Assembly: GCA_016872595.1 (NCBI GenBank)
Contig: VGZJ01000017.1
Coordinates: 1-42,939, forward strand
Direction: 5' to 3'
Origin: Planctomycetota bacterium
GTDB lineage: Bacteria > Planctomycetota > Planctomycetia > Gemmatales > Gemmataceae
DNA length: 42,939 bases
Part shown: one piece after another, positions 1 through 42,939 of the stretch
Position numbering within the stretch: position 1 is the stretch's first letter
How the letters are laid out: every line of letters begins with the position of its first letter
Position numbers and translations under genes: made by a program
The notes under the pieces: model-generated
Told to the model about the DNA's origin: nothing
Database searches by the model: none
What the model saw: only the letters and a program-made list of their open reading frames with translations

Positions 1-1
1 G

Positions 2-100
2 ATCGCCGACCGCCTCATCGAGCTGAAGTGCGACCCGGACCTCCTCCGGAGTCTGTGGGACGGGTCCGACCTACCCTTCCCATATGCGAGGAGGAGATAG
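2..100 (+). CDS. C-terminal fragment of an unidentified protein (5' end outside window)
   Basis: Open frame from base 2: IADRLIELKCDPDLLRSLWDGSDLPFPYARRR, then TAG at 98-100. Confidence 0.4.
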   Translation: MADRLIELKCDPDLLRSLWDGSDLPFPYARRR

Positions 101-145
101 ACAGGATTCCCTACCTGCGGATCAGTAACCACACGAGGGGTCGGG

Positions 146-2218
146 GTGAACGCCACAATCGCCAAACTGACGCGCCTGACCGCCGCGCCGCGCGCCGGGG
201 CCGACGGGCCGCTGCTCGACGAGTACCTGCGCGGCGACCACGGCGCGTTCGCGGAACTCGTTCACCGGCACGCGGGCCTCGTGTTCGCGGCGTGCCGGCG
301 CGTCCTCGGCCACCGGCAAGACACCGAAGACGCCTTCCAAGCGACGTTCCTCGTGCTCGCGCGCCGGGCCGCGGACGTGTGGCCGCGCGAGGCTGTCGGG
401 TCGTGGCTGTTCGGGGTCGCGAACCGCGTCGCAATGAAGGCGCGTGCGACGCGCACCCGCAGCGCGAGCCGACTCCAGTCGCACCCGCTTGATGAAGTGC
501 CGGGCGCGCCGGCCGACACGCCCGACAGCGACGTGACGGAGTTGGTTCAGCGCGCGGTCGCCGGTTTGCCGCCGGTATACCGGGCCGCGGTGGTCGCGTG
601 CGACCTCGAAGGGCTTAGCCGAAAGGACGCGGCCGAGCGCTTGGGCTGGACCGAAGGGACGCTGTCCGGCCGGCTGGCTCGCGCGCGGGAGTTGCTCGCG
701 CGGCGCGTCCGGCGTACCGGCCTCACGCTTCCCGCGGCCGGCCTCGCGCTGCTCGGCGCGCCCGAAGCCGCGCCCGCCGCAACTGTGCGATCCGCAATCG
801 ACCTCGCGACCGGCGCGACCGCAACGGTCGGCGCGCCGGTCGCGGCACTTACCGAAGGGGTGGTACGTAGCATGGCGCTCTTCAAGGTGAAGGCAACGGC
901 CGCGGCGGTGTTCGTCGCGTGCGCACTCGGGTTCGGCGCGTTCGCCGCGAGCGGGGCCGGTTCGGGCGGCGGCGCGGCCGAGCAGAAGCAGATCCAATCG
1001 CAGTCACAAAGCTCGCCCGCGCCGGTCGCGACCAAGCCCGCTGACGAGAAGGCCCCGGCCCCGCCCGGCCCGCGCGACCTCGCCAAGCGCAAGACGACCG
1101 ACCTCGACCGGCTGCAAGGAACGTGGCAGGTGGTCGGGATCGACGAAGAAATCGACGACGGGAAGGGGAAGTTCGGCCCCAAGTCGTACCAGTTCGACCC
1201 CAAGATGCCGGCCGGCAGTTGGGTGATCGAGTTCAGCAACAGCACGATGACGATGCCCTATCGGGACGCGACCGAGGGCTGGAAGAGTCGCGCCTACAAG
1301 GTCGCGGTGGACGAAACGAGCAACCCTCGAGCCATCGACCTGCTCGACGGCGGCAAGCCGGTCGGCCGCGGCGTCTACGAGTTCACCCCCGCGACCAGTT
1401 GCCTGAAGTGCCACCAGCAGGCGTTCGACCGCGTGGACGTGGCGAGGTTGGAGGCCGCCAAGCGCTTGAATCATACCGCGTGTGCGCCGGGCATTAACGC
1501 CGGGGTCGAGGGGAAGCTGGGTGTGCGGCTCGCGCTCTCCATCGACGGCAAGCGGCCGACCAAGTTCGGCGGCCCCGGCGTGCTGGTGTTCCACCTGCAA
1601 CGCCCGGACGACGAGGTGAAGCCATTGAGCCAACGCCGGGCCGAGATCGAAGAGCTGCTGCGGAAAGCGATGACGGACGACGACAAGACCAAGCTCGAAC
1701 TGGTGAAGCGCGAACTAGAAGCGAAAGCCGCGCGGCTCCGGGCGCTGCGCGAGCGCGAGCGCGCGGAGGAAGCGACGAAAGAGGCCGAGAGCAATCTGGA
1801 GAAAGCTCGTCTACAGGTCTTTGCTGCCCAGATCGAACTCCAAAGGGCAACGGTCGAGCTGCAATCGGCAAAGGAAAAACTCGCGGTCGCGGAGAAGGCG
1901 CTCGCTGACGCCGCGAAGCCCGCGCCCGTGAAGCCCGCGCCGGTCAACCAAATCTACACGGTCTACGCCCGCCCACAGAACGGCCCGGAGAAGGTGATCC
2001 GCGCGCAGCTTGCCGGCGCACCGACCGTGTTCGAGGGGCTGGTTCACGCCGCCGACTTCGTCAGCATCAAGTCGGACGCCGTGACCGTGTGGATCGTCCG
2101 CGACAAGGTCGTGATGCCGGTCGATCTGAACGCCATCATCAACATGAACGACTTGAAGACCAAGTACGTGCTCAAGCCGGGCGATCAGCTCTTCGTGCAA
2201 GAGAAGGCCAAGAAGTAA
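146..2218 (+). CDS. ECF-type sigma factor fused to a TM segment, a TIGR03067-like region, a coiled coil and a C-terminal domain
   Basis: N-terminal sigma70 r2/r4 motifs (HAGLVFAACRRVLGHRQDTEDAFQATFLVLARRA; LEGLSRKDAAERLGWTEGTLSGRLARARELL); TM AAAVFVACALGFGAFAASG; LDRLQGTWQVVGI typical of TIGR03067; GTG start. Confidence 0.85.
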   Translation: MNATIAKLTRLTAAPRAGADGPLLDEYLRGDHGAFAELVHRHAGLVFAACRRVLGHRQDTEDAFQATFLVLARRAADVWPREAVGSWLFGVANRVAMKARATRTRSASRLQSHPLDEVPGAPADTPDSDVTELVQRAVAGLPPVYRAAVVACDLEGLSRKDAAERLGWTEGTLSGRLARARELLARRVRRTGLTLPAAGLALLGAPEAAPAATVRSAIDLATGATATVGAPVAALTEGVVRSMALFKVKATAAAVFVACALGFGAFAASGAGSGGGAAEQKQIQSQSQSSPAPVATKPADEKAPAPPGPRDLAKRKTTDLDRLQGTWQVVGIDEEIDDGKGKFGPKSYQFDPKMPAGSWVIEFSNSTMTMPYRDATEGWKSRAYKVAVDETSNPRAIDLLDGGKPVGRGVYEFTPATSCLKCHQQAFDRVDVARLEAAKRLNHTACAPGINAGVEGKLGVRLALSIDGKRPTKFGGPGVLVFHLQRPDDEVKPLSQRRAEIEELLRKAMTDDDKTKLELVKRELEAKAARLRALRERERAEEATKEAESNLEKARLQVFAAQIELQRATVELQSAKEKLAVAEKALADAAKPAPVKPAPVNQIYTVYARPQNGPEKVIRAQLAGAPTVFEGLVHAADFVSIKSDAVTVWIVRDKVVMPVDLNAIINMNDLKTKYVLKPGDQLFVQEKAKK

Positions 2219-2229
2219 CCGGGCCCGCG

Positions 2230-2261
2230 CGGCCGGCGTTTGCCCTTGCGAACGCCGGCCG
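2230..2261. terminator. Hairpin CGGCCGGCGTT-N10-AACGCCGGCCG downstream of the sigma-fusion gene
   Basis: Perfect 11-bp inverted repeat 12 nt after the stop; no T-tract. Confidence 0.5.
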
Positions 2262-2279
2262 GTCGCGGATAATCCCGGC

Positions 2280-2972
2280 ATGTCACTCGCGCGCACTCTC
2301 CTTTTCGCGGCTCTCGTCCTCGCTCCGAACGCGGTTCGCGCCGCGGACCCGGCCGTTGTGGTCGCGCTCGGCGACTCCATCACCCGCGGCGAGCGCGCCG
2401 GCGTGAAGGCCGACGAGACCTTCGCCGCGCTCCTCCAATCCGAAAGCAAGGGCCGGGCAAAGGTGCTGAACGCCGGCGTCGGCGGCGAGCGCACCGACGG
2501 CGCGCTCGCGCGCCTCGATAAGGCCGTGCTCGCGCACAAGCCCGCGGTCGTCCTCGTCATGTACGGCACCAACGACAGCTACGTTGACGTCGGCAAGAAG
2601 GAACCGCGACTTACGGTCGAGCAGTACCGCGATAACCTCACCAAGCTCGTCGATGCGATCCGCAAGGGCGGTGCGGAACCGATCCTGATGACCGTGCCGC
2701 GCTGGGCACCCGACGCCAAGAACGGCGCGGGCGAGAACCCCAACGTGCGCCTCGAGAAGTACATGGAAGCGTGCAGGGCGGTCGCCAAAGACAAAAAGGC
2801 CAAGCTCGTCGATCACTTCGACCACTGGACGAAGGCCGAGGCCCGCGGCACGAAGGTGCGCGACTGGACGACCGACGGCTGCCACCCGAACCCGCGCGGG
2901 CACAGCGAACTGGCCGACCTCGTCCGCCCCGTCTTGTACTCCGCGCTCGGCGCGGACGCGCCGAAGCCGTAA
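2280..2972 (+). CDS. SGNH/GDSL-type esterase/hydrolase
   Basis: Signal peptide, VVALGDSITRG (block I), MYGTNDS (block III), DGCHPNPRGH (block V). Confidence 0.85.
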   Translation: MSLARTLLFAALVLAPNAVRAADPAVVVALGDSITRGERAGVKADETFAALLQSESKGRAKVLNAGVGGERTDGALARLDKAVLAHKPAVVLVMYGTNDSYVDVGKKEPRLTVEQYRDNLTKLVDAIRKGGAEPILMTVPRWAPDAKNGAGENPNVRLEKYMEACRAVAKDKKAKLVDHFDHWTKAEARGTKVRDWTTDGCHPNPRGHSELADLVRPVLYSALGADAPKP

Positions 2973-2982
2973 CTCTCAGGGA

Positions 2983-3660
2983 GTGCCGACCGTGGCCGAC
3001 ATCTCGGAACTGGCCGTCGATCTGATCGCGGCGGACAGCGTCGTGGGCCTCGGCACCGGGCGCGCCGCGACGGCGTTCATCCACGCGCTCGGCGCGCGCG
3101 TCCGCGCCGGGCTGCCGGTTCGCGGCATCCCCACGTCCGACGCGAGCGCCGCCCTCGCCGCGCAGCTCGGCATCCCGCTCGTCACGTTCGACGACGTGGA
3201 CGCGATCGACGTGTGCGTGGACGGCGCGGACGAAGTGGACCCGGCCGGCGACCTGATCAAGGGCTACGGCGGCGCGCTCCTGCGCGAGAAGATCGTGGCC
3301 GCGTTCTCGCGCAAGCTCGTCATCCTCGTGGGTTCGGAGAAACTCGTCCCGGCGCTGGGCGCGCGCGGCATCCTGCCGGTGGAAGTGGTGCCGTTCGCGA
3401 TCACCCCGGCGCGGCGGCAGATCGCGGCGCTCGGCTTCGACCCGGTCCAGCGCGCGAAGGACGGGAAGCCGTACCTGACCGACAACGGGAACTTCATCCT
3501 CGACTGCAAAACCGGCCCGTTGAAGGACGCCGCCGCGACCGACCGCGCGCTGCACGCGGTCCCCGGCGTGGCCGGCACCGGCCTGTTCATCCGCCGCGCG
3601 CACACCGTCATGGTGCAGGACGGCGCGAACGCCGAGGTGCGCCGCGGCAGCGCCGCCTGA
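2983..3660 (+). CDS. rpiA: Ribose-5-phosphate isomerase A
   Basis: VGLGTGRAATAFI, DGADEVDPAGDLIKGYGGALLREKIVA, LTDNGNFILDC. Confidence 0.9.
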   Translation: MPTVADISELAVDLIAADSVVGLGTGRAATAFIHALGARVRAGLPVRGIPTSDASAALAAQLGIPLVTFDDVDAIDVCVDGADEVDPAGDLIKGYGGALLREKIVAAFSRKLVILVGSEKLVPALGARGILPVEVVPFAITPARRQIAALGFDPVQRAKDGKPYLTDNGNFILDCKTGPLKDAAATDRALHAVPGVAGTGLFIRRAHTVMVQDGANAEVRRGSAA

Positions 3661-3743
3661 CGCGCCCTCAACTTGATTCCGCCGCAATCCGTCGCTAGCC
3701 TACGGAGTTGAGGCGCTGCCCGCCTCGCGCGCCGGGGCCACCC

Positions 3744-4694
3744 ATGCCGCTCACGCTGGAGCAATACGCCGAGCGCCTCGACGCGCGCACCGACCTGCCG
3801 TGGCCCGCGGCCCCGAAGGTGGACGCGCCGAAGGCCAAGCCGTCGCTCCACCCGATGCCGGTCAAGGCCGTCTTCTGGACCGTGTACGGCACGCTCGTGG
3901 CCGTCCCGCAGGGCGAGCTGCAGTTCGAGCACCCGCAAGAGTTCGTCACCCTCGCCGCGCTCGAGAAGCTCATCAAAGAATTCAAGATGTGGCAGTCGAT
4001 GAGCCGCAAGCCGGGCGCGCCGTCGGAGTACATGCGCGAGCTGTTCAAAAAGGCGCTGACGGCGTTACAACTGGCCGGGAGCGGCGGCGAGAAGTACCCG
4101 GAGGTGCAGTGCGAGCGCGTCTGGGACGACATCGTGAAGAAGCTGTTCCAGAAGGACTACAGCTTCGATGCCGGCACCTACGGCTCGATGAACGAGTACG
4201 TGAAGAAGATCGCGTACTTCTACCACGCCAGCATTCAGGGCAGCGGCCCGTACCCCGGCGCGGCCGACGCGCTCAAGCTCCTCGCCGAGCGCGGCGTCCA
4301 CAACGGCCTGCTCGCGGACGGCCAGTGCTTCACCGCGGGCCAGCTCCAGCGGTGCCTGAGGCAGCAAGACCCGGACTTCGACCTGAGCGCCGTGATCCCG
4401 CCCGCGTTGCGCGTGATCTCCGCGGAGAAGAAGGCCCGGAAGCCGTCCGAGACGCTGTTCAAGGCTGCGGTCGCGGCGGCCGGGACGAAGGGGGTCAGCC
4501 CGTCCGAGGTGCTACACGTCGGATCGAGCTTGACGCGCGACATCGGCCCGGCCAAAAGGTACGGCTTCCGCACGGCCCTGTTCGCCGGCGACAAGGCGAG
4601 CCTGTCCGCGACCGCGGACCAACTGAAAGACCCGGCCCTGCGCCCGGACGCGCTCGTGACCGAGCTGCCGCAGGTGTTGGAACTGATCGCGTAG
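3744..4694 (+). CDS. HAD-superfamily-like protein, catalytic motif I degenerate
   Basis: VFWTVYGTL (motif I position), cap region, late motif LHVGSSLTRDIGPAKRYGFRTALF; ORF extends upstream to 3708 but ATG at 3744 preferred. Confidence 0.7.
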   Translation: MPLTLEQYAERLDARTDLPWPAAPKVDAPKAKPSLHPMPVKAVFWTVYGTLVAVPQGELQFEHPQEFVTLAALEKLIKEFKMWQSMSRKPGAPSEYMRELFKKALTALQLAGSGGEKYPEVQCERVWDDIVKKLFQKDYSFDAGTYGSMNEYVKKIAYFYHASIQGSGPYPGAADALKLLAERGVHNGLLADGQCFTAGQLQRCLRQQDPDFDLSAVIPPALRVISAEKKARKPSETLFKAAVAAAGTKGVSPSEVLHVGSSLTRDIGPAKRYGFRTALFAGDKASLSATADQLKDPALRPDALVTELPQVLELIA

Positions 4695-4774
4695 CCGGCC
4701 GCCTTCTGTAGCCGGCCGCACTGAGGCCGGGGCTACACGACGCACACGGCACCGGCCTTACTGAGGCCGGCTAC
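4691..4774. repeat. Cluster of REP-like palindromic units (GTAGCCGGCC...GGCCGG-GGCTAC)
   Basis: Three related units in 84 bp: 4691 GTAGCCGGCCGC; 4709-4736 GTAGCCGGCCGCACTGAGGCCGGGGCTAC; 4749-4774 GCACCGGCCTTACTGAGGCCGGCTAC. Confidence 0.7.
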
Positions 4775-4805
4775 TGAGATAGGTCTAGGCTGAGGGAGAA
4801 GCCAG

Positions 4806-5336
4806 ATGAGTGTTGACGCGCCGACCGCTCTTACCGCTGAGATTCCGCTGCACCTGCGCGCGTTCGATTTCACCCGCCCGGTGTTCGACATCGAGCAGAT
4901 TCGCGCGATCAACCCGCACCGGCACGAGTTCGAGATGCTGAGCGGGATCGTCCACCTCGACCCGCCGCGGCACTCTATCGTCGGGTTCAAGGACATGCGC
5001 GCCGACGACTTCTGGGCGCGGGGCCACATGCCGGGGTTCCCGCTGTTCCCCGGCGTGCTGATGATCGAGGCCGGGGCGCAACTCTGCGGCTTCTACTACA
5101 GCCAACAGCAGATCGGGCCGCCCGGCATCCTGCTCGGACTCGCCGGCGTCGAAGAGGGGCGGTTCATCCGGCAGGTGCGGCCCGGCGAGCGCCTCGTGAT
5201 CGTCGGCAACGCGGTCAAGATGCACCGCCGGTTGGCGAAGTTCGCCGCGGTCGGGTACGTCGGCGCGGAGAAGGCGTTCGAGGTCGTCGTCGCCGGCGTG
5301 CCGCTGGGGAAGATGGAGGAGCTGCGCGGTGCGTAA
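4806..5336 (+). CDS. FabZ-like 3-hydroxyacyl-ACP dehydratase (hotdog fold)
   Basis: INPHRHEFEMLSGIVHLD and GHMPGFPLFPGVLMIEAGAQL match FabZ active-site motifs. Confidence 0.8.
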   Translation: MSVDAPTALTAEIPLHLRAFDFTRPVFDIEQIRAINPHRHEFEMLSGIVHLDPPRHSIVGFKDMRADDFWARGHMPGFPLFPGVLMIEAGAQLCGFYYSQQQIGPPGILLGLAGVEEGRFIRQVRPGERLVIVGNAVKMHRRLAKFAAVGYVGAEKAFEVVVAGVPLGKMEELRGA

Positions 5337-6027
5337 GCCTCGCCGCCTGACCGACGAGCAGCTCGCGCCGTGGGTCGTGACAGTGGCGAGCGGGGGGCCT
5401 CAGACCCCTGATGCGTCGGGAATCGCGTGTCTCGATTGGCCCGTGCTGTTTGGCAATGCGAACCCCGTCGAGATCGAGGTCGGCACCGGGAAGGGGTTGT
5501 TCCTCCTGCACGCCGCGACCACGCGCCCCGGCACGAACTTCCTCGGAGTCGAGATCGTCCGCAAGTACCAACTCTACGCCGCGACGCGGTACGCGGTCCG
5601 CGAGTTGCCGAACGTGAAGACCGCGTGCGCCGACGCGAAGGTCGTGCTGCGCGACTTCGTCGCGCCCGGCAGCGTGGCCGCGGTCCACGTCTACTTTCCC
5701 GACCCGTGGTGGAAGGCCCGGCACAAGAAGCGGCGGGTGTTCACGCCGGAGTTCGCGGCGGACGCGGCCCGCGCGATCGCGCCCGGCGGCCGACTGTACC
5801 TCGCCAGTGACGTGGAAGAGTACTTCAACGTGATGGTCGCCATCGTCCGCGCGATGCCGGCGTTCGCGGAGCGCCCGGACGAGGCCGACCGCGCCGCGCC
5901 GCAAACCGACATGGGCTACGCGACCAACTTCGAGCGCAAGGCCCGCGAGACCGGCGGCAGCGTGTGGCGCGCCGTGTTCGCGCGCACCGCGGAAGCGGTC
6001 ACGGTCGCGCCCGACCCCGCCGGCTGA
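5329..6027 (+). CDS. trmB: tRNA (guanine-N7-)-methyltransferase
   Basis: EIEVGTGKGLFLLHAA, NFLGVEI, VHVYFPDPWWKARHKKRRVF. Confidence 0.88.
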   Translation: MRKPRRLTDEQLAPWVVTVASGGPQTPDASGIACLDWPVLFGNANPVEIEVGTGKGLFLLHAATTRPGTNFLGVEIVRKYQLYAATRYAVRELPNVKTACADAKVVLRDFVAPGSVAAVHVYFPDPWWKARHKKRRVFTPEFAADAARAIAPGGRLYLASDVEEYFNVMVAIVRAMPAFAERPDEADRAAPQTDMGYATNFERKARETGGSVWRAVFARTAEAVTVAPDPAG

Positions 6028-6040
6028 GCGCAAAACGAAA

Positions 6041-6064
6041 CGCGGGCGGCAACCGCCGCCCGCG
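6041..6064. terminator. Hairpin CGCGGGCGGC-aacc-GCCGCCCGCG between convergent genes
   Basis: Perfect 10-bp stem, 4-nt loop, between trmB (+) and a Cys-rich gene (-). Confidence 0.6.
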
Positions 6065-6093
6065 CCGCCCGGTTCCGGGCATTTACTTCAGCA

Positions 6094-6555
6094 CTACTTC
6101 AGGGTGACGCCCGCGACGACGGCGGCGGTGGCGACCTTCGCCGGGGTCAGGCAGTGCGGGCAGCACTCCTCTTCGACCGGTGCGGCCTTCACCGCGACGG
6201 CGGAAGGGGTCAAGCAGCACGCGGCCCCGGCGACGCAGCAGTCGGCCCCGACCGCGCAGCAGTCCAGCTTGGCCGCGGTCTTGGTCGCGGCCTTCGCGGA
6301 CTCGCAGCACGCGCCGGTGACGCAGCACTCGACGCCGGCGATGCAGCACGCGGCGTTCGGCCCGCAGCAGTCCGGGGTGCCGCTGTTCGCGCAGCACGCC
6401 GGGTTCGGGGAGTCGGGGCAGCAACCGCCGGTCTTGGCGACCGGGGCCGACTTCAGCTTGCAGCACGGCGACGACGAGGACTCGCCCGTGCCGAAGTAGT
6501 AGGCCGCGCCGCCGCCGACCATCAGGGTCGCGGTGAGGATTGCAAACACCTTCAT
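6094..6555 (-). CDS. Secreted cysteine-pair (CC) repeat protein, function unknown
   Basis: MKVFAILTATLMVGGGAAYYFG signal/TM; 11 CC doublets, often spaced as CC-x5-CC; ORF could extend to 6612. Confidence 0.7.
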   Translation of the reverse strand: MKVFAILTATLMVGGGAAYYFGTGESSSSPCCKLKSAPVAKTGGCCPDSPNPACCANSGTPDCCGPNAACCIAGVECCVTGACCESAKAATKTAAKLDCCAVGADCCVAGAACCLTPSAVAVKAAPVEEECCPHCLTPAKVATAAVVAGVTLK

Positions 6556-6619
6556 GATCGTTCTCCGTTGAAGAATGAATGATTGGGAAAGAACTACGGA
6601 ACCGTCCGGCACGTGCCTG

Positions 6620-7075
6620 CTAACAACGGAAAACGTGGCGCTCGAAGAGTGCGGAGTAACGGGGATCGACTCCGGTACGTCCCGGCGCGGGGAGCGCGCG
6701 GGCGCGGCCGAAGTGGTCAGAAGCCTTCGGCGCGAGGCTCGCGAACGGGAGGCGCTCGCCGGTCGGCTCCGGGGCCGGTACGGTCGGCTCGCCCTCCGGC
6801 TTTGCGGCGTCCGGGCGCTCGACGCAACAGGCGCACGAGTCCGGCGCGGCCGGTTGCGGGGGCTGATGTTCGGTCGGGATTGTGGGTACGGGCCGGGGCG
6901 CCTCGTCGTTGCAGCAGTGCGCGCACTTGGGCGCGGCCGGTGGCGGAACGGGCACTTCTTGTGCGCACGCCTGCGCGGCGCTGACCGCGGGGCGGAACAG
7001 CCCGACCTTGCAGCAACAGAGGGCCGGGGCCAGAACGACCGCCAGCGCCAGCCCGATGTGGAGCGTCGCCCGCAT
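6620..7075 (-). CDS. Secreted or lipoprotein-like Cys-rich protein, function unknown
   Basis: Signal peptide MRATLHIGLALAVVLAPALCCC; CAHCC and CACC motifs; same strand and 64 bp from the CC-repeat gene. Confidence 0.6.
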   Translation of the reverse strand: MRATLHIGLALAVVLAPALCCCKVGLFRPAVSAAQACAQEVPVPPPAAPKCAHCCNDEAPRPVPTIPTEHQPPQPAAPDSCACCVERPDAAKPEGEPTVPAPEPTGERLPFASLAPKASDHFGRARALPAPGRTGVDPRYSALFERHVFRC

Positions 7076-7144
7076 CACCTGTAGTATTCCTTCGCGCGCA
7101 GGTTCCGTCAAGTGAATACCGTACCCGCGGCACGTTCTGTCAGA

Positions 7145-8518
7145 TTATCCGGAGACGACGGCCCCCGCGTCGCGGCACAGGTCGGCGGCGCGCTCCGGGG
7201 TCGGCGCTTCGGCGATGACGCGCACCACCGGCTCCGTGTTGCTGCCGCGGACGTGCAGCCACCAATCGGGGCCGTCGAGCCGCAGGCCGTCGGTGCGGTC
7301 GGCGCGCGCGCCGGACCACTTCGCTTCGAGCGCCGCGAACGCAGACGCGAGGCGCTCGCGCGGCACGGTGAACTTGGTCTTGAGCATCGCGTACTGCGGC
7401 AGCTCGGCCACGAGTTGCGACAGCGGCTTGCGCTCCTCGGCCATCAGGCTCAGGATCAGCGCCATGCCGACGAACGGGTCGCGCACCCAGCCGATGCGCG
7501 GGTCGATGACGCCGCCGTTGCCCTCGCCGCCGATGACCGCGCTTGCGCTACGCATCAGCGCGACGACGTTCGCTTCGCCCACCGCGGCGCGGAGGAACTG
7601 GCACCCGGCGGCGCGGGCGATGTCTTCGTTCATGCGCGACGTGGACATGTTCACGACCACCGCGCCCGCCTGCTGCCGAAGCCGGTACTTCACGGCGAGC
7701 GCGAGCGTGCATTCTTCGCTCACACAGGTGCCGGTTTCGTCGATGAGCGCGAGCCGGTCGGAGTCGGGGTCGAGGACGAACCCGACGGCGCACTCGTGCT
7801 GCTTCACCCACGGGGCCACGTCGCCGAGGTGCGCGGGAATCGGCTCGGGCTCGTGAACAAACAGCCCCGTCGGTTCGCAGGCGTTGGCGATCACGTCGCA
7901 CCCGAGGTCGGCGAGCAGGGCCAGTCCCAGCGGGCCGCCCGCGCCGGCGTTGGCGTCGAGCAGGACGCGGAAGCGCTGGCCGGCGACTGCGGCAACACTG
8001 ACCGTGTCGAGGACCGCGCGGGCGTGGTCCGCGCCCGCGTCCGGCGGGACGCGCGTGCCACCGGTGCCGTCCCACCCGGCGCGCGCGAACGCGCCGCTCT
8101 CGTACAACCCGCGGATCACCGCGCCGGCGTCCGCGGGGAGAACGGCCCCGTCCGCGCCGAACATCTTCAGCCCGTTCCACGGCGCGGGGTTGTGGCTCGC
8201 GGTGATTTGGATGCCGCCGGCGGCGTTCAACTGGCGCACGGCGAACCCGCACGTCGGGGTCGGCGCGATGCCGATGTCGTCCACGGTACAGCCCGCGCCG
8301 AGTAGCCCCGCGAGGACCGCGTGACGCAGCATCTCGCCGCTGGGCCGCCCGTCGCGCGACAGGATGACGCGCTGACCGGCGACCGTGGAGCCGAACGCGG
8401 CGGCGAACCGCGCGGCGACTTCCGGCGTCAGCCCCGCGCCGACGATCCCGCGAATGCCGGACACGGACACGATCAGATCGGACGGCACCGCCATGTACGA
8501 TTCCCCAAGAGTAGGCAA
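7145..8518 (-). CDS. Phosphoglucomutase/phosphomannomutase family (possibly phosphoglucosamine mutase)
   Basis: SGIRGIVG, ITASHNPAPWNGLKMFG, DPDSDRLALIDETG, GGEGNGGVI, VRGSNTEPVVRVIAEA; internal start at 8494 also possible. Confidence 0.88.
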   Translation of the reverse strand: MPTLGESYMAVPSDLIVSVSGIRGIVGAGLTPEVAARFAAAFGSTVAGQRVILSRDGRPSGEMLRHAVLAGLLGAGCTVDDIGIAPTPTCGFAVRQLNAAGGIQITASHNPAPWNGLKMFGADGAVLPADAGAVIRGLYESGAFARAGWDGTGGTRVPPDAGADHARAVLDTVSVAAVAGQRFRVLLDANAGAGGPLGLALLADLGCDVIANACEPTGLFVHEPEPIPAHLGDVAPWVKQHECAVGFVLDPDSDRLALIDETGTCVSEECTLALAVKYRLRQQAGAVVVNMSTSRMNEDIARAAGCQFLRAAVGEANVVALMRSASAVIGGEGNGGVIDPRIGWVRDPFVGMALILSLMAEERKPLSQLVAELPQYAMLKTKFTVPRERLASAFAALEAKWSGARADRTDGLRLDGPDWWLHVRGSNTEPVVRVIAEAPTPERAADLCRDAGAVVSG

Positions 8519-8611
8519 CGCGCTCCGCGAGTTGCTGGTTCGTTTGGTCTTGCGACCTCAGATACGGTCCTTCGCGGAGCGCGTGAGATGCTGCCCTGCG
8601 AGTGCGTTACT

Positions 8612-9409
8612 TTACTGCGCGCGGATGTGGGCGACGCTCTCCGGGGCGACGACGTGAACGAACCCGTCGCTGTTCTCGACTTCGAGGCCGTCGAACGCCA
8701 TGTCGCGGAGCCGGCCGGTTGTGACCGCGCCGCCGGGGTGTTCGATCAACACTTGGCGACCGAGTAGCCCGACGCGCCACTTCCAGTCGGCTTCCACCGC
8801 GACGCGCTCGCCGTTCAGCAGGCGCGCGTATTCGGCGTCGAGCTTGCGGATCACGATGCCGGCCGCGGTGCGGGGGTCGATCAGCCCGCCGCCCACGGTG
8901 CTCAGAGAGGTCGCGTCGGGCAGGTTCGCGGCTGCGAACTCGTCCGCGGTTTGGGTGAGGTTCAGCCCGACGCCGGCGACGGCGGTGACGGCGTCCCCGC
9001 GCCCGCTCTGCTCGATCAGGATGCCGCACACCTTCTTGCCGCGGATCAGCAGATCGTTGGGCCATTTGATGCGGGCCTGCGCGCCGGTCAGTGCGAGAAC
9101 CGCGTCCGCGACCGCGACCGCGGCCCACGCCGTCAGCACGACCGGGCGACACAGCTCCGGCGGCGGGCGCAGCACGACCGACATGAGCAGCGAGCTACCG
9201 GGGCGGCTCTGCCACACGCGCCCGTGTTGCCCGCGCCCGGCGGTCTGTTGGTCCGCGATCAGAACGAGGCCGTCCGTTTCTGCTTCGGCGTCGTCCTCGT
9301 TCGCGAGACGCGCGGCGTGCGTGTTGGTGCTGTCGAGCTCGTCGAACACCAGCACGCGCCGGCCGACGCGCTCGGTGTCGAAGTACCACGTTTCGCGCGG
9401 GGTGAACAT
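8612..9409 (-). CDS. birA: Biotin--[acetyl-CoA-carboxylase] ligase lacking an N-terminal HTH
   Basis: DELDSTNTHAARLA, DQQTAGRGQHGRVW, IKWPNDLLIRGKKVCGILIE, VAGVGLNLTQT. Confidence 0.88.
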   Translation of the reverse strand: MFTPRETWYFDTERVGRRVLVFDELDSTNTHAARLANEDDAEAETDGLVLIADQQTAGRGQHGRVWQSRPGSSLLMSVVLRPPPELCRPVVLTAWAAVAVADAVLALTGAQARIKWPNDLLIRGKKVCGILIEQSGRGDAVTAVAGVGLNLTQTADEFAAANLPDATSLSTVGGGLIDPRTAAGIVIRKLDAEYARLLNGERVAVEADWKWRVGLLGRQVLIEHPGGAVTTGRLRDMAFDGLEVENSDGFVHVVAPESVAHIRAQ

Positions 9410-9444
9410 GTCTCGGCGAGCGGCCGGGTTGATCCCGGCCCTGT

Positions 9445-10311
9445 TTAGGAGAGGTAATCCAACCCGATATCCAGCGCGGGCGCGGAGTGAGTCAGCGCGC
9501 CGACGCTGACGCGGTCCACGCCGGTCGCGGCGATGTCGCGCACCGTCGTCAGGTTCACGCCGCCGGACGCTTCGAGCAACACGCCCGGCGCGACCGCGTC
9601 CCGCCGCGCGACCGCGGCGCGGAGCTGGTCGAGACTCATGTTGTCGAGCAGTACGATATCGGCGCGAACGGCGAGCGCGACTTCGAGTTGGTCGAGCGTG
9701 TCAACTTCCACTTCGACCGGCAGGCCGGCGTTGCCGGCGAAGGCGCGCGCGGCTTCTACCGCGCGGCGCACGTCGCCGCCGATGCCCGCGAGGTGGTTGT
9801 CTTTGATCAGGATTCCGTCGTAGAGGCCGACGCGGTGGTTGGTGCCCCCGCCGGCGCGCACCGCGTACTTCTCCAAGAGCCGCCAGCCGGGAGTCGTCTT
9901 GCGCGTGTCGAGCACCCGCGCGCGGAACCCGCCGGCGGCATCGACGAACTTGCGCGTTAGGCTCGCGACCCCGCTCAGTCGCTGGAGGAAGTTGAGCGCG
10001 GTGCGCTCGGCCGCGAGGACCGCGCGGAGCGGGCCGCCGACGGTGGCGAGAACGGTTCCCCGCGCGGTCGCCGTGCCGTCCGGCACAGCCGGCGTGAACG
10101 CGAGCGCCGCGCTCACGGCGTGACAGACGCGCTCCGCGACCGGCAACCCGGCGACGACGCCCGCGCCGCGCGCGACGAACGCCGCGCGAGCCGTGGTCGA
10201 TTCCGGGATGGTAGCGAGGCTGGTGCGGTCGCCGCCGGTGCCGAGGTCTTCAGACAGCGCGAGCGCGATCAGTGTGTCGGCCGCGCCCGCTTCTGCGGGG
10301 GAGAGTGTCAT
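9445..10311 (-). CDS. nadC: Nicotinate-nucleotide pyrophosphorylase (carboxylating)
   Basis: ALSEDLGTGGDRTS, RTALNFLQRLSGVASLT, DTRKTTPGWRLLEKYAVRAGGGTNHRVGLYDGILIKDNH, EASGGVNLTTV; start at MTLSPAEAG. Confidence 0.9.
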   Translation of the reverse strand: MTLSPAEAGAADTLIALALSEDLGTGGDRTSLATIPESTTARAAFVARGAGVVAGLPVAERVCHAVSAALAFTPAVPDGTATARGTVLATVGGPLRAVLAAERTALNFLQRLSGVASLTRKFVDAAGGFRARVLDTRKTTPGWRLLEKYAVRAGGGTNHRVGLYDGILIKDNHLAGIGGDVRRAVEAARAFAGNAGLPVEVEVDTLDQLEVALAVRADIVLLDNMSLDQLRAAVARRDAVAPGVLLEASGGVNLTTVRDIAATGVDRVSVGALTHSAPALDIGLDYLS

Positions 10312-10346
10312 GGGGCTGTTGTACGGGGTCGCGCCTTCGCAGCGAC

Positions 10347-12908
10347 CTATCCCCACGTGACGAGCGCGGTCTCGAACAGGTGCGGCAGGTTGGCGTGCTT
10401 GGGGAGCACGCGGACGCTGAACCCGAACTGGCCGCTGGTGCGGCACGGGAGCGCGCCCGCGAATGCGGTGCCGTCGCCGTTGGTGTCGCCGGTGGGGGCG
10501 AGTGCGAGCGCCTGCGGTTCGGCGAGGTCGCCCATCGCGTCCAGTACGCCGTGGCACAATTGCACTTCCACGTCGTCCGGCTTGAACGGCCCCAAGAGTA
10601 CGCGCACCTTCACGGGGAACGTGCCCCCGACGCGCATCAGTTCGTTGGTGGGCGCGTCCACCGCGGTCACGCGGACTTGGTGCCAGTCGGCCGTGACGCG
10701 CCGCCGCCACCCGGCCAGTTCCTTCGCCCCGTTCAGCCCGTCGCCGGTGAGGGCCGCGGCCCGGCGCGCGCTCGGCACGTAGCACCGCTCCGCGTACTCC
10801 TCGACCATGCGGTTGGTGTTGAACACCGGGACCAACGTCATGATCGAGCGCTTCATGCGGCGGATCCACTCGCGCGGCAGCCCGCCGGCGTCGCGCTTGT
10901 AGAACGTCGGCGCGATGTCCTGTTCGATTAGGTCGAGCAGCGCGCGGCTCTCGACTTCGTCCTGATACGCGAGGTCCGTGTACTCTTCGCCCGCGCCGAT
11001 GGCCCAGCCGTTGTCGCCGTCGTACCCTTCGACCCACCAGCCGTCGAGGATCGACAGGTTCAGCCCGCCGTTGCCGCACACCTTCATCCCGCTGGTACCG
11101 CTGGCCTCCAGCGGGCGGCGCGGGTTGTTCAGCCACACGTCGCACCCCTGCACGAGGTACCGCGCGACGTTCATGTCGTAGTCCTCGATGAACACGACGC
11201 GCTTGCGCAGGTCGGGCTTGCGCGACTGCTGCACGACGCGCTGGATCAACTCCTTGCCGCCGCGGTCCTGCGGGTGGGCCTTGCCCGCGAAGATGAGCTG
11301 GACCGGCCGGTCCTTGTGGTTCAACAGGTTGACGATGCGCTCGAAGTTGCGGAACGCGAGGTCGCCGCGCTTGTAAGTGGCGAACCGGCGCGCGAACCCG
11401 ATGGTCAGCGCGTCCGGGTCGAGCACCTCGTCGGCCCCGTCCACCTCCGAGGGGGGCGACCCGCGGCGCTTGAGCTGCGCCTTCAGCCGCATCCGGGCCA
11501 TCGCTACCAGCCGCTCGCGGCTGCGCTCGTGCGTGCGCCACAGCTCGCCGTCCGGGATCTGCTCGACGCGCTTCCAAATGGCGAAGTCGGTGGGCCGCGC
11601 CTCCCACTGGATGCCGAGGTAGCGGTCGTACAGTTGCGCCATTTCCGGCGCGAGCCAGCTCTGCGTGTGAACGCCGTTGGTGATGCTCGTGATCGGCACC
11701 TCCGCGGCCGGCAGTTCGGGCCACAGGTCCTTCCACATCTTGCGCGACACGCTCCCGTGCAGCGCGCTCACCCCGTTGGAGACGTTCGCGAGCTTGAGCG
11801 CCAGCACCGTCATGCTGAACAGTTCGGCCTCGTTGGTGGGCTGGTGCCGGCCGAGCGCGGCCATGGCCGCGCGGTCCACGCCCAGCTTCGCCATGTAGTC
11901 GCCGAGGTACTGCTCCATCATGTGCATCGGGAAGGCGTCATTGCCGGCGGGCACCGGCGTGTGGGTCGTAAAGCACGTCCCGGCCTTCACCGCTTCGAGC
12001 GCACTGGCGAAATCGAGCTTCTGTTCCTCGATGAGCAGGCGGATGCGCTCCAGCCCGGTGAACGCGGCGTGCCCCTCGTTCATGTGGCACACGGTCGGCA
12101 TGCGCCCGAGCGCCTTCAGCGCGCGGATGCCGCCAATGCCGAGGACGATTTCTTGCTGGATGCGCGTGTGCAGGTCGCCGCCGTAGAGTTGCGACGAGAT
12201 GGCGCGGTCCGCGGGCGCGTTCTGCGGAATATTGGCGTCGAGCAGGAACAGCGGCACGCGGCCCACCTGAATGTGCCACACGCGCAGGGCTAGCTCGCGC
12301 CCCGGCAGCGGCACCGTCACGATGACGGGCTTGTTGTGCGCGTCCAGTTCCGGCACGAGCGGGAGCGTGAAGAAGTCGTTCTCCGGGTAGCGCTCCTGCT
12401 GCCACCCGTCCACGTTCAGGTACTGGCGGAAGTAGCCCTCGCGGTACATGAGGCTGATGCCGACGAGCGGGATGCCGAGGTCGCTGGCGCTCTTCAGGTG
12501 GTCGCCGGCCAGCACGCCCAAGCCGCCGGAGTACACCGGCACGCTCTCGTGAATGCCGAACTCGGCGCTAAAGTACGCGACGCGCTCGCCGGCTTCCGCC
12601 GCGAACGTCTCTTGGAACCACGTCGGGGCTTTGAGGTAGTGGTCGAGCGCCGCGGCGACGCGGTCCATGTGCGCGAGGAACCCGTCGTCTTCGACGAGTT
12701 GCTCGTAGCGGCTCTGGTCGGTGGCCCCCAGCAGCCGGATGGGGCTGTGGTCGAGCGCCTCAAACAGGTCCGGATTGACGCGACGGAACAGCGCGACGGC
12801 GTCGGCGTTCCAGCACCACCACAGGTTGTAGGCGAGCGTTTGGAGCGGTTTGAGCCGGTCGGGCAGGCACGGCAGAACTGTGAACGGACGGACGGAACGA
12901 CCGGGCAT
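10347..12908 (-). CDS. Alpha-glucan (glycogen/maltodextrin) phosphorylase family
   Basis: LAYNLWWCWNADA, AYFSAEFGIHESVPVYSGGLGVLAGDHLKSASDLGIPLVGISLMYREGYFRQ, VTSITNGVHTQSW-type segment, NNPRRPLEASGTSGMKVCGNGGLNLSILDGWWVEGYDGDNGWAIG. Confidence 0.9.
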   Translation of the reverse strand: MPGRSVRPFTVLPCLPDRLKPLQTLAYNLWWCWNADAVALFRRVNPDLFEALDHSPIRLLGATDQSRYEQLVEDDGFLAHMDRVAAALDHYLKAPTWFQETFAAEAGERVAYFSAEFGIHESVPVYSGGLGVLAGDHLKSASDLGIPLVGISLMYREGYFRQYLNVDGWQQERYPENDFFTLPLVPELDAHNKPVIVTVPLPGRELALRVWHIQVGRVPLFLLDANIPQNAPADRAISSQLYGGDLHTRIQQEIVLGIGGIRALKALGRMPTVCHMNEGHAAFTGLERIRLLIEEQKLDFASALEAVKAGTCFTTHTPVPAGNDAFPMHMMEQYLGDYMAKLGVDRAAMAALGRHQPTNEAELFSMTVLALKLANVSNGVSALHGSVSRKMWKDLWPELPAAEVPITSITNGVHTQSWLAPEMAQLYDRYLGIQWEARPTDFAIWKRVEQIPDGELWRTHERSRERLVAMARMRLKAQLKRRGSPPSEVDGADEVLDPDALTIGFARRFATYKRGDLAFRNFERIVNLLNHKDRPVQLIFAGKAHPQDRGGKELIQRVVQQSRKPDLRKRVVFIEDYDMNVARYLVQGCDVWLNNPRRPLEASGTSGMKVCGNGGLNLSILDGWWVEGYDGDNGWAIGAGEEYTDLAYQDEVESRALLDLIEQDIAPTFYKRDAGGLPREWIRRMKRSIMTLVPVFNTNRMVEEYAERCYVPSARRAAALTGDGLNGAKELAGWRRRVTADWHQVRVTAVDAPTNELMRVGGTFPVKVRVLLGPFKPDDVEVQLCHGVLDAMGDLAEPQALALAPTGDTNGDGTAFAGALPCRTSGQFGFSVRVLPKHANLPHLFETALVTWG

Positions 12909-13473
12909 TCGGGCATCCTCTGCCGAGGGGGATGAGGGGCGGCGAGAGAGGCAACAGCCACCCGGACACGGGCTAATCTAGGCAAACGGGGTGGTGGGGT
13001 CAATTCGAGGTGCGTCGTTCGCGCCCGTGGAGAAGAAGTGCGACCGCGGCGCGAAATCCGCGTCTGCCTCGCGAACGCGGGCTCAATCCGGCGTGGGCGC
13101 TCGTGGCGCGGCGAAAGTCGCGGGTACGACGCCGGTGGAAATGCGAGTCCTTCCTTCACCGCCCTTGAAGTCGCCATGTTCCGTCGCATCCCCTCCCGTC
13201 GCTGCGAACTGATGGGCAAGGCGGGATTCCGGCAGCTTGGCGCTGGGAAGCCCTCACGTTCGGCTCCGTTCAGATGCCCCCGAACGGTGCGTTACCCACT
13301 GTGGGCACCGTGCCCGGTAACGCACCGATGGAACTCTTCGTCGGCGTCGAGAACGGCAGGACCGTCTGGAAACTCGGACCGAAACCCACGTAGTCACATC
13401 ACAGCGCCCATACGCACAGCGCCATTCACGAATACTGAACGGGCGCTCGCACGCTATCCACAGGTATTTCCGT

Positions 13474-13854
13474 ATGACCCCCTTTCCCGTACAGGTTCTC
13501 GACACTTGCCTTGTGTTGAGCCTGTGCGCCTGCGCGACAAACGGATTCGTTGACGCTCCAATACCGCAGCAACTGCCCGAAATCGTGCGCGTGATGCGGG
13601 ACGGAGATAAGGGGCCGTGCGGTGCGCGTGCCGGCCGGGTGACGGCCGAGACACAAGATAGTGTCACGGTCGAGTTCTATGAGCGCTACACCGAGTGGAC
13701 CGTGGACACCGATGAGCAGCGCCGGCCCGTTCGGAAGCGGACGTACATTTATCCCGCGCTCACCCCGCAGGAGTTGAAGTTGCGCGGTCCCATAGCAGAG
13801 GCTAAGCTGCCCGAACGTGTCGGCCGCGCGTCGCACCTCATCATGCTCGGTTGA
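13474..13854 (+). CDS. Lipoprotein-like ORF, possibly the N-terminal half of a disrupted PDZ gene
   Basis: Lipobox-like LSLCACATNGF; ends within the left arm of a perfect palindrome. Confidence 0.5.
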   Translation: MTPFPVQVLDTCLVLSLCACATNGFVDAPIPQQLPEIVRVMRDGDKGPCGARAGRVTAETQDSVTVEFYERYTEWTVDTDEQRRPVRKRTYIYPALTPQELKLRGPIAEAKLPERVGRASHLIMLG

Positions 13855-13924
13855 ACCCCTCTGGTTAGAGGCGGCGAAATTCCCGGGATTTCGCCGCCTC
13901 TAACCAGAGGGGTTCAACCGAGCA
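13844..13924. repeat. Perfect long palindrome, 37-bp arms, 7-nt centre
   Basis: TGCTCGGTTGAACCCCTCTGGTTAGAGGCGGCGAAAT-TCCCGGG-ATTTCGCCGCCTCTAACCAGAGGGGTTCAACCGAGCA. Confidence 0.97.
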
Positions 13925-14200
13925 CACTTCTTTGAGACGGCCGATGTCGGGGTTGAAGTCGCTTTCAAGGGCAAGGACATAACGATTGGCAAGCTGACGC
14001 CCGGTTCGCCGCTCACAAAGTACGGCATCAAAGAGGGCGACATCAAAACGCGCATCAACGACAAGGAAACCAAGACTGCGAACGACCTGCGGCGCGAGTT
14101 GCGGTACTCGTTGGCGCTGGAAGCGGGCATCTTCCACATCACCCGCGGCGACCAGAAACTCACACGCATCGTCTACTTCACGAACGAGCTCGAGAGGTGA
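13922..14200 (+). pseudogene. PDZ-domain C-terminal fragment without a start codon
   Basis: Frame reads AHFFETADVGVEVAFKGKDITIGKLTPGSPLTKYGIKEGDIKTRINDKETKTANDLRRELRYSLALEAGIFHITRGDQKLTRIVYFTNELER*; in-frame TAA inside the palindrome just upstream. Confidence 0.65.
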
Positions 14201-14216
14201 CCGCCCTTCGCTTCGC

Positions 14217-14807
<591 letters not shown>

Positions 14808-15038
14808 GCGTCGCTCTCAGTAAGGTCGGTGTACGGACAGGCCGGGTACGGGCGCGAATCGCGCGGGGGGCGAGCGTGTACCACGGTAGCGACTGTTCTA
14901 TCGCAGTGGCCGCGACTCCGGCACCGTCGCGGGTAAGCTCAGCGCCGTCGGCCTGCCAGCGTGTGATCCGGTTCCGTGTCGCGCCCGCCGTTCGCCGCAG
15001 CGTACCGCGCGGGGGTCGCGCGCACTACCCCAACGCGC

Positions 15039-15518
15039 TCACACCTTGCGGCGGTAGTGGGCCTCCATGAACTGGTGCCACGTGCCGTCTTCGGCGCGGT
15101 ACCGCGACGACAGTACGCGGTGATCGGGCGAAAGGAACTCGATGGTGTCCTGATACTTCGCGGTCTTGGTCGGGTCCGCGAAGCTCGGCCCCTCGGCGTC
15201 GAGCACGAGTTTGTTGCCGCTCGCGTCCATGGTACCCTCGTACACCCACATGTGCGTCATCATCGAGCCGATGAAGGTGCCGAGGTACTTGCCCTTCGCC
15301 GGGTCGAAGCCGAGCGTCATCACGGTGGCCGCGGGCGCGCCGTCCGCGCCGGGCATCGTGCCGAAGCACTGCACCCACACGTTGAGCGAGCGCACCGACT
15401 CGGTGCCGGTGTGGACTACGGGCGGCTGGTCCGGGCCGTTCGGCGCGTTCATCTCCCATGCCCACTCGCCCACGAGCCGCTCCAGCCACTTGTGTTCCGC
15501 CTGCGGGTGCGCGTTCAT
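15039..15518 (-). CDS. DUF1579-like protein
   Basis: HKWLERLVGEWAWE, GKYLGTFIGSMMTHMWVYEGTMD, GPSFADPTKTAKYQDTIEFLSPDHRVLSSR. Confidence 0.75.
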   Translation of the reverse strand: MNAHPQAEHKWLERLVGEWAWEMNAPNGPDQPPVVHTGTESVRSLNVWVQCFGTMPGADGAPAATVMTLGFDPAKGKYLGTFIGSMMTHMWVYEGTMDASGNKLVLDAEGPSFADPTKTAKYQDTIEFLSPDHRVLSSRYRAEDGTWHQFMEAHYRRKV

Positions 15519-15704
15519 GTGTCACCTGCTGGGTTCGGGCGAAGGCGGGACTGTACGCCCGGCGCGGCGCGAACGCGAGGTCAGTCGCACGCGCCGGACA
15601 GTAGAGGGTGCAGGACACGTTTTGCGAACCGGTAGCGGTTGGGGTACAAGGGAGGATGGGAAACCACTTCCGGAGTCGACCCCAAGTGTAAGGCAGGACA
15701 GCCC

Positions 15705-17089
15705 ATGGCGAAACGCAAACCATCACCCGAGCAACTCGCTGCCGTGAAGGAACTCGCCAAGCAGTGGGGCAAACTCATCGCTCGGAACGCCTACGGCAGC
15801 GACGGGCCGACTCTCGATACCGACTTCGACGAGATGGAGCAGATCGCCGCCGCCGCCACGGCCGGGCTGGTCGAAGGCACCCTCGAGCACCTCACCCAAC
15901 AGCACGCACAACGACTGCCCGGCGAGCTACCCTGTCCCACCTGCCAAAAGCTCTGCGGTGTCGAACGCCGGCCGCGCCAGGTCGTCGCACGCGGAGCCAC
16001 CGTCACGCTCCAGGAACCCGTCGCACACGGCAACGCCTGTCGGCGGGACTTTTCCCCCCAGAGGCCTCACCTGCGACTTGATTCCCACGGGTACCGTCCG
16101 TCCGTGCTCGCCAAGGTCGTTCTCGTCGGGGCCACGCTCCCGTCGTTCGAGTTGGCCGCCAGGGCCCTCCGGCTCCTGGCCGATGTCTCGATCAGTGGCC
16201 GCCACGTCGGACGGCTGACCGAGGCCATCGGGTCGGAACTGGTTGTCGAACGGGACAGGCAAGCCGAAGCCCGCCGCACGCGGAAGCTCGCCGCTTGTGT
16301 TCCCAACCCGCCCTCGGTCGTTGCGGTCGAGGTGGATGGCGGTCGATACCAGCGGCGAGCGGAAGGGCTCGGGTGCGGGGCACGCGACCCGCACTGGCGT
16401 GAGGACAAGGTGGCCTGTCTGGTGACGCTGTCGAGCAGCACCCGCGAGGTCGACCCACAACCCGAGCCGCGAGCGTGCTTCCTGGACCGCAGGCACGTCC
16501 GGGACACGACGCAGTGCCCGCGCGGCGAGCAATCCCAGTCAGCCGACGAGGGCACCCCGAGTGTATCGGAATCCAAGCCGGAAGGCGGTGGTTCGCGGGC
16601 TACGTCGCGGTGGTGGACTTCGTCCACGTATTGGGTTACGTGTGGCAAGCGGCGAGCGTGGTCGTTGGTAGCGAGGCGGAACAGTGGGCTCGTTACGCGA
16701 AGTGGACGCGCGGTTGCTGGCAGGGTCGCGTGTCGGAGGTGCTGATCGAACTGGATCACGAGCAGGAGCGACTGGGTCGAGTCCCCGAGGATGCGGCGGC
16801 GGCCGACCCGCGTGTGGTGCTGGAACGGGTGCGCGGGTATCGGAGGAACAACGTAGACCGGATGAAGTACCCGGAGTACCGGCGGCGTGGTCTGCCGGTG
16901 ACGAGTTCGTGGGTGGAGTCACTGATCGAGGAGATCAACTACCGGGTCAAGGGGACGGAAAAGTTCTGGAACGAGTCCGGGGCGGAAAGTGTCCTCCAAG
17001 TTCGGGCGGCTGTGCTGAGCGAGGACGACCGACTCGCCAAGCACCTCGACGCCCGACCGGGTTCAGCTTTCCGCAGACCGATCAACTAG
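15705..17089 (+). mobile_element. ISKra4-like transposase, degenerate (frameshift and probable internal deletion)
   Basis: Frame 1: MAKRKPSPEQ...CPTCQKLCG...VVAVEVDGGRYQRR...HWREDKVACLVTLSSS; continues in another frame: VVDFVHVLGYVWQAASVVVGSEAEQWARYAKWTRGCWQGR...GLPVTSSWVESLIEEINYRVKGTEKFWNESGAESVLQVRAA. Confidence 0.75.
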
Positions 17090-17164
17090 GCTGCTTGATT
17101 GCAAACCCGGTCCTACACCCGACGGTAGAATAGCCCGACACGCGCCGCCCACCCGGAACCCGCC

Positions 17165-19090
<1,926 letters not shown>

Positions 19091-19101
19091 CGGTCACATA
19101 T

Positions 19102-19128
19102 CTCTCCCCCATGCTCTGATGGGGAGAG
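19102..19128. terminator. Hairpin CTCTCCCC(C)AT-GCTCTG-ATGGGGAGAG after selB
   Basis: Near-perfect stem 11 nt after the selB stop. Confidence 0.5.
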
Positions 19129-19166
19129 GTGTGCGCCGCGGCCGACACGGGCGCGCCGACTCCGGC

Positions 19167-19530
19167 TCACAACTTCACGTCGCCCACGGTGTCGCGGAGC
19201 TTCTCGCACGCGCTCGCCCAGCGGCGGCGGATCGTGCGCTCGTCCACGTTGAACGGTGTCGCGATGCGGCCCTGTGTCCACCCGTTATAGAACACCAGCC
19301 CCACCACCTCGCGCTCGTCGGGGGGGAGCGCGTCCACGGCCTCGTGGAACCGGACCCACAGGTCGAAGTCTGCGGTGCCGGTCGCGTCCGGGTCGGCCTC
19401 GGCCCGGTGAACGGGGCGGTCGCTGTCGTCCGGCAGGTCGAGAGTGACCGGCCGCCTCCCCTTGCACCGCCGCGCGAGGTCGATGAGCTCGCGGCGACCA
19501 AGGTCGCGACGGTGAAGACTGCGACCGGGA
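19167..19530 (-). pseudogene. ECF sigma factor remnant (C-terminal part)
   Basis: Minus-strand frame: RRELIDLARRCKGRRPVTLDLPDDSDRPVHRAEADPDATGTADFDLWVRFHEAVDALPPDEREVVGLVFYNGWTQGRIATPFNVDERTIRRRWASACEKLRDTVGDVKL*; upstream part degenerate, no start seen. Confidence 0.65.
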
Positions 19531-19547
19531 GGTAACTGGGCGAAACA

Positions 19548-19572
19548 GGCCGGCGCGCGCCGCGCGCCGGCC
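19548..19572. terminator. GC-rich hairpin GGCCGGCGCGC-gcc-GCGCGCCGGCC downstream of the fasciclin gene
   Basis: Perfect 11-bp stem 3' of the minus-strand gene ending at 19587. Confidence 0.55.
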
Positions 19573-19586
19573 CCCGCGCCCCGCGA

Positions 19587-20069
19587 CTACTTCGGCATCA
19601 GCACCGTGTCGATGACGTGAACGACGCCGTTGCTGGCCTTCAGGTCCGCGGCCACGACCATCGCGCCGCCCACGGTCACGGTCTTCCCGTCCACCGCGAT
19701 CTTGAACTTCGTCCCTTGCAGGGTTTCCACTTCCTTGCCGTCCAGCTTGACCACTTCGGCCGCGACCCACGTGCCCTTGACAGCGTGGGCGGTCAGGATC
19801 TTCTTGAGCAGTTCCTTGTCGCCCTTCACCTTCTCCAGCGTCTCCTTGTCGATCTTCTTGAACGCGGCGTCGGTGGGCGCGAACACGGTCCACTCGCCCT
19901 TGCCCTTGAGCACGTCCACCAGCCCGGCTTCCTTCACTAGCGACAACAGGATGGTGTGGTCCTTCGACCCGGCGACGATGTCGGCGATGGTCTTGGGCTC
20001 GTCGGCGCGGGCGGACCCAGCGGCGAGGACGAGCGCGGCGACGGCGCTAGCGATGAACTTGGCCTTCAT
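19587..20069 (-). CDS. Fasciclin (FAS1) domain secreted protein
   Basis: Signal peptide MKAKFIASAVAALVLAAGSARA; GEWTVFAPTDAAFKKI; NGVVHVIDTVLMP. Confidence 0.9.
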   Translation of the reverse strand: MKAKFIASAVAALVLAAGSARADEPKTIADIVAGSKDHTILLSLVKEAGLVDVLKGKGEWTVFAPTDAAFKKIDKETLEKVKGDKELLKKILTAHAVKGTWVAAEVVKLDGKEVETLQGTKFKIAVDGKTVTVGGAMVVAADLKASNGVVHVIDTVLMPK

Positions 20070-20309
20070 ACGAACGACTCCGAAACGTAACACGTTGAGG
20101 GCACCGGCCGGGGCCGGCGGCCGGGCGTACTCGCGCCCGGCAGCCCACGTTTCGCGGCCCCGATTGTGCCGGATTCGCTGTTTTTTCCAGTATTTTTCTG
20201 CTGTTAAGAGCGGCGTGGGTCTGCGGTTAATGGCAGTTTCGCAGCGCGAGGAGGAACTCGTTCCACGCTGAACGATGTGGGCTACAGGCACCGCAAAGAG
20301 TCAGAGGAG

Positions 20310-20364
20310 TTGATCCACAGAGTACGCACAGCCCCTCTGTGGCTCCTGTGTAGTCTGTGATCAA
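20310..20364. repeat. Imperfect palindromic element (TTGATCCACAGAGTACGCACAG...CTGTGTAGTCTGTGATCAA)
   Basis: Arms complementary with two 1-nt bulges and one mismatch; overlaps the 3' end of the ada-like gene. Confidence 0.6.
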
Positions 20365-21212
20365 TTCTTGGGTTTCTTCGCTTCGCCCTCCAGCAGCTTC
20401 TTCTTGCGGTGCAGGCCGCCGGCGTATCCGGTGAGTGAGCCGTTGGTGCCGATGACGCGGTGGCACGGCACGATCACCGCGACCGGGTTGGTCGCGCACG
20501 CGCGGGCCACGGCGCGCACCGCTGTCGGCGCGCCGATGGCTTCCGCCACCTGCTTGTACGAGCGCGTCTCACCGTAGGGGATCGCGAGCAGGGCGTCCCA
20601 CACGCGGCGCTGGAATGCGGTGGCGCGTACGTCGAGCGGCAGGTCGAGGTGCTGGCGCGCGCCGGCGAAGTGCTTCGCCAGTTCGTCCATCCACGGCTTC
20701 AGCCCGGCGGCGTCGCGCGCGATCTCGGCCTTCGGGAACTCGGCCCGCAGCGCGGCCTCGGTTTCCTTGTCGGTGTCGCCGAAGCTGAGCCAACAGATGC
20801 CCTTCGCGGTCGCGGCCAGCAGCACGCGCCCCACGGGGCACTTGGCGGTGGCGAACCGAATGGCGACCGGCCCGCCCTTCTGGTACTCGCCCGGCGTCAT
20901 GCCGAGGCGCGCCGCGGCGCGCTCGTACAGGCGGCTGCTCGACCCGTACCCGGCGGCGGTCATCGCGGTGGTCACGGTGTCCCCTTTCTTCAGGCCCGCC
21001 TTGAGGCGGGCGAGGCGGCAAGCGTCGGCGTAGCGGCGCGGGCTCACCCCGACCACGCGCGCGAACACGCGCTGGAGGTGCGCCGGACTGAGGCCGGCTT
21101 GCGCGCCCAGTGCGGCGAGCGTCACCGGCCCGTCGTCGAGATTCGCGCGGATGTAATCGCAGAGGTCGGCGACGAGCGAAACGGTCGCGGCGTCGGGCGC
21201 GGGTGGCGGCAT
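20361..21212 (-). CDS. AraC-type HTH / methylated-DNA--protein-cysteine methyltransferase fusion (Ada-like without N-terminal Zn domain)
   Basis: AraC HTH (LAALGAQAGLSPAHLQRVFARVVGVSPRRY), Ogt active site NPVAVIVPCHRVIGTNGSLTGYAGGLHRKKKLL. Confidence 0.9.
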   Translation of the reverse strand: MPPPAPDAATVSLVADLCDYIRANLDDGPVTLAALGAQAGLSPAHLQRVFARVVGVSPRRYADACRLARLKAGLKKGDTVTTAMTAAGYGSSSRLYERAAARLGMTPGEYQKGGPVAIRFATAKCPVGRVLLAATAKGICWLSFGDTDKETEAALRAEFPKAEIARDAAGLKPWMDELAKHFAGARQHLDLPLDVRATAFQRRVWDALLAIPYGETRSYKQVAEAIGAPTAVRAVARACATNPVAVIVPCHRVIGTNGSLTGYAGGLHRKKKLLEGEAKKPKN

Positions 21213-21272
21213 GATCCCACGATACCGCGAGCGGTGAAGGGCGTGCTATCCGGTTCTTGCGCCCCTTACAAG

Positions 21273-21341
21273 TAGTAGGCACACGCCGTGTGTCGTTGCT
21301 GGACGGAAGGTTCAGCAACGGCACACGGCGTGTGCCTACTA
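21273..21341. repeat. Inverted-repeat element, 27-28-bp arms with one mismatch
   Basis: AGTAGGCACACGCCGTGTGtCGTTGCT-N13-AGCAACGgCACACGGCGTGTGCCTACT. Confidence 0.9.
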
Positions 21342-21357
21342 TTCTGAAACACACAGG

Positions 21358-23097
21358 TTACGGCTTCTTGTCCGGTTCCTTCTTGGGGTCCGGGTCTTTC
21401 TTCGGGTCCATGCCGTCCTTGCCCGGTTGCAGTTCGATACCGGCCTTCTTCGGCGGGTTCACGTCCGGGGCGGGCCACACCCGCACCGGGCGCGCGTACT
21501 TCGGGGCCGCGTCGCGGACGCACACGATCAGCCCGTTGTCGGCCGCGAGGTACACGCGGTCGTTCGCCGTGTTCACGACGTTGATGGCGAACTCGCTCAG
21601 GTTCGCGGAGCCGAGCGGGGCCGATTTCTTTCGGGCCGGGTCGGTCGCGCGCTTGGCGTCGAACACGAGGAACCGCCCCTGCCGGTCGCGGACGTACACG
21701 AACTCCTCGTTCGCGCCGATCACCGTATCGGCGCTCTTGTCGCTGCGCCACACCACGGCCCCGGTGTCTCGGTTCACGCACGCCACGCCGCTGTCGTCGC
21801 CGGACGAGTACACGAACCCCTTGGTGACGAACGGCGAGTGGTTGTTGATGCCGCCGGTGTCGGCGCGCCACTTGACGCTCAGCCCGCCGGCGAGGTTGCC
21901 GCTGGCTGCGTCCACGGCCAGTACCGTGCCGTTGCCGAGCGGGAAGTACTGCATCGTCCCGGCCTGCGACGGGCGCGCCGAGATCGCGGACGTGAGGCGC
22001 TCGGTCACTTCCGTCGTCACCTTGCCCACGTCGCCGACTTTGGTGAGCGCGAGTGCGGTTCCTCCTTCGAGGACCGTCCAGACGCGCGTCGGGGTCAGGT
22101 TCGGCTGGTACAGCACGCTCGTGGTGAGGCCGTATTCCCAGCGCAACGGCGGCTCGATGGACTTCGGGCGCAGGTCGGAGAGGAGCAGGGACGCCGCGAC
22201 CGACGGCGGGATCACGCCGAGCGACGGCGTCTGCTGCACGTACTTGCCGGCGTCCGAGTACAAGCGGTACGGGGCCACGAACGACGGGAGTGTGCCGAGC
22301 GACGGCGACGGCGCGCGGTGTTCGAGGTTGTAGGGCGGGACCACGCTGGGTAGCGCGTACAGGGACGGCGTGCGGCTCCCGGTCATCCCGCCGACCGGGG
22401 TTTCGAGTACGCGGGGCCGCGGCGACGCCTCCATCGGGGGCGGCGGGGTCGGGTTGATCGCGCCGGGGTTGTACCGCTTCAACAGGTCATCGACCGGGCT
22501 GCTCGCGGTGTCCTTCGCGCCTTGGGCCAGCTTGTCGATCGGGCCCTTGATCGGGTCGTTGATGACGATGGCGTTCGGCAGGTTGTACACCGCGACGCGG
22601 TGCGCGCCAGCGGTGCCGGGGCGCATCCCGAGCACGCAGTACACGGCGCTCGTGTCGCACGTCAGGCCGACCGTCGGCGGGGTGCCGAGTTCGGCCACGA
22701 ACTCCGTGGCCCCGGTGTAGCGGTAGAAGGCGTACAGCTTCGTGACGTGCGCGACGAAGACGAACTGCGCGTTCGCTGTGCAGGGGTACGAGTTCCCGTA
22801 CGAGCCGTTGCCGAGGCGCGCCATCCACTGCACTTTGCCGGTGGCGGCGTCGAGCGCGACGAACGTGCCGGTGCGCGTCTGGACGAAAATCTGGTCGTCC
22901 AGCGTCTGCACCTGCGTGATCGTGTCGCGGTTACCCGCGACCGGGATGAACTGCGTCCACTCGGTCTTGAGGTTCAGGCGGTCGAGTACGGCCTTGTCCG
23001 GCGGCACGGCCTTCGTGGACGCGGCCCCGGGCTCGGCCGGTGCGAGCGCGACGGCGACAAGCAGAACGACGATCACGAGCGCGAAACGGTGGCTCAT
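21358..23097 (-). CDS. PQQ-like beta-propeller repeat protein (secreted)
   Basis: FVALDAATGKVQWMARLGNGSYGNSYP, ACVNRDTGAVVWRSDKSADTVIG, RVYLAADNGLIVCVRD; signal peptide. Confidence 0.75.
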   Translation of the reverse strand: MSHRFALVIVVLLVAVALAPAEPGAASTKAVPPDKAVLDRLNLKTEWTQFIPVAGNRDTITQVQTLDDQIFVQTRTGTFVALDAATGKVQWMARLGNGSYGNSYPCTANAQFVFVAHVTKLYAFYRYTGATEFVAELGTPPTVGLTCDTSAVYCVLGMRPGTAGAHRVAVYNLPNAIVINDPIKGPIDKLAQGAKDTASSPVDDLLKRYNPGAINPTPPPPMEASPRPRVLETPVGGMTGSRTPSLYALPSVVPPYNLEHRAPSPSLGTLPSFVAPYRLYSDAGKYVQQTPSLGVIPPSVAASLLLSDLRPKSIEPPLRWEYGLTTSVLYQPNLTPTRVWTVLEGGTALALTKVGDVGKVTTEVTERLTSAISARPSQAGTMQYFPLGNGTVLAVDAASGNLAGGLSVKWRADTGGINNHSPFVTKGFVYSSGDDSGVACVNRDTGAVVWRSDKSADTVIGANEEFVYVRDRQGRFLVFDAKRATDPARKKSAPLGSANLSEFAINVVNTANDRVYLAADNGLIVCVRDAAPKYARPVRVWPAPDVNPPKKAGIELQPGKDGMDPKKDPDPKKEPDKKP

Positions 23098-23336
23098 CGG
23101 TGCGACTCCGGCGGGCCGTACGTGGTGCGAGCGCTACAAACTTCCCCTTAGTCTAACAACATTCGCGGGCGAATGTGAGCGCCGATCCTCGCGCGAAGTT
23201 CGCGGCGGGCGCGGCGGGCGTGCGGGTGGCGCGGGTTGTGCCGTCGCGGGCGCGCCCGCGGGCGGGTACCATGGGGCGGTTGCGCCGCGCCCACCGCCGC
23301 GGTTCATCCCGCACTCCGACGCCCGCGAGACGCCCC

Positions 23337-24899
23337 GTGAAGTTGCTCCTCATCAACCCGCGCCTGCCGGAGAGCTTCTGGAGCTTCACGTGGGCCTTTC
23401 AGAACGTCGCGCGCGACAAGCGTGCCGCGATCTCGCCGCTCGGCCTCACTACGGTCGCGGCCCTCACTCCCGCGCATTGGGAAGTCGAGATCGTTGACGA
23501 GAATGTGGAAGAAATCGACTGGACCGCGCGGGCCGATGTCGTCGGCGTGTGCGGCATGGCGGTGCAGTACCCGCGGCAGTGCGAGATTCTGGACCGCTTC
23601 CGCGCGGCCGGCGCGTACGTCGTGGCCGGCGGCAGTTACGCCTCGCTGTGCCCGGAGGAGTACGCCGACCGCGCCGATACCGTGGTGGCCGGCGAAGCGG
23701 AGTACATCTGGCCGCGGTTCTGCCGCGACTATGAAGCACGCGCGCCGCGCGAGCTGTATCAAGAGACGGGAACGGTCGAGATGACCGACAGCCCGGTGCC
23801 GCGCCACGACCTCCTCAAGCTCGACAGGTACCAGTCGGTCGCCGTGCAGTTCTCGCGCGGGTGTCCGTTCCGGTGCGAGTTCTGCGACATCATCGTCACG
23901 TTCGGGCGCAAGCCGCGCGCGAAGGCGCTCGCGCAGGTGGAAGCGGAACTCGACCTGCTGCGCGCCCGCGGGGTGCGGAACGTGTTCTTCGTGGACGACA
24001 ACCTGATCGGCCACCTGCCGCGCTGCCGCGAACTGCTGCCGGTGCTCGCCGCGTACCAGCGCCGGCACCGCTACGCCTTCGGCTTCGGAGCGGAAACGTC
24101 GGCCAACGTCGCCACGCAACCGGACCTCCTGCCGCTGCTCCGCGCCGCGAACTTCAACTGGGTGTTCGTCGGTATCGAGACGCCGAGCCAAGAGGCGCTC
24201 GTTGAAACGCGGAAGGAGCAGAACACCCGCCGCGACCTGTTGGCCTCGGTGCGGGCGATCTACGCGCACGGCATCGACGTGTACGCCAGTTTTGTGGTGG
24301 GCTTCGACGCCGACGACCCGAACGTGTTCGACCGGCAGTACGAGTTCATCGTCGAGTCGGGAATCATGGTCGCGTCGGTCGCGCTGCTGCTCGCGCTGCC
24401 GCGCACACCACTGCACCAGCGCCTCGAACGCGCCGGCCGGTTGCGGCCGATGGACGGCGAGCCGCACCACCTGTGGAACAACCTGATCCAGACGAACATC
24501 GTGCCGCGGGGGATGAGCTACGACGAACTGATCGCCGGGTTCCGCGGCCTGATCCGGCGGCTGACGGGCGACGCGGCGATAGCGGATCGCGTGCGGAACA
24601 AGCTGCCGCACTTCGGCCCGGTGCCGGTGCCGTTCCGCGTAACCCCGCGGGCCGCACTCGGGTACTTCGCGCGGTTCGTGATGCGCGCCTTGCTGCCGCG
24701 CCCGCGCCGCTGGTACCACGTGGCGCGGTCGCTGCTGCCGGTGCTGCGCCGCCCGCGGCTACTGCCGTTCGCGATCCTGAACTGGGTGTTCGGCGTGGCG
24801 ATTCAGGAGTTCGTACGCGACTACCTGCGGCGGTTCGAACCGGACCCGCCCGCGCCGCGCCCGCGTGCCCCGGCGCGCGCGCCGGCGGCCTCTTCGTGA
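23337..24899 (+). CDS. B12-binding-domain radical SAM protein
   Basis: KLLLINPRLPESFWSF, radical SAM CxxxCxxC as GCPFRCEFCDIIVTFGRKPR, FGAETSANVA; GTG start at 23337 preferred over ORF start at 23175. Confidence 0.85.
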   Translation: MKLLLINPRLPESFWSFTWAFQNVARDKRAAISPLGLTTVAALTPAHWEVEIVDENVEEIDWTARADVVGVCGMAVQYPRQCEILDRFRAAGAYVVAGGSYASLCPEEYADRADTVVAGEAEYIWPRFCRDYEARAPRELYQETGTVEMTDSPVPRHDLLKLDRYQSVAVQFSRGCPFRCEFCDIIVTFGRKPRAKALAQVEAELDLLRARGVRNVFFVDDNLIGHLPRCRELLPVLAAYQRRHRYAFGFGAETSANVATQPDLLPLLRAANFNWVFVGIETPSQEALVETRKEQNTRRDLLASVRAIYAHGIDVYASFVVGFDADDPNVFDRQYEFIVESGIMVASVALLLALPRTPLHQRLERAGRLRPMDGEPHHLWNNLIQTNIVPRGMSYDELIAGFRGLIRRLTGDAAIADRVRNKLPHFGPVPVPFRVTPRAALGYFARFVMRALLPRPRRWYHVARSLLPVLRRPRLLPFAILNWVFGVAIQEFVRDYLRRFEPDPPAPRPRAPARAPAASS

Positions 24900-24903
24900 C
24901 GCG

Positions 24904-27267
24904 CTACTTCGTGAATTCGACCTCGAACTCGGCTTCGGACAGCACCAGATACTTGCCGTCGCGCTTGGTGCTGGCGCGCACGGTGAACCGGTGTGTGCCA
25001 GTCACGTCGGCCGCGACTTTCGCGCTCAGCGCGAGCACTTGATCGCTCTTGCCCGCTTCGGCCTTGACCGCGGGCGCGGTCACTTTACCCTTCAGCGCGT
25101 CGGGAGCGATCAGTTCCACCGTCACGGAGTCGGTCAGCGTCGGCACGACGGCCAACTTCACCGGTATCGCGAGCGGCGCGCCGGCCTTCACGACGCGCTC
25201 TTCCTCCGCGACGGACACCTTCAGCAGCGCGCCCTCGATGGACATGGTGATCTGGCCGTTCATCGCGGCGAGGACGTACCGCACGTTCCCCTTCGGGTCG
25301 GGAATCTTGGCGTAGGCGACGAGCGCCATGCGCGACGTGCGCGCGGTCTCCAACCACTCCGGCATGAACACGGGATAAATGGCGCGCGCCGCGCCCGCGG
25401 GAACGACGACATCGTTCCCGCGAATGCCCTGCTTGTGCCGCGACTGCTGTGCCGCCATTTGCAGAACGATCTCACCGTTGAACGGCGCGGTGCGCTCGAC
25501 GATCAGTTCCGCCGGGTGCTCCGCGCCGCGCGGGATGCGCCGCCCGCCGTCCTTCTCGACAGGCGTGATCTTGAACGGCGGCGTGATGGTGCCGCCGACG
25601 AGGATCGCCGGCGTGAGGTGTTCGTCGGGCGACGCGGCCACGAGGTTCCCCGGCGCGGGCGCGAGCGCGACCCGTTCCGCGGGCTTGCCCTCAACGGTCG
25701 AAGTACCCACGACCCTCACGACCGACGTGGTGATCGCGGCGTCCGGCGCGAGCGCGAGCGGCACGTTTAGCGCGGCCGCGCCCGCGGGAATCACAAGCGG
25801 CCCGGTGGCCGTGACGCCCGCGGGCAGTCCGGTGATTTGCAGCGTGATCGGCTCCTTGTGCCCGCCGAGGCGCGTGGCCGTGATCGCCAGTTGCCCCGGC
25901 GTGCCGGCCTTGATCGGCAGCTTCTGAACGGTGCGCAGCACGAAATCCGGCGCAGGCTTTTGCACAACAAGCCGGAACACCGACGCGCGGTCGCGCGCCT
26001 TGCCGGACTGCTCGCCCACCGCGACCGTGTACGTGCCATCGGCGGCGAACGTGTACGTCAGCGCGGCGTCGGTGGTGCCAGGCAGGTCGTCGTTGCGGGC
26101 GACTTCCTTCCCGTCGGGGCCGCGCAGCGCCAGCGTCACGTCGAGCGGCGAACCGAGGGCCTGCGATTGCGCGCTGATGGCTAAGGTGTCGCCCTTCTTG
26201 CCGACCAGCGTGAACAGCTTCTCGGTGTCGGCCGTGGCGAAGGTGCCCGTGGTCGCGCTCGGCACCGCGAGCGCGCGGTTGGCGCTCTCGACCGCTTCCG
26301 TCAGGTCGCTGACCAGCAGCGTAACGGTAGCGTCGCCGTGCGGGGTCTGGAGCTTGTAGTCGAAGCTGTCCTCGCCGGCGGTGGCCGGGAACGCCACCGA
26401 CTTCGTAACGCTTTCGAGCTTGGGTGCGCCGGTCGCGACGCCGGGGCCGACGAACTCGACGGTGCGCGTCTCGCCGCGCTTCCCCGCGGCCGGGAGCACG
26501 GCCAGTACCTTCGGCCCGGCGCTGATCGACAGCCGGTAGACGTATGAGCGGTGGCCGCGGAAGTCGATGTCGCGAACCGAGACCGTGTAATCGGCGTTCG
26601 CGGCAGCGCTGAAGGTGAGGTTGGCGTCGCGGCCCTCGGAATCGACCGCGTCCGCGACCAACTTCCCCGCGGCGTCGCGCACCTCGAGCGCGGCGAGTAC
26701 GTTCGCCCCGAGCCGGCGCGCGGTCAGATCGATTGTCACCGGCCCGGCCTTCGCCGCGCGGAACTGGTAGCGGTCGGTTTCCTCGATCTTGATGAGCCGC
26801 CCGCACACCGCGACCGGCAGGGGCGCGAGCTTCTGCGGCCCGGTCCCTTTCTCGTCTTCAAGAACGTCGGTTCCGTCGGTGACGAGGAACGTGCCCGCGC
26901 CGCTGATGCCGCTGGCGTTGGCGAGTTGCCACCGCACAGGCCCCGGCGGGAACCCGGCCGGGATGGTGAACTTGGCCGGCACTTCGCGCGATACCGGCAG
27001 CGCGCCGCTGAACGCCTTCTGCCCGAACCAGTACGGCGGCGGCGGCAGTAGCAACGCGCTGGGCGGGCCGAGCGCTTCGAGCTTCACACGCGGGTCGTGA
27101 GTGAAGAACTGCATGTCGGGCGTGGCGTCGTACACGCCGAGCACGACGTTGACCGTGGTGCCGGCCTTGCCCGTCGGCGGGTAGACGTAGCCGGCTTCCG
27201 GTGCCTTCTGCGCGAAGGCGCAAGGGGCGAGAGCGAGAAGGGTGAGAGAGGCGAGGAGTGAGCGCAT
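24904..27267 (-). CDS. Secreted planctomycete protein with PPC-type (pre-peptidase C-terminal) domains
   Basis: Signal peptide; PTGKAGTTVNVVLGVYDATPDMQFF; DRYQFRAAKAGPVTIDLTARRLG; repeated beta-rich LAISAQSQALGSPLDVTLALRGPDGKEVARNDD. Confidence 0.7.
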   Translation of the reverse strand: MRSLLASLTLLALAPCAFAQKAPEAGYVYPPTGKAGTTVNVVLGVYDATPDMQFFTHDPRVKLEALGPPSALLLPPPPYWFGQKAFSGALPVSREVPAKFTIPAGFPPGPVRWQLANASGISGAGTFLVTDGTDVLEDEKGTGPQKLAPLPVAVCGRLIKIEETDRYQFRAAKAGPVTIDLTARRLGANVLAALEVRDAAGKLVADAVDSEGRDANLTFSAAANADYTVSVRDIDFRGHRSYVYRLSISAGPKVLAVLPAAGKRGETRTVEFVGPGVATGAPKLESVTKSVAFPATAGEDSFDYKLQTPHGDATVTLLVSDLTEAVESANRALAVPSATTGTFATADTEKLFTLVGKKGDTLAISAQSQALGSPLDVTLALRGPDGKEVARNDDLPGTTDAALTYTFAADGTYTVAVGEQSGKARDRASVFRLVVQKPAPDFVLRTVQKLPIKAGTPGQLAITATRLGGHKEPITLQITGLPAGVTATGPLVIPAGAAALNVPLALAPDAAITTSVVRVVGTSTVEGKPAERVALAPAPGNLVAASPDEHLTPAILVGGTITPPFKITPVEKDGGRRIPRGAEHPAELIVERTAPFNGEIVLQMAAQQSRHKQGIRGNDVVVPAGAARAIYPVFMPEWLETARTSRMALVAYAKIPDPKGNVRYVLAAMNGQITMSIEGALLKVSVAEEERVVKAGAPLAIPVKLAVVPTLTDSVTVELIAPDALKGKVTAPAVKAEAGKSDQVLALSAKVAADVTGTHRFTVRASTKRDGKYLVLSEAEFEVEFTK

Positions 27268-27287
27268 GGAATGGTTTCTGGGTAGTG

Positions 27288-27327
27288 CCGCTTGCGGCTT
27301 AGCAAGAACTCGCGAAGCCGCAAGCGG
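27288..27327. repeat. Inverted repeat CCGCTTGCGGCTT-N14-AAGCCGCAAGCGG
   Basis: Perfect 13-bp arms in the intergenic space. Confidence 0.9.
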
Positions 27328-27334
27328 GGAAAAG

Positions 27335-28660
27335 TTACAGCAGGCTCTCGACGATCTTCCCGCCGTTCACGAGGGGAACAGGCCGACCCAATGGGGTCAG
27401 ATAAGTCTTGTTGGCGTCGATGCCCATCAGGTCGAAGATTGTGCGTAGGATGTCCTCGATGCTGACCGGGTCCGCGACCGGGGCTTGGCCGAGCTTGTCG
27501 GTCGCGCCGATCACCTTGCCGGGCTTGATGCCGCCGCCGGCGAACAGCACGCTCTGCGCCATCGACCAGTGGTCGCGGCCGGCGTCGCCGTTCACCCGCG
27601 GCGTGCGGCCCATCTCGCCCATCATCACCACGAGCGTGTCGTTCAGCATCCCGCGCTGGTCGAGGTCGTTGACCAGCGCGCTGAACGCCATATCCGCGTG
27701 CGGGATCAGTTCCTTCTCCAAACTGGGGAAGCAGGTGAAGTGCGTGTCCCAACTGCCGTGGTCGATGCCGACGAACCGGCACCCGGCTTCGACCATGCGC
27801 CGCGCGAGCAGCGAGCACTGGCCGAGCGACGAGTACCCGTAGGCCTCGCGCATCGCCTTCGGTTCGCTCTTGAGGTCGAAGGCCTTGCGCGCCGCGGGCG
27901 ACGAGATGAGGTCGCGGGCCTTCTGGTAGTAGGTGTTCATGGTCGCGGCGCGACCGTCCTGCGTGCCGGCTTTTTCGGCCTTCTCCAGTTCGCCGAGGAG
28001 TTGCTTGCGGCGTTCGAGCCGCTTCGCGCCCAGCCCTTCGAGCGCCGCGAGGTCTTTCACCTCGAAGTCGGGTTGAACGGGGTCGGACTCGATCACGAAT
28101 GGCGCGTGTTCCGCGCCGTAGAAGCCCGGCCCGCCGGCGGTGAGCGGGTGCGGCAGGTTGATGTACGGCGGCAGCGCGCCGCGCGGCCCCAGCTCGCGCG
28201 ACACGATGGACCCGGCCGACGGGTACACGTCGTTCACCGGCACGCGGCTGTTGGTGCCGTCGGCGAAGTTCGGCTTGTACCCGGTCCAGAAGTAGTGGCA
28301 CCCGGTGGTGTGGCCGTTGTCGTTGTGGCTGTGCGTGCGCAGGATCGTGTACTTGTGGGCGATCTTCGCAGAACGGTGGCAGTGCTCGCCCACCAGCGTA
28401 CCGGTTACGCTCGTCTTGATGGGCTTGTACGGACCGCGCACCTCGACCGCGGCTTCGGGCTTCATGTCCCACATGTCAATCGTGCTGGGCCCGCCCTGAA
28501 GGAACAGGAAGATGCACGACTTGGCTTTCACCTTCTTGTCGGAGGCGGCGTTGGCCGTGCGCTCGAACAGGCGCGGCAGCGAAAGGCCGCCGATCAGCCC
28601 GGACGCGCCGAGGCGGATCGCTTGCCGGCGGGAGAGGCCGTCGCAGTATCGGGCGGGCAT
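27335..28660 (-). CDS. DUF1501 family protein
   Basis: LGASGLIGGLSLPRLF, CIFLFLQGGPSTIDMWDMKPEA, VVMMGEMGRTPRVNGDAGRDHWSMAQSVLFAGGGIKPG. Confidence 0.88.
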   Translation of the reverse strand: MPARYCDGLSRRQAIRLGASGLIGGLSLPRLFERTANAASDKKVKAKSCIFLFLQGGPSTIDMWDMKPEAAVEVRGPYKPIKTSVTGTLVGEHCHRSAKIAHKYTILRTHSHNDNGHTTGCHYFWTGYKPNFADGTNSRVPVNDVYPSAGSIVSRELGPRGALPPYINLPHPLTAGGPGFYGAEHAPFVIESDPVQPDFEVKDLAALEGLGAKRLERRKQLLGELEKAEKAGTQDGRAATMNTYYQKARDLISSPAARKAFDLKSEPKAMREAYGYSSLGQCSLLARRMVEAGCRFVGIDHGSWDTHFTCFPSLEKELIPHADMAFSALVNDLDQRGMLNDTLVVMMGEMGRTPRVNGDAGRDHWSMAQSVLFAGGGIKPGKVIGATDKLGQAPVADPVSIEDILRTIFDLMGIDANKTYLTPLGRPVPLVNGGKIVESLL

Positions 28661-28671
28661 GGCGAAGGTTC

Positions 28672-31071
28672 CTAATGGTTGTAAACGAACTCGCGCTTGT
28701 TCAGCAGCGACCAGAGCAAGTCTTCGACGACCTCACGACGAGCGTCAGCCGCACCGTCGAACGCCCTCAGCACCGCGGCGCGCTCGGCTTCCGTTGGGAA
28801 TCGCGCGATGGTGGCGAGGAACAGCTCGTCGGCGATTTCGGCCGGCGTCTTCTTCGAGTCGGCCAGCTTGCGCGCCACGCCGGCGCGGGCGGCGATCTTC
28901 GCGGTGATCTCGGTCGAGTTCATCAGGTGTAGCGCCTGTGCCATGCTCGGCTCGTTGCTGCGCTCGCACTCGCACACCGACGCGCGAACCGGGCGGCCGA
29001 AGATTTTCAGGAAGTACGACGGCATCCGGTTGTCCCATACCTGAATGGCGCGCACGCCTTCCGGCCAACCGTTGAACTTCTCCGGCGCGCCGGTCGTTTG
29101 GCTGATGGCGTCGAGCAGCACTTCCGCCGGCATCGCGCGCGGCACCGCGTGCGAGAAGTTCTGTTCGTCCTTCGCGTTCGACGGCGTGGTCCGCGAACTG
29201 AGTTGGTAGACGCGCGAGTTCAGCAACGTGCGGGTGAACGCCTTCATGTCGTACTTGGAATCGCGCAGGTGCTTCGCGAGGTCGCGCATGAGCGGTTCGT
29301 TGCTCGCCGGGTTGGTCGCGCGAATGTCGTCGAGCGGTTCGACTAGCCCGCGGCCGAAGTAGTGCGCCCAGACGCGGTTCGCGGCGGCGATCGAGAAGAA
29401 CGGGTTGTCCGCGGCCGTGACCCAATCGGCCAGCACGCGCCGCCGGTCGGTGCCCGGCGCGAAGGTCGGGACCGGCGCGCCGAGCGCCTTCGCGGGAACG
29501 GGCTTCTTCGTGCGCGGGTGGAGTAGGTCGGTGCCGGTCGGCCCGGCGAAGATCGCTTCCGCGCCGGTCGGCAGGTTCTTCCGGCTCACGCCGCTGAAGA
29601 ACCCGGCGAGCGCGAAGTAGTCGTCTTGGCCCCACTTCTCCGAAGGGTGGTGGTGGCACTGCGCGCACTCGATGCGCACGCCAAGGAACACTTGGCTGAT
29701 ACTGCGGCTCATCACTTCCGGCGTGCCTAACACTTTGTAGAACGCGGCCGGGCCTTCCGCCGTGGTCGAGCCTTGCGCGGTCAGCACCTCGCGCGCCATC
29801 TGGTCGAACGGCTTGTTCTGCGCGAACGACTTGCGGAGCCAGCGCGTCATGGCGACCGCGCCGGCGGCGTTGATCGCGTCGCGGTCCACGCGCAGAATGT
29901 CCGACCACTTCATCGCCCAATAGTCGGCGTACTCCGGTCGTTCGAGCAGCGCGTCGATCAGCTTCGCGCGCTTGGTCGACTCCTTGCTACTCAGGAACGC
30001 GCGGGCCTCTTCCGCGGTGGGCAGCGTGCCGATGGTGTCGAGGTACACGCGGCGGAGGAACATCGCGTCGTCGGCCAGTTCGCTCGGCGCGATGCCCAGT
30101 AGCGCGAGCTTGTCCCAGACGTGCTTGTCGATGAAGTTGACTTCCGCGGGGCGCGCGAACGTCACGCCCGGTTGCGGTACCGTCACGCGGCAGGTCGCGA
30201 CGTGGCCCATGTAGCGCACGAGGATCGCGGCCTCGCCGGGGATGTCCGCGGCGTGCACCCACCCGCGGCCGTCCGCGCCGGCAATGGTGGTCGCGTTCGA
30301 CTCGTACTCGGCCTCCGTCGTGATGCAGCGGCGCACGCCGGCGGAATCAATCGCGGTCACTTGCAACTGCTGGTTACCTTTGAGCGCGAGCACGCGATTC
30401 GCCGGCTCCACTTCAATCGCGACGACCGGCTTCACGGCGGCGCTCTCGTACTGCGCGCCTTCGGTGATCCACCGCGTCAGGCGCTTGTGACGAATACCGG
30501 CCGGTTCGACCTTTCGCCCGCCGCCGTGCGGCACGCGCCCGGTGGCCTTCGTCACAAACAGGCTGGCGTCCGGCGCGGACGCGAAGAGCCTCCGCCCGCG
30601 GCCCTCCATCACGAGCGCCTGATAGTCGGCCTGCGGGTCGAAGCCGAACACGCTCAGCTTGAAGCCGTTCTGCCCCTCGGCCTTGCCGTGGCAGCCGCCG
30701 CTGTTGCAGCTCGCCTTCGTCAGAATGGGCAGAATCTGGTGCTCGAACGAGATCGGCGTCGGTTTCAGAAGGCCGCGCACCTCGACCGGCACGCGCACCG
30801 ACTCCGCGCCTTGCGCGACGACGATTTCCGTCTTGCCTTCGCCCTTCGGGATGACAAGCCCGGTCGCATCGACGGTCGCAACGGCGGGGTTGGCAGAGGT
30901 GTACTTGGCGGCGCGGGTCAGGTCCGGGCCGGGCTTGTCGTTCGCAACCAAAAGCTGCTGGCTCGATTCGGGGTTATCCAGAACAACGGTCGCGGGCTTC
31001 ACGACAACCGCCGCGTGCGCGGGCGCACCAACGGCAAGTAGCACGAGCAGGGGAGAGAGCGTTCGGAACAT
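28672..31071 (-). CDS. Ig-like + cytochrome-like + DUF1549/DUF1553 protein
   Basis: VVLDNPESSQQLLV...VDATGLVIPKGEGKTEIVV Ig-like; ILTKASCNSGGCHGKAEGQNGFKLS; DDAMFLRRVYLDTIGTLPTAEEARAFL (DUF1549); NRVWAHYFGRGLVEPLDDIRATNPASNEPLM (DUF1553). Confidence 0.88.
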   Translation of the reverse strand: MFRTLSPLLVLLAVGAPAHAAVVVKPATVVLDNPESSQQLLVANDKPGPDLTRAAKYTSANPAVATVDATGLVIPKGEGKTEIVVAQGAESVRVPVEVRGLLKPTPISFEHQILPILTKASCNSGGCHGKAEGQNGFKLSVFGFDPQADYQALVMEGRGRRLFASAPDASLFVTKATGRVPHGGGRKVEPAGIRHKRLTRWITEGAQYESAAVKPVVAIEVEPANRVLALKGNQQLQVTAIDSAGVRRCITTEAEYESNATTIAGADGRGWVHAADIPGEAAILVRYMGHVATCRVTVPQPGVTFARPAEVNFIDKHVWDKLALLGIAPSELADDAMFLRRVYLDTIGTLPTAEEARAFLSSKESTKRAKLIDALLERPEYADYWAMKWSDILRVDRDAINAAGAVAMTRWLRKSFAQNKPFDQMAREVLTAQGSTTAEGPAAFYKVLGTPEVMSRSISQVFLGVRIECAQCHHHPSEKWGQDDYFALAGFFSGVSRKNLPTGAEAIFAGPTGTDLLHPRTKKPVPAKALGAPVPTFAPGTDRRRVLADWVTAADNPFFSIAAANRVWAHYFGRGLVEPLDDIRATNPASNEPLMRDLAKHLRDSKYDMKAFTRTLLNSRVYQLSSRTTPSNAKDEQNFSHAVPRAMPAEVLLDAISQTTGAPEKFNGWPEGVRAIQVWDNRMPSYFLKIFGRPVRASVCECERSNEPSMAQALHLMNSTEITAKIAARAGVARKLADSKKTPAEIADELFLATIARFPTEAERAAVLRAFDGAADARREVVEDLLWSLLNKREFVYNH

Positions 31072-31150
31072 GCGCGAGGCTCGGCAGGCAGGGACCGACA
31101 GGTGAAGAGATCATACCCCAAGGGCGCGGCGAGTGCGAGAGGCTTTCCGA

Positions 31151-31194
31151 AGCAGCTCGCGGCTTCGCGAGCGCATGCGAAGCCGCGAGCTGCT
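31151..31194. repeat. Inverted repeat AGCAGCTCGCGGCTTCGC-N8-GCGAAGCCGCGAGCTGCT
   Basis: Perfect 18-bp arms between divergent genes. Confidence 0.92.
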
Positions 31195-31248
31195 GACTTT
31201 CGCGCGTGTGGGGGTAAGATGCGCGTATCGCATTCGTTGGAGTCCGCA

Positions 31249-34200
31249 ATGACACGAACTCTCCCCCTCCTGCTCATCTGCGGCGTACTGGCGTTCGCGC
31301 TCGCGCCGACCTCGCGCCCCACAGTTGCGCAGGAGCCGAAGGCGAAGGGCGACGATTTCACCGCTGCGGTCAAGCCGGTGGTCGCGAAGTATTGCCTGTC
31401 GTGCCACTCCACAAAGGTCAAGAAGGGGAGCCTCGACCTCGAACGGTTCGGCACTGTGGCCGACGTGCGCAAGGACGTGAAAGTGTGGCAGAACATGATC
31501 GAGCAGATCGAGACGGGCGAGATGCCGCCGAAAGACAAGCCGCAGCCGAGCGAGGCCGAGAAGAAGCAACTGATCGCGTGGATCAAAGGGTTCCTCGAAG
31601 CGGAAGCAAAGGCCCGCACTGGCGACCCGGGTTTCGTTCCCTTGCGCCGGCTCTCGAACGCCGAGTACGACTACACCGTGCGCGACCTGACCGGCGTGGA
31701 CCTGCGCCCGGCGCGCGAGTTCCCGGCCGACGGCGCGGCCGGCGAGGGATTTACCAACGCCGCCGAAGCCCTCACGGACATCTCGCCGGCGCTCTTCACC
31801 AAGTACCTCAACGCCGCGAAGGACACCGCCGACCGTGCGGTCCTGCTGCCCGACGGCTTCCGCTTCTCGCCCGCGAAGACCCGGCGCGACTGGACCGACG
31901 AGGGCACCGCGAAGCTGCGCGCGTTCTACCGCGAGGTCGCGCCGCCCGACGGAAAACTGCCGGTGCAAGCGTACCTGCTCGCGACGGTGCGGAACCGCGA
32001 CGCGCTGCTCGCGGGCAAGTTCGATGAGGTCGCGGCGAAGGAGAAGCTGAGCGCGAAGTACCTGCGGGCGCTGTTCGCGGCGCTAAGCAATCCGACGCAA
32101 TCGCGCCCGCTCGACACGATTCGCGCGAAGTGGCGCGGGGCGAAGGAGGCGGACGTCCCGGCGCTCGCGGCCGACGTGGTCGCACAGCAGAACGCGCTGT
32201 GGCGCACGGTGCGCATCGGCAGCTACGTTCAGGCCAAGTGGGGCGAAGCCAAGGGCGGCTACCTTGAGAGCGTGACGCGACAGGTGCCCGTCGATCCGCC
32301 GGTCGCGGAGTCGGCGACTTTGCGGTTCCCGTTCAAGCCCGCGCCGGGGCAATCGGACGTGACGCTGTACATGAGCGCGCACGAAGTCAAGAGCGCGGGC
32401 GATGTGGTGTGGGCGCGGCCGCGCTTCGAGGGCGCGGGCAAGCCCCCATTACTCCTGAGCGATTACGCCACCTTCGGCCTGGCGTTCGAGGTCGAGTACC
32501 CAACGGCCTTCGCCAACAGCGCGAAGTACCTCGCCGCAGCGGTCGAACTGGCCAACGACAAGAAACTGACCGTCGAGGACGTGGCCAGGACGCACGGCAT
32601 CGACGCAGCATTCTTGAAGCGGTGGAGCGAGGTACTCGCGGTCGAGTCGTTCGCACGCGACGCCAATGCAATTGGCCGCATCGTGCCCGCAGTCGAGCTG
32701 ACATTGCTCGAAGTGAAGACCGCGCCGAACGCCGCCCGCCCCGCCATCAACGGCTGGCACAAGAAGGGCACCGACCTGCCCGTTCTGGTCACGAACTCTT
32801 CGGACAAGGCCGAGCAGATTCCCGGCCGCGTGCCGGCAAAGGGGGTGGGCGTTCACCCGATGCCGAAGGAGTTCGTCGCGGTGGTGTGGACCGCGCCGGT
32901 GGCGTGCAGCGTGAAGGTTAGCGCGAAGATCGTTCACGCGCACCCGGCGTGCGGTAACGGCGTGGCGTACTGGCTCGAACACCGCCGCGCCGGGCGCGCC
33001 GCGGTGTTCGCTGAAGGGGGCATCGACCTCGGCGGCGAAGCCGTGCCCGCGGTGAAGACGCTCAAAATCGAGAAGGGCGATCAGGTCATCCTCGCGGTGG
33101 ACGCGAAGAACAACGAACACACCTGTGACATGACCGCGATCGAGTTCGCGCTGACCGACACTGAAAAGCCGGGCCGTATCTGGAACCTCGCCGCGGACAT
33201 CGCCACCAGCGTTCAGGCCGGCAACCCGCACGACGACGCGCAGGGCAACAAGGCCGTGTGGAGCTTCGTCCGCGGGCCGTCGCGCCCACTGGGCGCGAGC
33301 GTCAGCAACCTGATCCCGCCCGCGTCGCTGCTCGGCAAGTGGCGCGATGCGGCCAGCGACCCCAAGCAGAAGGACGAGGCCGCGAAGCTGGCTTCGCAGG
33401 TGCAAGCGCTGCTGAGCGGCGCGCGGCCGAAGGAGGACAAGTCGCCGGATCGCGCGCTGTACGACAACCTCGTGGGCGTCGAGAGCAAGCTGTTCGTTGG
33501 CGTCGATGTGGCGAAGGTTGCGAGAGCGCAAACGGCTTCGAAGTTCGGGCTGCCCAAAGAGAGGTTCGTTGATGGCAACCTGACTGCGAAAACGAATCAG
33601 GTGATCGAGGTGAAGTTGCCGGCTGCGCTGTTCGTCGGGCGCGAGTTCGTTGTGGAGGCGAAGCTCGGCGGCGCGGCCGGCACGAGGCTCGTGCTCCCCG
33701 GCGTGTCCGCCGCGCCGGGCGCGGCCCCCACCAGCCCGCTGCTCGGCTCCGCGACCGGCGAAGCGTACAAGCAGTTCGTTGCGGGCAACGACGAGTTCCG
33801 CCGGGTTTTCCCGCTCTACACCTGCTTCCCGCAGGTCGTGCCAACGGACGAAGTCGTCTCGCTGAAGATGTTCCACCGCGAAGACGAACCGCTCGTGCGC
33901 CTGTTCCTCTCGGACGAGCAGACGCGCACGCTCGAACGCCTCTGGGCCGAGCACCGGTTCGTTAGCCGGCAGCCGGTCGCGGAGTGGGAGTACCTGCCGC
34001 AGTTCATGGGCTACACCACGCAGGACACGCCGAAGGAGTTACAGCAGTTCTTCATCGACCGCAAGCCGCTGTTCAAGAAGTTGGCCGACGAGTTCGTAAA
34101 GGACGAAGAGGTCGCGGCCCCGAAGCAACTGGACACGCTGGTCGCGTTCGCGGAGAAGGTGTACCGTCGCCCGCTCGCGGCGGGCGAGAAGGACGAACTG

Positions 34201-35373
34201 CGCGCGCTGTACACGCGCATTCGCGCGAAGGGCGCACCGCACGAAGAGGCGTTCCGCGGCGTGCTGGCGCGGGTGTTCGTCGCCCCGGCGTTCCTGTACC
34301 GCATCGAAGCCGCCCCGAAGGGCAAGGAACCGGGGGCGGTCAGCGATTACGAACTGGCGACGCGCCTCAGTTACTTCCTCTGGGCCAGCGCCCCCGACGA
34401 CGAGCTGCGCGCGCTGGCCGTGGCCGGCAAGCTGCGCGACCCGCAAACGCTCGCCGCCCAAGCGCGGCGCATGACGAAGGACGCCAAGACCCGCGCGCTC
34501 GCGGTCGAGTTCGGCACACAGTGGCTCCACGTTCGCGCGTTCGACGAGCACAACGAGAAGAACGAGAAACTGTTCCCGACGTTCACGCCCGAACTGCGGA
34601 AGGCCATGAACGAAGAATCGGTCCTGTTCTTCCTCGACCTGTTCCAATCCGACCGCCCGGTCACGGCGATCCTCGATTCCGATCACACGTTCGTGAACGA
34701 GGCGCTGGCGAAGCACTACGGCATTCCCGGCGTGAGCGGCCCGGCGTTCCGCAAGGTGGACGGCGTCAAGAAGCACGGTCGCGGCGGGATTCTGGGCCTC
34801 GGCAGCGTGCAGGCGAAGCAGAGCGGCGCGTCGCGCACCAGCCCGGTGCTGCGCGGCAACTGGGTGGTCGAAACGCTGCTGGGCGAGAAGCTGCCCAAGC
34901 CGCCCGCGAACGTGCCGCAACTGCCGGAAATCGAAGGCGCGGACAAGCTCACGGTGCGGCAACTGGTCGAGCGCCACGCGAAGGATCAGGCGTGCGCCGT
35001 CTGCCACGTCCGCATCGACCCGTTCGGCTTCGCGCTGGAGAAGTACGACCCCATCGGACGCCTGCGCGAGAAAGACTTGGGCGGCCTCGCCATCGACGCC
35101 AAATCGAAGCTCAAAGACGGCACCGAGTTCGACGGCATCGACGGCCTCCGCACCTACCTGCTCACGAAGAAGAAAGACGTGATCGTGCGCCTGTTCTGCC
35201 AGCGCCTGTTGGGGTACGCTTTAGGGCGCTCCACCACGCTCTCGGACACGGCGCTGATCGACGAGATGGTGAGCGCGCTGAACAAGAACGAGGGCAAGGT
35301 GAGCGCGGCAGTCGAGGTGCTCGTGACGAGCAAGCAATTCAGGATGGTCAGGGGAAGTGGGTTCGAGGAGTAG
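31249..35373 (+). CDS. Large PSCyt-type c-cytochrome protein with DUF1587/1595/1592/1588/1585 architecture
   Basis: Signal peptide; CLSCHSTKVKKGSLDLERF; RRLSNAEYDYTVRDLTGVDL; LATRLSYFLWASAPDDEL; RTSPVLRGNWVVETLLGEKLPKPPANVPQLPE; CAVCHVRIDPFGFALEKYDPIGRLRE; ORF opens at 31102, ATG 31249 precedes the signal peptide. Confidence 0.88.
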   Translation: MTRTLPLLLICGVLAFALAPTSRPTVAQEPKAKGDDFTAAVKPVVAKYCLSCHSTKVKKGSLDLERFGTVADVRKDVKVWQNMIEQIETGEMPPKDKPQPSEAEKKQLIAWIKGFLEAEAKARTGDPGFVPLRRLSNAEYDYTVRDLTGVDLRPAREFPADGAAGEGFTNAAEALTDISPALFTKYLNAAKDTADRAVLLPDGFRFSPAKTRRDWTDEGTAKLRAFYREVAPPDGKLPVQAYLLATVRNRDALLAGKFDEVAAKEKLSAKYLRALFAALSNPTQSRPLDTIRAKWRGAKEADVPALAADVVAQQNALWRTVRIGSYVQAKWGEAKGGYLESVTRQVPVDPPVAESATLRFPFKPAPGQSDVTLYMSAHEVKSAGDVVWARPRFEGAGKPPLLLSDYATFGLAFEVEYPTAFANSAKYLAAAVELANDKKLTVEDVARTHGIDAAFLKRWSEVLAVESFARDANAIGRIVPAVELTLLEVKTAPNAARPAINGWHKKGTDLPVLVTNSSDKAEQIPGRVPAKGVGVHPMPKEFVAVVWTAPVACSVKVSAKIVHAHPACGNGVAYWLEHRRAGRAAVFAEGGIDLGGEAVPAVKTLKIEKGDQVILAVDAKNNEHTCDMTAIEFALTDTEKPGRIWNLAADIATSVQAGNPHDDAQGNKAVWSFVRGPSRPLGASVSNLIPPASLLGKWRDAASDPKQKDEAAKLASQVQALLSGARPKEDKSPDRALYDNLVGVESKLFVGVDVAKVARAQTASKFGLPKERFVDGNLTAKTNQVIEVKLPAALFVGREFVVEAKLGGAAGTRLVLPGVSAAPGAAPTSPLLGSATGEAYKQFVAGNDEFRRVFPLYTCFPQVVPTDEVVSLKMFHREDEPLVRLFLSDEQTRTLERLWAEHRFVSRQPVAEWEYLPQFMGYTTQDTPKELQQFFIDRKPLFKKLADEFVKDEEVAAPKQLDTLVAFAEKVYRRPLAAGEKDELRALYTRIRAKGAPHEEAFRGVLARVFVAPAFLYRIEAAPKGKEPGAVSDYELATRLSYFLWASAPDDELRALAVAGKLRDPQTLAAQARRMTKDAKTRALAVEFGTQWLHVRAFDEHNEKNEKLFPTFTPELRKAMNEESVLFFLDLFQSDRPVTAILDSDHTFVNEALAKHYGIPGVSGPAFRKVDGVKKHGRGGILGLGSVQAKQSGASRTSPVLRGNWVVETLLGEKLPKPPANVPQLPEIEGADKLTVRQLVERHAKDQACAVCHVRIDPFGFALEKYDPIGRLREKDLGGLAIDAKSKLKDGTEFDGIDGLRTYLLTKKKDVIVRLFCQRLLGYALGRSTTLSDTALIDEMVSALNKNEGKVSAAVEVLVTSKQFRMVRGSGFEE

Positions 35374-35406
35374 CTCAACTGCGCGAGGGCGTAATGTTCG
35401 GTCAAC

Positions 35407-35658
35407 TTAGGGCGAACATCGGTCGATCTCCCTCAGGCGCTCCATCACGGCTTCGGGCGAGACCCACTTTGTGTTAGGGTCGCGCCGTTCGCGCTCGAGT
35501 TCCTCGACGGTGACGCCGAACTCGGCGAACGAGATGTTCGTCAGCGCCGCCGGGATGAACTGGCCGAGCAGCACGCCGTTCGGCCCCCGCACTTCTTGCG
35601 GAGCGGACACGGCGGCCAGCGCCGTAGCCGTGGGTTCGTCGAGAATCGTGATCGGCAT
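35407..35658 (-). CDS. Small hypothetical protein (83 aa)
   Basis: ORF MPITILDEPTATALAAVSAPQEVRGPNGVLLGQFIPAALTNISFAEFGVTVEELERERRDPNTKWVSPEAVMERLREIDRCSP. Confidence 0.55.
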   Translation of the reverse strand: MPITILDEPTATALAAVSAPQEVRGPNGVLLGQFIPAALTNISFAEFGVTVEELERERRDPNTKWVSPEAVMERLREIDRCSP

Positions 35659-35747
35659 GGCGGTTCCTCTTGGGCAACCGCCATGTTACCCTGGACGAGA
35701 GCCGAAATGCAGGCGGGTTCTGCCACGGTGTAGGTGATCGTGCAGAG

Positions 35748-35789
35748 AAACAGTTTAGGATGGTGCGAGGTAGCGAGTTTGGGGAGTGA
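35748..35789 (+). pseudogene. Remnant C-terminal tail of a second DUF1592-type gene
   Basis: AAACAGTTTAGGATGGTGCGAGGTAGCGAGTTTGGGGAGTGA = KQFRMVRGSEFGE*, versus KQFRMVRGSGFEE* at 35332-35373. Confidence 0.65.
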
Positions 35790-35824
35790 ATCGCTTGTAC
35801 TGAATTGCTCCTAATGGGATTGCC

Positions 35825-36589
35825 ATGCCATTCGTTCGTCCCAAATCCGCGACACAGCTCACTGTTGTGCAAAAGCGGCAGTTGATCGAGGCATATTTTG
35901 ATGAGTACCGTCAATTGGCAGAGAGTACTCCCGATCTGCTGAACAGGAAAATCCCGCGTGACGGGGATGCATTTGCCCAACTGCTCGATCAGATCGGCGA
36001 GTTGCTGGTGAAGCACGCGGAAACCGTGGCTTCTCAACCCGGCCCAGTCGCCCAATTCCTCTCAGACAACCCCTTGCCGGCATCGTTAGCCGGTAAACTC
36101 CCTAACGAGTTTCGTGTCTTTTGTCTTACTTTGAATGCCCTCAAGCAATGGGTTGCTGCCGAACAAGCTGCAACCGATCGCTACCTTTTGGGTGGGACGG
36201 CACGGGAGCTATGTCGGGCGGCAGCGACCAACTGTATCCTTTCAGGCGAATCGCTCGTAACGGGCAGCGTCGACTTGCATCATCCGCTGCGCGACGGTCG
36301 TCCACCTATTCCCCTGAGTAAAGTGGCGCACGCCAAACTCGAAGGGCAAGTGTCGGATTCGGCTAGCGACGCGCTGCGTGGTCTGTTGTCGATGGTCCGC
36401 CGGAGCGGTAGATCATGGGCGCAACTGCGGCGAGGCTGTTTAGATCTCCTCGAACGGCCGGTGCAGCATTCGACACCAGCGATGAGAAATGGTGCGCGAG
36501 CGTTTGCTCGAGAAGCATCGCTGGCAGCAGCGAAGAGCTACCAAGAACTCATCGATTGGCTCGATGAACACAAGCTTGGCGCAATCTAG
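35825..36589 (+). CDS. Hypothetical protein with a DLHHPLRDGRPPIPLS motif, lower GC than its surroundings
   Basis: Single 254-aa ORF, visibly AT-richer codon usage; CxxSGE...HHP..DGRPP segment reminiscent of a degenerate HNH region. Confidence 0.6.
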   Translation: MPFVRPKSATQLTVVQKRQLIEAYFDEYRQLAESTPDLLNRKIPRDGDAFAQLLDQIGELLVKHAETVASQPGPVAQFLSDNPLPASLAGKLPNEFRVFCLTLNALKQWVAAEQAATDRYLLGGTARELCRAAATNCILSGESLVTGSVDLHHPLRDGRPPIPLSKVAHAKLEGQVSDSASDALRGLLSMVRRSGRSWAQLRRGCLDLLERPVQHSTPAMRNGARAFAREASLAAAKSYQELIDWLDEHKLGAI

Positions 36590-36619
36590 TTTCCAGACTC
36601 AGGACTAAAGAGACACACA

Positions 36620-37948
36620 ATGCTCCCCCTCACCCAATCCCTCGCCCGGCGCACGTTCCTCCGCGGGGTCGGCGTCACGATGGCGCTGCCGTGGCTCGAG
36701 TCGGTGCCCGTGTGGGGCGACGACAAGCCCAAGAACGGCGCGTCCGAAGCCCCGGTGCGGTTCGCGGCGCTGTTCTGCGGCAACGGGTTCCACAGCCGGG
36801 AGTGGTGGGCCAAGGGCGAAGGCAAGGCGATGGAGTTGGGCAAGGTGCTCGACCCGCTCAAGCCGCACCGCGAGAAGATGCTGTTCCTCCGCGGCCTGTA
36901 CAACGCTGAGGCCCTCATCGGCGGCATCCACAGTTGCCAGACTGGGAACCTGCTCACCGGCGCGCACCTCGCGCCGGACGGCGCGATCAAGAGCGGCATT
37001 AGCTGCGATCAGGTCATCGCCGAGAAGACCAAGGGCCAGACGAAGGTACCCAGCCTCGTGCTGGGAACCGAGGCGTCCATCGCCGCGATCCACAAGAACT
37101 ACTCGATGATCTACAGCTCCCACATTTCGTGGAGCAGCGCCACCACACCGACGCCGCTGGAACTGTACCCGGCGCTCGCGTTCGACCGGCTCTTTCGCGA
37201 CGAAGTGGGCAAGGCGGACAAGAGCGTGCTGGACGCTGTGCGCGAGGACGCCAACAGCTACAAGAAGAACGTCAGCACCGCGGACCAGCGCCGGCTGGAC
37301 GAGTACCTGAACAGCGTGCGCGAGGTCGAGTCGCGCATCGAGCAGGCCGGCAAGAGTGGTCGGCTTCAGGGCTGGCGGCCCACCATCGACAAGCCCGACA
37401 TGAAGCGCCCGGCCGACGGCATCCCGCAGGACATCGACCAGCACATGCGCCTCATGTGCGACATTCTAGTTCTGGGCTTCCGCACGGACACCACGCGCGT
37501 ATGCACCCTGAAGCTCAACAACGACCACTCGTCACTGCGGTTCCCGAACCTGACCGCGGCGAGCGGCAAGGGCGGGATCGACTACATGATCCACCACCTG
37601 CTCTCGCACACCGACGGCGCGGACTGGCTCAAGGTGAACCAGTTCTTCACGCAGCAGGTCGCGTACATCTGCGACAAGCTCGACGCGGTGAAGGAAGGCG
37701 ACCGCACGCTGCTCGACAACAGCATGATCCTGTTCTGTTCGAGCATGATGACGGGCAACCACAACAACGACCAACTGCCGGTGGTGCTAATGGGGAAGGG
37801 CGGCGGGCAGATCAAGACCGGCCGCATCCTCGACTACCTCGGCAAACCGAACCGCAAGATGTGCAGCCTGTACCTCTCCCTGATGGAGAAGGCCGGCGTG
37901 AAGCTGAAAGAGTTCGGCGACTCGAAGCAGCAACTCGCGGAGATTTGA
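36620..37948 (+). CDS. DUF1552 family protein with Tat signal
   Basis: RRTFLRGVGVTMALPWLES; ALFCGNGFHSREWW; GIHSCQTGNLLTGA; STADQRRLDEYLNSVREVESRI. Confidence 0.9.
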   Translation: MLPLTQSLARRTFLRGVGVTMALPWLESVPVWGDDKPKNGASEAPVRFAALFCGNGFHSREWWAKGEGKAMELGKVLDPLKPHREKMLFLRGLYNAEALIGGIHSCQTGNLLTGAHLAPDGAIKSGISCDQVIAEKTKGQTKVPSLVLGTEASIAAIHKNYSMIYSSHISWSSATTPTPLELYPALAFDRLFRDEVGKADKSVLDAVREDANSYKKNVSTADQRRLDEYLNSVREVESRIEQAGKSGRLQGWRPTIDKPDMKRPADGIPQDIDQHMRLMCDILVLGFRTDTTRVCTLKLNNDHSSLRFPNLTAASGKGGIDYMIHHLLSHTDGADWLKVNQFFTQQVAYICDKLDAVKEGDRTLLDNSMILFCSSMMTGNHNNDQLPVVLMGKGGGQIKTGRILDYLGKPNRKMCSLYLSLMEKAGVKLKEFGDSKQQLAEI

Positions 37949-38325
37949 TGCGCGGGCAACACGCCATCCTGTGCGCGGTCCTGGCTCTGGTCGGCGGCGG
38001 CACGCGCGCCGCGGAACCAGCCCCGCTGCCGCGCGCGGTTTTGAACTGGACCGTGCGCGCCCTCAGCACCGACAAGGGCACGATCGCCAACCTCACGATG
38101 ACCGGGGACGGGTTCGCGAAGCCACTCGACCTCAAGGCCGATGTCGATGCGCTCACGTAGTAGCTCAAGGAACTGGCCGCGGCGCACAAGGGCACGCGCA
38201 TGATGCTGACCTTCGAGATCGACAACAAGTTGCTCCAAGCATCCGTAGTGCTGCTCATCGATCTGTCGGTTCGCGCCGGGTTCGAGGACGTGTCGCCGGT
38301 CCCAATCGACCCGAAAGACCGCTAG
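37948..38325 (+). pseudogene. ExbD-like secreted protein interrupted by tandem in-frame TAG TAG
   Basis: 70 codons (MRGQHAILCAVLALVGGGTRAAE...LKADVDALT), TAG TAG (38158-38163), then same frame LKELAAAHKGTRMMLTFEIDNKLLQASVVLLIDLSVRAGFEDVSPVPIDPKDR, TAG at 38323-38325. Confidence 0.7.
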
Positions 38326-38351
38326 CCCCATCGGTTCCCAGAGGTCTGGTC

Positions 38352-39773
<1,422 letters not shown>

Positions 39774-39782
39774 TCGCGCGCT

Positions 39783-40547
39783 TCACCCCGCGCGTAACAC
39801 GACGACGGCGTAGCGGCACCAGTTGCCGAGCGCGGGGACTGCGCGCAGGAGGCGGGCGTCGAGCGCGTCGAACAGTGCCAGCGCGCGGCGGTTCCGCCAC
39901 ACGCGCCGTACCATGCCGAACAGTTGGTAGCCGCGCACATCGACCGCGGGGAACAGGTCGCGCAACGGGCGCAGGTCGCGCCGCCTCAGCGGCCGCTCGT
40001 CCGGGGTGCGGTCCTTGCCGGGGTACGGCAACGCGCGCCGCGCGAACCCCAACACCGGGTTCCCGCCCCACGGCTCGCAGAACACCGCCACCCCGCCCGG
40101 CTTCAGCACGCGCTTCAGCTCGCGCCCGGCGCGGCCGAGGTCGAGGTGGTGCAGGATCGCGTTCCCCCAAACGGCGTCGAAGCTCGCGCTCTCGAACGGC
40201 AGTTCCTCGCCGTCCGCAGTCACGCACTCGACGCGCACGCCGTTGGCCGCGGCGCGAGCGCGGCACTCGCTCACGTAGCCCGGTGACAGGTCGAACGCGG
40301 TCACGGCGGCCCCAGCGCGGGCCATCGTGACCGCGGCCATGCCGTGCCCGCAGCCGTAATCGAGGGCGCGCGCGCCGCGCAGGTTCCCCAGTGCCGCGAA
40401 CGCCGGGCGCACCCACGTCTCGTGATCGAGGTAGGCTTCGGAATCGAACGCGAGATGGGCCGCGCCGGACCCGAAGCTCGCGGCGCGGTGCGCGGCCTGT
40501 TCGTCGTGGAATCGCTGCTCGCTCTGGCGGCGGTCCGTGCCGGTCAT
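39783..40547 (-). CDS. Class I SAM-dependent methyltransferase
   Basis: ALDYGCGHGMAAVTMARAGAAVTAFDLSPGYV, FDAVWGNAILHHLDLGRAGRELKRVLKPGGVAVFCEP. Confidence 0.88.
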   Translation of the reverse strand: MTGTDRRQSEQRFHDEQAAHRAASFGSGAAHLAFDSEAYLDHETWVRPAFAALGNLRGARALDYGCGHGMAAVTMARAGAAVTAFDLSPGYVSECRARAAANGVRVECVTADGEELPFESASFDAVWGNAILHHLDLGRAGRELKRVLKPGGVAVFCEPWGGNPVLGFARRALPYPGKDRTPDERPLRRRDLRPLRDLFPAVDVRGYQLFGMVRRVWRNRRALALFDALDARLLRAVPALGNWCRYAVVVLRAG

Positions 40548-40577
40548 GTTCTGTCCTCATACCGAACGTGCGCGGCG

Positions 40578-41519
40578 TTAGAACGCCAGCAGCGTCGCGG
40601 GCACCATAGCGTACCCGCCCACGCAGATGGCGACGACCCCGACCATCGCTGCGAACAGCCACAGTGTGCTCTTCTGCTTGCGGGCCAGAGCCAGCGACGA
40701 CGCGACCGCGCCGATCTGGGCCACCAGCATTGCGTACGACAGGTAGTCGCTCTTTTTGCGGTGCTTCTCGCTCTCCGCCGTGCTGACCTTCACCCGCACG
40801 TCGTACAGGAACCCCAGCCCCTAATTCAAGCGGGACTCGGCCCGGTAACGGCGCTCTTCGAGGTCGAACCCGGCGGCTTGCGACGCGGTGGCGCGGGCCG
40901 CTTTCTTCGCCGCGTCCGGGTCGCCGTCCTTGATGACCGGTTGCGCGCGCGCCAGAACCGCGGCGGCCTTCAGGATCGGGTCCCAGTCCTTGTCGGTCTG
41001 CTCGTTGAACTTCTCCGCGTCGTCGATGGCCTTGTTGATCTTCGCCATATCGACCTTGCGGGCCTTCTTGAGCAACTCGGTTTCGGGTTCGCGTTGTTCG
41101 AGCGCCTCGCGCAACTCCTTGATGGCCGCGTCGTCGATGTCGGGGAGCTTGACCGGGGGCGGGCCGCCCTTGTCGCCGCGCTCCGTGAGCCACGCCCGGG
41201 CCTTCACCGCCTCCGGCGCGGACGGCGACAGGAAGAACGGTTCGGCGTAACCACACGTCGCTCGCATCTGCGCCGCGGTGGTCTGCATGATGAGCGCGCG
41301 GTCGCGCTTGAACCCGGCCAGCGTCCACTGGTTCGTGGACTTGGACTGGTCCTGCGCGGCCTGCGATTTCCAGTACATCGCCTCTTGGAGCGCGCCGTTG
41401 GACATCGACGCGAACACGGTCGCCAGTGCGGTCAGCGCGATCGGGAGCGCGGCCCCGATCTTGTCAAGGAAGCCCCTCGGTTCTTCGGGCTTCGGTTCGT
41501 TCGGCGCGGGGTCACTCAT
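40578..41519 (-). pseudogene. DUF4337-like membrane protein gene interrupted by one in-frame TAG
   Basis: Minus frame 41519-40824 encodes MSDPAPNEPKPEEPRGFLDKIGAALPIALTALATVFA...ERRYRAESRLN, TAG (40823-40821), same frame continues GLGFLYDVRVKVSTAESEKHRKKSDYLSYAMLVAQIGAVASSLALARKQKSTLWLFAAMVGVVAICVGGYAMVPATLLAF. Confidence 0.75.
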
Positions 41520-41696
41520 GGTGGTACGTCCTTGAAGGCGCAGCGGTGGGGGTAGTGTAACGCCCGGCGGCGCGGCGGTCACGGTCGGTCGCGCGAACTT
41601 CGCGCGAGCCTCGCGCCGCCTCGGATTGGCGGTTGTCTTCGCGATCGCGAACGCGCAGAATGGTCTTCCCGCCCGAACCTCTTCGAGAGCCGTCGT

Positions 41697-42821
41697 ATGA
41701 CCCGCTGCCGCCTCGCCCTGTTCGCCATCGGCGTCTTCGCCCTGTTGCCGGCCGCGCGCGTGACCGCGCAGCCCGCGCCCGTGAAGGCCCATACCGCGCT
41801 CGTCCACTGCGTGGCCGTGTCGCCGGACGGGAAGACCCTCGCCACCGCCGGGTTCGACAACACCGTGAAGCTGTGGGACATCGGTGCGGACGGCGCGCTG
41901 AAGCCAACCAAGATTCTGACCGGGCACACCGGCCCCGTGTATGCGGTCGCTTTCCACCCCACCGACCCGAAGATCGTCGCCACCGCGAGCCAAGACAAGA
42001 CCGCGCGCATCTGGGACGTTAGCAACGTCAAGAAGGCCGACGGGAAGGGGGCCGCGGACGGGGTGGCCGAGGTCGCCGCGCCCAAGTTCGAGTTGAAGAG
42101 CCACACCGACATCGTGGACACTATCGCCTTCAGCCCGGACGGAAAGTCGCTCGCCACCGGCGGCGCGGACAAGTCCGTGAAACTGTGGAACCAGACCGAC
42201 GGCAAGGAACTGAAGGCGCTCGGCGCGCACGACGGCTCGGTGTACGCGGTCGCGTTCAGTCCCGATAGCAAGCTGCTGGCCTCCGCGGGCGCGGGCAAAG
42301 ACAACCTCGTGAGAATTTGGGACGTGAAGGAACAGAAGGAACTGACACAGCTCAGGGGCCACGAACAGCCGGTCACGTCGGTGGTGTTCTCCGGCGATAC
42401 CGACGTGGTCACAGTGTCGATGGACCGCACGATCCGCGTATGGAACGTGAAGAACCCGCCGCCGCTCAAGAAGGAGGAGCCGAAGAAGGAAGAACCGAAG
42501 AAGGTCGATCCCAAAGACCCGAAGAAGGACCCGCCGAAGGACGAGCCGAAGAAGGTGGAGAAAGACCCGAAGGAAGTGAAGCAACTCGGCCCGACCACGG
42601 ACGACCCGTATTCGGTCGCGTGGTCGCCCGGTACGAAGACGCTCGCGGTGTGCGGCTATTCGGGGCAGATCACCATTTGGACGCTCGACGCGGACAAGCC
42701 GAAAGCGACAAAGGTGGTGAAGTCGCCGGGGTACTGTGTCGCGTTCAGCGGTGACGGCAAGTTGGTGTTCAGCGGCCACGACAACGGGAACGTGGCGATC
42801 AATCCGGCCGCGGCGAAGTAG
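41697..42821 (+). CDS. WD40 repeat protein (secreted) with K/E/P-rich insert
   Basis: HTALVHCVAVSPDGKTLATAGFDNTVKLWDIG; HTGPVYAVAFHPTDPKIVATASQDKTARIWDV; further WD repeats; signal peptide. Confidence 0.88.
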   Translation: MTRCRLALFAIGVFALLPAARVTAQPAPVKAHTALVHCVAVSPDGKTLATAGFDNTVKLWDIGADGALKPTKILTGHTGPVYAVAFHPTDPKIVATASQDKTARIWDVSNVKKADGKGAADGVAEVAAPKFELKSHTDIVDTIAFSPDGKSLATGGADKSVKLWNQTDGKELKALGAHDGSVYAVAFSPDSKLLASAGAGKDNLVRIWDVKEQKELTQLRGHEQPVTSVVFSGDTDVVTVSMDRTIRVWNVKNPPPLKKEEPKKEEPKKVDPKDPKKDPPKDEPKKVEKDPKEVKQLGPTTDDPYSVAWSPGTKTLAVCGYSGQITIWTLDADKPKATKVVKSPGYCVAFSGDGKLVFSGHDNGNVAINPAAAK

Positions 42822-42939
42822 CGGCCGGCTCGCCCGGCGGCGGGGGCGGCTCGATGCGCAGCGGCGGGGCCGGCTTCGGCTGCGCCGGCGCGATGGCGTC
42901 GCGCGAGAGCCACACGGCTCGCCCGCCGCGCAGCAGCGG
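42799..42939 (-). CDS. C-terminal fragment of a minus-strand protein, Pro-rich tail (5' part outside window)
   Basis: Minus frame: PLLRGGRAVWLSRDAIAPAQPKPAPPLRIEPPPPPGEPAATSPRPD*; overlaps the end of the WD40 gene by 23 bp. Confidence 0.4.
   Translation of the reverse strand, partial: PLLRGGRAVWLSRDAIAPAQPKPAPPLRIEPPPPPGEPAATSPRPD

Follow-up and report, generated by a model that had tools for sequence, protein, structure and literature searches.

The perfect 81-bp palindrome at positions 13844-13924 of the window (the whole stretch of DNA that we analysed, 42,939 nucleotides) is very probably a derived copy of a MITE, a conclusion well supported by further copies in the host genome and its relatives. 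Comparison with these copies indicates that it keeps the right half of the element and that an inverted copy of this right half stands in for the left half, an arrangement we call R'-R. The palindrome lies in a rearranged tract specific to this lineage; it borders a truncated gene and has no target duplication. The features are as follows.

13474 to 13854, forward strand: P0001, an orphan ORF of 126 aa, lipoprotein-like by eye.
13844 to 13924, forward strand: probable palindromic R'-R derivative of a 102-bp MITE of the IS5/IS903-like kind.
13844 to 13880, reverse strand: left arm, which repeats the right half of the element in inverted form; its outermost bases are the terminal repeat TGCTCGGTTGAACCCC.
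13881 to 13924, forward strand: retained right part of the element, which corresponds to the final 44 nt of the 102-bp consensus and has the terminal repeat GGGGTTCAACCGAGCA at its end.
13882 to 13887, no strand: CCCGGG, the self-complementary central hexamer and proposed point of template switching or joining.
13925 to 14200, forward strand: gene remnant encoding the last 91 residues, with the PDZ domain, of a protein about 430 aa long.

The palindrome consists of two 37-bp arms that are perfect reverse complements around the centre TCCCGGG, with coordinates and sequence exactly as described in an initial annotation of this DNA. In a search of the 42.9-kb window for inverted repeats with arms separated by at most 500 bases, no longer one was found. 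The T at 13881, directly before CCCGGG, is unpaired and makes the centre asymmetric; in this parse it would be the sole remnant of the element's left side. The left and right flanks, ACCTCATCA and CACTTCTTT, show no 9-bp target duplication around the palindrome, and the initial annotation had likewise seen no convincing one. Two other long hairpins lie in the window, at 21273-21341 and 4705-4777, with arms that are 94% and 83% complementary. Sequence similar to both occurs in other loci of the same genome and of related genomes, and they are probably other dispersed hairpin repeats.

A search of the host genome with the 81 bp had been proposed as a check for a mobile element. In the host's Gemmataceae genome bin (6.8 Mb, 590 contigs) we found five related copies: the window copy, those on contigs C24, C69 and C275, and a truncated one on C307. 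These four further loci bear out a multicopy, mobile-element origin. The three complete copies are 102-103 bp long and are not perfect palindromes; their left and right halves are unlike, making them quasipalindromes. They have terminal inverted repeats of 16-17 bp (TGCTCTGTTGAAAYCC), one end of the C275 copy reading TGTACTG, and each is flanked by a perfect 9-bp target duplication (ACATCAACT, TCTCCGTGT and AGGGCACCA). When folded, ordinary copies pair their terminal 16-17 bp into a stem and form a small inner hairpin, with poor pairing in between, and so possess both the outer and the inner stem required for template switching. A copy in the same-family genome G076 is 86% identical and has a 9/9-bp duplication (ACTGCCGGT). 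Weaker family matches occur in G003, G012, G050 and G008; as the G012 and G050 copies have no clear target duplication, its loss is not unique to the window copy.

Because of their terminal inverted repeats, differing halves and perfect 9-bp duplications, we regard the complete copies as MITEs. The family is like other MITEs in being short (about 100 bp), multicopy and non-coding, with terminal inverted repeats, perfect duplications of fixed length (in the three host copies and the G076 copy) and termini shared with autonomous insertion sequences, found in G076 and G008. The window copy itself departs from this pattern in its inverted-duplicated half and its absent target duplication.

The insertion sequences came from scanning the relatives for the MITE terminal sequence to find a partner IS. 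G076 carries a 987-bp IS with the same ends as the MITE and the 9-bp duplication ACTCCGGCG on both sides; two overlapping frames of this IS match DDE_Tnp_1 and the NCBIfam entry IS5_2. A like-ended element in G008 has a stronger transposase match. In its DDE_Tnp_1 match, which is above the cut-off, its IS5_2 match and its 9-bp duplication of IS903 type, the like-ended IS resembles the IS903-like group of the IS5 family, although IS5_2, the best NCBIfam match (E 6e-33), gives scores of 84 and 115 bits, below the 140-bit cut-off. The ends common to the MITE and the IS, TGCTCTGTTGAA, also resemble the IS903 end, GGCTTTGTTGAA. The family thus has the marks of MITEs that would have been moved in trans by an IS5-type, IS903-like transposase. 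No transposase of this kind was found in the host assembly, a fragmented bin that may lack IS copies.

Within the frame overlap of the G076 IS (locus L126, contig C612), at about 2159-2165, lies a TTTTTTA run, an A-run on the coding strand. Its position suggests that it could serve programmed frameshifting of the transposase. The window holds a transposase remnant of another kind, a frameshifted sequence of the ISKra4 family at 15639-17089, between a DUF ORF (15039-15518) and selB.

The R'-R structure emerges when each half of the palindrome is set against the consensus. Positions 13881-13924 are identical to its last 44 nt at 41 of 44 sites. The left arm, 13844-13880, agrees with the inverted right-half consensus at 35 of 37 positions and with the left-half consensus at 23 of 37, so that the arms are identical and one of them is unlike the ancestral half, as expected of a template switch. 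Two substitutions are private to the window copy, occurring in both of its arms and in no other copy. Since the left arm reproduces the right arm in exact reverse complement, these private substitutions included, we read the window copy as R'-R. The host genome yielded no further R'-R copy, and a strict R'-R pattern scan of the genome contigs, which may omit the window's own genome, returned only two ordinary copies. The initial annotation had offered either an inserted element or a template-switch inverted duplication. Each proved right in part: the first in its multicopy, mobile origin, the second in that the perfect symmetry comes from one half of the element duplicated in inverted form.

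The frames that flank the palindrome do not make up a single gene. The last three codons of P0001 and its TGA stop lie inside the left arm, as the initial annotation had noted, and since its last codons fall in the element the ORF may be truncated. P0001 has no detected homologue among 199 relatives and no match in Pfam or NCBIfam. On the other side, a TAA at 13901-13903 in the right arm closes the downstream frame, which (13922-14200) has no ATG, GTG or TTG ahead of DITIGKL; this stop, the missing start and the different frames of the two flanks had all been correctly described. Homology to the PDZ protein begins at FFETADVG, a single codon beyond the right edge of the palindrome. Full-length proteins of about 430 aa, with 69-73% identity, are present in the same-genus genomes G012, G004 and G006 and, cut by a contig end, in G003. 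Their N-terminal part of about 340 residues is not in the host's own assembly, where other ORFs encode only distant paralogues. A single lipoprotein-PDZ gene cut in two, as first proposed, does not survive this comparison, because P0001 is an orphan and is unlike the first 340 or so residues of the PDZ homologues. In three same-genus loci (L078, L079 and L081) the full-length PDZ-protein gene is preceded by one whose product resembles a repetitive, Pmp-like beta-helix surface protein, which suggests that beta-helix and PDZ genes are a recurring pair in three genomes of the genus.

The wider neighbourhood also differs from that of the relatives. The gene to the left, glgP, and the SIS-domain gene to the right are not adjacent in any relative examined; they lie at 3.49 and 5.14 Mb in G008 and on separate contigs in G012. 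Homology upstream of glgP ends near 12990 and does not cover 12990-13843. A search for an empty site by synteny found neither the PDZ piece nor glgP 3' of the SIS gene in any of the relatives examined. Gene order 3' of the SIS gene varies among them anyway, and the block junction therefore cannot be pinned to the palindrome. A single-copy palindrome conserved between orthologous genes, the outcome that the initial annotation had set against its own reading, was not seen.

The likeliest history, which we consider probable rather than firmly established, is a MITE insertion, a quasipalindrome template switch and a deletion or rearrangement of a flank, with the order of these events tentative. 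The MITE would have inserted in, or come to lie in, the gene for the PDZ protein. A polymerase may then have changed template at the inner hairpin, whose centre is CCCGGG, made a reversed copy of the right arm and switched back at the terminal repeat, replacing the left half and leaving a perfect palindrome. The DNA to the left of the element, including about 340 PDZ codons and one target duplication, would later have been lost or exchanged, perhaps by a transposase-mediated adjacent deletion in the manner of IS903. Since the window copy is not bounded by a target duplication, the sequence on one side of it or on both has probably changed. Against this history stand its need for two distinct events, a template switch and a flank loss, and the failure to find another R'-R copy or a transposase of the like-ended IS kind in the host assembly. 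All parts and processes in this history are of known kinds.

Correction of quasipalindromes by template switching is established in E. coli (PMC7202029). As in the Ripley model of such mutations (PMC7202029), an imperfect inverted repeat has become perfect, with arms copied from each other. The tract here is larger than in the 4-bp laboratory reporters (PMC7202029), about 58 nt being replaced by 37, and the window copy differs from these mutations in that its flank has probably changed as well. Recombination and adjacent deletion are reported as frequent causes of lost target duplications, and IS903 is said to produce adjacent deletions commonly (PMC11708052). The window shares with IS-mediated adjacent deletions (PMC11708052) intact element ends, the lack of a duplication and a neighbouring gene truncated at the element; it differs in that its deletion endpoints are presumptive.

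A one-step origin is the main rival and a serious one, though we think it rather unlikely. Here a copy oriented R'-L' close to the orphan ORF and an oppositely oriented L-R copy within the PDZ gene would have joined at their self-complementary CCCGGG centres, with both left halves, both inner target duplications and the intervening DNA removed. A single event of this kind would account for the R'-R structure, the precise outer ends, the absent duplication and the lost PDZ N-terminus. However, both copies would have to share the private substitutions (in TGCTCGGTTGAACCCC) that are seen in no other copy, and the breaks would have to fall at nearly symmetrical points. The reciprocal L'-L palindrome was not found in the host's own genome, although a deletion need not leave one. 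The broader proposition, that one event between inverted MITE copies made both the palindrome and the deletion or exchange, and that R'-R palindromes are rearrangement scars in these planctomycetes, seems a shade more doubtful still. If true, it would make perfect R'-R palindromes readable as scars of MITE-driven rearrangement in this group.

We regard it as improbable that a chimera, made by the assembly software or while the library was prepared, created the join between the flanks or the inverted half. The palindrome junction is read from a 590-contig assembly; the genome bin is fragmented, such repeats break assemblies, and in relatives the blocks to which the two flanks belong are widely separated. 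A fold-back artefact should nevertheless run into the flank, whereas the arms stop exactly at the ends of the terminal repeats. The arms also bear substitutions of their own. The sequence crossing the centre, GCGAAATTCCCGGGATTTCGC, is in no other copy, so joining known normal copies does not create it.

A functional hairpin under selection (a bidirectional terminator, REP element or structured RNA) is scarcely credible: the fold is very stable as single-stranded DNA (-51 kcal/mol, against -11.9 +/- 2.5 for shuffles) and lies near a convergent gene boundary, but no Rfam family matches at gathering score, the weak matches to eukaryotic microRNA hairpins are taken as an effect of symmetry, no T-run follows the stem, and the copies are scattered with target duplications, fitting mobile DNA. 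An integron attC site, considered by eye, was dropped in view of the 9-bp duplications and the like-ended IS.

The oddity of the perfect palindrome is resolved in that 81 bp of such symmetry can be a MITE corrected to symmetry and do not have to be a functional hairpin. The copies described here form a small Gemmataceae MITE family tied to a like-ended IS5-type element with 9-bp duplications, and the window gives a case of a probably MITE-derived element marking the edge of a truncated gene.

In G000, G076 and G016 the same end, TGCTCTGTTGAAAT/C, also occurs on other short hairpin elements whose interiors differ. Those in G000 are at C9:15906-15984 (L050), C112:7798 (L059), C242:9145 (L062) and C186:2044 (L048). 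The G076 element (C674:5598-5758, L130) is 163 bp long with a 9/9 duplication and the G016 element (C1:6808523, L111) 250 bp long with an 8/9 duplication; these two look like further MITE families that use the same kind of transposase.
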